A DNA stretch of 39,788 nucleotides. Source: a virus. The stretch's first letter is position 1, and every line of letters starts with the position of its first letter. The notes under the pieces are model-generated. The model saw only the letters and a program-made list of their open reading frames with translations, was not told where the DNA came from and did no database searches. The translations under genes and the position numbers were made by a program. Location of the stretch: positions 1 through 39,788 of the IMG/VR virus record IMGVR_UViG_3300005288_000022. One strand, given 5' to 3'. Positions 1-39,788 of the stretch are shown piece by piece.

Positions 1-25
1 AGCCGTCGCCTTTATTTGTAGTCAT
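1..25 (-). CDS. N-terminus of Gly-rich repeat protein, cut by the window edge
   Basis: An ATG at 25-23 opens the frame M-T-T-N-K-G-D-G and runs off the left edge inside a GGC-NNC repeat. The same repeat, in Gly-X codons, occupies the last 63 coding bases of the right end on the same strand and then stops. The start overlaps the end of the gene above it by 14 nt, with a GAGG about 9 nt upstream. I infer that the two ends are one small gene across a circular junction. Joined directly, the ends are out of frame by 2 nt, consistent with repeat units lost in assembly. Function unknown. Confidence 0.55.
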
Positions 26-374
26 TGATCGAAGCCTCGGCAGCCTCGCTGCATGGGATGGTTTCAATTGCGCCGGTAAGGAACAGTTCAGGCAATACGG
101 TATCGACTTTCCCGGACTTCAGACCGTTGATAGCCAGGCCAGAAAGCGCAACTCCTGATTTAGCAGTCCATTGCCAGAGGCGACGACTGTTCTTCAGTAC
201 AACCTGATCGCCATTCTGGCTAACCAGTTCGCCAGCATGAACGCCAGCCGAATAGCAGCGGATGATTACGTATTTTCCTACGAATGGATGGCTTGCCGTC
301 GAAGCTGCGCTAGCTGTCTTGAACATTTCCGCAATTTGTTTCAATTCGCCGAAAGTGAGTGAGTCGATGTTCAT
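12..374 (-). CDS. Phage protein resembling the DUF6948 family
   Basis: 120 aa. The start at 374 is chosen over upstream in-frame codons because GGAG lies 6 nt before it and it sits downstream of a good promoter (-10 at 427-432). The core V-G-K-Y-V-I-I-R-C-Y-S-A-G-V, then G-E-L-V, L-K-N-S-R-R-L-W-Q-W and a C-terminal A-I-E-T-I-P-C, resembles a small widespread phage family of unknown function (recalled as DUF6948, not searched). It is the first gene of the leftward early operon if the genome is circular. No catalytic motif is visible. Confidence 0.75.
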   Translation of the reverse strand: MNIDSLTFGELKQIAEMFKTASAASTASHPFVGKYVIIRCYSAGVHAGELVSQNGDQVVLKNSRRLWQWTAKSGVALSGLAINGLKSGKVDTVLPELFLTGAIETIPCSEAAEASINDYK

Positions 375-426
375 TTGTATCTCCATGGTCTTTGGTTTCC
401 TCGGCCGTTCTGCCTTGGTGAGACGA

Positions 427-455
427 ACAATATCGCCACTACGGAATTGCGTCAA
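427..455 (-). promoter_or_regulatory. Strong leftward sigma70-type promoter
   Basis: On the minus strand, TTGACG (455-450) and TATTGT (432-427) are separated by exactly 17 bp. Directly upstream lies an A/T-rich inverted repeat (ATATTTT, 458-464, and AAAATAT, 466-472) that could act as an UP element or operator. It sits between the terminator at 515-546 and the gene starting at 374, so it should drive the leftward early operon. Confidence 0.7.
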
Positions 456-514
456 CCATATTTTAAAAATATCTTTTAGGCGTAGAGAAACGATATTCGC
501 AAGATTTTTAAGCA

Positions 515-546
515 ATAAAAAGGCCCGTGGTTAGCGGGCCTTCTTT
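515..546 (-). terminator. Rho-independent terminator after the 178-aa gene
   Basis: Arms AAGGCCCG (520-527) and CGGGCCTT (535-542) form a perfect 8-bp stem with a 7-nt loop. On the minus strand a run of five T follows (516-520). It ends leftward transcription from the gene at 561-1097 and insulates the promoter at 427-455. On the plus strand the tail is CTTT, weaker. Confidence 0.75.
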
Positions 547-560
547 AATGCTGCCGGGAG

Positions 561-1097
561 TCAGGCGACAAGCTTCAGCTCTGGTGGCGCCTTCTTCATT
601 GCCTCAGCCAGAACCCGTCGCAATTTCGCCTCGATGAAATCGCGATCTCCTGGCGGCATTGCCTTGATGCACGCATAAATGTCATGCACAAGGGCACCGG
701 TCAGAACGTCCTCTTTTGCAACCTGCACACCAACAAGAGATGGGAGCATTTCCTTTTTCTCGCGCGTTGCTGTCTTGGCTTCATTCACCGCACGGCGAAT
801 CTCGCCCATCGTCTTGAAGGTGCGAATATCCAAGTTGAATTTGTACATGTTGCGCAGGGCGCTGATGTAGTTCTTCACTGTCGGCGGCGCTTCCGTGAGG
901 GTTGATCCTGCTTTCGGCCGGCCTTTTCCCATCAGCCAATTGTTCTCCTGATATGCCTTGGCGAATAGCGCCTCTCCCAAGTCAACCGTGAAGGCCTTGT
1001 GCCTGATCAGATACGCAACGCATTGAGCGCCCAAGCCATCCCTTGTCTCGTCGAGATCACCCGCTTCTTTAAAGATTTTTGCCAGTTCAGTTTTCAT
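561..1097 (-). CDS. Hypothetical protein in the repressor position, 178 aa
   Basis: Not recognised. It is mostly helical and charged, with no convincing helix-turn-helix. Visible blocks are an N-terminal region with G-L-G-A-Q-C-V-A-Y-L, a G-K-G-R-P-K-A-G-S basic stretch near residues 57-65, and a K-K-A-P-P-E-L-K C-terminus. A weak AGG lies 10 nt before the ATG. It is transcribed divergently from the Cro-like gene and closed by its own terminator, the place a lambdoid repressor would occupy. A regulatory role is inferred from position only. Confidence 0.6.
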   Translation of the reverse strand: MKTELAKIFKEAGDLDETRDGLGAQCVAYLIRHKAFTVDLGEALFAKAYQENNWLMGKGRPKAGSTLTEAPPTVKNYISALRNMYKFNLDIRTFKTMGEIRRAVNEAKTATREKKEMLPSLVGVQVAKEDVLTGALVHDIYACIKAMPPGDRDFIEAKLRRVLAEAMKKAPPELKLVA

Positions 1098-1187
1098 GAT
1101 GTGTTACCTGCATCTTGAAGCGCCGCAAGAGTCGTCATCTATGAAGTTCTCTACAGGCTGCGGCACAGGCGATTGCCTGGTTCCTTG

Positions 1188-1215
1188 AGTATGGTACGAA
1201 TCCGCCGCCGAGCAA
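1188..1215 (-). promoter_or_regulatory. Candidate leftward promoter for the 178-aa gene
   Basis: Minus-strand TTGCTC (1215-1210) and CATACT (1193-1188) are 16 bp apart, about 90 nt before the start at 1097. This is the best match in the divergent region for leftward transcription, but both boxes are imperfect. Confidence 0.35.
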
Positions 1216-1258
1216 ATCTCGCCGACAGGCGGATATGGCTACAAAACACAAATGAGTA

Positions 1259-1298
1259 TTGAAGAAAGTATTTTCTGCAGTTAGTATGTGCAGGCACA
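1259..1298 (+). promoter_or_regulatory. Rightward early promoter with overlapping operators
   Basis: TTGAAG (1259-1264) and TAGTAT (1282-1287) are 17 bp apart. The inverted repeat AGAAA-GTAT-TTTCT (1263-1276) fills the spacer and touches the -35. A second one, TGTGC-AG-GCACA (1287-1298), overlaps the -10 and start region. AGTATT occurs at 1255 and 1267, and AGTATG at 1283. The Cro-like gene 28 bp downstream is the obvious candidate ligand. Confidence 0.6.
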
Positions 1299-1325
1299 CA
1301 CTTTCTATCACCAGCTGGGGGCATC

Positions 1326-1526
1326 ATGGATATCGGTAAATCTCTGAAAATGGCAATGCTGAAAAACAACATGACTCGGGATGAAGTGGCGGGAAAGATG
1401 GGATTCCATTTGTCGAACGTCAGCCGAATCGTAACCACCGGCGTAATCACCACAGAAACTCTTGGGCGCCTGGCCGCCGTTTTCAACATGCAGCCAAGCG
1501 ATTTCATCAAGCTCGGGGAGGATTGA
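1326..1526 (+). CDS. Cro-like XRE-family helix-turn-helix regulator
   Basis: 66 aa. The fold signature is clear: M-T-R-D-E-V-A-G-K-M-G (helix 2), F-H-L-S-N-V-S-R-I-V (recognition helix), then T-L-G-R-L-A-A-V-F-N-M. The size suits Cro or an LBD-less XRE regulator. A GGGGG run precedes the ATG. It is the first gene of the rightward operon, immediately behind a promoter covered by inverted repeats, so autoregulation and repression of the divergent promoter are likely. No full-length CI partner is visible. Confidence 0.8.
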   Translation: MDIGKSLKMAMLKNNMTRDEVAGKMGFHLSNVSRIVTTGVITTETLGRLAAVFNMQPSDFIKLGED

Positions 1527-1528
1527 GC

Positions 1529-1717
1529 ATGGACCTGACATTGTTTCCATCAAAGAAGACCGTGGCTCGATGGGAAAACGGGATGCTGGTGATCGCTCAG
1601 GGTAACTGGGTAGTTGAGTTGACTCCTGATCAAGCCACACGGCTCTACACGTTCATCGGCACCACCATGAAGCATGCAGTTGTGCTTGAAGGCGAACTCC
1701 AAGATCTTGGTAACTGA
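1529..1717 (+). CDS. Small hypothetical early protein
   Basis: 62 aa. The ATG at 1529 is preferred to the in-frame TTG at 1523 because GGGGAGG lies 7 nt upstream. It starts 2 nt after the regulator stop. The sequence looks like a compact beta-rich domain (M-L-V-I-A-Q-G-N-W-V-V-E-L) followed by a helix (P-D-Q-A-T-R-L-Y-T-F-I). No family recognised. Confidence 0.65.
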   Translation: MDLTLFPSKKTVARWENGMLVIAQGNWVVELTPDQATRLYTFIGTTMKHAVVLEGELQDLGN

Positions 1718-1719
1718 TT

Positions 1720-2523
1720 ATGGCTAGGCCTGACGTGTGGATGCCGTTGTATATCGGCGACTACCTGTCGGACACCATGCACCTGACCACTGAGCAGCAT
1801 GGCGCGTATTTGCTGCTGATCATGGCGTACTGGAAAAACGGCGGGGCTTTGCCGGCTAGTGATGCGCAGTTGGCTGCGATCTGCAGAATGTCGATTGATG
1901 CTTGGAGCATTGCCCGAGCAGTGCTTGTTAATTTCTTCGACGTATCTCAAGAGGGGAAATGGGTAAGCAAGCGAGTTGAGAAGGAAATGCAGGCTGCAGG
2001 ACAGAAGAAGGCACAGGCCACGCAGAAAGCGGCTAATGCTGCGGCTGCGAGATGGAACAAGATAAGTATTGATGCTCCAAGCATTCCTCAAGCAATGCCT
2101 GAGCACATGCTTGAGGAATGCCCTTCACCTTCACCTTCACCTTTAGAAGATCAAGATCAAAAACACTTGTCGACTTCGTCGCCGCCCGTTCCTAAATCTG
2201 AGAAGAAGGAGCCTCAGTTCGCACGGATTCTTCAGATCTACAACGAGGTCTGCAAAGGCAGATTCAAAGGGGCTGCGGACATTACTGATGCCCGCAGGAA
2301 GAATATAACCAAATGCTGGGAAAGGAGGGTCAAAGGGAAGCTGGTTTTTCAAAGCGGACAATTCTGGACTGATTACTTTAACTGGTGCCTTCGTGACCCT
2401 CACTGGTGCGGGGAGACTGGAACTTGGAAGGCAAGCCTAGAGTTTGTAACGAAGACTAGCTCTGTTGACCGGATAATTGACGAAATGACACTGGAAGGAG
2501 TTTTTGCAAATGAGCCCGCGTGA
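1720..2523 (+). CDS. DUF1376-type phage replication initiation protein
   Basis: 267 aa. The N-terminus, W-M-P-L-Y-I-G-D-Y-L-S-D-T-M-H-L-T-T-E-Q-H-G-A-Y, is the YdaU/DUF1376 signature of proteins that accompany or replace lambda O. A basic Ala/Lys-rich linker (about 90-112) and an S-P-S-P-S-P low-complexity stretch (about 135-140) lead to a C-terminal region ending F-N-W-C-L-R-D-P-H-W-C-G, typical of these initiators. It overlaps the helicase start by 14 nt. It probably loads the neighbouring DnaB-type helicase at an origin that appears to lie inside this gene. RBS weak. Confidence 0.8.
   Translation: MARPDVWMPLYIGDYLSDTMHLTTEQHGAYLLLIMAYWKNGGALPASDAQLAAICRMSIDAWSIARAVLVNFFDVSQEGKWVSKRVEKEMQAAGQKKAQATQKAANAAAARWNKISIDAPSIPQAMPEHMLEECPSPSPSPLEDQDQKHLSTSSPPVPKSEKKEPQFARILQIYNEVCKGRFKGAADITDARRKNITKCWERRVKGKLVFQSGQFWTDYFNWCLRDPHWCGETGTWKASLEFVTKTSSVDRIIDEMTLEGVFANEPA
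2081..2160. other. Candidate replication origin inside the initiator gene
   Basis: A perfect 14-bp inverted repeat, GCATTCCTCAAGCA (2081-2094) and TGCTTGAGGAATGC (2108-2121), with a 13-nt loop, is followed at once by CCTTCA three times (2122-2139), a degenerate fourth copy CCTTTA, and an A-rich stretch (GAAGATCAAGATCAAAAA). In lambdoid phages the origin lies in the middle of the O-type gene and combines repeats with an AT-rich tract. This is inference by analogy. Confidence 0.45.
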
Positions 2524-3889
2524 TCTGGTTTCAATCGAGGCTGAACATGGCGTCCTCGGCGCGCTGATGATCAAGCCGGACCTGTGCGAAGAGATTGGGG
2601 CGTTCCTGAGCGCCTCTGATTTCAACGATGATGATAACTCGATGTTGTACAACCTGATTCTTGCCAGCCATTCGAAGGGAGTTAGGCCCGACCCAATTAC
2701 TCTGTCGGAAGCTTGCGAGATTATGCCCGGGGGCGAGCAAACAATAATCTTCGCGGCATCGATCAATCGGAACATCCCAAGCGCTGCTAACGCTATCCCA
2801 TACGCCAAGATCGTCGTTGAGCGCTCAATGGCAAGACGTCTGTACTTCGCCGGTCAAGAAATCATGGAGATGGCGCAGCGAAAAGGCGACTTATCGGCCC
2901 AGGTATCGGCAGCGCAGCAGATGCTGTTTGACCTGAATGTCACGGAGGATGCTCCTGACGTCCAGCACTATCGGGACATGCTTGAGGGTGTTCTGGACGA
3001 GATGGACGACCGGCTTAACGGAAGGCTAGAGATTGGTTTGGATTTCGGACTTGAAGATCTGGACGATGTCGTCAAGAGCCTTCGCCCAGGTAACTTGGTG
3101 ATAGTGGCTGGCAAGCCTGGGACTGGCAAGACAGTTCTCGGCACCAACCTCGCCGACAAGATCGCCAGCAAGGAAGGGAAGTCTGCGTTGATCTTCTCGC
3201 TGGAGATGCCTGGTGCTGAACTGGTCAAGCGAGCCTTGGCTGCCGCTGGCGGCGTTGATAAGGGATGGATTGACACCGGAGGCAAGGAATCAGACGAGCA
3301 TTGGGCAGCTTTAACCGCGGCTGTCGGGGTTCTAAAGAATTCTGACGTCAGGATCTGCGACAAGGGCGCGTTGACATTTAGCCGGATCTGCAACATCGCG
3401 AGATTCCAGCACCGGGCTAAGCCTATTCATCTGATGGTTGTTGACTATCTAACCCTGATCAAATCCGACAAGGATGACCGGTTCGGCACGCGCAGCCAAG
3501 AGATTGGCTCGTTCACTCGAGGGTTTAAGGCGCTAGCCAAGGAGATGAACATTCCGATTGTCGTGCTGGCACAGCTTAACCGGGCGTCTGAATCGCGATC
3601 GGCAGCCGACTCAATGCCTCGCATGTCTGACCTTCGAGACTCTGGCGAGATTGAGCAGGATGCGGACGTGATCATTCTTGGCCACCGTGCCGATGATGAA
3701 AAGGGGCGCAACGGTATCACTTCATGGGAGGTGCCTAAGGTCCGTCATGCAAGCCCTGGCCGATGCGTGCTGCAGTTCCAAGGCAAGTTCCAGCGTTTCG
3801 TATCTGCCGCGCCACAGGACATGATCGATTATAGCGACGCGAAGCAGGGTAAATCGTGGAAAAACAAAACGTACGAACCGGGGTTCTAG
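2510..3889 (+). CDS. Replicative DNA helicase, DnaB family
   Basis: 459 aa, near the usual DnaB length. The ATG at 2510 is used (GGAG 9 nt upstream) rather than the TTG at 2504. An N-terminal DnaB domain (V-L-G-A-L-M-I near 15-21) is followed by a RecA-like motor: Walker A G-K-P-G-T-G-K-T at 201-208, the L-I-F-S-L-E-M block, Walker B V-V-D-Y-L-T-L-I, the L-A-Q-L-N-R sensor block, and S-G-E-I-E-Q-D-A-D-V-I-I. It unwinds the fork for phage replication and is probably loaded by the upstream initiator. Confidence 0.93.
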   Translation: MSPRDLVSIEAEHGVLGALMIKPDLCEEIGAFLSASDFNDDDNSMLYNLILASHSKGVRPDPITLSEACEIMPGGEQTIIFAASINRNIPSAANAIPYAKIVVERSMARRLYFAGQEIMEMAQRKGDLSAQVSAAQQMLFDLNVTEDAPDVQHYRDMLEGVLDEMDDRLNGRLEIGLDFGLEDLDDVVKSLRPGNLVIVAGKPGTGKTVLGTNLADKIASKEGKSALIFSLEMPGAELVKRALAAAGGVDKGWIDTGGKESDEHWAALTAAVGVLKNSDVRICDKGALTFSRICNIARFQHRAKPIHLMVVDYLTLIKSDKDDRFGTRSQEIGSFTRGFKALAKEMNIPIVVLAQLNRASESRSAADSMPRMSDLRDSGEIEQDADVIILGHRADDEKGRNGITSWEVPKVRHASPGRCVLQFQGKFQRFVSAAPQDMIDYSDAKQGKSWKNKTYEPGF

Positions 3890-3891
3890 CC

Positions 3892-4059
3892 ATGACCACA
3901 GCACAGCGAAACACAGTCAGCCAGCTGCAAGCCATAGGCTTCAGGATCGTCGAGAAGAGTTCGGACATAGTCAGGCTAAGCAAGGGGGCCGATAAGCGCC
4001 TGGTTCGCGCTGACGGTACTCAGAAGCGGGCAAATCACATTGATCGGGTGGCGAAATGA
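3892..4059 (+). CDS. Small hypothetical early protein
   Basis: 55 aa, ATG 2 nt after the helicase stop, overlapping the next gene in ATGA fashion. The sequence (Q-L-Q-A-I-G-F-R-I-V-E-K-S-S-D-I-V-R-L-S-K-G-A-D-K-R-L-V) looks like a small alpha/beta unit with a basic tail, possibly nucleic-acid binding. Unrecognised. An in-frame GTG at 3856 would overlap the helicase and is disfavoured. Confidence 0.6.
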   Translation: MTTAQRNTVSQLQAIGFRIVEKSSDIVRLSKGADKRLVRADGTQKRANHIDRVAK

Positions 4060-4262
4060 TGAAGCTTTCTGGATGTGACATTGAAGAGCGCGACCTGATC
4101 AGGTCTGCAATTCGAAATCTGCAAGGGCCGAGCAAATACCGGACAAAATATGGTACGCCAACATGGGCGCTTGTCCGGGATGCGTTCGGTATCGGATCAG
4201 GGGTGGCTAACGCGTTGTGTCGCGAATTTGGATTTGACCCTGACGAGGAGCTGAGATCATGA
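4056..4262 (+). CDS. Small hypothetical early protein
   Basis: 68 aa, coupled by ATGA overlaps on both sides. It begins M-M, so initiation could be one codon later. Polar, with a predicted helical middle (E-E-R-D-L-I-R-S-A-I-R-N-L) and a C-terminal segment (W-A-L-V-R-D-A-F-G-I-G-S-G-V-A-N-A-L) that could form a small DNA-binding helical pair. No family recognised. Confidence 0.6.
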   Translation: MMKLSGCDIEERDLIRSAIRNLQGPSKYRTKYGTPTWALVRDAFGIGSGVANALCREFGFDPDEELRS

Positions 4263-4441
4263 AACCATTATCAGGCCAACTAGAACTATCAACCGTGATC
4301 GACCACAAGAAAGTGACGCCTATCGACTCGCACAAGCCGCAGGGTATTCGCCTTGCCACGTTGCTCCGCGATTACGACAAACGCCCATCATCTGAAACGT
4401 GGAGCCGGATACAGGCTCTGGCAGCGGAGATTTTGAAATGA
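4259..4441 (+). CDS. Small hypothetical early protein
   Basis: 60 aa, ATG overlapping the previous TGA. The sequence ends in an amphipathic helix, E-T-W-S-R-I-Q-A-L-A-A-E-I-L-K. Not recognised. Its place between coupled genes in the early operon is the main evidence that it is translated. Confidence 0.55.
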   Translation: MKPLSGQLELSTVIDHKKVTPIDSHKPQGIRLATLLRDYDKRPSSETWSRIQALAAEILK

Positions 4442-4605
4442 AGTCATTTGGGTTTATGTATCTGGCTCGCAGGGCATGCGGAAAAGTTTCGGCAGCATGC
4501 TGGGATGATGCGATGAGTAAAAAGGATACAGCCAAGGTCGTGGCCGGTTATATCAAGCGTGGTGACATCGTGGAGCGCGTCGAGCGATTCGAGAATGACC
4601 CGTAG
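4438..4605 (+). CDS. Small hypothetical early protein
   Basis: 55 aa. The ATG at 4438 overlaps the previous TGA; the longer in-frame reading from 4399 would run well into that gene and lacks an RBS. Residues M-S-K-K-D-T-A-K-V-V-A-G-Y-I-K-R-G-D-I-V-E-R-V resemble a short winged-helix-like segment, which is only suggestive. Confidence 0.55.
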   Translation: MKSFGFMYLARRACGKVSAACWDDAMSKKDTAKVVAGYIKRGDIVERVERFENDP

Positions 4606-4669
4606 CCTGAATGGATCTGCCGCGCCGGCTGCAATGACTGTCAAGCCAAATAAAACTGGAGAAAAAACC

Positions 4670-5227
4670 ATGACCAATGCAATCGAACAGACGAAGCGCG
4701 CATATGCTCAAGCAATGCATGACATGACCCATCACGCCAGTAGTTGCGGTCCATCGACGCTGGGAAGGCTGCGAACCCTTGAGGATGCCACTGAAGAGCA
4801 CCTAGAAGAACTCCGCAAGGACCGCGCAGCCATCGCCGAAGAGCGCGACACGATGCGCAACCAGCTTCAGGCGCTCCAGATGGCCAGCTCTACCGCTGCC
4901 GAGGTCATCCGTGGCTTGCATAGAGAGCTTGAGGAGGCGCGCGAAGGTGTTACTGCGGCAGATGCTAAGACGGAATCCGGAAGCGCCTCCAGCGAGCGCA
5001 TGGACGCCTACACGATGGGGTTCAATAGTGCGGGCAAGTCCTACAACCCGTTTTCGATCAATACCATCGAACGGCTGCACTGGAATGATGGGGCGAATGA
5101 TGCTCTTCGTTGCGGAGTGATTGTCGATACCGCTCAGATGGAAAGAAATCGGAAGGCGGCTCTTGCTCAGGTTGAGGGCTTCAGATCTGGTCAAGTCTGC
5201 GGATCAAATGGATCGGCATTCCCATGA
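4670..5227 (+). CDS. Coiled-coil phage protein, 185 aa
   Basis: Start at 4670 (GGAG 8 nt upstream) rather than the in-frame ATG at 4633. Residues about 40-95 are a long heptad-like helix rich in E, L, R and A, followed by a polar region and a C-terminal W-N-D-G-A-N-D-A-L-R block. Proteins of this layout (helical N-terminus with a short conserved tail) are common among phage early genes of unknown role. Confidence 0.65.
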   Translation: MTNAIEQTKRAYAQAMHDMTHHASSCGPSTLGRLRTLEDATEEHLEELRKDRAAIAEERDTMRNQLQALQMASSTAAEVIRGLHRELEEAREGVTAADAKTESGSASSERMDAYTMGFNSAGKSYNPFSINTIERLHWNDGANDALRCGVIVDTAQMERNRKAALAQVEGFRSGQVCGSNGSAFP

Positions 5228-5358
5228 AAAAGCGCAACTGGACCGTTCACGTCGCCGGATTCGCGCTATTCCCGATGATTGTCCTAGATGGCGAAATAAC
5301 CCACGACCAAGCATTGACTGGCGCAAGGCTGATCTGGCCTAGCTGCATAGTCGAATAG
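5224..5358 (+). CDS. Tiny hypothetical early protein
   Basis: 44 aa, M-K-K-R-N-W-T-V-H-V-A-G-F-A-L-F-P and onwards, with an ATGA overlap with the previous gene. The central stretch A-G-F-A-L-F-P-M-I-V-L is hydrophobic but short for a membrane span. Coupling is the main support. Confidence 0.5.
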   Translation: MKKRNWTVHVAGFALFPMIVLDGEITHDQALTGARLIWPSCIVE

Positions 5359-5367
5359 GGGAAGACC

Positions 5368-5469
5368 ATGAAAACCGTGAATCCATTCATCCGCACCGCC
5401 TGCAAGATCGCAGCGCGGATCCTGTTTGTTCTTATGCTGGTCGGCGTTGCCGTCGCGGTGATGATATGA
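5368..5469 (+). CDS. Tiny single-pass membrane peptide
   Basis: 33 aa. A GGGGAAG lies just upstream of the ATG at 5368. A basic N-terminus (R-T-A-C-K-I-A-A-R) precedes a hydrophobic run, I-L-F-V-L-M-L-V-G-V-A-V-A-V-M-I, to the end. It overlaps the next gene in ATGA fashion. Probably inner-membrane inserted; role unknown. Confidence 0.55.
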   Translation: MKTVNPFIRTACKIAARILFVLMLVGVAVAVMI

Positions 5470-5732
5470 ATATCGATAAAATGCGTGAAGAGTTTCAGTC
5501 ATGGTGGCTTCATGGCGTGTATCCGCTGCGCCGAATGGATCGTTTTGAGGATGCCGGTGTATCCGAAGAACTTGCCCAGGAGATTTGGCAAGACTCCCGC
5601 GAATCGATCGTGATTGAACTACCGGCGCTGGAGAATAGCTCCTCATATCATGACGGTGCTGACCAGCGAGACGCCAAGATCATTGAGTGCCGAAAAGCTA
5701 TTGAGGCAGCCGGCCTGAAGGTGAAATCATGA
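5466..5732 (+). CDS. Hypothetical early protein, 88 aa
   Basis: Begins M-N-I-D-K-M-R-E-E-F-Q-S-W-W. The opening resembles that of the gene at 6745 ([11 protein letters not shown]), so the two share an N-terminal (R)-E-(E/D)-F-(E/Q)-x-W module seen in many phage proteins of unknown function. ATGA-coupled at both ends. Confidence 0.65.
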   Translation: MNIDKMREEFQSWWLHGVYPLRRMDRFEDAGVSEELAQEIWQDSRESIVIELPALENSSSYHDGADQRDAKIIECRKAIEAAGLKVKS

Positions 5733-5980
5733 CCACAATCCACGAACTCCGCATCGAGCTTGAAGTGGCGCAGGCCAAATACGTTGCTGCTGACATCGAG
5801 CATCCAACCGCCGTACTGATCGCCAAGGATCTGCTAACCAATGCCCGCTTCGATTACTGGGCGGCGTGTGCTGATCTGGTTACGCGGTTGCCGTCATCGA
5901 TCATCGCCAGCAATTCCGCCTACGGCTGCACGGCTGAACTGATCGGAATTTGCGAAGAAATCACCGGAGAGCAGCTATGA
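5729..5980 (+). CDS. Hypothetical early protein, 83 aa
   Basis: ATG overlaps the previous stop. The first 55 residues form an amphipathic helical region (H-E-L-R-I-E-L-E-V-A-Q-A-K-Y-V-A-A-D). The C-terminus contains two Cys. Not recognised. Confidence 0.6.
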   Translation: MTTIHELRIELEVAQAKYVAADIEHPTAVLIAKDLLTNARFDYWAACADLVTRLPSSIIASNSAYGCTAELIGICEEITGEQL

Positions 5981-6294
5981 ACCATCAATTCAAGCCGGGC
6001 GATCTGGCGCTAATTACGGGTTCCGACAAGGGCACATCTCCAAACATCGGAATGGCTGTCGAGCTGACCCTGAAGCTGCGCACGAACGATTATTTCAATC
6101 TGCCGGATGGCCGGCAGGCTGTGAATAGAGGCCCTGAATGCTGGTTGGTTGGGGCCCTGGGGCTTTTGGCATCAACTAACCATGCGGGCCGCATAGACCT
6201 TGGCGATATATGTTTGGTTGAGGAGCGCTACCTGATCCCCCTGCGCGGCGACTTCGCCCCTGAGCAGCAGAAGTCGAAGGAGGTGTCAGCATGA
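5977..6294 (+). CDS. Hypothetical early protein, 105 aa
   Basis: The start at 5977 has an ATGA overlap with the gene before; the longer frame from 5950 is disfavoured. F-K-P-G-D-L-A-L-I-T-G near the N-terminus and a terminal I-C-L-V-E-E-R-Y-L-I-P-L suggest a small beta-barrel (SH3/KOW-like) phage protein. This is a shape impression, not a family match. Confidence 0.6.
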   Translation: MNHQFKPGDLALITGSDKGTSPNIGMAVELTLKLRTNDYFNLPDGRQAVNRGPECWLVGALGLLASTNHAGRIDLGDICLVEERYLIPLRGDFAPEQQKSKEVSA

Positions 6295-6464
6295 CTTTCC
6301 TAATCTGGCTCTACCAGTTCATCGGCGCCGTGTTTCTCGGGTTCATGATCTGCACGGCGCGCGCTGAGCCGCCAAAGCCATTGGAATGGCTGATGATCGT
6401 CGGGCTCGCCGCAGTATGGCCCTATGCGTTCTGGCTGATATATCGGCAGGAGGCGAAGAAATGA
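6291..6464 (+). CDS. Small two-span membrane protein
   Basis: 57 aa, ATGA-coupled on both sides. Two hydrophobic segments are visible, F-L-I-W-L-Y-Q-F-I-G-A-V-F-L-G-F-M-I (about 3-20) and M-I-V-G-L-A-A-V-W-P-Y-A-F-W-L-I (about 35-50), separated by a polar A-E-P-P-K-P loop and ending in Q-E-A-K-K. An inner-membrane role is probable; function unknown. Confidence 0.6.
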   Translation: MTFLIWLYQFIGAVFLGFMICTARAEPPKPLEWLMIVGLAAVWPYAFWLIYRQEAKK

Positions 6465-6727
6465 GCGCCCGGGTAGAATGGAACAACGACATGCCAAGCA
6501 CTCAGCCGCGAACGATCGGGCGGCTCCCTCGGAAGGCCGTAGTCTGGATCGGAGAGATCTGGCTAACACTCCCGAGCGGCGAGAAAGACATCAGAGCCTG
6601 GCGCTCTAACCAGCCGATAACCACGGATCAGGCGCGGACTGTTCTCGGGCAGTTGCTGACGAGTTTGATAGGGGAGCATGGTAAAAATTCAGCAACCCAT
6701 TCAGGCTTCTGGTGTAAATCAAGATAA
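6461..6727 (+). CDS. Hypothetical early protein, 88 aa
   Basis: ATG at 6461 overlaps the previous stop, with AGGAGG 8 nt upstream. Contains V-V-W-I-G-E-I-W-L-T-L-P-S-G-E-K-D-I and a helical Q-A-R-T-V-L-G-Q-L-L. Unrecognised. The C-terminal residues after about 72 look less constrained. Confidence 0.55.
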   Translation: MSARVEWNNDMPSTQPRTIGRLPRKAVVWIGEIWLTLPSGEKDIRAWRSNQPITTDQARTVLGQLLTSLIGEHGKNSATHSGFWCKSR

Positions 6728-6744
6728 CTACGAGGGGAAGACCA

Positions 6745-7134
6745 ATGAGCGATAAAATTAGAGAAGATTTTGAGGCATGGTTCGCGAAGACCTACCCGGT
6801 CGGCAATCTTGAGCGCAATACGGAAGAGGTCTTGCGAAAGATGATCGCGGAACAGGCATGGGTAGCATCTCGCGAACAGGCATACACCGCCATCGACATG
6901 ACCACCGCAGCGGCCGAAGGGTTCAGGGATGGCGTTGCGAGCAAGTCAGAGCCATGCGATGGCTGCTTCATGGCTGAGGCTGAAGATCTGCGAAAGGATG
7001 CGGAGCTTGGTCGGGTAGCAATCCGATATATCGATCGCCTGTGTGATCCGGCGGAGTGCGACCCGCTTGAGACTATCGTTGAGGAATACGTCACTGCGTT
7101 TTCGGCCGCTACGAGCAAGGAGTCCAAGGATTGA
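6745..7134 (+). CDS. Hypothetical early protein, 129 aa
   Basis: GAGGGGAAG 5 nt before the ATG. Opens with [14 protein letters not shown], like the gene at 5466. Two Cys-containing patches, C-D-G-C (about 72-75) and C-D-P-A-E-C (about 104-109), could bind a metal, but the pattern is not a standard zinc finger. Overlaps the following TTG start. Confidence 0.65.
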
Positions 7135-7502
7135 GCGCAGAACTCCTAGGTCATCACCTCAAGGATGAGGCGATAGACCATGAGGCTGAGTATCGGTTTG
7201 GCGCAATCGCATCTGGTGGAGCCGGAAAGGGGCTTCGTGGGCGGCTCAAGGAGGCAGGCCTGAAGGACTGGCGTGCAGACTTCCACATAATCGGGCACAT
7301 GCTGCTGGTTGAAGTGGAAGGGGGGGCATGGACTGGCGGGCGGCATACGACAGGAGTTGGATTTAATGCTGATCTCGCCAAGTATGATGCCGCCATGCGC
7401 CTTGGATACTCGGTCTACCGCTGCTCGCCCGAGATGGTCAAGAAAGGCCGCGCCATCGAAACGATCAAGCAGCTTATTGCTTTGAGGCTGGCCGACCAGT
7501 AA
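7131..7502 (+). CDS. PD-(D/E)XK-type phage endonuclease (Vsr/DUF559-like)
   Basis: 123 aa with a TTG start at 7131, chosen because AAGGAG lies 8 nt upstream and no in-frame ATG is near the N-terminus. The core [20 protein letters not shown] (Asp50, Glu61, Glu63), then [19 protein letters not shown] and G-Y-S-V-Y-R, matches a recurring phage nuclease layout. It ends the rightward early operon where lambdoid phages carry RusA or NinG, so a Holliday-junction or recombination-linked role is plausible but unproven. Confidence 0.75.
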
Positions 7503-7600
7503 CATCGATCTCGCAAGTCAGCCGTTGGTCGCGGCTTTCGAGGTTTCACGGTTTCCCCTCGGAGATTCAGCTTGCCGCCCCAGCGATGGGGCAATTAATC
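7503..7600. other. Non-coding leader of the tRNA region
   Basis: No supported ORF. A short hairpin, GCCCC-AGCGAT-GGGGC, lies about 7576-7592, just before the first tRNA. It could be a processing element; there is no T-tract. Confidence 0.3.
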
Positions 7601-7676
7601 TGGACTGAAGCATTGACGGTTGATGCTCTCGGCTCATAACCGAGGGAAGCGAGTTCAAGTCTCGACAGTCCAACCA
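7601..7676 (+). tRNA. tRNA with CAT anticodon (Met or lysidine-type Ile)
   Basis: 76 nt with an encoded CCA. The acceptor TGGACTG/CAGTCCA is perfect (7601-7607, 7666-7672). D arm GCAT...ATGC, anticodon stem CTCGG/CCGAG with loop CTCATAA, T arm GCGAG-TTCAAGT-CTCGA with one mismatch, discriminator A. The sequence alone does not decide between Met and Ile2. Confidence 0.85.
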
Positions 7677-7770
7677 GAGCATGGGGCGTCAACCTTCTGC
7701 GGCGTAGATCTGAGAGTCTTCAGGGAGCCAAAAACAGTTGATCATCTGGAGGGAAGTGCTCCGGAGCCAA

Positions 7771-7840
7771 GCGGGTAGCGCAGGTCGCTAGTTAGCCTTC
7801 CAAGCTTACAACCAGGGTTCGATTCCCTGTATCCGCCCCA
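7771..7840 (+). tRNA. tRNA-Gly (TCC) with a shortened D arm
   Basis: Acceptor GCGGGTA/TATCCGC (one G-T), anticodon loop CTTCCAA, perfect T arm CAGGG-TTCGATT-CCCTG, encoded CCA. Total length is only 70 nt. The stretch between acceptor and anticodon stem is 14 nt, leaving at best a 3-bp D stem (GCG/CGC) with a 5-nt loop. The anticodon stem has a T-T mismatch. It may be a degenerate or minimal tRNA. Confidence 0.6.
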
Positions 7841-8161
7841 CAAAACCAACGCCAGCGACGCGGAGAACAGCTTCCGCCAGCCCGCACATGCGGCCGTCTC
7901 CATCAGAGTTTGATTTTGCACAACCTCGATTAGCTCCCGCGGTGTAGGTCGAGAATTGAAAAGGCTGGGGCGCCAGCAAGCAAGATCAAACCCTGATGCA
8001 GATGATGCGCAGGCTGATGCGCGACGGGTGTATCCGTTCCCTGAACTATGGACAAGCCGGAGATCAGCGCCGGCCATCTGCATCAAGGATTGGGAGTTTC
8101 CCGGTCGAGCGTTCGGTGCTATTAACCGACGGCGCGGGATGCGTCGATAACTCAGTCCCAT
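7841..8161 (+). other. Unassigned stretch before the lysis genes
   Basis: No convincing gene. One open frame from TTG 7956 to 8150 (64 aa, basic) and an overlapping one from ATG (about 7996) to the TAG at 8161 both lack a good RBS. The stretch ends at a strong terminator, so it is transcribed and stopped before the lysis genes. It may hold a small RNA or the remnant of a late regulator. Confidence 0.3.
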
Positions 8162-8190
8162 AGCCCGAGCCTAAAAGCCTCGGGCTTTTT
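8162..8190 (+). terminator. Rho-independent terminator before the lysis module
   Basis: AGCCCGAG (8162-8169) and CTCGGGCT (8179-8186) form a perfect 8-bp stem with a 9-nt loop, followed by TTTTT. It separates the early and tRNA region from the lysis and structural genes, so late expression needs a downstream promoter or antitermination. Confidence 0.8.
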
Positions 8191-8220
8191 CATGCGCTCA
8201 AAGAAATAAAGGCCATGGGC

Positions 8221-8236
8221 CATAATAGTTTAATAT
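8221..8236 (+). promoter_or_regulatory. Possible late promoter -10 region
   Basis: CATAAT (8221-8226) and TAATAT (8231-8236) lie between the terminator and the first lysis reading frame. No good -35 is visible at the right distance, so the site would need an activator, or is not a promoter. Confidence 0.25.
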
Positions 8237-8273
8237 TTGATCTACATCCCATGGAGCACATGGGGAGCTGCCA

Positions 8274-8333
8274 ATGAAACACTGCTACGGATCAAACAAA
8301 TGGCCGAGCCTACAAGCATGGTTGTACCGCTAG
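8274..8333 (+). CDS. Possible 19-aa leader peptide overlapping the holin start
   Basis: The ATG at 8274 has GGGGAG 5 nt upstream, the best RBS in this stretch. The 19-codon frame ends at 8333, beyond both candidate holin starts (8300, 8318) and in another frame. It may couple or delay holin translation. Support is the RBS only. Confidence 0.35.
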   Translation: MKHCYGSNKWPSLQAWLYR

Positions 8334-8683
8334 CGATTGCTGGCGCAGGGGGAGGGGCATTCGCTGCGGCGGCCGGGGTTGATGTGAACGCCGTACTGAT
8401 GGCCTTCGCTGGCGCTACCATGTTCGCCTTCATGTCCAAGGGGACCAGCGTCCCGCTTCGGATGGGGCTTCTGGTCACCGCATGGATTTTTGGTTACTAC
8501 ACAAGCCTGGAGATAGTCCAGAGAGAAATAATGGGGTTCAAGTCACCTTCATTTCCGGCTTTTGTAGCGGCTTTCTTCGGCGTGGCCGTATTCAAGGCGT
8601 TATTGCTCATCTTCGACAAAGACGGCAAAGCATGGATACGCAAAAGACTCGGCCTTCCAAGCGAGGGACTTGGGGATGAATGA
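8300..8683 (+). CDS. Probable holin, 127 aa
   Basis: Four hydrophobic stretches (about residues 8-26, 31-46, 53-70, 85-103) and a charged C-terminus (K-A-W-I-R-K-R) fit a pore-forming holin placed before the endolysin. Start ATG 8300 has only a weak CGGA upstream; a second in-frame Met is at codon 7 (8318). The upstream in-frame TTG at 8237 is possible but less likely. It would time lysis by perforating the inner membrane. Confidence 0.65.
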   Translation: MAEPTSMVVPLAIAGAGGGAFAAAAGVDVNAVLMAFAGATMFAFMSKGTSVPLRMGLLVTAWIFGYYTSLEIVQREIMGFKSPSFPAFVAAFFGVAVFKALLLIFDKDGKAWIRKRLGLPSEGLGDE

Positions 8684-8954
8684 AATCATTCTGCTCGTCA
8701 AGGCATCGGTGGCGGCGGCGATCTGCCTCCGTCTCTTCTGCTACAAATGGCCGCATGATGCGCGATACAGGGTAGGAGTTACGGCAATAGCCTATTTCCT
8801 GATGCTATGCAGCGGCTCGGTATCAATCCTTCTCCTTATGGGGAACCAGGCGGCTGCGCAGATCTTCGATGCGGGAATCTACGCAGTTGTTTTACTGTTA
8901 ATGCTCGCAGCTCGCGGCAATCTCGCCAAAATACTGGAGATCAGGCATGGCTGA
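8676..8954 (+). CDS. Second small holin-like membrane protein
   Basis: 92 aa, ATG 8676 (GAGGG upstream), overlapping the previous gene by 8 nt. Three hydrophobic segments: I-I-L-L-V-K-A-S-V-A-A-A-I-C-L-R-L-F, V-T-A-I-A-Y-F-L-M-L-C and A-G-I-Y-A-V-V-L-L-L-M-L. It resembles putative 3TM phage holins. With the holin-like gene just upstream it could be holin or antiholin; which is which cannot be told. Confidence 0.65.
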   Translation: MNEIILLVKASVAAAICLRLFCYKWPHDARYRVGVTAIAYFLMLCSGSVSILLLMGNQAAAQIFDAGIYAVVLLLMLAARGNLAKILEIRHG

Positions 8955-9426
8955 AACAGCTACCAACCCGCGCAACCTGCCAGCCTTCCTCGACACCATC
9001 GCGTTCAGCGAAGGCACGGACAAGCCCGGGCAGCCAACAAGAGACCGCGGTTATGACGTGCTAGTCGGTGGCGGGTTGTTCTCAGGCTATGCCGACCACC
9101 CGCGCAAGCTGATTGATCTGCCTAGACTCGGCATCAAGTCCACAGCCGCCGGCCGCTACCAAGTCCTTGCGCGCTACTACGACGCCTACAAGAAGCAGCT
9201 CAAGTTGCCCGACTTCTCTCCGACCAGCCAGGACAAGATAGCGATTCAGCTGATCAAGGAGTGCAAGGCGCTGGATGACGTGAATGCTGGCCGTATTGGC
9301 GATGCCCTTCACAAGTGCCGATCTCGGTGGGCATCATTGCCAGGCGCAGGCTACGGGCAGCATGAGCACACGACCGATCGACTGATCAGCATCTACCAAA
9401 CCAAAGGCGGGGTACTTGACTCATGA
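8947..9426 (+). CDS. Endolysin, lambda R-type lytic transglycosylase (GH104)
   Basis: 159 aa against 158 for lambda R. Shared blocks, from memory of lambda R: A-F-S-E-G-T-D (catalytic Glu22), T-R-D-R-G-Y-D-V-L-V-G-G, Y-A-D-H-P-R-K-L, K-S-T-A-A-G-R-Y-Q-V-L-A-R-Y-Y-D-A-Y-K-K-Q-L, D-F-S-P-T-S-Q-D, W-A-S-L-P-G-A-G-Y-G-Q. It cleaves peptidoglycan glycan strands to 1,6-anhydro products. No signal peptide, so it needs a holin. Overlaps both neighbours. Confidence 0.95.
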   Translation: MAETATNPRNLPAFLDTIAFSEGTDKPGQPTRDRGYDVLVGGGLFSGYADHPRKLIDLPRLGIKSTAAGRYQVLARYYDAYKKQLKLPDFSPTSQDKIAIQLIKECKALDDVNAGRIGDALHKCRSRWASLPGAGYGQHEHTTDRLISIYQTKGGVLDS

Positions 9427-10013
9427 AATGGTCAGACATCGGCAACATGGTCGGCAAAGCTGCGCCCCTGGTCGGGACATTACTCGGCGGCCCGGCCGGT
9501 GCAGCAGTTGGCTCCATGGTAGCCGCGGCACTGAACGTGAATAGCGACCCCGAATCGGTAAACGCTGCATTGGCCGGCAATCCAGATGCTCTAGTCCGCA
9601 TCCAAGAGCTGCAAGTAAATGCTAAAATTCAGTTTCAACAGTTAGCAGTCTCGCTGGAGACGACAAGGATTCAGGCTGAAGGCGCGCAGTACGTCGCCGA
9701 GGCATCTGATCGGGATAGCGCCAGGAAGCTCGCAGCGGCTCAGCCTAATGACTTGATTCGCCCATGGCTGACTGTCGTTGTACTGCTGGGATCTCTATGT
9801 ATCGTGGCCGCAATACTTCTTGGCTTCGCGACTGACGTCCTGAAAGACCCGGTAGCGGCAATGACAGCAGGTACCGTGATCGGTGTTTGGCTGGCCATGA
9901 CCAAGGACGTGATGGGCTTCTGGTTCGGCATGACCAAGGAATCGCAGAAGCAGAACGCGATTGTTACCGATTTCGCAACTCAGCCCGGTACAGTATCGAA
10001 GCCGGACAAATAA
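9423..10013 (+). CDS. 3TM holin-family protein (GTA_holin_3TM-like)
   Basis: 196 aa, ATGA overlap with the endolysin. Glycine-rich N-terminus (L-L-G-G-P-A-G-A-A-V-G-S-M-V-A-A), a long helix (about 55-100), then I-R-P-W-L-T-V-V-V-L-L-G-S-L and two more hydrophobic segments (about 113-135, 143-170). This pattern fits the three-TM holin family known from gene-transfer agents and phages. It lies where Rz-type spanins usually sit. Confidence 0.7.
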   Translation: MKWSDIGNMVGKAAPLVGTLLGGPAGAAVGSMVAAALNVNSDPESVNAALAGNPDALVRIQELQVNAKIQFQQLAVSLETTRIQAEGAQYVAEASDRDSARKLAAAQPNDLIRPWLTVVVLLGSLCIVAAILLGFATDVLKDPVAAMTAGTVIGVWLAMTKDVMGFWFGMTKESQKQNAIVTDFATQPGTVSKPDK

Positions 10014-10030
10014 CCAACGAGGGAAATACA

Positions 10031-10144
10031 ATGCGACCACAACCAAAGCTGAACAAAACCACTCAGGGCGGCATGGGGCTCTATGCCAAGAATGAGGCGC
10101 CGACCGTGAAGCCGTCCAAGCCTGCGAAGAAGGTGAAGAAATGA
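10031..10144 (+). CDS. Tiny basic protein, 37 aa
   Basis: GAGGGAAA 4-9 nt before the ATG at 10031 and an ATGA overlap with the next gene support translation. It ends K-P-A-K-K-V-K-K. Very basic, no membrane segment. Unknown. Confidence 0.55.
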   Translation: MRPQPKLNKTTQGGMGLYAKNEAPTVKPSKPAKKVKK

Positions 10145-10440
10145 TCGGCTCATCCCTCGACTCATCATCGCAGCTCACGCAATCAGCGGGGATTGCTGTT
10201 GGCTCTGTGGAGCAAGCAGTTGCTACGCTCGGCATTCGACTTGAGCAACTCGGCGCTCAGATCGTCGATCTCGAATCCTCCATCTACCAGATTCTCAGGC
10301 AAGACAATGAAGGCGGCGCAAAGGGAACTTGCAAACCAACACCTTCTACGCCGTTAGCCGCTCGCCTTGAAGAGCTCGTCAGTGGGATTGATAACCTGAC
10401 AAACAGGGTCGAATCGATTCGCAGCCGAGTGGATATCTGA
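10141..10440 (+). CDS. Coiled-coil protein, 99 aa
   Basis: Two helical heptad-like blocks (V-E-Q-A-V-A-T-L-G-I-R-L-E-Q-L-G-A-Q and L-A-A-R-L-E-E-L-V-S-G-I-D-N-L-T) are joined by a polar linker with one Cys. It starts on the previous stop and abuts the next gene directly. Function unknown; it could assist the neighbouring membrane proteins. Confidence 0.6.
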   Translation: MIGSSLDSSSQLTQSAGIAVGSVEQAVATLGIRLEQLGAQIVDLESSIYQILRQDNEGGAKGTCKPTPSTPLAARLEELVSGIDNLTNRVESIRSRVDI

Positions 10441-10791
10441 ATGAACGCAATCCTGATTCACTTCATTGGCTTCGCCCTGCTCGGCAAGCTGATCCCTAGC
10501 TGGGTCGGTGAGTTTGAATCAGGATTCTCCTGTGTCTGGTACGCATCCTTCGCGCTGATCGACGTCATCGCGCTGGCCTGCACCACCAGCCCATGGATAA
10601 AATGCGTTCTGGCCATCTCCTGCGCCTGGTCGGTAACGCTCGCCGTCGAGACGATCCTTCTGCAAGACCTGCTCCAATCGCATGACTACATCGCGCAATG
10701 GATCATCGACGGGGCGCTGCTGGCGTGTGCGATTGGTCTCGGTGTCGTCTGGCTGAATAGGCGCACCAAGCATAAGGAGACTGCGCAATGA
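10441..10791 (+). CDS. Multi-span membrane protein, 116 aa
   Basis: Four hydrophobic segments: I-L-I-H-F-I-G-F-A-L-L-G, Y-A-S-F-A-L-I-D-V-I-A-L-A, C-V-L-A-I-S-C-A-W-S-V-T-L-A and A-L-L-A-C-A-I-G-L-G-V-V-W-L, with a charged N-R-R-T-K-H-K tail. It begins one base after the previous stop. Probably inner-membrane and possibly lysis-related by position. Family not recognised. Confidence 0.6.
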   Translation: MNAILIHFIGFALLGKLIPSWVGEFESGFSCVWYASFALIDVIALACTTSPWIKCVLAISCAWSVTLAVETILLQDLLQSHDYIAQWIIDGALLACAIGLGVVWLNRRTKHKETAQ

Positions 10792-11222
10792 CAACTATTG
10801 CATACAGGGACGGTGTGATCGCCTATGACTCGCGCCAAACCCGAGGAGATCGAATCGTTTCTGACAACTCGCCGAAATGCCAAGTTGTTAATGGGGTGAG
10901 CTTCCTCTTGTCGGGCGTCGTATGTGATGAGAATGCATTGATATCGGCCTACTTCGGCACTCCTTCCCCGGTGCCGGTGGAGTGTTCTGGATTTGTCGTT
11001 GATGGCTACAGGCTTATGATGGTTGGTCATGACGACAAGACGGGGATCTGGAAGATGGATCTTGACCTAGCCAACCCAGATGCAATCGGCAGTGGCGCCC
11101 CTTACGCCCTCGCTGCAATGGATATGGGCGCAAGCGCGGAAGATGCGGTGCGCATGGCGATGAAACGGGACATCTACACTGGCGGCATAGTCCGGTCTAT
11201 CAATCTTATGGAGGGCAAGTAA
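10788..11222 (+). CDS. HslV-like Ntn hydrolase (proteasome beta-fold peptidase)
   Basis: 144 aa. Starts M-T-T-I-A-Y-R-D-G-V-I-A-Y-D-S-R: after Met removal Thr is the N-terminal nucleophile, as in HslV (T-T-I-V). Asp14 and Lys30 lie where HslV has Asp17 and Lys33. F-L-L-S-G, A-I-G-S-G-A-P-Y-A (99-107) and R-D-I-Y-T-G-G (127-133) align with HslV G-S-G-G-P-Y-A and D-I-C-I-Y-T. About 30 residues shorter than HslV, with no HslU partner nearby. It lies just before TerS. A head-maturation or host-directed protease role is inference. Confidence 0.82.
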   Translation: MTTIAYRDGVIAYDSRQTRGDRIVSDNSPKCQVVNGVSFLLSGVVCDENALISAYFGTPSPVPVECSGFVVDGYRLMMVGHDDKTGIWKMDLDLANPDAIGSGAPYALAAMDMGASAEDAVRMAMKRDIYTGGIVRSINLMEGK

Positions 11223-11629
11223 TGGCCGCCGGCAGACCAAAGGATGAAGTAATTGACCGGCTCAAAGAGGGCTGGCAAACGCGCTTCATTGAGATGGGCA
11301 AGGAAGGCTGCTCAGACGTTGAGATCCGCGCTGAGTTCGGTATAAGCCAAGATCTTTGGTGGCGCTGGATCGAAGAAGACGAAGAGTTTTCCACAACCGC
11401 AAAAGAAGCCAAGGCCGCTTGCCATGCCAAATGGGAGCAGATGGGCCGCAAGATGGCGTTCGGCGAAGTCGAGGGAAACCCGACAACATGGATCTTCAAC
11501 ATGAAGAACCGGTTCAACTGGCGTGACAAGCAGGATGTTGAACATAGCGGCCAAGTCGATATGAGCGCGAAGTCTGATGCGGAACTGAAAGCCCGCGCTG
11601 CCAAGTTGCTTGCGAAAGTCGAGAACTGA
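11222..11629 (+). CDS. terS: Terminase small subunit
   Basis: 135 aa directly upstream of TerL, starting on the last base of the previous stop. An N-terminal HTH-like segment (S-D-V-E-I-R-A-E-F-G-I-S-Q-D-L-W-W-R-W-I) is followed by helices suited to oligomer formation and N-M-K-N-R-F-N-W-R-D-K-Q, a motif common in small terminases. It would recognise the pac site and stimulate TerL for headful packaging. A pac site was not identified. Confidence 0.85.
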   Translation: MAAGRPKDEVIDRLKEGWQTRFIEMGKEGCSDVEIRAEFGISQDLWWRWIEEDEEFSTTAKEAKAACHAKWEQMGRKMAFGEVEGNPTTWIFNMKNRFNWRDKQDVEHSGQVDMSAKSDAELKARAAKLLAKVEN

Positions 11630-11631
11630 TC

Positions 11632-13317
11632 ATGCGGCCGGCATTGTCTTTGTCCGAGCGTGATGAGCTGGACATGATCCTGGCCGAACTGGAGCGCCGC
11701 CAAGGCACGTCTACGGTGATCGGCATCGTTCACCCTGTAGATGGCCACACTCACTCAGTCGTGCGGCGCAATGGCGAATGGCGCACTACAGACGAAGAGC
11801 CTACCGCGTACTTGCCCTTCAAGCTTGAAGCCGTCCTGAAGTCGAAGAAGCGCTTCATCATCGTCATAGGTGGTCGCGGCTCTGGCAAGTCAGTAGGCGT
11901 CGCTGACATCTGCCTGATCGATGCGAAAGAAGATGGCGTCAAAACCTACTGCCTTCGCGAATACCAGACCAGCATCAAGAACTCTATCTTCTCGCTGCTC
12001 AAGGACGAGATCAGCCGGCTTGAGTTCGACGGCTTCGAAGTCCAGTCGAACGGCATCAAATACGGCGAAGAGGATGCCTTCCAGTTTGCCGGCCTATCGC
12101 ACAACGTTGACAGCATCAAGTCTGCGCACGGTTTCCGCCGTTTCGAGATCGAAGAAGCGCAGTTCATCAGTGACGATTCGCTCACGGCGCTGACGCCAAC
12201 CGCACGGAAGAAGCCCAAGAAGGGCATGCCGACGGTGATGGAAGAGGTGCAAGAGGCAGACGGATTGGCGAACGTCTCGATGGTCTTCATCGCCAACCCA
12301 TCCAGCAGCGAGGCGCCATTCAGCAAGCGCTTCATCAATCCGTTCAAGGAGCATCTCGACAAGCACGGCTTCTATGAAGATGACCTGCACCTGATCGTCG
12401 TCATGAACTACACCGACAATCCTTGGTTCCAAGACTCCGGCCTTGAAGAAGAGCGGCTATGGGACTTCAACTACAGGTCGCGCGCAATGTATGACCACAT
12501 CTGGCTCGGCGCCTTCAACGACTCGGTGGAGAACGCTCTGATCATGTCCGAATGGTTCGATGCTTGCGTGGATGCGCATAAAAAGCTGGGCTTTGTTGCG
12601 TCTGGCGCACGAATCGCCGCGCATGATCCATCGGATACCGGGCCGGACAGCAAGGGTTTCGCTGCGCGTCACGGCTCAGTCATCGAAATGGTCAAGGAGA
12701 TGGAGACTGGCACCGTCAACGAGGGCGGTCACTGGGCGGCAGGCGAGGCGATCCAGTTCCAGTCTGATGCATTCGCATGGGATGGCGACGGCATGGGCAT
12801 TGCGCTGACCGAACAGATGGGCGCCGACTTCCAGGGCAAGCAGACGGTTCTGTCCGTATTCCGTGGTAGTGAGTCGCCAGACTTCCCCGATGCTGTCTAT
12901 CGATCGGCTATCGCATTTGTTCCAGCCGAGAACAGTAACGCACCGGTGGCCAACCAGAAGACCAACAGCGATTCGTTCCGCAACAAGCGGGCCCAGTATT
13001 ACTTCGAGCTACGCGACCGCTGCTATCGCACGTACAGGGCCGTAGTGCATGGCGAATACCATGACCCGGCCAAGATGATAAGCTTCGATTCATCAATCGA
13101 ACTTCTGTCCAAGCTTCGCGCTGAACTCTGCCGCATGCCGGTCAAGCCCAATGGCAACGGCCTGTTCGAGCTTTACACGAAGGCTGAGATGAAGTCCAAA
13201 TTCAAAATGGCCAGCCCGAACTTGGCGGATTCCGTAATGATGCTGATGCGTTACGTGCCGCAAGCAAGGGTTCAACCTAAGATTCCGCGTCCAGTGCGGC
13301 CGATGGGAAGGAAATAA
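11632..13317 (+). CDS. terL: Terminase large subunit
   Basis: 561 aa; P22 gp2 is about 499. ATPase: Walker A G-G-R-G-S-G-K-S at 80-87 and Walker B F-E-I-E-E-A-Q around 171-177. Nuclease acidic residues: H-D-P-S-D (Asp332), W-D-G-D-G (384-386) and a late A-D-S-V-M near 537. Powers DNA translocation and makes the headful cut. The first about 70 residues, before the ATPase, form an extra segment. The start shares TAATG-type coupling with its neighbours. Confidence 0.95.
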   Translation: MRPALSLSERDELDMILAELERRQGTSTVIGIVHPVDGHTHSVVRRNGEWRTTDEEPTAYLPFKLEAVLKSKKRFIIVIGGRGSGKSVGVADICLIDAKEDGVKTYCLREYQTSIKNSIFSLLKDEISRLEFDGFEVQSNGIKYGEEDAFQFAGLSHNVDSIKSAHGFRRFEIEEAQFISDDSLTALTPTARKKPKKGMPTVMEEVQEADGLANVSMVFIANPSSSEAPFSKRFINPFKEHLDKHGFYEDDLHLIVVMNYTDNPWFQDSGLEEERLWDFNYRSRAMYDHIWLGAFNDSVENALIMSEWFDACVDAHKKLGFVASGARIAAHDPSDTGPDSKGFAARHGSVIEMVKEMETGTVNEGGHWAAGEAIQFQSDAFAWDGDGMGIALTEQMGADFQGKQTVLSVFRGSESPDFPDAVYRSAIAFVPAENSNAPVANQKTNSDSFRNKRAQYYFELRDRCYRTYRAVVHGEYHDPAKMISFDSSIELLSKLRAELCRMPVKPNGNGLFELYTKAEMKSKFKMASPNLADSVMMLMRYVPQARVQPKIPRPVRPMGRK

Positions 13318-15500
13318 TGCTCACACTCAAGAAGCTGAAGGATTTGCACGATCGCGCCTACTGCTACGGGCAAGAGACTCGGCTTCGTGCAGCTGATGAC
13401 ATGCTCTTCGCCTGGGTTTCACAATGGGATGACTCAACCCTTGGGGAGTCATCGCTTCAGTACCGCGGCGAGTTCAACGTTCTGCGCAAGGCCTACCGGC
13501 AGATCGTTGCCGACCTTCGATCCAATCCCATCCAGATTGATTTCGTCCCGGCCAGTGAGTCGCGCGACGACGGCGCTGACGTCCTCGACGGTCTGTACCT
13601 GACTGACGACCGGGCGAACACCACGCTTGAATCCTACGACAACGCCGTCAGTGAGGCCGTGGTCTGCGGCGTGGGCGCATGGGAGCTGTATACCGAATAC
13701 GCCAGCAACCGGGCCGGCATCGATCATCAGGTTATCCGCCGTAGGCCCGTATACGAAGCCAACAACAATTGCTTTTGGGACCCGAACGCCAAGCGCTTGG
13801 ATAAGTCAGACGCCAATTATGTGTCGATCCTTCAGGCCTATTCGCAAGACGGCTATGAGGACCTGGTCGAAGAGCTTTGCGGCGAGGAATACGACGACGA
13901 AGAGAAGGAATCGCGGTCTGCCAAGAAGAAGCGCGAGAAGGCCGAAGCGCGCAATGCTTCATCCTTCGCTGAGCCGGAGCAGTCCTATGTCTTCCCGTGG
14001 ATGGGCAGCGGCAACGATCTGATCTATGTCGCCAGCTTCTACCATCGCCGCAAGATTAAAGACAAAGTGATCACTTTCACCGATCCTCTGGGGCAACCAC
14101 TCGTTTTACGCGAGAGTGACCTGTCAGAAGTGATGGACGAACTGATCGACGATGGCTACGAAATCGTCAGCACTCGCGAGATCAAGCGCTGGGAAGTGCG
14201 CAAATACATCGCATCTGGCGAGAAAATCCTGAATGGCAAGGTGGGTAAAGATGGCGAGCGCGAAGGCGAAGTGATTGCTGGCGAGAACATCCCTGTCGTC
14301 CCAACCTATGGCGAGCGTGCGTTCATTGAAGGCGAAGAACACTACGAAGGCATCACGCGCCTAGCCAAGGATCCGCAGCGCCTGCGCAACTTCCAGCTGT
14401 CTTACCTGGCTGACATCGTGAGCCGAAGCCCAAGGCCGAAGCCGATCTTCAACCCTGAGCAAATTCAGGGATTCGAATTCATGTACGAGCTGAACGGGGC
14501 GGACAACAATTATCCGTACCTGCTTCAGAACCGAACCGACGGCAACGGGACGGCGCTCCCGATTGGGCCTGTCGCGGTCATGCCTGAGCAGACAATCCCT
14601 CAAGCGCTGATGGCGAGCATTGAACTGTCCCGCCAAGCAGTCGAGGACGTGGCCAACCCTGGCTTGCCGCAGGACATCGCTGATCCAGACCTGTCAGGCA
14701 AGGCGGTTAATGCGCTGACCAACCGTCTCGACCAGCAGTCAATCGTCTACCAGCAGAACCTGAAACACGCCAAACGCCGGGACGCAGAGATCTACGCATC
14801 TATGGCCGTCGAGGTCTATGACGCTCCACGCGAGGTCACGCTGACCCAGCCGGACGGCACGACCAAGAAAGTCAAGATCATGGAGATGGTGCAGGATAAG
14901 GAGACTGGCGAGCTGGTCGCGCTAAATGACCTGACGAACACCGAATACGACGTCTACGCCGAGATTGGCCCGAGCTACTCAAGCAAGAAAGAGCAGACGA
15001 TTGACCAGTTGACGTCGATGGCTACTGCGATGGCGCCGCTGGATCCTGCGATGGCCAAAATGCTAATGCTCCAGACGCTAACGCTGATCAATGGCGTGAA
15101 CATGGACGACATCCGCGACTATGCTCGAAAGCAGCTTGTCCTGTCTGGCGCCGTAGAGCCGCAAACTCCAGAAGAGGAGCAGATGCTTACTCAGGCATCG
15201 CAACAGCAACAAGCGCCAGATCCTAACCTTGTCCTTGCCCAAGCCGAAATGGAGAAAGCCAAGGCTGCCCAGATGAATGCTCAGCGAATGGCAATGAATG
15301 ACCAGATGACCGCGCAGAATAATCAGGCCAAGACGCAGATTGATGCCTTCAGAGCCCAAACTGATCGCGCGGCAGTTGAGGTTGATGCGCAGCAGGCCGG
15401 CGCCGAGATCCAATTCACGAAGGTCAAGACGGCCGGCGCAATGCTGGAGAACATGAGCAAGACAATCAGCCCATTCAGGGCGCAACTCACACAAAGGTGA
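13317..15500 (+). CDS. Portal protein (P22 gp1-like)
   Basis: 727 aa, almost the P22 portal length (725). Starts within the TerL stop (TAATG). The body is typical of the P22 portal; the last about 130 residues (from T-Q-A-S-Q-Q-Q-Q) are Gln/Ala-rich and helical, matching the long C-terminal barrel of P22 portal. Forms the dodecameric channel at the packaging vertex and binds the gp4-like adaptor. Confidence 0.9.
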   Translation: MLTLKKLKDLHDRAYCYGQETRLRAADDMLFAWVSQWDDSTLGESSLQYRGEFNVLRKAYRQIVADLRSNPIQIDFVPASESRDDGADVLDGLYLTDDRANTTLESYDNAVSEAVVCGVGAWELYTEYASNRAGIDHQVIRRRPVYEANNNCFWDPNAKRLDKSDANYVSILQAYSQDGYEDLVEELCGEEYDDEEKESRSAKKKREKAEARNASSFAEPEQSYVFPWMGSGNDLIYVASFYHRRKIKDKVITFTDPLGQPLVLRESDLSEVMDELIDDGYEIVSTREIKRWEVRKYIASGEKILNGKVGKDGEREGEVIAGENIPVVPTYGERAFIEGEEHYEGITRLAKDPQRLRNFQLSYLADIVSRSPRPKPIFNPEQIQGFEFMYELNGADNNYPYLLQNRTDGNGTALPIGPVAVMPEQTIPQALMASIELSRQAVEDVANPGLPQDIADPDLSGKAVNALTNRLDQQSIVYQQNLKHAKRRDAEIYASMAVEVYDAPREVTLTQPDGTTKKVKIMEMVQDKETGELVALNDLTNTEYDVYAEIGPSYSSKKEQTIDQLTSMATAMAPLDPAMAKMLMLQTLTLINGVNMDDIRDYARKQLVLSGAVEPQTPEEEQMLTQASQQQQAPDPNLVLAQAEMEKAKAAQMNAQRMAMNDQMTAQNNQAKTQIDAFRAQTDRAAVEVDAQQAGAEIQFTKVKTAGAMLENMSKTISPFRAQLTQR

Positions 15501-15591
15501 TATTCTTCGGTCGTGGCTAGGGTAGCTCCCGAACGGCGGATTCCTCACCGCCTGCCACGTCATCATGAGGATTCGACTAGAGGTGGTTGAT

Positions 15592-15816
15592 ATGTCTAAT
15601 AATTTGTTAGAGCTTTCCATAATCGCAGCATGCAAGCCGAACTCGGTTTCTATGCCTGATCGAAACGATATCGTTAACACCATTGCAGCGACATGCCGAT
15701 TTGAGAAGACAGATCCTGCATATGTTGCAGGGTTAACATACGATTATATCTATAGCCAAATTCTGGCTTTAGCAAAAATTCATGCAGCCCAGCCTGAGAA
15801 TAATCCGCAGCGATAG
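15592..15816 (+). CDS. Small hypothetical protein between portal and scaffold
   Basis: 74 aa. The start at 15592 (AGAGG 8 nt upstream) is preferred to the in-frame ATG at 15565. Helical, with A-C-K-P-N-S-V-S-M-P-D and Y-D-Y-I-Y-S-Q-I-L-A-L-A-K-I. Lower GC than its neighbours, followed by a terminator, so it looks like an inserted small unit (a moron-like position). Confidence 0.55.
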   Translation: MSNNLLELSIIAACKPNSVSMPDRNDIVNTIAATCRFEKTDPAYVAGLTYDYIYSQILALAKIHAAQPENNPQR

Positions 15817-15916
15817 GTCGTCTATACTGCGCACCAGTGCCGGAGTGGCCGGCAAGCATAAGGCTGCACCTTGGAGCGGCTTTGATGCCATCAGGCAGAC
15901 CACCGAGGATAGAGGC

Positions 15917-15941
15917 CCCCGCTTTTTTAGGCGGGGTTTTT
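15917..15941 (+). terminator. Rho-independent terminator upstream of scaffold
   Basis: CCCCGC (15917-15922) and GCGGGG (15931-15936), 8-nt loop TTTTTTAG, then five T. It closes the packaging/portal unit about 140 bp before scaffold. Confidence 0.75.
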
Positions 15942-15973
15942 ATTGCCTGAAAATCACGATTCATGGCTGATTC

Positions 15974-16001
15974 TTGATCGCTACGCAAAGAGTGATACTC
16001 T
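15974..16001 (+). promoter_or_regulatory. Candidate promoter for scaffold and coat genes
   Basis: TTGATC (15974-15979) and TACTCT (15996-16001) are 16 bp apart, just after the terminator and 80 bp before scaffold. It could boost expression of coat and scaffold. The -10 is imperfect. Confidence 0.35.
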
Positions 16002-16081
16002 ATTCATTACTGAGGCGCACAGGTTAAACGCAATCCTACTTGTGGGACATCACAAGGCCATCGTTACCAAGCGAGTAGAAA

Positions 16082-17092
16082 ATGGACCAAACCCTGGAAG
16101 AATTGCGGGCGGCAAACGCAGCAGAAGAGGCGGCAGCAGCACAGGTTCCGCAAACCGGCGCGACTGACACCACGAATGATGCAGCCGATGACCTGAACAC
16201 CGACGACGATCATGCGGATGATCAAGACGATGAAGAAGGCCAGCAGGCAGAACCCGAAAGCTGGATGAAGGGCGACGACCAGGAGTCGCAGAGTGCTGAG
16301 AAGAAGTTCACGGATAGCGATATCGGCGCGGCGAAAGCCAAAGTCCGGGCAAAGCTTGATGTGGCGAAGTCAGAGATCGAGCAACTGCGTGCGCAACTGG
16401 AAGAAGCGCGCCGAAACACCGTAGCGCCGCAACCCTCGGCACGGCCGAAGCGTGAGGACTTCTACGACCAAGACGACCCGGACGATGCGTTTGCTGAAGC
16501 CCTGACGGATTGGAAGTTGAACGATCGACTCGCAAAGCAGCACAACGAGTCGCAGCAATACGAGTTTCAGCGCAAGCAACTGGAAACGCAGCAGACCATT
16601 GAATCTGGCGTGAATCAGCATTACGAGCGAGCAGCAACATTGGCGACGGCAAGCGGGATCAGTCCTGAGCTGTACCAGTCGGCAGATCATCGCGTTCGCA
16701 GCGCCGTTGAAGGGACTTTCCCCGGTGGTGGCGAGCAGGTCACGAACGCGCTGATTGCGGCTATCGGCGAAGGTTCTGAAAAGGTGTTCTACAACCTCGG
16801 GGTTAGCCCGAAACGCCTTGCAGAACTGACAGCGAAGCTTGCGTCAGACCCAAGCGGACTGACTGCTGTTGCTTATTTGGGCAGCTTAAAAGCCGAGTTG
16901 ACTGCTCCACTCAGAAAGAAAAGCAATACACCGGCCCCGGCCACGACTGTGCAAGGTGACGCGAACACCACCGACATTGGGAAGAACCTGCAAAAGCGAT
17001 ACGCAGAAGCCCATAAGCGCGGTGACACGCAAGCCGCCTTCGATATCCGTCGTGAAGCCAAGGGCAAAAACATAAACGTCAAATCTTGGTAA
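16082..17092 (+). CDS. Scaffolding protein (P22 gp8-like)
   Basis: 336 aa against 303 in P22. A very acidic N-terminal third (runs of D and E, about 35-70), a long Gln/Glu/Arg coiled coil (about 85-185), and a short basic C-terminus (L-Q-K-R-Y-A-E-A-H-K-R-G and K-G-K-N-I-N-V-K) of the kind that binds coat in P22. Directly precedes the coat gene. Assists procapsid assembly and leaves before packaging. Confidence 0.85.
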   Translation: MDQTLEELRAANAAEEAAAAQVPQTGATDTTNDAADDLNTDDDHADDQDDEEGQQAEPESWMKGDDQESQSAEKKFTDSDIGAAKAKVRAKLDVAKSEIEQLRAQLEEARRNTVAPQPSARPKREDFYDQDDPDDAFAEALTDWKLNDRLAKQHNESQQYEFQRKQLETQQTIESGVNQHYERAATLATASGISPELYQSADHRVRSAVEGTFPGGGEQVTNALIAAIGEGSEKVFYNLGVSPKRLAELTAKLASDPSGLTAVAYLGSLKAELTAPLRKKSNTPAPATTVQGDANTTDIGKNLQKRYAEAHKRGDTQAAFDIRREAKGKNINVKSW

Positions 17093-17103
17093 GGAATTAA
17101 ACG

Positions 17104-18384
17104 ATGGCAGCTTTAACCGCAGGCAAGATTGCCGAGGTCATGTTTGAAAACGCGCTCGATACCTATGAGCCGCAGGACATGCTCCTTCCGACCACCACGT
17201 TCTACGAGCCAGACGGCGCGACGATGCAGAACTCCGGGAACACCATCTGGCGTCCTGTTCAGCAGCATCGTCCAGTGATCAGCGGGTTCGACCTGACTGG
17301 TTTGGAAACCGGCATCATCGAAGAAACCTATCCAGCGGTGCTGGGTACTCCAACCAACGATCTGGTTAGCCAGCGCGCTGACGACATGCGCGACCTGCGT
17401 TTCTGGGAGAAGGCTGGTACTGAAGCTGGCCGCCAACAAGCGACCAACTTGAACAAGGCGATTGCTACGGCCATCGGCCTGCAAGGTGCGATGTTCTATC
17501 GCTCCAACGCAACCAGCGGCTATGACGTGATCGGCGAAGCTCAGGCGCTCATGAACGAACGTCAAGGCGCCAAGTCCGAACGTTTCTTCCTGCTGAATGA
17601 CCGCGACAACCTGAAGTTCGGCAAAGACCTTGCCGCTCGTCAGACCCTGCAAGGCCGTCCTGCTGATACCTGGGCAACCGGCCAGATCGGTCAGAACGTC
17701 GCCGAGTTCGACATCTACACCGCTTCGTTCCTGCCGAACCTTGTCGGTGGTGCTGACCCGGCCACCACTGTGACCGCTAACCAGTCGTTCAAGCCAACTG
17801 CAGGCACTGTCGATCCAGTGCTGAACACCGTGACCAACGTGGACTACCGTACTGCGACCATCCCGGTTACAGCCTCGGCGTCCTACAACATCGGCGACAA
17901 GATCACCTTTGCCAACGCCGCGGTGACCGTCAAGGCGCTGGGCTTGGCCGACAAGTCGGATACTGGCGTGGCGATGACCTTCACTATCGTGGGCAAGCCA
18001 TCCGGCACGTCGATCACGATCTTCCCGAAACCGATTGCCCTGGACGACCCGGCGCTCTCCACCCTGGAAGCGGCTTACGCCAACGTGAACACTCGCATCC
18101 TCAACACCGCAACCGTGAACCGGGTGAACATCGACGCTTCGAAGAAGGTCAATCTGTTCTACGACAAGGACGCGGTTGAAGTGCTGGGCGGCTCCATCCC
18201 GGCGGATCTGTTCAAGTCGTACGATGGTCTGAAGGTCATCAACAAGACCATGAAAAATGGCCTGAAGATGTACATGATCTACGACGCCAACATGATCAAC
18301 CTGCAATTCCGCTATCGTCTGTTCACTTGGTGGGGCGTCACCATCAAGGATCCGTCGCGCTGCGGCACAGCTGTTACCTTCTGA
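17104..18384 (+). CDS. Major capsid (coat) protein, P22 gp5-like
   Basis: 426 aa against 430 in P22 coat. Shared blocks recalled from P22: S-G-N-T-I-W-R-P-V-Q-Q, Q-R-A-D-D-M-R-D-L-R, N-Q-S-F-K-P-T-A-G (start of the inserted I-domain), F-P-K-P-I-A-L-D-D-P-A-L-S, A-Y-A-N-V-N-T-R-I. AAGG upstream of the ATG and a terminator 17 bp after the stop. HK97-fold shell subunit. Confidence 0.95.
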   Translation: MAALTAGKIAEVMFENALDTYEPQDMLLPTTTFYEPDGATMQNSGNTIWRPVQQHRPVISGFDLTGLETGIIEETYPAVLGTPTNDLVSQRADDMRDLRFWEKAGTEAGRQQATNLNKAIATAIGLQGAMFYRSNATSGYDVIGEAQALMNERQGAKSERFFLLNDRDNLKFGKDLAARQTLQGRPADTWATGQIGQNVAEFDIYTASFLPNLVGGADPATTVTANQSFKPTAGTVDPVLNTVTNVDYRTATIPVTASASYNIGDKITFANAAVTVKALGLADKSDTGVAMTFTIVGKPSGTSITIFPKPIALDDPALSTLEAAYANVNTRILNTATVNRVNIDASKKVNLFYDKDAVEVLGGSIPADLFKSYDGLKVINKTMKNGLKMYMIYDANMINLQFRYRLFTWWGVTIKDPSRCGTAVTF

Positions 18385-18400
18385 CAGTGGCATGATCTTG

Positions 18401-18425
18401 AGGGGCCGAAAGGCCCCTTTCTTTT
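18401..18425 (+). terminator. Rho-independent terminator after coat
   Basis: AGGGGCC-GAAA-GGCCCCT: a 7-bp stem with a GNRA-type tetraloop, then TTTCTTTT. It would attenuate read-through into the tail genes and give coat the highest transcript level. Confidence 0.8.
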
Positions 18426-18441
18426 ATCTGAGGATTGAAAC

Positions 18442-18714
18442 ATGGCCTGTATTCTCTACCGCGAGGGCAAAGGTGCTGTTGAGCATGGCATTGTCTGCGA
18501 ATCCACGACCTGCGAAGTCGAAAATCTGGAAGGTATGATCGGGGCTGGCTGGTCAATTAATCCGCCGGGTTACGCGCCGCCAGCTGCCGAGAAAGAGGAA
18601 GCTGATGATGAGCCGGAAACCATCAATCCGGTGCGCATCAAGGCCAAGGAAGCGGGGATCGACGGTTGGGATACCAAGCGGATCGGCACCCTCGAAAAGA
18701 TGTTGGAGGCGTAA
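18442..18714 (+). CDS. Small acidic head-region protein, 90 aa
   Basis: GAGG 7 nt before the ATG. N-terminal beta-like segment with two Cys, acidic Pro/Glu linker (A-A-E-K-E-E-A-D-D-E-P-E), and a helical C-terminus with I-K-A-K-E-A-G-I-D-G-W-D-T-K-R-I-G-T-L-E-K-M-L, which resembles the small SAP/Rho-N-like tails found in phage head genes. Between coat and gp4-like, so possibly a head-completion or decoration factor. Confidence 0.6.
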   Translation: MACILYREGKGAVEHGIVCESTTCEVENLEGMIGAGWSINPPGYAPPAAEKEEADDEPETINPVRIKAKEAGIDGWDTKRIGTLEKMLEA

Positions 18715-19464
18715 ATGGCTACCGCACAGCTCAAGGTTGACAGAATCACCGCGGCTTATTCGAAGCTCAGGATCTCGGGGCTGACGGTGATCCCGAACCC
18801 GTCCGATCTTGAGCTGGCCTTGAATGAGCTTGAGAACATGATGGCCGAACTCAACTCGCGTGGCATTGAGGTCGGTTACAACTTCGAAGAGCAGCCGGAC
18901 CCGAACAGCGATCTGAATGTCCCAATCGAATTCTGGAACATGATCGCCACCAATTTGGCTACGCGGCTGATCCCTGACTTCAACAAGGATGCATCACCGG
19001 TGCTGTTTGCGCAGGCCTCACAGTCTCTGTCGCAAGCATCTGGAATCTGCGCCCGCAACCGTATTCAGCAGGTCGCATACCCGGCCAGACAGCCTGTAGG
19101 GAGCGGCAACAGGGTCTATGCCCGGTGGCAGCGGTTCTATACCGATTTCAGGGATCTGCCGCCCAATGCGCCGTCTACGCTGTTCATCATGCAAGGGGAG
19201 ACGAACGACTTCGAAGAGTCTTTCGCCGCGTACTTGCGCACAGATGAGTTCATTGACACCTTCGAAGTCACCTCAGATTCAGGCCTCGTCGTTGTCAGTA
19301 GCGCACTGCTTGATAGTGTCATTACCTATCGGTTGACTGCTCCAATCGAACTGGCCGCTGGCATTTGGCAGCAAGTGAAAATCCGTGTCGCGACAACTGA
19401 AGGTCGCGTGGAGATTCGAATCCTCGATTTCCAAGTGACGCCAAATGTGAAAGTAGGGCAATAA
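18715..19464 (+). CDS. P22 gp4-like head-tail adaptor with C-terminal extension
   Basis: 249 aa; P22 gp4 is about 166. The first about 135 residues match the gp4 type (D-R-I-T-A-A-Y-S-K-L, L-E-L-A-L-N-E-L-E-N-M-M-A-E-L, A-T-R-L-I-P-D-F). The rest (about 140-249) is an extra beta-rich domain. The gp4 part binds under the portal as the first tail ring. GGAGG upstream. Confidence 0.85.
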   Translation: MATAQLKVDRITAAYSKLRISGLTVIPNPSDLELALNELENMMAELNSRGIEVGYNFEEQPDPNSDLNVPIEFWNMIATNLATRLIPDFNKDASPVLFAQASQSLSQASGICARNRIQQVAYPARQPVGSGNRVYARWQRFYTDFRDLPPNAPSTLFIMQGETNDFEESFAAYLRTDEFIDTFEVTSDSGLVVVSSALLDSVITYRLTAPIELAAGIWQQVKIRVATTEGRVEIRILDFQVTPNVKVGQ

Positions 19465-19476
19465 GGAGCAGGCAAC

Positions 19477-20229
19477 ATGGCATTTACTCAATTCAACATT
19501 GATCGATCGTCTACGCAGTCGCGGGGGATCTTCAACAACTACGTCTATCGGACTACCGATACGATCGCTCAGGTAAAGGTGGCCGGTTACTTCACGGCCT
19601 GCCGTTTCGCCATATCGGACGGTCCTAGCACCAACGGCTTCGGCTGGAATGGGGCGGTCATTGAATGCTTCTGTTCGGATGGCTATCTGGTCGGGCAGAT
19701 GAATGCCACGACTGGGACGCTATCCGGCCTGTTCTCGTCTCCTGCGGTTCTCAGTCAGGGCGATATCATCAACTCTGCATCAGTAGTCACACAGACTCCT
19801 GGCTCGCTTGGTACGGCTCTACAGGTAAGTTTCGGTTCCGCTCCAGTCTCAACTGCTCAATTCGATCTGAGCGCAGCTGGCGCCATGACTTGCAAGATTT
19901 CAGGGCAATACAGATTCATCTTTTCTGCTCAGGCAGGGCGCGCAGCTGGTGCCGGCATCGTCAACCTATTCGTTCGCCTGCTCAAGAACGGTACGCAGAT
20001 TGGTAACACCTCTCTAGCTCGCATGGACAACGCTGCCGTAGTCACCCCGCTGCGCTTCGTCATTGTTCTCGACCTTCTAGCCACCGATGTTTTGATAGCC
20101 CAGGTTATTCAAGACTCCAGTGGTATCGCAGGCGCAGGCGGCCTCTATTCGGTAACTCCTGCCGCAGCTGGATGGGGCGCATCCCCTTCCGCAGCAGTTG
20201 TAATTTCACAAATAACCGCAGTGGTGTAA
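19477..20229 (+). CDS. Beta-rich virion protein with C1q/TNF-like C-terminal half
   Basis: 250 aa. The N-terminal half is beta-rich with F-T-Q-F-N-I-D-R-S. The C-terminal half (from about 115) has the jelly-roll rhythm I-S-G-Q-Y-R-F-I-F-S-A-Q-A and L-F-V-R-L-L-K-N-G-T-Q-I-G seen in C1q-like phage proteins. Located between gp4-like and gp10-like genes, so probably a tail or head decoration/fibre. No exact family claimed. Confidence 0.6.
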   Translation: MAFTQFNIDRSSTQSRGIFNNYVYRTTDTIAQVKVAGYFTACRFAISDGPSTNGFGWNGAVIECFCSDGYLVGQMNATTGTLSGLFSSPAVLSQGDIINSASVVTQTPGSLGTALQVSFGSAPVSTAQFDLSAAGAMTCKISGQYRFIFSAQAGRAAGAGIVNLFVRLLKNGTQIGNTSLARMDNAAVVTPLRFVIVLDLLATDVLIAQVIQDSSGIAGAGGLYSVTPAAAGWGASPSAAVVISQITAVV

Positions 20230-20232
20230 CCA

Positions 20233-21645
20233 ATGCCATCTCAGAAAGTCCCGATCACCCTCATCAAGGGCGACAAGATCAGTACGCAGACAGACTATCT
20301 GGACGCTTTGCCAGAGAATATGTACGCAGTGCCGAAACCAATCCTTGGCGCTGAGGGCTTCATGCTTCAGCATTCGGGACTCACTGAATATGGTACTGGT
20401 GCCGGCCCAGATCGTGGCGGCGTGTGGAATGAGCGCTTAGGAATGCACTTTCGCGTTTCCTACACGCAATTCATCATTGTCAATGAAGACGGCTCAACTC
20501 AGAGATTCGGCAACATCCCAGGCATGGAGCAAGTTTCCATGCCTTACTCATTCAATACCCAGGCGATTGTCGGTGGTGGCGGGTTCTATCTTTACGACCC
20601 GACGCTAGGCTTCCGCCAGGTGCTTGACCCGGACCTTAAGACACCTATCGATGGAGTCTGGATCGATGGCTATTACTTCCTGACTGACGGGCAATACCTC
20701 TATCACACTGAGCTGACGGATGAGTCCGTGTTCTCTCCGCTAGCCTTCGCGACATCCGAGTTTTCCCCAGATCCAACGCTTGGTGTCGGCAAGACCTCGG
20801 ATGACAAGGTAATCGTCTTCAACCGCTATACGACCGAATTCTTCTCGAACGTCGCGTCGAATAACTTTGCGTTTACCCGCATCCCGGCCCGGGCGGTGAA
20901 AGCTGGCATTGTAGCGACTCATGCCAAATGTGAACTTAACGGGAAATGGTATTTCTGCGGTAGCAATAAGGAAACTGATCTGGGGATTCACATTCTTGGA
21001 ATCGGGGCGCCTCAGCAAATCTCTACGCGAGCCATAGACCGAATTCTTTCGAAATACACAGAGCCCGATCTTAAGGATATGTCGATGGAAGCCGTCGGCG
21101 TTGACGGCATGTCGTTCGTCTACATCCACCTGCCGAACGAAACCCTGCTGTTCAACGAGACGGTGGCGACCGCTTCCGGTCTAGAGAACGCCTGGTCAAT
21201 CCTAAAGCGCGGCACCGGATCACTGCCATGGCGCGGCATCAATGGCGTGTTCGATCCGAGGGTTGGAAAGTGGCTGTTCGGCGACAAGATCGATCTCCGC
21301 CTTGGCTTCCTCGACCCAGTATCAGTTGACCAATACGGCGAGATGGGGGAATGGGTGCTGTACACGCCTTTCCTGTATTTGGAGGGCTTGTCGGTAGATA
21401 GCCTGAACATCGAGACGATGCCAGGGCATTCACCGGCCAATGACGCCACGCTATTTGTGTCTCTGACCTATGACGGTGTGACGTATGGACATGAGGTGAC
21501 GGCACGCTATGGGGCGCCTGGTGATTACAACCAGCGCTATATCGTGAACCGGATGGGCTACGTGCGGAACTGGGTCGGGTTCAAGCTTCGCGGCGCATCT
21601 CGCGCCAAGATGTCATTCGGACGGGGGTATCTCGAAGTTGGCTAA
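20233..21645 (+). CDS. P22 gp10-like packaged-DNA stabilisation protein
   Basis: 470 aa against 472 in P22 gp10. Same place after gp4-like. Starts P-S-Q-K-V-P-I-T-L-I-K-G-D-K and carries repeated beta-propeller-like blades (F-Y-L-Y-D-P-T, K-W-Y-F-C-G-S, K-W-L-F-G-D). Forms the hexameric plug ring between gp4 and the tail needle and anchors tailspikes. Confidence 0.9.
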   Translation: MPSQKVPITLIKGDKISTQTDYLDALPENMYAVPKPILGAEGFMLQHSGLTEYGTGAGPDRGGVWNERLGMHFRVSYTQFIIVNEDGSTQRFGNIPGMEQVSMPYSFNTQAIVGGGGFYLYDPTLGFRQVLDPDLKTPIDGVWIDGYYFLTDGQYLYHTELTDESVFSPLAFATSEFSPDPTLGVGKTSDDKVIVFNRYTTEFFSNVASNNFAFTRIPARAVKAGIVATHAKCELNGKWYFCGSNKETDLGIHILGIGAPQQISTRAIDRILSKYTEPDLKDMSMEAVGVDGMSFVYIHLPNETLLFNETVATASGLENAWSILKRGTGSLPWRGINGVFDPRVGKWLFGDKIDLRLGFLDPVSVDQYGEMGEWVLYTPFLYLEGLSVDSLNIETMPGHSPANDATLFVSLTYDGVTYGHEVTARYGAPGDYNQRYIVNRMGYVRNWVGFKLRGASRAKMSFGRGYLEVG

Positions 21646-21913
21646 CTTAACTGGAAGCTTCATAGGTCTTGATCTATCGGCATCTGAAGTAAAGGCGCTG
21701 ACTGATTGGCCTGATGCGATCGTCAATGACTACACCTCAGTCCTCAATTCGTTGAGGCTTTTGGCTTCCAGCATCCAGGTGATGGAAGTTGGCCTGGTTG
21801 ATCCAGAGGGCGTCGTTACCGCCAACAATTCGCGCCAATATTTCAACTCGGTTACCAGCAAGCTCTGGATTAACCCTGTCGTTGGCGCGCTGACTGGATG
21901 GGTATTGATCTGA
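21638..21913 (+). CDS. Small protein in the gp26 (needle) position
   Basis: 91 aa with a TTG start overlapping gp10-like by 8 nt; GGGGG lies about 9-13 nt upstream. Mostly helical (L-D-L-S-A-S-E-V-K-A-L-T-D-W-P, V-L-N-S-L-R-L-L-A-S-S-I-Q-V-M-E) and much shorter than P22 gp26 (233 aa), without an obvious long trimeric coiled coil. Position suggests tail plug; identity uncertain. Confidence 0.6.
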   Translation: MANLTGSFIGLDLSASEVKALTDWPDAIVNDYTSVLNSLRLLASSIQVMEVGLVDPEGVVTANNSRQYFNSVTSKLWINPVVGALTGWVLI

Positions 21914-22260
21914 TGTTCCGGCCGGCGTATGACTGCGAGGATCGATTAGGCATTGCCGAGGACGAGAATCACGCAGTATTCAGATGGTCAGAAGGCCGGG
22001 TGTTCTTCTCCTGCTGCGAGAAGGGCCAAGCCTTAAGCGCTCATTTCTCATCAGGACCGGAGGCCCTTAGGCTCATCAGGCCTGCCATAGATGAGTTCTG
22101 CACCTGGGCGTTTGAATCAATGCCTTGGTGTAGAATGATATTTGCTTGCATTGTTCGGCCTAGCGTAGCGCGGCTTGTCGAGAAATGCGGATTTTCCTTA
22201 CTGGAGACGCGCGGCGATCTTCAGATTTACGTGAGGTTCCAACCATGGGAAGCATCTTAG
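21913..22260 (+). CDS. GNAT-like protein in the gp14 position
   Basis: 115 aa from the ATG at 21913 (TGATG coupling), preferred to 21898 because the protein then opens M-F-R-P-A like many GNAT proteins. The C-terminal V-R-P-S-V-A-R-L-V-E-K-C-G-F-S-L-L-E resembles GNAT motif B (R-x-K-x-G-F). Acetyl-CoA loop motif A is not clear, so activity is doubtful. It sits where P22 gene 14 is. Overlaps the next gene by 16 nt. Confidence 0.6.
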   Translation: MFRPAYDCEDRLGIAEDENHAVFRWSEGRVFFSCCEKGQALSAHFSSGPEALRLIRPAIDEFCTWAFESMPWCRMIFACIVRPSVARLVEKCGFSLLETRGDLQIYVRFQPWEAS

Positions 22261-23237
22261 GCGGCGGGAAAAGCAAAAGTAGTAGCGGCGCAATCAACAG
22301 TGCCGCGTCAAACGTTGCGAACGTTGCGCAGGCTGGCGGACAAACTTCAAGCAACGCCATCACAAATGCTTCACAGACATCCGCCAATAGCATCCTCCAG
22401 GGATCTCAAACGGCAGCAGCAGGCCAGCAACAGGCTCAGCAGTACCTGCAACAAGCCGATGCGCTTCCTTCAGGTTTAAGAGAGCAGGCGCTTAGAAACC
22501 TTGGTGATATTTACAACGGGAATAGCAACATTTCCCAGCGTATTTCGGACCAGACATTGGCTAGCCCGATGTACCAGACAATGGTTCAGCAGGGAGAAAA
22601 CTCCGTGCTTAGAAATGCATCCGCGACGGGCGGTCTAAGGTCTGGCAATGCCAACGAAGCACTTGCCCAGGTCAATCAGAATTCATTCGCCAACGCATAT
22701 CAGAATTTATACAACGATCACATCCAGGGGCTGCAAGGTCTTGCCTCATTACCATCCAACGCAAATACCATTGCCGGATACATGTCAGGTGCCGGGAGCA
22801 CGCTAGGTCAAGGCCAGGTGGCCTCGGCGCAGACTCTTGCCCAGGGTCAGATATCTGCTTCTGATGCTGTTACGAATGCCAATAATGCAGCCGCGACGGC
22901 TATGTCTCAGGGTCAGGTTGCTGCGGCGCAGAGCAATGCCCAGGGCTCTCAGAATTCAGCCAACAACATGATGGGGCTGGCTAACCTTGGCATCCAGGCA
23001 TGGGGCATGTTCTCGGATCGACGCCTGAAAACGAACATCGAGTTCACTGGCGAAGAGAACGGTATCCGCAAATACAAATGGACATGGAACAATCTGGCGG
23101 CGCGCCTAGGCCTTCGCGGCAAAGGACATGGCGTCATGGCTGACGAAGTCGAGAAGACCCATCCTCAGGCTGTCTCCATGCGAGACGGCTTCATGTTCGT
23201 TGATTATCAGAAACTGGGGGTGAGTCATGGCCTTTAG
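22245..23237 (+). CDS. Ejection protein (P22 gp7-like) with S74-type C-terminal chaperone motif
   Basis: 330 aa from the ATG at 22245 within the previous gene. The N-terminal two thirds are Ala/Gln/Asn/Ser-rich with repeated Q-G-Q-V-A-A-A-Q blocks, typical of ejection proteins. The tail from Ser257, S-D-R-R-L-K-T-N-I-E, through G-V-M-A-D-E-V-E-K-T-H-P-Q-A-V and F-V-D-Y matches the peptidase S74 intramolecular chaperone signature, including the Ser257/Lys262 dyad. Cleavage would release about 74 residues. Delivered into the host with DNA. Confidence 0.75.
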   Translation: MGSILGGGKSKSSSGAINSAASNVANVAQAGGQTSSNAITNASQTSANSILQGSQTAAAGQQQAQQYLQQADALPSGLREQALRNLGDIYNGNSNISQRISDQTLASPMYQTMVQQGENSVLRNASATGGLRSGNANEALAQVNQNSFANAYQNLYNDHIQGLQGLASLPSNANTIAGYMSGAGSTLGQGQVASAQTLAQGQISASDAVTNANNAAATAMSQGQVAAAQSNAQGSQNSANNMMGLANLGIQAWGMFSDRRLKTNIEFTGEENGIRKYKWTWNNLAARLGLRGKGHGVMADEVEKTHPQAVSMRDGFMFVDYQKLGVSHGL

Positions 23238-24078
23238 ATATGAACCATCATCCGCACCAAATGCCCCGGCTAGCACAGCGCAATTTGGGGTCCCGTTAAA
23301 TTACGGAACCCCGCTTCAGTCTCGGCAACAATATGGCTCGCAAGAGCCGATTGACTACAGCAATCCTTATCAATCCCAGCAGCAACAACAGCAGCAAGGC
23401 ATGGATCCCATGCAGATGATGAAGATGTATCAGCAATACCAGGCCATGAATGGAGGTTCGGCCGCAAGCACTGGCAACGGTCTGTCAGGGCTGCTTAGCC
23501 AGGGCGGAGGGTCAGCAGGCCTTGGCGGATCTGGACTTATTGGTAGTGCTGGGGGCGCCACTTCGGCAGCAAGCACTGGCGGCGCTAGCTATGGCCTTGG
23601 CGGATCTCTTGTGGGCGGAACAGGTACTGTTGGCGGCTCAACCTTTGCGGCTGGCGCAGGATCTGGTGCGGCTGGCGCAGGCGCTCTTGGCGGAGGTGGC
23701 GTCGCCGCAGGTGGAGCAGCTGGCGGCGGAGCGGCGGCCGGCGGCTCTGCTGCTGGTGGAGCAATGGCGGCAGCGGGGCCTTGGGCGGCGCTGGCGGCGA
23801 TCATCATGATCAATGAAGAGGACAGCCGCAAGAAAGGCCTTCGTGCTGATAACCGCAAAGAGAGAACCATGGATCAGTTCACCGGAAAAGTTGCGACCCA
23901 AGATATCGAGGGGAAATGGGGCCCGATGCTCGATAAGTGGACCGGCGGCTGGGGGACCAAAAGCGGATTCATAGGCGATTCGAAAGGCGCCAGTCAGATC
24001 GCCTCCGGCCGTATTGCCCCGGGCATCAAATCGCTCTGGAATGAAGGCTCCCTCAAAAAAATCAGGAATATTTTCTAA
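23227..24078 (+). CDS. Gly/Ala-rich ejection-cassette protein
   Basis: 283 aa. N-terminal Q-rich patch (Q-S-Q-Q-Q-Q-Q-Q-Q near 50-57), M-M-K-M-Y-Q-Q-Y, then about 110 residues almost entirely G, A and S, a hydrophobic A-A-A-G-P-W-A-A-L-A-A-I-I-M-I (about 183-197), and a basic C-terminal domain. Such glycine-zipper plus membrane segment suits a protein that inserts in the host envelope during DNA ejection. No exact P22 counterpart assigned. Confidence 0.65.
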   Translation: MAFRYEPSSAPNAPASTAQFGVPLNYGTPLQSRQQYGSQEPIDYSNPYQSQQQQQQQGMDPMQMMKMYQQYQAMNGGSAASTGNGLSGLLSQGGGSAGLGGSGLIGSAGGATSAASTGGASYGLGGSLVGGTGTVGGSTFAAGAGSGAAGAGALGGGGVAAGGAAGGGAAAGGSAAGGAMAAAGPWAALAAIIMINEEDSRKKGLRADNRKERTMDQFTGKVATQDIEGKWGPMLDKWTGGWGTKSGFIGDSKGASQIASGRIAPGIKSLWNEGSLKKIRNIF

Positions 24079-25436
24079 TGGCCCAGAACCCGTTCTACGT
24101 CGATCCAGGCAACGACTACAGCTCTGGCCTTGCCGGCTTGAGCAATACCATTGCAAATGTGCGCCAAGCAAAGATTCAGGAAGCAGAACAGCAGCGTCGA
24201 CAGCAACAGGTCGATCGTGCACAACAGCGCTTTGAAGAAGTTCAAGGCGCAGCCCAGCAGGCATTCGCGAGCCAAAACCCAGATGAGGTTGCGAAGATTG
24301 CTATTAAATATCCTGAAATCACGGAGATGTTGAAGCAGACGACCGGTCTTAAAGACGACATGCAGAACCGCGAGGCGCTTGGATTTACCCGCGCTTTCGC
24401 CACTGCATCTCCTGAGAGTCGCCCTGCACTGTATGAACAGCGTATCAAATCGATCCTCGATCGTGGCGGAGACCCTTCGCATACGATCCAGTCATATCAG
24501 GATTATCAGCGAGATCCCGAAGCTGAAACCCGCGATGTCGTCAGCTACTGGGCTGGTATCGATCCTAAGGGTTACAGCGTCTACAGCGATGAGCAGAAAG
24601 CCAAGCAGAGGGCTGCTCTTGAACAGCAGAAGTTTGATCAGCAGCAGCAAATGTTCCAGCAAGCTGAATCCGGCCGTAATGCCCGAGCATCTGCGCGCAA
24701 CGCGGCTACGGGAGCGGCGGCCGGTGGCCTCGGTAAGCCTACTGCCCACATGCAGGACTTCAAGCAGTATCAGACCCTGAAAGAGTCAGATCCAGAAGCT
24801 GCAAAGGCCTTTGGTCAGGCGGCCGGCTTCGTCAGCAAGGAAGGGCGCGAGTTGTCCCCCGGAGTTCAAACTAGGCTAGCCAAAACCATCGACTCAGCGG
24901 TTGCTGCGGAAAACAGCATCGGCAGATTCAACAATCTGGCCGATGATATTGAGAAATCAGATCTCGGTGGCGGCGTACTCGCAGGCTCATGGAATGAAAA
25001 GGCCAAGGAAATCTTAGGCAGTCAGGACGATGTGACTGAGCTACGCAAGCAGTTTGCGCAAGTTCGGGCATCCCAAGCGTCCGCCAACCTGCCTCCCGGT
25101 GCAGCATCTGACGCCGACGTGGCTCTGGCACTCGGCCCTATCCCGTCTGATAACGCGAACAAGAAGATCCTCGCCAGTTACCTGCGCGGACAGGCGAAGC
25201 TCAGCAAAATCAATGCCGACTTCCATAACTTCAAAGCCGATTACATCTCTGAGACAGGCAGCGAACGCGGAATGCTTCAGGCGTGGAAAGAGCAGGGCAA
25301 GTCGGGTGCCCCTGCTAAGCCGGCCCCTGCCAGCCAGCCAGCATCACCGCCAGCCGTAACCACTCAGGCGCAGTTTGACGCGCTCCCATCAGGCGCGGTC
25401 TATCTCGAAGACGGCAAACAGTACAGGAAGCCCTAA
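24078..25436 (+). CDS. DNA ejection protein (P22 gp20-like)
   Basis: 452 aa (P22 gp20 about 471). Opens N-P-F-Y-V-D-P-G-N-D-Y-S-S-G-L-A-G-L, then a long Gln-rich coiled coil (about 30-60) and further helices; typical of the gp20 family. A Pro/Ala linker (P-A-K-P-A-P-A-S-Q-P) precedes a short C-terminal Y-L-E-D-G-K-Q-Y-R-K motif. Starts on the last base of the previous stop. Confidence 0.8.
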   Translation: MAQNPFYVDPGNDYSSGLAGLSNTIANVRQAKIQEAEQQRRQQQVDRAQQRFEEVQGAAQQAFASQNPDEVAKIAIKYPEITEMLKQTTGLKDDMQNREALGFTRAFATASPESRPALYEQRIKSILDRGGDPSHTIQSYQDYQRDPEAETRDVVSYWAGIDPKGYSVYSDEQKAKQRAALEQQKFDQQQQMFQQAESGRNARASARNAATGAAAGGLGKPTAHMQDFKQYQTLKESDPEAAKAFGQAAGFVSKEGRELSPGVQTRLAKTIDSAVAAENSIGRFNNLADDIEKSDLGGGVLAGSWNEKAKEILGSQDDVTELRKQFAQVRASQASANLPPGAASDADVALALGPIPSDNANKKILASYLRGQAKLSKINADFHNFKADYISETGSERGMLQAWKEQGKSGAPAKPAPASQPASPPAVTTQAQFDALPSGAVYLEDGKQYRKP

Positions 25437-25437
25437 C

Positions 25438-27975
25438 ATGGCGAGCAAATTCGGTGGAATTCCTGTTAAGGCTGAGTCAGCGCCAATGGATCTCATGCCG
25501 CCAGACGCTCCGGTGAAGGCCAGCAAGTTCGGCGGTATTCCAGTCTCTGCAGCTGAGGCCCCGCAGTCCCAGGCCGTAAACGAAGACATCCCGGTCATGG
25601 ATAACAGGCCAGATGGAACGTATCCGAATGCGCCAGCTCCAGGCCAGGAGACGCCAAGCGCATTGGCACAATATGGAAAGGACTATATCGGCCGTGGAGA
25701 AACAGCCCTTGCGCTAGGGACCGGGCTTACTGGTGGCGCTCTTGGGATGATTGGCGGGACAGTCGGCGGCGTGATCGATGAACTGGTTTCTGGGGAATAC
25801 GGCACTCCAGATGCGGCCAATCGTATCGAGAAGAAGGCGATGGAAGGCAGTTCGATGCTGACCTATGCGCCGCGCACTGAATCAGGCCAGCGACAGACGC
25901 AGGCAGTTGGCGAAGCATTGGCACCTCTTGCTGCTCTTGGTCCGATGATTGGGGAGGGGGCTGCTATTGCTCAGGGCGCAAAGAACGTCGCGCCATTGCT
26001 GCGGGAGGCCATCCCTGGGCGCTCTGCTGCGCCAGCAGCGGCAAGAGTTGAACCTGTTGTCGCGCAAGCAGCTGAGACCGCTCCTGCCGCCGCGCAGGAT
26101 GCAGGAGTTTGGACGTGGAACGCAGCCGGCAAGGAACATCCTGTGGATATCTTGCCGCAGACATATACGTCGCCGGATGGGAAGACGTATCAGCGCGTTC
26201 TTTACCAAGGGAAAGAAACGTTTGTCGCTGCTGACGATCTGACTCCGCCGCAATCTGCCAAACCAGCCGAAGGTGTGGCAGCACAAGCACCAGAAGGTGC
26301 AGCAACCCAGCCGGGGACTACTGTCGCGCCTGCAACCGCGGCGCAAGAAGCAGCGCAAGAAGCACCACAGACTGTAGAAGGACTGGCGAAAAACATCACT
26401 GCCGCAACCCAGGCCGGAGGAAAGTCAAAGATCCCAACCATGGAGCGCCTTGCCGACGAGGTGCGACCGGACGAAACCATTCTCCAGGCTGCTGATCGTC
26501 TCGGGATCAAGGATCAACTGATCCCGTCGCAGTATTCCAAGAGCCAAGCCTACCGTGAGATCGAGCAGGGTCTTGCAAGCATTCCGGGTTCACAGCTCAA
26601 TGCGCAGCAGAAGCAGGCTACGGCCATGCTTGCGCAAAGAGCTGACGACATGATCCAGAAATATGGCGGAAACATTGATAAGGCCGCGCTTTCTACTGAC
26701 TTCAAAAACCGTGGAATGACTCTTGTCGATGACCTTGGGAAGCAGGCAGACGACCTTTATGGGAGGGTCGCAGAGGCGATTCCTGTCACCACGAAAATAA
26801 CGGCCGATTCGACAGTTGGATACCTTGCCAACAAAGCGAAAGAACTGGGCGGTTCAGAGGCCTTGAGCCCCATCGAGCGCAGAACCCTGTCGATGCTGTC
26901 TGGTGGCGGGAAACAAGTCGATCTAGATCCGAATTCCCCGCAGGCACTGGCTACGTATGGGCAACAAAAGGGATATGAGCGAAACCTTCCGACTTACGCC
27001 AGGGTTGACCAACTCCGCAAGCAGGTCGGTGAAGGCCTTCGCGGTCGAGGGGCATTCAAAGACGCAGAAGCTGGGTCTCTGAAGCAGCTCTATGCGAAGC
27101 TGTCTGACGATCAACAGGCCGCAGCTAACCAGCTCGGGGCTGGCGAACTATTCAGCGCTGCAAAGCAAGTAGTAGCGCGCCGGAAAGCCATCGAAGACGA
27201 CCTGATGGCGGTTCTCGGGAAGGATCTTTCAGGAGCACTGACGGCCAAGACAGGCAATGCAATCAGGTCGCTCAGCACCGGCAACTACAAGGACTTCGAC
27301 ACAATCATGTCGAAAATCCCGAAGGACCAGCAGCAGCGCGTAGTAATGACATCGCTGAATGATGCGCTGACTTCCGGTAGCCGTATGGAGAAACAGCTAA
27401 GCGCGCCTGGTTTCGTTGATTGGTATGAAGGTCTGAAGCGGAACAACACTGCTCGCCGCCGTCTCTACAAGTACATGCCAAAGGATGCCAGAAGGACGCT
27501 AGACGACATCGCAAAGGTCGCTAAAGGCATGCGCGATGCTAGCAAGGAGCGCATTACCACGGGGAGAATTCAGGCCCTTATGGATAACTTCGCAAACGAG
27601 GAGGGCATGCTCAGCAAGCTTTATGGGATCGGCAAGAAGGTTGCCGTGGCAGAGGGTGCCGGATCGGCCGTCGGCATCCCGGGCGCAGGCACTGCTGGCG
27701 TTATTGCTAGCGTGATGAGCAAAGAGAAGACGCCAATCATGAAAGCGGCTGACGATCTTCTGTCGAGCCAGCAGTTCAAGGCAGCCGTTAACGAGTACGC
27801 GAAGACGGGCGGCAAGAGCAAGAAAGCAGAGATTCAGCTTGTCAAAACAAGGCCGTATCAGAAATGGCTAAGCAACCTGACAAAGGCGCAGCAAGCAGCG
27901 GTTAAATCAAATGGTGCAATAATGTGGCTAAGCCAATCGGTAAACGATAAAGGCGAAAGCGAGCCAAGCAAGTAG
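25438..27975 (+). CDS. Large ejection protein (P22 gp16 position)
   Basis: 845 aa from ATG 25438, 1 nt after the previous stop; P22 gp16 is about 609. The motif A-S-K-F-G-G-I-P-V occurs twice (residues 2-10 and 28-36). A glycine-zipper hydrophobic stretch (A-L-G-T-G-L-T-G-G-A-L-G-M-I-G-G-T-V-G-G) lies about 90-115, a Pro/Ala/Gln linker about 200-330, then a long helical C-terminal half. Likely helps DNA cross the inner membrane. Confidence 0.75.
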   Translation: MASKFGGIPVKAESAPMDLMPPDAPVKASKFGGIPVSAAEAPQSQAVNEDIPVMDNRPDGTYPNAPAPGQETPSALAQYGKDYIGRGETALALGTGLTGGALGMIGGTVGGVIDELVSGEYGTPDAANRIEKKAMEGSSMLTYAPRTESGQRQTQAVGEALAPLAALGPMIGEGAAIAQGAKNVAPLLREAIPGRSAAPAAARVEPVVAQAAETAPAAAQDAGVWTWNAAGKEHPVDILPQTYTSPDGKTYQRVLYQGKETFVAADDLTPPQSAKPAEGVAAQAPEGAATQPGTTVAPATAAQEAAQEAPQTVEGLAKNITAATQAGGKSKIPTMERLADEVRPDETILQAADRLGIKDQLIPSQYSKSQAYREIEQGLASIPGSQLNAQQKQATAMLAQRADDMIQKYGGNIDKAALSTDFKNRGMTLVDDLGKQADDLYGRVAEAIPVTTKITADSTVGYLANKAKELGGSEALSPIERRTLSMLSGGGKQVDLDPNSPQALATYGQQKGYERNLPTYARVDQLRKQVGEGLRGRGAFKDAEAGSLKQLYAKLSDDQQAAANQLGAGELFSAAKQVVARRKAIEDDLMAVLGKDLSGALTAKTGNAIRSLSTGNYKDFDTIMSKIPKDQQQRVVMTSLNDALTSGSRMEKQLSAPGFVDWYEGLKRNNTARRRLYKYMPKDARRTLDDIAKVAKGMRDASKERITTGRIQALMDNFANEEGMLSKLYGIGKKVAVAEGAGSAVGIPGAGTAGVIASVMSKEKTPIMKAADDLLSSQQFKAAVNEYAKTGGKSKKAEIQLVKTRPYQKWLSNLTKAQQAAVKSNGAIMWLSQSVNDKGESEPSK

Positions 27976-28020
27976 ATAGATCATGATGTCACCTCAAATC
28001 AAACCAAAATGGTGAATGCA

Positions 28021-28581
28021 ATGGCAGATGAAAACGCAGTAAGGTTACCTTACGAGTACTATCCGGATCCCACAAGGGGGCGACCTGTATTCAATGGGTC
28101 AATCTATGTGGGTCAGCCCGATACGGATCCTCAGATCACATCGAATCAGCTCCAAGTGACGGCGATTCAGGAGGACGGCACGGCCGTGCCGATTGCTCAG
28201 CCCATTAGAACTGGCGCTGGCGGCGTGCCGATTCTTAATGGCTCGCCAATCCAGCTGCAAGTCAGCGGAGAGTACAGCATAAAGGTTCTCGACAACCTAG
28301 GTGCCCAGGTTTACTACGCGGCATCCCTGGTGGCCGGGACGACTCCTACGACGATCATCCGGACCCAGATCGTGCCGCTCACAATCGATCTCACCGACCG
28401 GTTCATTAACGCCTATCTATTCAACTCCAATACCAGCTGGCTGGACTATTACAATTCACACAAGCCAGTGATGGATCTCGGCCTTATCGGATCGGCGCCA
28501 TTCGAGATTGAAAACATCCCTACTTTCCGTTTTGACCTGGCTCAAAACACCTCTTCTACCGACCTTGGAGCGCTTACGTAA
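28021..28581 (+). CDS. Stand-alone P22 tailspike head-binding domain protein
   Basis: 186 aa from ATG 28021 (GGTGA upstream); an earlier ATG at 28009 lacks an RBS. R-P-V-F-N-G-S-I-Y-V-G-Q-P-D-T-D-P, Q-L-Q-V-T-A-I-Q-E-D-G-T-A-V-P-I-A-Q-P and G-G-V-P-I-L-N-G match the tailspike N-terminal domain. P22 tailspike continues for 550 residues with a beta-helix; here the protein ends about 75 residues after the domain. Probably an adaptor that joins gp10/portal to separate receptor-binding proteins. Confidence 0.85.
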   Translation: MADENAVRLPYEYYPDPTRGRPVFNGSIYVGQPDTDPQITSNQLQVTAIQEDGTAVPIAQPIRTGAGGVPILNGSPIQLQVSGEYSIKVLDNLGAQVYYAASLVAGTTPTTIIRTQIVPLTIDLTDRFINAYLFNSNTSWLDYYNSHKPVMDLGLIGSAPFEIENIPTFRFDLAQNTSSTDLGALT

Positions 28582-29807
28582 TGGCTGACCAACTGCAACT
28601 ACGTCGCGGCAATACTGCGCAAAATCTGGCATTTACCGGGGCTCAGGGTGAGCTTGTGGTGGATACGACCAAAAATCAGCTGCGTGTGCATAACGGCATA
28701 ACGGCGGGCGGCTTCGCTGCGGCGACGTCGTCCGAAGTTAATGACGGCACGTTCTATTACAACGAGGACGCTGGATCTGCGGCGAACGCCTACATTTTGG
28801 TAGCGAAGGCCAATACCAATACCCCTTCGACTTATCAGGATGGGGTGCAATTTGGGTTTGTCTCCGCCCATGCAAACACCGGCCCTTCGACGGCGAACTT
28901 TTCTGGTCTTGGGGTTAAAAGCCTGAAATATCCTGGCGGCGTTGATCCGCTTGCCGGCGATATCTTTGGGCGCGTCTATTTGATTTATGATGCAGCCAAT
29001 GGCTGGATGGAAATCCAGCGCAAAGCGCTTGGTCCGCCCCCACAAATTCGAACTATTGGTGCATCTGTAGGCTCCAACGCCCTGACTGCGACACTCTCTC
29101 CATGTTTCGTTGACTTCAGGTCTGCATCGCTTGGGAGTGGCACTGTCTCTTCTCAAAGCGTGACGTCTGCGCTTTCTATTGTCGTGCCATCGGGCGCAAC
29201 CCTCGGAACAACGAGCGCGATTCAAAGTCGGATCATGCTCTTGGCTATTCTCAATGCCGGGGTCGTTGAATTAGCGGTCATCAATTTGGCTGGCGGCGTC
29301 AATCTAGACGAAACCACATTGATAAACACCACCGCGATCACTTCAGGCTCAACCCTGGCGAATGCTGCCTATTCGACCGTGGCAAGAACTGGCGTGCCGT
29401 TCCGCGTTATGGGCTATATCGAGTCAACTCAGGCGACTGCTGGCGCATGGGCAACCGTTCCTAGCACTATTCAGGGCGCAGGAGGTCAAGCGATAGCAGC
29501 CATGTCTAGCGTTGGGTTTGGGCAGACAGTCCAGTCGTTTACTGTCCCTTCTCAGCGAACGGCTGACGTTGTCTATACCAATACGACAGGGAAGCCGATT
29601 TTAGTAAACGCGGCGGCTCAGATCGGAACAGCAGGGTCAGCTATCACATGCAGTTTAAATGGCAGCGCAACTGTATTTTACGGATCTCCTGTGGCGGCAA
29701 TTAACGGGTTTTCTGCGATCACGGTTCTTGTCCCTTCCGGATTCACATACAAGCTATCGGGTGGTGGCGCATCAATAACAATAACGACATGGGCGGAGCT
29801 ACGCTGA
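28581..29807 (+). CDS. Receptor-binding or tail-fibre protein
   Basis: 408 aa, TAATG-coupled to the adaptor gene. The N-terminus L-Q-L-R-R-G-N-T-A-Q-N-L-A-F-T-G-A-Q-G-E-L-V-V-D is the short attachment domain seen in many fibres and Mtd-like proteins. The rest is beta-rich, Ser/Thr/Ala-rich. The C-terminal about 110 residues look like a compact trimeric tip (G-Y-I-E-S-T-Q ... L-N-G-S-A-T-V-F-Y-G-S). No depolymerase catalytic motif seen. Confidence 0.75.
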   Translation: MADQLQLRRGNTAQNLAFTGAQGELVVDTTKNQLRVHNGITAGGFAAATSSEVNDGTFYYNEDAGSAANAYILVAKANTNTPSTYQDGVQFGFVSAHANTGPSTANFSGLGVKSLKYPGGVDPLAGDIFGRVYLIYDAANGWMEIQRKALGPPPQIRTIGASVGSNALTATLSPCFVDFRSASLGSGTVSSQSVTSALSIVVPSGATLGTTSAIQSRIMLLAILNAGVVELAVINLAGGVNLDETTLINTTAITSGSTLANAAYSTVARTGVPFRVMGYIESTQATAGAWATVPSTIQGAGGQAIAAMSSVGFGQTVQSFTVPSQRTADVVYTNTTGKPILVNAAAQIGTAGSAITCSLNGSATVFYGSPVAAINGFSAITVLVPSGFTYKLSGGGASITITTWAELR

Positions 29808-30181
29808 TGAAATACTTCAAATCTGAAATTGGCGAAGTGTTCGCTTTTGAGAAGGATGGTTCTCAGGATTCGTTCATTAGAGAGGATCTAATTCCCATTA
29901 GTTTCGAAGAAATGTCAGCTATTCAGGAAGCTATCGCTGCTTCTACGGCGCCAAGCCATGAGGAAATCCTTAAGGCTGCAAATGATACTCGCGATGGTCT
30001 TTTGGCAGCTGTCGCGCTTCGAATTGCTCCGCTGCAGGATGCGGCAGACCTCGAAATGGCAACATCAGAAGAATTAGCAACGCTGAAGCTCTGGAAGCAG
30101 TACCGCATTGCGTTAAGCCGAGTTGTATCCCAGCCGACTTATCCTAGTAGCATCGACTGGCCTACTCAGCCAGCCAAATAG
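29807..30181 (+). CDS. Tail fibre assembly-like protein
   Basis: 124 aa from ATG 29807 (TGATG coupling); the in-frame ATG at 29789 lies inside the fibre gene. Layout: short N-terminal domain with F-A-F-E-K-D-G-S, then a helical middle (N-D-T-R-D-G-L-L-A-A-V-A-L-R-I-A-P-L-Q-D) and a W-K-Q-Y-R-I-A-L-S-R-V ... W-P ending, as in Caudo_TAP chaperones that fold and attach fibres. Confidence 0.75.
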   Translation: MKYFKSEIGEVFAFEKDGSQDSFIREDLIPISFEEMSAIQEAIAASTAPSHEEILKAANDTRDGLLAAVALRIAPLQDAADLEMATSEELATLKLWKQYRIALSRVVSQPTYPSSIDWPTQPAK

Positions 30182-30201
30182 CGTCTATCCTGTCACTGCG
30201 T

Positions 30202-30236
30202 AGCTGCTCCTATGCCTAAACCCCATAGGAGCAGTT
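30202..30236 (+). promoter_or_regulatory. Hairpin that buries the ribosome-binding site of the fibre gene
   Basis: CTGCTCCTATG (30204-30214) and CATAGGAGCAG (30224-30234) pair perfectly over 11 bp (13 with a G-T and an A-T), loop 9 nt. The AGGAG in the right arm (30227-30231) is the only Shine-Dalgarno for the ATG at 30241, 9 nt away. No T-tract follows, so it is not a terminator. Translation should be low until the stem opens. Confidence 0.7.
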
Positions 30237-30240
30237 CACC

Positions 30241-31368
30241 ATGAAACGATTGATCCTCATTTTATTTCTCATCCCCTCTATCAGCTTTGGCGCAGCATTC
30301 GACCTACTGGTCAACCAGCGCAATATCGCTGACTCCGCAACCATCTTGCGCACCATCTCGGTTCCAGCCTTGAACGTGAACAGCGCCCTTGTCATCGACT
30401 CCAATACCAATCTGCCAAGGCTTTATCAGTTCGGTGTCTCGATGGGGGTGATTGGTGACAAGCTGGAATGCGGGCCTGACTGGATGGCAGTGTTGAATAA
30501 GCCTGTGTTCGCGCCGGTAGCGGTAAGCGGAAATTACAACGACCTCATCAACAAGCCCTCCATAGCTGCGCAGGTTAACTCTGACTGGTCAGCGACATCT
30601 GGTGTGGAAGAGATCCTGAACAAGCCGTCACTGGCTACCGTGGCGACGTCTGGCGCATATGCTGATCTGTCTGGTACGCCAAGCATCCCGGCGGCGCAAG
30701 TCAACAGCGATTGGGCGGCTGGAAGTGGCGTATCACAGGTTCTGAACAAGCCGACCACGCTGGCCGGATATGGGATAACTGACGCTTACCCTCGATTCGG
30801 AAACCCGTCCAACTTCCTGACTGGCGTAACTGGTTCCCAGGTGATCGCGGCGCTCGGGTTCACGCCTTACAACTCGGCGAATACGAGTAACTTCGTTGAC
30901 CAGGCCGGCGCTCGGGCGGCGATCTCGCTGACCACCACTGGGACTGCCGGGGCTGCGACGTATAACAGCTCAACCGGCGCTCTGAACATCCCGAGCTATG
31001 CACCGTCTCGGTCTCAGTCGTCGGCTACCAGAGCATTCAATACGGCCTTCCAGATCAGCGCCACGCGCGATGCAATGGCGAGCTACAGCGTTCAGTGCGT
31101 GATCACTGCGAGCATCGCTGGCGGCCAGAGTTGTGACGTGATTCTAGAGATCGCCACTGACGCGGCGTTCACGACCGGCGTTCAGACCGTTGGTATTGTC
31201 GGAACCGGGCAGACCTATACCCTAGCGGTCGCGCTGCAAGGGGTTCAGCCTCAGACGTCGCAGCTGTTCGGCTATGTGCCAGCCGGTTACTACGCCCGCC
31301 TGCGAACTGTCAGTGTGACCGGAGCGCCGACCTTTCTCTATCGTGCCGGACAGGAAATCCTGCAATAA
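30241..31368 (+). CDS. Tail-fibre-repeat protein with N-terminal signal peptide
   Basis: 375 aa. Residues 1-19, K-R followed by L-I-L-I-L-F-L-I-P-S-I-S-F-G-A-A, form a standard Sec signal peptide. The body carries fibre-type repeats (L-N-K-P-S or L-I-N-K-P-S, A-Q-V-N-S-D-W twice, S-G-A-Y-A-D-L-S-G-T-P), A-L-G-F-T-P-Y-N-S-A-N, and a beta-rich tip. Last gene of the late strand, with its RBS in a hairpin. Virion fibre, exported decoy, or periplasmic protein cannot be told apart. Confidence 0.75.
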   Translation: MKRLILILFLIPSISFGAAFDLLVNQRNIADSATILRTISVPALNVNSALVIDSNTNLPRLYQFGVSMGVIGDKLECGPDWMAVLNKPVFAPVAVSGNYNDLINKPSIAAQVNSDWSATSGVEEILNKPSLATVATSGAYADLSGTPSIPAAQVNSDWAAGSGVSQVLNKPTTLAGYGITDAYPRFGNPSNFLTGVTGSQVIAALGFTPYNSANTSNFVDQAGARAAISLTTTGTAGAATYNSSTGALNIPSYAPSRSQSSATRAFNTAFQISATRDAMASYSVQCVITASIAGGQSCDVILEIATDAAFTTGVQTVGIVGTGQTYTLAVALQGVQPQTSQLFGYVPAGYYARLRTVSVTGAPTFLYRAGQEILQ

Positions 31369-31393
31369 AAAAGGAGCCCCGAAGGACTCCTTA
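31365..31393 (-). terminator. Terminator at the convergent end of both operons
   Basis: Arms AAGGAG (31371-31376) and CTCCTT (31387-31392), extended by CC/GG around a tetraloop-sized centre with one bulged base. On the minus strand a T6-7 tract follows (31366-31372), overlapping the fibre gene stop codon, so it best ends the leftward transcript. A GGGG...CCCC hairpin at about 31401-31414 may act for the plus strand. Confidence 0.65.
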
Positions 31394-31461
31394 CCTGCTT
31401 GGGGCTGCTCCCCCGTGCCGGCAAGCGGACTATAACTCGCCGCCGCCGTGCCGCCTACCCC

Positions 31462-31776
31462 TCACAACTTCAAAATTCCCTCGGCGATGAGACTGTCGAT
31501 TGTTCTGAAAACTCCCTCGGCATGCATGAATCTCAGCTCCTCCCTGCTTAGTGCCTCTTCATCGAGCCTAATGATCGTTCGCCCGTCGATCGCATTGTGG
31601 CAATAATCGCAGCACCATGCGGCTTGCAGGTTGTTAGGTTTCATTCCTATGCCGCACGTTCCCGCCAGCCGGTAATGCGCAAGCACGGTCGTTTCTGTGT
31701 TGTTGGGACACCCGGGCGCCCTGACGGTGCAATCCCTGCCGCGAGCCGCCTTCGTGTACTTGTCCTGCTTGCTCAT
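31462..31776 (-). CDS. YbcO-like (DUF1364) putative nuclease
   Basis: 104 aa. C-T-V-R-A-P-G-C-P-N-N-T-E-T-T-V-L-A-H-Y-R-L-A, G-I-G-M-K-P-N-N-L and A-A-W-C-C-D-Y-C-H-N-A-I-D-G-R show the Cys/His metal-site pattern of the DUF1364/YbcO family, related to HNH nucleases. Common in nin-type regions of lambdoid phages, as here at the end of the recombination operon. Activity inferred only. Confidence 0.85.
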   Translation of the reverse strand: MSKQDKYTKAARGRDCTVRAPGCPNNTETTVLAHYRLAGTCGIGMKPNNLQAAWCCDYCHNAIDGRTIIRLDEEALSREELRFMHAEGVFRTIDSLIAEGILKL

Positions 31777-31821
31777 TTATTCGATCCATGCCGCGCGTGG
31801 CGGCAGAAGATGGGGAGTGGG

Positions 31822-31992
31822 TTACGCCGCTCGCTTTCCGTCGGCGTCCAGGCGGTAGTAGTTGCGGCAGTTGCCGCGCGGGCATACCAGATCGCGTGCG
31901 CCGCTGAGCCATTTGCTCGGCACGCTTACGCGTTCGCTGTGCAGGTGCTTGTTCCGGCAGCGAGTGCACTGCACTTTCTGTTCTTCAGACAT
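31822..31992 (-). CDS. Small zinc-ribbon protein
   Basis: 56 aa from ATG 31992 (GAGGA upstream). Two pairs, C-T-R-C and C-P-R-G-N-C, with a K-H-L-H between them suggest a single zinc-binding module. Basic C-terminus. Probably nucleic-acid binding; unknown role in the nin-like region. Confidence 0.7.
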   Translation of the reverse strand: MSEEQKVQCTRCRNKHLHSERVSVPSKWLSGARDLVCPRGNCRNYYRLDADGKRAA

Positions 31993-32034
31993 AGGGATTC
32001 CTCGCCCGCCACTCACTGGCAGGCTGTAGTGTGA

Positions 32035-32253
32035 TTATTGGTCGTCGCTTTCAGCAAGGACATGGGTATCCGGAACGCTCCGCACAAGCTCGATGTAATG
32101 CTTCACGCCGACCTTGTAGTCCTCTGGCTTCTCAACGAGCCCCCATTCAAGCGTCTTGAGCAACGACCCGCGCCAGTCCTTGAATGTCTCGCGCATGCTC
32201 AGACAGATCCCGTGAGCCCAGCGCTTGCCTTCGATTTCTTCGAGTTTGCTCAT
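32035..32253 (-). CDS. Hypothetical nin-region protein, 72 aa
   Basis: AAGGAG 8 nt before the ATG, which overlaps the NinX stop as ATGA. Helical, W-A-H-G-I-C-L-S-M-R-E-T-F-K-D-W-R-G-S-L-L-K-T-L. Not recognised. Confidence 0.65.
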   Translation of the reverse strand: MSKLEEIEGKRWAHGICLSMRETFKDWRGSLLKTLEWGLVEKPEDYKVGVKHYIELVRSVPDTHVLAESDDQ

Positions 32254-32657
32254 TCAATTAGCTCCTTGGGCACGCTGACCATATCGCCAAACACAGTTGC
32301 CACGATTGCCCGGCACGCCGCGATCAGTGCTGTATCGCAATGCCCGGTCGTGTACTGCTGGCCGCCGCTATAGTAGACATCTGCATACCAGCGATCGGAC
32401 ATTTCCGCCCCTTCATTACCGTCATGAGCTTCTGGAACCAGAGCAACCTGATACTTCGCAATCAGCGGTCCGCATTGGCACCAGTCGGTGGATGGGCGTA
32501 GCTCCAAGCCCGACGGCGCATGAATTTCATAATATGTTTTGCTCGGCGTCATGATTGCGACGATTTTCGCTGAAACCCATCCAGCGGCCTGCGCTACCGC
32601 CCAATCCAGCGCCGACCCGATCAGGTCGGCGGTCTTCACTTCGATCATTCCATTCAT
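32250..32657 (-). CDS. ninX: NinX-like protein (DUF2591)
   Basis: 135 aa. E-V-K-T-A-D-L-I-G-S-A-L-D-W-A-V-A, then P-S-T-D-W-C-Q-C-G-P-L-I and the C-terminal A-A-C-R-A-I-V-A match the DUF2591/NinX pattern found in lambdoid nin regions. Function unknown. Coupled by ATGA to an 18-codon frame upstream. Confidence 0.8.
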   Translation of the reverse strand: MNGMIEVKTADLIGSALDWAVAQAAGWVSAKIVAIMTPSKTYYEIHAPSGLELRPSTDWCQCGPLIAKYQVALVPEAHDGNEGAEMSDRWYADVYYSGGQQYTTGHCDTALIAACRAIVATVFGDMVSVPKELIE

Positions 32658-32710
32658 TTCTTCGGCCCTCGGTAGATGTGCTGGAGCATGAACAGCGCGG
32701 CGAAGATCAT
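32654..32710 (-). CDS. Possible 18-aa hydrophobic peptide
   Basis: Frame M-I-F-A-A-L-F-M-L-Q-H-I-Y-R-G-P-K-K exactly bridges its neighbours with an ATGA overlap at each end. It may be a real micropeptide or only a relay for translational coupling. Confidence 0.4.
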   Translation of the reverse strand: MIFAALFMLQHIYRGPKK

Positions 32711-33273
32711 TGGAGCACCTTCCTGCGCTCTTCAGCTTCCATCAGGATGTCCTCGCACTTGTCGGCGACCTCTGATCCGTATTCTTGCGAGATCCCTTCC
32801 AGCCATGCTTGCGCGGCCTTGATGCGTTCTTCGCGCTCGCGCTCTGCAATGATCTGCTCTGGCGTGCGGATTATCCTGAATCGCTCAGGATCACGCTCGG
32901 CGCGCCAGCCATCGCCATAATCGACAAAGACCTGTGCTTGGTTGCCGTTACCCCAAGTTGCGAAGATGTTAACGACAGTCCATTCATCCCATTGATGTGC
33001 GCCGCGATATTCGCAAACACCTTGACCAACTGGCGGCAGGCCTTCGCCGGTCCAATGACCAAGAGCTGGTCTGAATTCGATGATGTGAAAATTATCCGGC
33101 TCGAAAGTTTTGGGGGAGTATGGCCAGCAATCGTCTCGCCGATCATTTGGGAGAGCCACGCGATAGCCATCCCGGCATATCCAGGCAAAATCCTTAGCAT
33201 TGGTTTCGTGCTTGTAAACAATCTGCGCGTACATATCAGCCCAGTCCGGAGCGTTGCTCCAATCAATATTCAT
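32707..33273 (-). CDS. Hypothetical protein, 188 aa
   Basis: Start at 33273 because AGAGG lies 8 nt upstream; the longer frame from 33342 overlaps NinB. Aromatic and acidic N-terminal part (N-I-D-W-S-N-A-P-D-W-A-D-M-Y), beta-rich middle with W-D-E-W-T-V-V-N-I-F and a helical C-terminal R-E-R-E-E-R-I-K-A-A. Similar proteins occur in phage early regions; no function known. Confidence 0.65.
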   Translation of the reverse strand: MNIDWSNAPDWADMYAQIVYKHETNAKDFAWICRDGYRVALPNDRRDDCWPYSPKTFEPDNFHIIEFRPALGHWTGEGLPPVGQGVCEYRGAHQWDEWTVVNIFATWGNGNQAQVFVDYGDGWRAERDPERFRIIRTPEQIIAEREREERIKAAQAWLEGISQEYGSEVADKCEDILMEAEERRKVLQ

Positions 33274-33317
33274 GGTCATCCCTCTTTGGTCGATTCTGTT
33301 TCGGTTTATTTGGTGTG

Positions 33318-33776
33318 TTATACGGCTTCGTTCATATTGCATCGCATCTTCATGTACTCAGAATCCTCAGGGTGCGGCAGGTAGATCCCATGCTCTGCAG
33401 CCCAGACGTCAATGCAGGTCATGAAGGCGTGCATGTCGCCCTTGTCCAGTCCGCTGGTGTGACGCAGCTCGTAGCGCTCCGTGATCTCGCCAGTCTTCAG
33501 GTTTACGTCGCGGATCACCTCCTCTCCCAGGAAGGTCAACTTAAGATTGCGCTTCATGTTCTCCATGCTCATCGGCGCCCCAGTCGAGAAAGTGGTCTTG
33601 CCCATCGACACGAAGAACTGAGCCGCGCATTCGCACCACTTATGGAACAGCGCATTCTGCGGAAGGCTCCGGCCGGCGCCTGTGATCGACACATTGCAGG
33701 GGAAGCCTTTCTTCCGGATGGATGCCTGCAATAGTGACAAGTCGCTGATCTGGTTAAGCCGGAGTTTTTCAGCCAT
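33318..33776 (-). CDS. ninB: NinB-like recombination protein
   Basis: 152 aa, near the lambda NinB length (146). The signature R-S-L-P-Q-N-A-L-F-H-K-W-C and the C-terminal G-D-M-H-A-F-M-T-C-I-D-V-W-A-A-E-H-G-I-Y-L-P are those of NinB (Orf/YbcN). In lambda Orf binds ssDNA and SSB and helps Red recombination. Here it follows RecT and the exonuclease directly. Confidence 0.9.
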   Translation of the reverse strand: MAEKLRLNQISDLSLLQASIRKKGFPCNVSITGAGRSLPQNALFHKWCECAAQFFVSMGKTTFSTGAPMSMENMKRNLKLTFLGEEVIRDVNLKTGEITERYELRHTSGLDKGDMHAFMTCIDVWAAEHGIYLPHPEDSEYMKMRCNMNEAV

Positions 33777-33778
33777 GT

Positions 33779-34450
33779 CTACAGGCTCACGTATTTCGAA
33801 GGCTCACGCAAAACCGCTTCGTATTGGTCGACCAGCTTCGAGAATCCGAGCAAGTCAGACTCAAGCGAAGCTATGTACGTCTCGTCGCGATTAATTCGCT
33901 TGATGAACAGATCTTTACCGACAGACTCCAGCCACGGGCAGTACATGATGAAGTCGCACCACTGCCTGCCGGTTATCCACATGCCGCCCTGGATTTGGTC
34001 GATGTATTCAGAATCAGCGGTCTCTGGATTGCTCCAGATGGCGCCGATCTTCGACGGGGATGCAGGACACTTGATCTCTATCAGACCGTCATCACCGCAG
34101 AGCCCGTCTGTCGAATAGCCGTAACGGCCGCAATCAGAGATAGCGATGCCTGACTCAGACGCAAGCAATCCAGTCTGAAGCTCATAGGCGAAGCGGGCGT
34201 GGATCTCTAATTCCGATCCTCGTTTCATTTGCCATGTACTGAACGATTCATCAACAGGCTTCCCCGCGATACGTTCGAGCGCAACAGACCATGCGTAGTC
34301 GAGCGCAGAACCGGCTGGATCGCCCGCTGCGCCGTTCTTGCTGGCTCGTGAGAGCTTCGAACGCGCATCATTGAAGCGTGAGGCAGTGCACAGGCCTGCA
34401 CGGGCCTCTAGCCACGCTATGGAGCCTTGTTCAAGATGCATAATCTTCAT
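33779..34450 (-). CDS. YqaJ/lambda-Exo-type exonuclease
   Basis: 223 aa (lambda Exo 226). Q-G-S-I-A-W-L-E-A-R-A-G-L-C-T-A-S near the start, Y-S-T-D-G-L (Asp115), I-E-I-K-C-P (Glu125, Lys127) and Q-I-Q-G-G-M-W-I-T-G form the PD-(D/E)XK YqaJ core. Makes 3' single strands for the annealing protein. Overlaps recT by ATGA. Confidence 0.92.
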   Translation of the reverse strand: MKIMHLEQGSIAWLEARAGLCTASRFNDARSKLSRASKNGAAGDPAGSALDYAWSVALERIAGKPVDESFSTWQMKRGSELEIHARFAYELQTGLLASESGIAISDCGRYGYSTDGLCGDDGLIEIKCPASPSKIGAIWSNPETADSEYIDQIQGGMWITGRQWCDFIMYCPWLESVGKDLFIKRINRDETYIASLESDLLGFSKLVDQYEAVLREPSKYVSL

Positions 34451-35358
34451 TGGTCGCCGCCTTCTACAAGTTCGCCTTCAATCGGCGCCTTCATCTGTGC
34501 CGTGCGCTGCTCTACGAATGCCTTGAACTGGCTGTAAGCAACCATATCGTTTGATGCCTTGATGGCGCCCAGCCCTTCAGACCAAACAGACTTCAGCTGA
34601 TCCAAGGTGTCGCATTCGACGGCGCGTTTTATCCATTTCTCGCCAAGATCGCTTAGGCCTGCCGGCGCCATTGCGGCCAAGCCTTCGCCACTGTCGGTGT
34701 TCAGGTGATGGATAGCCTTGTCGAGCCGATCAGTCTTCGGCCAGTACTTGTAAGCGCGCTTGACGACTGTTTTCTTCGCCATCTCGTTGTAGTCAGTCTT
34801 CCATGGCGATGATTTGCCGGACTTGACCGATTGTGAACGGTTCATGATGCCGTCGATGTCTTCGCGGCTCATGCAGGTAGTCAGGTAGTCACCGTCGGCA
34901 GTTTTGACCACCACGTAAACACCAACGACTTCGCCTCGCTCCTTTGCGAATGGGTTATAGGTGTGGGTCGGCGGCTTGTCGAAGCCATTCAGCGCGAACG
35001 AGTCCTGCTGGTAGACAATCTCAGCCTGAGCCCATTTGATGGAGCCTGTAGCCATTGCCAGATCCATCAGGCCCATGTAACTGATGTCCAGGCAGATCTT
35101 GCCGTCGCGCGGTACCAGGTAAGCCTGACGCTTTGCCGGGTTAAGACTGATGCCGATTGCTGCGATGTTGGTAACAGCATTGAACACCGACTGTTTGTTC
35201 TGCATTGCCATCTTCATGGCGAAGTCGTTGCCGGTGATCGTCTGGATGGCGAACTCTGCTTCGCGCTCGAAGTTCAGAGTTCGATCGGTCAGCACCGACA
35301 CGAACGAATCGCGCGCGGCGTAGATCTCGTTGGCGATTGTGGTAACTGCGCTGCTCAT
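34447..35358 (-). CDS. recT: RecT-family single-strand annealing protein
   Basis: 303 aa. N-I-A-A-I-G-I-S-L-N-P-A-K-R-Q-A-Y-L-V-P-R-D, L-D-I-S-Y-M-G-L-M-D-L-A and W-K-T-D-Y-N-E-M-A-K-K-T-V-V-K-R-A are RecT hallmarks. Works with the next gene as a Red-like pair and can form the concatemers needed for headful packaging. ATGA-coupled to the gene before. Confidence 0.93.
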   Translation of the reverse strand: MSSAVTTIANEIYAARDSFVSVLTDRTLNFEREAEFAIQTITGNDFAMKMAMQNKQSVFNAVTNIAAIGISLNPAKRQAYLVPRDGKICLDISYMGLMDLAMATGSIKWAQAEIVYQQDSFALNGFDKPPTHTYNPFAKERGEVVGVYVVVKTADGDYLTTCMSREDIDGIMNRSQSVKSGKSSPWKTDYNEMAKKTVVKRAYKYWPKTDRLDKAIHHLNTDSGEGLAAMAPAGLSDLGEKWIKRAVECDTLDQLKSVWSEGLGAIKASNDMVAYSQFKAFVEQRTAQMKAPIEGELVEGGDQ

Positions 35359-35801
35359 TCTTCACCTCGGGTCAGCTTGGCAATGATGGCGTCACCAACT
35401 TGGCGTTCGATCATCTCGCGCAGATAATCACCGTCGAGGGTAGAAATCAGGTCTGTCAGTCGCTTCGCGATCAGTGGTTTCTGCTCATCCAGCAGACTTT
35501 GAAGGTGGTCGAATCCTTTGCTTGAGGATCTGTCCCATGCCGATGGAGGGGAGAACACGGTATGTGATGACAAGCTGTTGATTACCTTGATTGCATTGCC
35601 CTTCAGAACTTCGACCATTGAACCCTCAAAGTGCTGATCTACAAGATCGCCAACCATGTGATATGCCGATTTGCTGAGGATGCGCTCAAATTCTGCCTGA
35701 GTTTGGCGGGCGCAGGCGGCCTTGAACACGTCGCGCGCCATCTCTTTGCGTTCGTCTTCGGTGATGTAATCGTTCAGATCAATTTCGATTGCATTGGTCA
35801 C
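35355..35801 (-). CDS. Hypothetical recombination-operon protein, 148 aa
   Basis: GTG start at 35801 with AAGGAA 7 nt upstream; the upstream open frame to 35867 lies inside the previous gene. Helical and charged throughout (E-R-K-E-M-A-R-D-V-F-K-A-A-C-A-R-Q-T). Directly before recT, so it may modulate it. No family recognised. Confidence 0.65.
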   Translation of the reverse strand: MTNAIEIDLNDYITEDERKEMARDVFKAACARQTQAEFERILSKSAYHMVGDLVDQHFEGSMVEVLKGNAIKVINSLSSHTVFSPPSAWDRSSSKGFDHLQSLLDEQKPLIAKRLTDLISTLDGDYLREMIERQVGDAIIAKLTRGEE

Positions 35802-35805
35802 GGTC

Positions 35806-35958
35806 TTATTCCTTGGTCGTTTTGGTGTGTGCTGCTGGGGCGTTAGCTTTCTTCTCGGCTTTCTCAATCTGCTTGCGTAGCCAGCTCATACCGAGGTGGA
35901 GCTTGAAAGCCTCCCAATGTTTGTCAGTGAGTCGTATCGCTCGTATGGGTGTTCGCAT
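35806..35958 (-). CDS. Small basic protein, first gene of the recombination unit
   Basis: 50 aa, too short for most ORF screens. GGAGG 5 nt before the ATG and a strong promoter just upstream. I-R-L-T-D-K-H-W-E-A-F-K-L-H-L-G-M-S-W-L-R-K-Q-I resembles short phage proteins with a possible ribbon-helix-helix or HTH character. Could be a regulator of its own promoter, which carries a palindrome. Confidence 0.7.
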   Translation of the reverse strand: MRTPIRAIRLTDKHWEAFKLHLGMSWLRKQIEKAEKKANAPAAHTKTTKE

Positions 35959-35981
35959 GAATCCTCCTGTTTGTAGAGGCC

Positions 35982-36010
35982 AGTGTAAATACCTCGGTAA
36001 TTACCGTCAA
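35982..36010 (-). promoter_or_regulatory. Strong leftward promoter with embedded palindromic operator
   Basis: Minus strand TTGACG (36010-36005), 17 bp, TACACT (35987-35982). The perfect 12-bp palindrome CGGTAATTACCG (35995-36006) fills the spacer and overlaps the -35. It should drive the recT-exo-nin unit under a repressor that was not identified. Confidence 0.75.
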
Positions 36011-36025
36011 CAGATTTTACGCAAT

Positions 36026-36056
36026 AAAAAGCCCCGTATTCAGGCCGGGGCTTTTG
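36026..36056. terminator. Bidirectional terminator dividing the leftward operon
   Basis: AAAAGCCCCG (36027-36036) and CGGGGCTTTT (36046-36055): 10-bp perfect stem, 9-nt loop, T-runs on both strands. It ends the small-gene unit just before the second promoter. Confidence 0.85.
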
Positions 36057-36071
36057 TGTTCCTGCTTAGAT

Positions 36072-36374
36072 CTATGCATCAACCTGCTCTGCCTTCTTGC
36101 TCCCATCCGGCAGCCATGAGGCGAGCATCTCGATGATGTGTTCCCGGCCTTTCTTGCGCTGGATGCCGCCGCGAAACAGTTCGCCTCGGAGCAGCTTATG
36201 GAGTTCGTCCGGCTTGCAGTAACCGACGCGGACCGGGATCATCGCCTGAATCTTTGCCATTTCCTCGGCCTTCGATACCAGGGCTTGCAGCTCATCGCGG
36301 TGAATCCTGCAAAACTGACGGTTCGATTGCCATGCCTCAGCAAGCTCGGCTTTGATTGGGATTAGGTCGATCAT
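36072..36374 (-). CDS. Hypothetical early protein, 100 aa
   Basis: Start 36374 with GGAGG upstream and an ATGA overlap. Helical N-terminus (I-P-I-K-A-E-L-A-E-A-W), then V-G-Y-C-K-P-D-E-L-H-K-L-L-R-G-E-L. Last gene before the terminator. Unrecognised. Confidence 0.65.
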   Translation of the reverse strand: MIDLIPIKAELAEAWQSNRQFCRIHRDELQALVSKAEEMAKIQAMIPVRVGYCKPDELHKLLRGELFRGGIQRKKGREHIIEMLASWLPDGSKKAEQVDA

Positions 36375-36541
36375 TCCGCCTCCTTCAGCTTCTTCAGTAG
36401 CGCCCGCTGGCGCTGGATCTGGCGAACGCATTTTCCGAAGCGCTCGGCCAACTGCCCGTTGCTCAGGTTGCGATCCATGATCAGCTTGTTCTGGGCCTCT
36501 GTGAATTTCAGGGCTTCCATGGTGGATGCTAGAAGGCTCAT
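36371..36541 (-). CDS. Small HTH-like protein
   Basis: 56 aa from ATG 36541 (AAGGAG 8 nt upstream). The segment N-L-S-N-G-Q-L-A-E-R-F-G-K-C-V-R-Q-I-Q-R reads as a homeodomain-like helix-turn-helix with a basic second helix. Possible small transcription regulator of early genes. Confidence 0.65.
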   Translation of the reverse strand: MSLLASTMEALKFTEAQNKLIMDRNLSNGQLAERFGKCVRQIQRQRALLKKLKEAE

Positions 36542-36642
36542 TGAAAAATCTCCTTCAGTAACAGACAAATAACAAAGACGGATGGCAAAAATAGCAATCC
36601 AATACCTAGGCTAGCCACGGCCACGATTTCAAATCGGCTCAT
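36538..36642 (-). CDS. Tiny single-pass membrane protein, 34 aa
   Basis: ATGA overlaps with both neighbours. One hydrophobic segment, V-A-V-A-S-L-G-I-G-L-L-F-L-P-S-V-F-V-I-C-L-L-L, covers most of the protein. Unknown role. Confidence 0.6.
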   Translation of the reverse strand: MSRFEIVAVASLGIGLLFLPSVFVICLLLKEIFQ

Positions 36643-37280
36643 TGATTCAGCTCCTTGACCTTGTCGATGGCGCGGTTGAATCCGATGGCTTGCTCACTTT
36701 GATCGTTCTGAAAGCAGTCTTCGCACTCGCGCTCGGGCAGCACCACTGATACCGGCGCGGGCTGCGAGGTGTAGAGCGTCCTGACTTCAAAATATTCAGA
36801 GCCAAGACCAAGCTCGTCAGGTGTTCCATCCTCCCAATATCTGGAATCGCGGGGGTATCGGCACTGAGTCACCGGCTCACCCTGCCCACCCTTCAGCCGC
36901 TCGATTTCTTCCTCTTGTTTTTCGACGGTGACCTGGAGCGCGGATATGTCGCCCCATCTGTCTCCGAGTTGTTTTTGCAAAATACCGTTCTCCGCCGTCA
37001 GCCGTGCGATGGTGGCTTGCAGTTCGGCGAGTTCGGGCGGGGCGGTGTAGAGCGGATCACCTTCTTTCAGGGCGAGACTCGCGCGAGGCTTCCACATTAC
37101 GCAGCCCAAGGCGTCAGATCGAAACCATGCCACCGGCTGGCGCTCGACGACAGGGGCGGCGAGTAGGGCGCGTAGCTCTCCACCAGCCAGCATTGCGTCC
37201 TCAATGTCGTAGCTCTTGGTAGCGATCCCGCAAACGCGCTCAAGCAACTCCCGCGGGACACCATCAATTTTACTGCTCAT
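36639..37280 (-). CDS. Hypothetical early protein with coiled coil, 213 aa
   Basis: Ordered N-terminal part with R-Q-P-V-A-W-F-R-S-D and G-D-P-L-Y-T-A-P-P (blocks common to many phage early proteins), a coiled coil about 85-130, and L-Y-T-S-Q-P-A-P near 170. This mosaic resembles Ea22-like/DUF proteins that vary freely between phages. GAGGG upstream. Confidence 0.7.
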   Translation of the reverse strand: MSSKIDGVPRELLERVCGIATKSYDIEDAMLAGGELRALLAAPVVERQPVAWFRSDALGCVMWKPRASLALKEGDPLYTAPPELAELQATIARLTAENGILQKQLGDRWGDISALQVTVEKQEEEIERLKGGQGEPVTQCRYPRDSRYWEDGTPDELGLGSEYFEVRTLYTSQPAPVSVVLPERECEDCFQNDQSEQAIGFNRAIDKVKELNQ

Positions 37281-37402
37281 TCGCTTGCCCTCAGAATCGT
37301 TAAATCCACTTTAAGGCCTTCACGCCATGATTTAGGCCGGAGTGCCATTTCTCTCTGCGCTTTCTTTACCTGCGCAATCAAGCGTTTATGACCATTGCTC
37401 AT
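37277..37402 (-). CDS. Tiny basic early protein, 41 aa
   Basis: ATGA overlaps on both sides. Basic helix, H-K-R-L-I-A-Q-V-K-K-A-Q-R-E-M-A-L-R-P-K-S-W-R. Unrecognised. Confidence 0.55.
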   Translation of the reverse strand: MSNGHKRLIAQVKKAQREMALRPKSWREGLKVDLTILRASE

Positions 37403-37833
37403 TCGCTTGCTCCCGATTCGGTGGGTTTAGCTAGTGCTTCGTCGATGCGATCCATGGTGGTTACTGGCAAATCAAAATCTTCGCCAAACCTAACTACATT
37501 GACGCACTCTTGTAGCAACTCGATCAGCCCCGCATTCCGCTGCTCGGCGGCTGTCAGGCTCTTATCAATATCGCGAGCCTCTTCAGCCAATCCGTCAGCA
37601 CTGGATTTCCAGCTGGCAGCAGTATCTTTTGCCAAGGCCAGCTCTTCCCGCAGCGCAGCCAGTTCAGATTGGGCGGTATCGCGCTCTTCTTCGGTGCGCT
37701 TCCATGACCCGAAATAGACCTCTGCCGCATGGCATTTCGCATCGTAATCCTCAACACCGACGTACTGAGCATCATCGAATTCAGTCTCGACTACATGGCG
37801 GTGATCCGCACGAAAACGCTTCACTTCACTCAT
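37399..37833 (-). CDS. Coiled-coil early protein, 144 aa
   Basis: GGAGG 8 nt upstream of the ATG. N-terminal charged segment, a coiled coil of about 70 residues (E-E-E-R-D-T-A-Q-S-E-L-A-A-L-R-E-E-L), C-terminal V-T-T-M-D-R-I-D-E-A-L. Unknown function. Confidence 0.65.
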   Translation of the reverse strand: MSEVKRFRADHRHVVETEFDDAQYVGVEDYDAKCHAAEVYFGSWKRTEEERDTAQSELAALREELALAKDTAASWKSSADGLAEEARDIDKSLTAAEQRNAGLIELLQECVNVVRFGEDFDLPVTTMDRIDEALAKPTESGASE

Positions 37834-37836
37834 TTT

Positions 37837-37920
37837 TCAAACCTCCGATAGTCCGTTATGAAACAGGCGGCACGTCAGCGCTGCCACGATTATTGATGCG
37901 AGAAGCCAGTAGGTGAGCAA
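37837..37920 (-). CDS. Possible 27-aa membrane peptide (TTG start)
   Basis: The frame fills the gap between two genes: L-L-A-S-I-I-V-A-A-L-T-C as membrane segment. Weak RBS; the start TTG lies 5 nt after the upstream stop. Confidence 0.4.
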   Translation of the reverse strand: MLTYWLLASIIVAALTCRLFHNGLSEV

Positions 37921-37925
37921 GGTAA

Positions 37926-38189
37926 TTAGTCCAGGCCGGTTTCAGATGGCGCGATTCTAATCAGGGCAGCCATGCGCTCGAAGGTGGACGCAAGCTCTTC
38001 TCGGCGATGCTTAGACCTCGGCAGCCAGAAGGTCACGGCGCTACGGTCGTCATCCTCTGGTGGATGATGAAGCTTCTCGCTGCTGTGCAGGATCATCTGG
38101 ACGGCGCTATAGATCAGACCGGTGTTAGATTCTTTCTGGATCTCGACGACTTCGCTCGTCAGCTCCTGGCTGTAAACGTTGATGCGCAT
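37926..38189 (-). CDS. Hypothetical early protein, 87 aa
   Basis: ATG 38189 with GAGG 7 nt upstream. Begins M-R-I-N-V-Y-S-Q-E-L-T-S-E-V, a start seen in a recurring phage protein of unknown role, followed by G-L-I-Y-S-A-V-Q-M-I-L-H and a D-D-D-R-S-A-V-T-F-W-L-P core. Confidence 0.7.
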   Translation of the reverse strand: MRINVYSQELTSEVVEIQKESNTGLIYSAVQMILHSSEKLHHPPEDDDRSAVTFWLPRSKHRREELASTFERMAALIRIAPSETGLD

Positions 38190-38191
38190 GT

Positions 38192-38368
38192 TCAATCCTC
38201 ACTCTGTTTCCCGGCATACGGCTTTCCGCATCTCGGGCAATCACCATTGTTTCGAATCCACTCAGCCGAATAGGCGCTCTTGTGGCACTCGGCACAGTTG
38301 ACCATTACGAGGTCTTCTGGCGGATCAATGGGTGGGCCGCCGATGTAAATTCTGTTAGACGGACGCAT
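38192..38368 (-). CDS. Small zinc-ribbon protein, 58 aa
   Basis: N-C-A-E-C-H and C-P-R-C-G-K-P-Y-A-G form a classic two-knuckle zinc ribbon. Start ATG 38368 overlaps the upstream stop as TGATG. Probably nucleic-acid or protein binding. Confidence 0.7.
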   Translation of the reverse strand: MRPSNRIYIGGPPIDPPEDLVMVNCAECHKSAYSAEWIRNNGDCPRCGKPYAGKQSED

Positions 38369-38589
38369 CAATACAATCCTGCAGCTTTACCAAACCAGGC
38401 GCCGAACAGAGCCAGCGCCGCGATGATGATCACGATCCCAAGCAGCAGCGATGCCCGAGGCTCAGGCTTGGCCGGCGCCGTCAGCGTTCTGAGCGGAATA
38501 GGCTCATCGATCGTCAGCATGTAGCCCTTCCGGCGCCAGTGCGACAGATAGGCCAGTTCCTTGCGGGTGCAGCGCTTTGCTTGGCTCAT
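38368..38589 (-). CDS. Single-pass membrane protein, 73 aa
   Basis: GGAG before the ATG. Basic cytoplasmic N-terminus (K-R-C-T-R-K-E-L ... W-R-R-K-G) and a C-terminal span A-S-L-L-L-G-I-V-I-I-I-A-A-L-A-L-F-G-A-W. Unknown. Confidence 0.65.
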   Translation of the reverse strand: MSQAKRCTRKELAYLSHWRRKGYMLTIDEPIPLRTLTAPAKPEPRASLLLGIVIIIAALALFGAWFGKAAGLY

Positions 38590-38611
38590 GACCGGCTCCA
38601 GATTCAGATAA

Positions 38612-38902
38612 TTAGCGCTCGTCAGAATGTTGAGCCTTGCCGACTTGATGGGAGGCGACTTCTGAAATCCCTACGCCGCTAACCCCTACGAACTCTTGAT
38701 TGGTTTCTGTGTCGGTGATCACGTATATCCCGCGCTTCTCGCCATAAGCCAAGCCGTCAGCAAATACGCCAACGCGCTCAACCTTGAACCGATCATTAGA
38801 TTTGTAGGAGATCGGCTCTGGGCGGCCTCTCTGAATTGAATCCTGTGTTGGCTCGCATCCAGCAAGAGCGGCAAGGATCATCAAAGCAAATACTTTCTTC
38901 AC
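38612..38902 (-). CDS. Early lipoprotein with a DUF6440-like domain
   Basis: 96 aa with GTG start at 38902 (GGAGAG 5 nt upstream). Signal peptide K-K-V-F-A-L-M-I-L-A-A-L-A-G-C with lipobox L-A-G-C (Cys16). The mature part, R-F-K-V-E-R-V-G-V-F ... G-I-Y-V-I-T-D-T-E-T-N-Q-E-F-V, resembles DUF6440. An early-expressed envelope lipoprotein could act in superinfection exclusion; that is inference. Confidence 0.75.
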   Translation of the reverse strand: MKKVFALMILAALAGCEPTQDSIQRGRPEPISYKSNDRFKVERVGVFADGLAYGEKRGIYVITDTETNQEFVGVSGVGISEVASHQVGKAQHSDER

Positions 38903-38915
38903 GGTAACTCTCCAA

Positions 38916-39032
38916 TCAGGCGATATACCCGCCCGGCATAGTGGTAACGACACGCTTGGCGACAGGGTCGTGCATACGGCCCTTGGCGCAGTCGTGGAGG
39001 TTTGGTTTAGGTTTCTTGGCTTGGCGCTTCAT
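38916..39032 (-). CDS. Tiny basic early protein, 38 aa
   Basis: Overlaps the upstream stop as ATGA. K-R-Q-A-K-K-P-K-P-N-L-H-D-C-A-K-G-R-M-H-D. Very basic, unrecognised. Confidence 0.55.
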   Translation of the reverse strand: MKRQAKKPKPNLHDCAKGRMHDPVAKRVVTTMPGGYIA

Positions 39033-39310
39033 GATTGCGACGCTCGAACACCATCAGAGAAGCTGGCGCAGACCATCGGTATTGCCGCTCTAGCGCGCTC
39101 AAGCTCGGCGTTTGAGATGCTTATCTGCGCGTCCATGCACATCCTGCGATAAACGCCATACTCAGTCCTGTCGATGGCTTCGAGGTGAAACGCCGTGTCT
39201 ACAAGCTCCCGTGCGGCCGCCAAACTTTCATGGCCCGTGATGTGGTTAAGCGGATCTTTCGCCAGTCGCAGCAAGAGCTGTAGGCGTTCAAGCAGGATGA
39301 TAGGAATCAT
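39029..39310 (-). CDS. Hypothetical early protein, 93 aa
   Basis: ATG 39310 has AGGA 8 nt upstream; ATG 39316 (TAATG overlap) is the alternative. Helical: I-I-L-L-E-R-L-Q-L-L-L-R-L-A and S-L-A-A-A-R-E-L-V-D-T-A-F-H. Unknown. Confidence 0.6.
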   Translation of the reverse strand: MIPIILLERLQLLLRLAKDPLNHITGHESLAAARELVDTAFHLEAIDRTEYGVYRRMCMDAQISISNAELERARAAIPMVCASFSDGVRASQS

Positions 39311-39315
39311 GGTCA

Positions 39316-39453
39316 TTATCCTTTGCGGAACTCAATAGGGCAGAACATGCCGTGGTCGCCAAGCATCAGGAAGCACTCGCTCCGTGCTGCGTACCGGGTC
39401 GGATACCAAAGCACCAGACCGTTGACGATAAGCGGCGTCTCTACCCAGTTCAT
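39316..39453 (-). CDS. Small early protein, 45 aa
   Basis: M-N-W-V-E-T-P-L-I-V-N-G-L-V-L-W-Y-P-T-R-Y, apparently one small beta-domain. TGACCATG spacing to the upstream gene and TAATG overlap downstream support it. Unrecognised. Confidence 0.6.
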   Translation of the reverse strand: MNWVETPLIVNGLVLWYPTRYAARSECFLMLGDHGMFCPIEFRKG

Positions 39454-39455
39454 GG

Positions 39456-39647
39456 TCACACCGACCTTGCCGCTTCACGGTTCAGCCGGCGGCAATCCTG
39501 ATAGCTCGGTTTTGATGGCTCGCCATTCAGCCGGCGGAACAGGTTAGAAACCTTCCTGCGAATCAGGCGCTGAGTGAAGCTCTGGCCGGTCATGCTCTCG
39601 TAGACAGACCCGGCGGCGTGCATCAGAAACAGTTTTGTAAAGCTCAT
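39456..39647 (-). CDS. Small early protein, 63 aa
   Basis: ATG 39647 with AAGGAG 8 nt upstream; the frame from 39701 is disfavoured. M-S-F-T-K-L-F-L-M-H-A-A-G-S-V then a basic R-L-I-R-R-K-V-S-N-L-F-R-R-L-N. Unknown. Confidence 0.65.
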   Translation of the reverse strand: MSFTKLFLMHAAGSVYESMTGQSFTQRLIRRKVSNLFRRLNGEPSKPSYQDCRRLNREAARSV

Positions 39648-39687
39648 TTCGGTGACTCCTTGGGTGAGTTGCTTCCTGTTGTACTGG

Positions 39688-39708
39688 CAAAGCCCGCACA
39701 TGGCGGGC
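39688..39708 (-). terminator. Possible attenuator after the repeat gene
   Basis: GCCCGC-CATGT-GCGGGC on the minus strand, then TTTG. A short stem with a weak T-tract between the Gly-rich gene and the next gene; partial read-through is expected. Confidence 0.4.
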
Positions 39709-39722
39709 GATGCTGTTAATTG

Positions 39723-39788
39723 TCAGCCGGAGCCGGAGCCGTCGCCGTAGCCGGAGCCGTCGCCGGAGCCGTAGCCGTAGCCGGAGCC
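39723..39788 (-). CDS. C-terminus of Gly-rich repeat protein, cut by the window edge
   Basis: 21 codons of strict Gly-X, X being Ser, Tyr or Asp, then TGA. Every second codon is GGC; the others are TCC, TAC or GAC, so units differ by single bases. It pairs with the start at 25-23 across the map junction. Unknown function; low-complexity tails like this occur in Pseudomonas phage proteins. Confidence 0.6.
   Translation of the reverse strand, partial: GSGYGYGSGDGSGYGDGSGSG
39726..39788. repeat. Hexanucleotide tandem repeat at the map end
   Basis: Plus-strand units GCCGGA, GCCGTA and GCCGTC repeat about 10.5 times to the last base. The left end begins with AGCCGTCGCC, part of the same repeat. 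The true copy number is probably not represented. Confidence 0.85.

Follow-up and report, generated by a model that had tools for sequence, protein, structure and literature searches.

A proteasome-like gene of the PPH family as a swappable cassette beside the terminase genes of a P22-type phage genome

The gene and its surroundings

The DNA analyzed here (the window) is the full 39,788-nucleotide stretch of the virus record IMGVR_UViG_3300005288_000022 from IMG/VR. An initial annotation, made from the sequence alone, had singled out a short gene in front of the packaging genes as an HslV-like protease. That gene, its borders, and the genes used as anchor or context are as follows.

10441 to 10791, plus strand: gene for a small membrane-type protein, bounding the accessory slot on the left (homologs in relatives)
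10788 to 11222, plus strand: PPH gene, encoding a predicted 144-amino-acid proteasome-like N-terminal-threonine peptidase (open reading frame, ribosome-binding site, phrog_1040, AlphaFold2, Foldseek, dN/dS)
11222 to 11629, plus strand: terminase small subunit gene (TerS), right border of the slot (phrog_309, E=3.3e-21)
11632 to 13317, plus strand: terminase large subunit gene (TerL), anchor of the presence/absence test (phrog_2 / phrog_3717)
16082 to 18384, plus strand: scaffold (phrog_648) and P22-type coat (PF11651, E=1.9e-63), which the initial annotation had proposed as substrates or context

The PPH reading frame starts with an ATG preceded by an AAGGAG ribosome site, and it is tightly packed, its start overlapping the stop of the upstream gene (ATGA at 10788) and its end overlapping the start of TerS (11222); its placement just before TerS was thus correctly described. 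No terminator-like site was found on the plus strand between 8000 and 12000, and this, together with the overlapping genes, suggests that PPH is probably cotranscribed with the late operon. Homologs of the membrane-type gene on the left adjoin TerS or other genes in four relatives (L248, L255, L256, and L257). A tRNA-Met (CAT) gene lies at 7601 to 7676, upstream of the lysis cassette.

The open reading frame is real, and its similarity to other proteins goes far beyond chance. It matches PHROG 1040 (“peptidase HslV family”) directly over residues 1 to 142 (E=1.7e-37), although the Pfam Proteasome model PF00227 taken alone gives 15.7 bits, below its 22.4-bit cutoff. A tblastn search with the window protein returned relatives in 281 phage records (E<=1e-3). 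Against its closest homologs, the gene shows a dN/dS of 0.075 to 0.108; a ratio of about 0.1 indicates strong purifying selection and, hence, a working gene.

Fold, active site, and family

An AlphaFold2 model built with 54 homologs reached a pLDDT of 93.4 and a pTM of 0.87. In the PDB, Foldseek ranked HslV from the HslUV complex first (1g3i; E=1.6e-7, probability 1.00, TMq 0.72); further HslV structures, BPH (5ovs; E=3.2e-7), and 20S beta subunits came next. Besides its strands, the model contains helices at residues 45 to 55, 104 to 112, and 117 to 127 and none between 56 and 103, so that H1, H3, and H4 of HslV and the proteasome are present while helix H2 has no counterpart. A profile made from 18 diverse proteins of phages matched PSMB8 (E=9e-14) and Thermotoga maritima HslV (5e-12) with the catalytic residues aligned in register. 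Model and profile together assign the protein a predicted proteasome/HslV (Ntn hydrolase) fold.

We then counted residue conservation in the 139 unique PPH-family proteins from the fetched loci, with the following result.

10791 to 10793, plus strand: Thr2, predicted mature Thr1 nucleophile once Met is removed; M-T-T in 137/137 N-terminally complete unique homologs, whose starts were partly picked by an [MVL]TT pattern (pattern-free proteins, an independent check, aligned alike)
10827 to 10829, plus strand: Asp14, equivalent to proteasome Asp17 (136/137 unique homologs; aligned to PSMB8 Asp17)
10875 to 10877, plus strand: Lys30, equivalent to proteasome Lys33 (138/138)
10914 to 10916, plus strand: Gly43, equivalent to oxyanion-hole Gly47 (138/138)
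11088 to 11108, plus strand: G-S-G-A-P-Y-A block, residues 101 to 107 (Gly101 139/139; Ser102, equivalent to Ser129, 135/139; Gly103 138/139)
11169 to 11186, plus strand: Asp128 (equivalent to Asp166) to Gly133 (equivalent to Gly170), both 139/139

All residues named in the initial annotation (Met1-Thr2-Thr3, Asp14, Lys30, and Gly101-Ser102-Gly103-Ala-Pro-Tyr-Ala) are therefore in place and align to proteasome Thr1, Thr2, Asp17, Lys33, and the GSG at 128 to 130; Gly43 and the Asp128-xx-Thr-Gly-Gly motif, which it did not mention, are conserved as well. No substitution occurs in the 139 proteins at the equivalents of Thr1, Thr2, Lys33, Gly47, Gly128, Asp166, and Gly170, wherever these positions are covered. 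Judging from this complete catalytic set, the protein is very probably an active enzyme. It carries no propeptide, the ATG directly preceding ACA-ACT. The rules of Met removal are established, and with such a start, the host methionine aminopeptidase would be expected to expose Thr1, which would make a propeptide unneeded.

A family with these features, named PPH, was described in 2021 by Fuchs, Alva, and Lupas (PMC8665760) as comprising proteins of about 140 residues from tailed phages and their hosts, which belong to group I together with HslV and BPH, keep the catalytic set, and lack both helix H2 and a propeptide. The window protein agrees with every feature of this definition that can be compared (144 amino acids, with most unique homologs at 136 to 163; group I; no H2; no propeptide; the Thr/Asp/Lys/Gly set; occurrence in a virus record, with relatives in 281 phage records), and nothing sets it apart from the published family (KEGG OC.1434257). 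We accordingly class it as a PPH member, an assignment made by the described features rather than by the published cluster. A proteasome-fold enzyme in a phage is thus not unexpected, contrary to what had been supposed, the family having already been described in phages; likewise, phage HslV genes without HslU had been noted in 2020 for the Salmonella jumbo phage pSal-SNUABM-04 (PMC7823757).

The label “HslV-like” holds for the fold and for the probable threonine protease activity, but PPH is not an HslV in the strict sense. The window protein is about 30 residues shorter, as had been stated (144 versus 171 to 175 amino acids for most HslV chains compared), and the missing part comprises helix H2 with about 20 to 27 residues around it, relative to HslV and 20S. 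In a search of the HslV equivalog models (TIGR03692; cutoff, 157.75 bits), it had no HslV match at E<=10, and the KPP10 homolog scored 16.6 bits. HslV (ClpQ) thus shares fold and active site with PPH but differs in having H2, in matching the equivalog models, and in having HslU as its partner. BPH, a group I relative with no known unfoldase, is larger (PDB chains of about 185 amino acids) and features H1-H2 and a double heptameric ring. Connectase, a monomeric proteasome homolog without H1/H2 that works independently of an unfoldase (PMC8665760), is proteasome-like as well; in contrast to it, PPH keeps H1 (residues 45 to 55) and has no S3/S4 insertion. PHROG 1040 also includes proteasome homologs of greater length than PPH, among them the versions found in T5-like phages.

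A one-gene cassette between lysis genes and terS

When the 8- to 16-kb region of the window was compared by blastn with 15 PPH loci of unrelated siphophages, all DNA similarity fell within a single interval.

10786 to 11194, plus strand: DNA cassette common to the window and the unrelated siphophages (all similarity within 10783 to 11194)

Since the similarity stops at the ends of the PPH gene, PPH moves as a one-gene cassette, and it does so between phages with quite different heads. In annotated phages, PPH sites include nin/replication regions, lysis cassettes, an island surrounded by tail genes, tRNA-adjacent positions, RNA/NAD-metabolism genes, and places upstream of the terminase; in the Pseudomonas temperate phages sampled, the usual site is shortly before the packaging block, with the holin region on the other side. 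PPH is thus a swappable accessory cassette, here in a slot that has the lysis genes on one side and terS on the other. The authors of the family reported no functional clue and no informative genomic context (PMC8665760), and the evidence for a swappable one-gene cassette without a tie to head type is what our analysis adds to the published description.

In 51 siphophage loci, a gene of about 207 amino acids, which PHROGs labels a transposase (phrog_513) and Pfam a putative phage metallopeptidase (PF18894), lies between PPH and TerS and was considered as a partner protease. It occurs in 47/47 PPH-less and 12/12 PPH-bearing loci of that terminase lineage alike, so it is unlinked to PPH. A single prophage region of Pseudomonas sp. 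RIT623 carries two copies of PPH, separated by about 7 kb (L173, 9899 to 10426 and 17229 to 17675), as also seen in L159/L237. The PPH matches in P. alliivorans (L191) and P. marginalis (L195) start at residues 54 and 23, respectively, and are apparently decaying copies in bacterial genomes. In locus L139, the product of 10416 to 11048 falls under phrog_513 (“transposase”), whereas Pfam assigns it to the metallopeptidase family PF18894 (E=4e-41), and its sequence contains a His-Glu-x-x-x-His motif; the PHROG 513 label is likely a mislabel.

Head maturation and other candidate roles

The initial annotation had suggested that the enzyme might act on the scaffold or on the ejection proteins of a P22-type head. 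We therefore followed PPH among relatives anchored on the window TerL and on two siphophage TerL proteins, counting those loci whose sequence extends 3 kb or more upstream of TerL. PPH was present in 2/31, 12/59, and 13/60 loci of the three TerL lineages, respectively, the first being that of the window (TerL identity, 36 to 87%); because each query contributed its 80 best-matching loci, many of them fragments, percentages derived from these samples are approximate. Both carriers in the window's lineage have the gene 4.7 to 5.2 kb upstream, not adjoining TerS. A search of whole records found the PPH family in 5 of 50 TerL sisters. The nearest sister, L248, resembles the window closely (identities of 89% for TerS, 87% for TerL, 89% for portal, 76% for scaffold, and 83% for coat), yet its 38,981-base record holds no PPH, other small genes occupying the slot; in L256, the slot is empty, and the stop of the membrane gene overlaps the TerS start. 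While absence from virus records could reflect incomplete assemblies, the slot is fully covered in both L248 and L256.

Viewed from the carriers, just two (L164 and AH02) of the 50 PPH phage records include a P22-type coat. AH02 carries the same head module; its PPH occupies a different slot, 33.9 kb into a 39.1-kb record starting at TerS. Large phages carry PPH far from their head genes. SPN3US has a PPH 94.7% identical to the SPFM19 copy, and its 14 mapped head cleavage sites have been attributed to gp245 (PMC10052503). In PAK_P3, PPH is gp143 (L487), which the record note assigns to the nucleoside kinase superfamily, a label that misfits the PPH sequence; from outside the structural region, gp72, gp160, and gp166 are the sole proteins mentioned in the text of the virion proteomics paper (PMC4309531), which, coming from the text and not from the full protein list, is weak evidence.

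These relatives show that PPH is not required for P22-type head maturation. A protease for the head, the scaffold, or the ejection proteins would fit the position beside TerS, and in Pseudomonas prophages PPH usually precedes the terminase directly or at a distance of one gene. Moreover, no S78- or ClpP-type head protease was found in any of the 50 PPH phage records, which together with the proximity to packaging genes leaves room for a facultative assembly role. We nevertheless regard a head, scaffold, or ejection-protein role as highly improbable, given that relatives with the same head persist without the gene and that its place varies. We also rejected the idea that PPH replaces S78/ClpP head proteases: PPH is also missing from most sister phages that share the head and the terminase lineage, so that head type is the likelier explanation (S78/ClpP having been searched for in PPH phages only). 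S78, ClpP-like, and SPN3US gp245 proteases are phage encoded as PPH is, but they belong to different families, and PPH is missing from close relatives with the same head module.

In our preferred reading, to which we give a probability of roughly 0.6, PPH would be an accessory N-terminal-threonine peptidase that acts independently of HslU on proteins of the infected cell and is unneeded for P22-type head maturation. Most likely it would work without HslU as a peptidase, either as a monomer or as a ring, which the loss of the H2 region suggests. By elimination, its targets could be unfolded or specifically recognized proteins of the host, of a resident prophage, or of a superinfecting phage. 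More tentatively, it is conceivable that PPH is an unfoldase-independent peptidase or ligase directed against host or competing-phage proteins (in takeover, counterdefense, or superinfection control) and spread as a one-gene cassette between unrelated phages. No match to PPH was found among known defense proteins (PADLOC), and in the literature on PPHs we found no reported activity, oligomer state, or substrate for any member.

Other functions for the same fold can be weighed against this reading. A specific processing enzyme or a protein ligase (transpeptidase) would be in keeping with the small size, the accessory nature, and the missing unfoldase; it would be akin to connectase, which dispenses with H1/H2 as PPH dispenses with H2; but PPH retains H1, lacks the helical S3/S4 insertion that gives connectase its specificity, and has no known recognition motif, leaving such a modifier doubtful. 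PPH might instead bind host HslU in the place of HslV and so change the course of ATP-dependent proteolysis, action through host HslU having been envisaged in the initial annotation. The shared fold would permit this, and HslU is encoded in 22/22 PPH-carrying host genomes searched. Against it stand the missing H2 region and the divergence from the HslV equivalog models, as well as the fact that no AAA+ partner cooccurs: the window encodes no HslU-type AAA+ (AAA_2) domain, as had been noted, the 50 PPH phage records contain no AAA_2 unfoldase, and Fuchs et al. found no AAA+ partner either (PMC8665760). Without the H2 region, docking is unlikely despite the availability of host HslU. An AAA/kinase gene that overlaps PPH from upstream in Roseobacter phage DSS3P8 was also considered as an ATPase partner and rejected, the upstream neighbors elsewhere being unrelated. 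Many phage accessory genes inhibit host machines, and a homologous fold could allow PPH to act as a decoy, entering the assembly of host HslV or of another self-compartmentalizing protease and poisoning it. A decoy, however, needs no catalysis, and the essential invariance of Thr1, Asp17, Lys33, Gly47, Ser129, and Asp166 in the 139 proteins makes this very unlikely.

The question of PPH is thereby narrowed to a gene under selection, very probably active as judged by its residues, and outside the head machinery. Its carriers include laboratory-friendly groups (KPP10/PAK_P3-type P. aeruginosa phages, Jerseyvirus, and SPN3US), and close phage relatives that have or lack the gene can serve as natural controls, which makes the role of a viral proteasome homolog experimentally tractable. 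If action on host or competing-phage proteins proved true, no proteasome-type enzyme before PPH would have had a role assigned to it in phage biology.

Some related genes deserve separate mention. Aeromonas phage 4L372D (MK813939) encodes two different proteasome-family proteins in tandem (L093, 3432 to 3983 and 4001 to 4885). The first, of 183 amino acids (phrog_1040, E=9.6e-26), is related to the version of T5-like phages, has GCG in place of GSG, and gave no significant hhalign match to the PPH profile; the second, directly downstream, is a PPH with a C-terminal extension. Both proteins were also found in the related phages 2L372X, 2L372D, and 4L372XY, and the pair possibly forms a two-subunit assembly. 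A P22-type relative with 57% TerL identity (L267, 3189 to 3854) has, in place of PPH and 4.7 kb upstream of TerL, a 221-amino-acid proteasome-like protein (phrog_1040, E=8e-20). Within the window itself, the product of 24078 to 25436 matches phrog_917 and phrog_2534 (“released from the phage upon host infection”) and is a candidate ejection protein.
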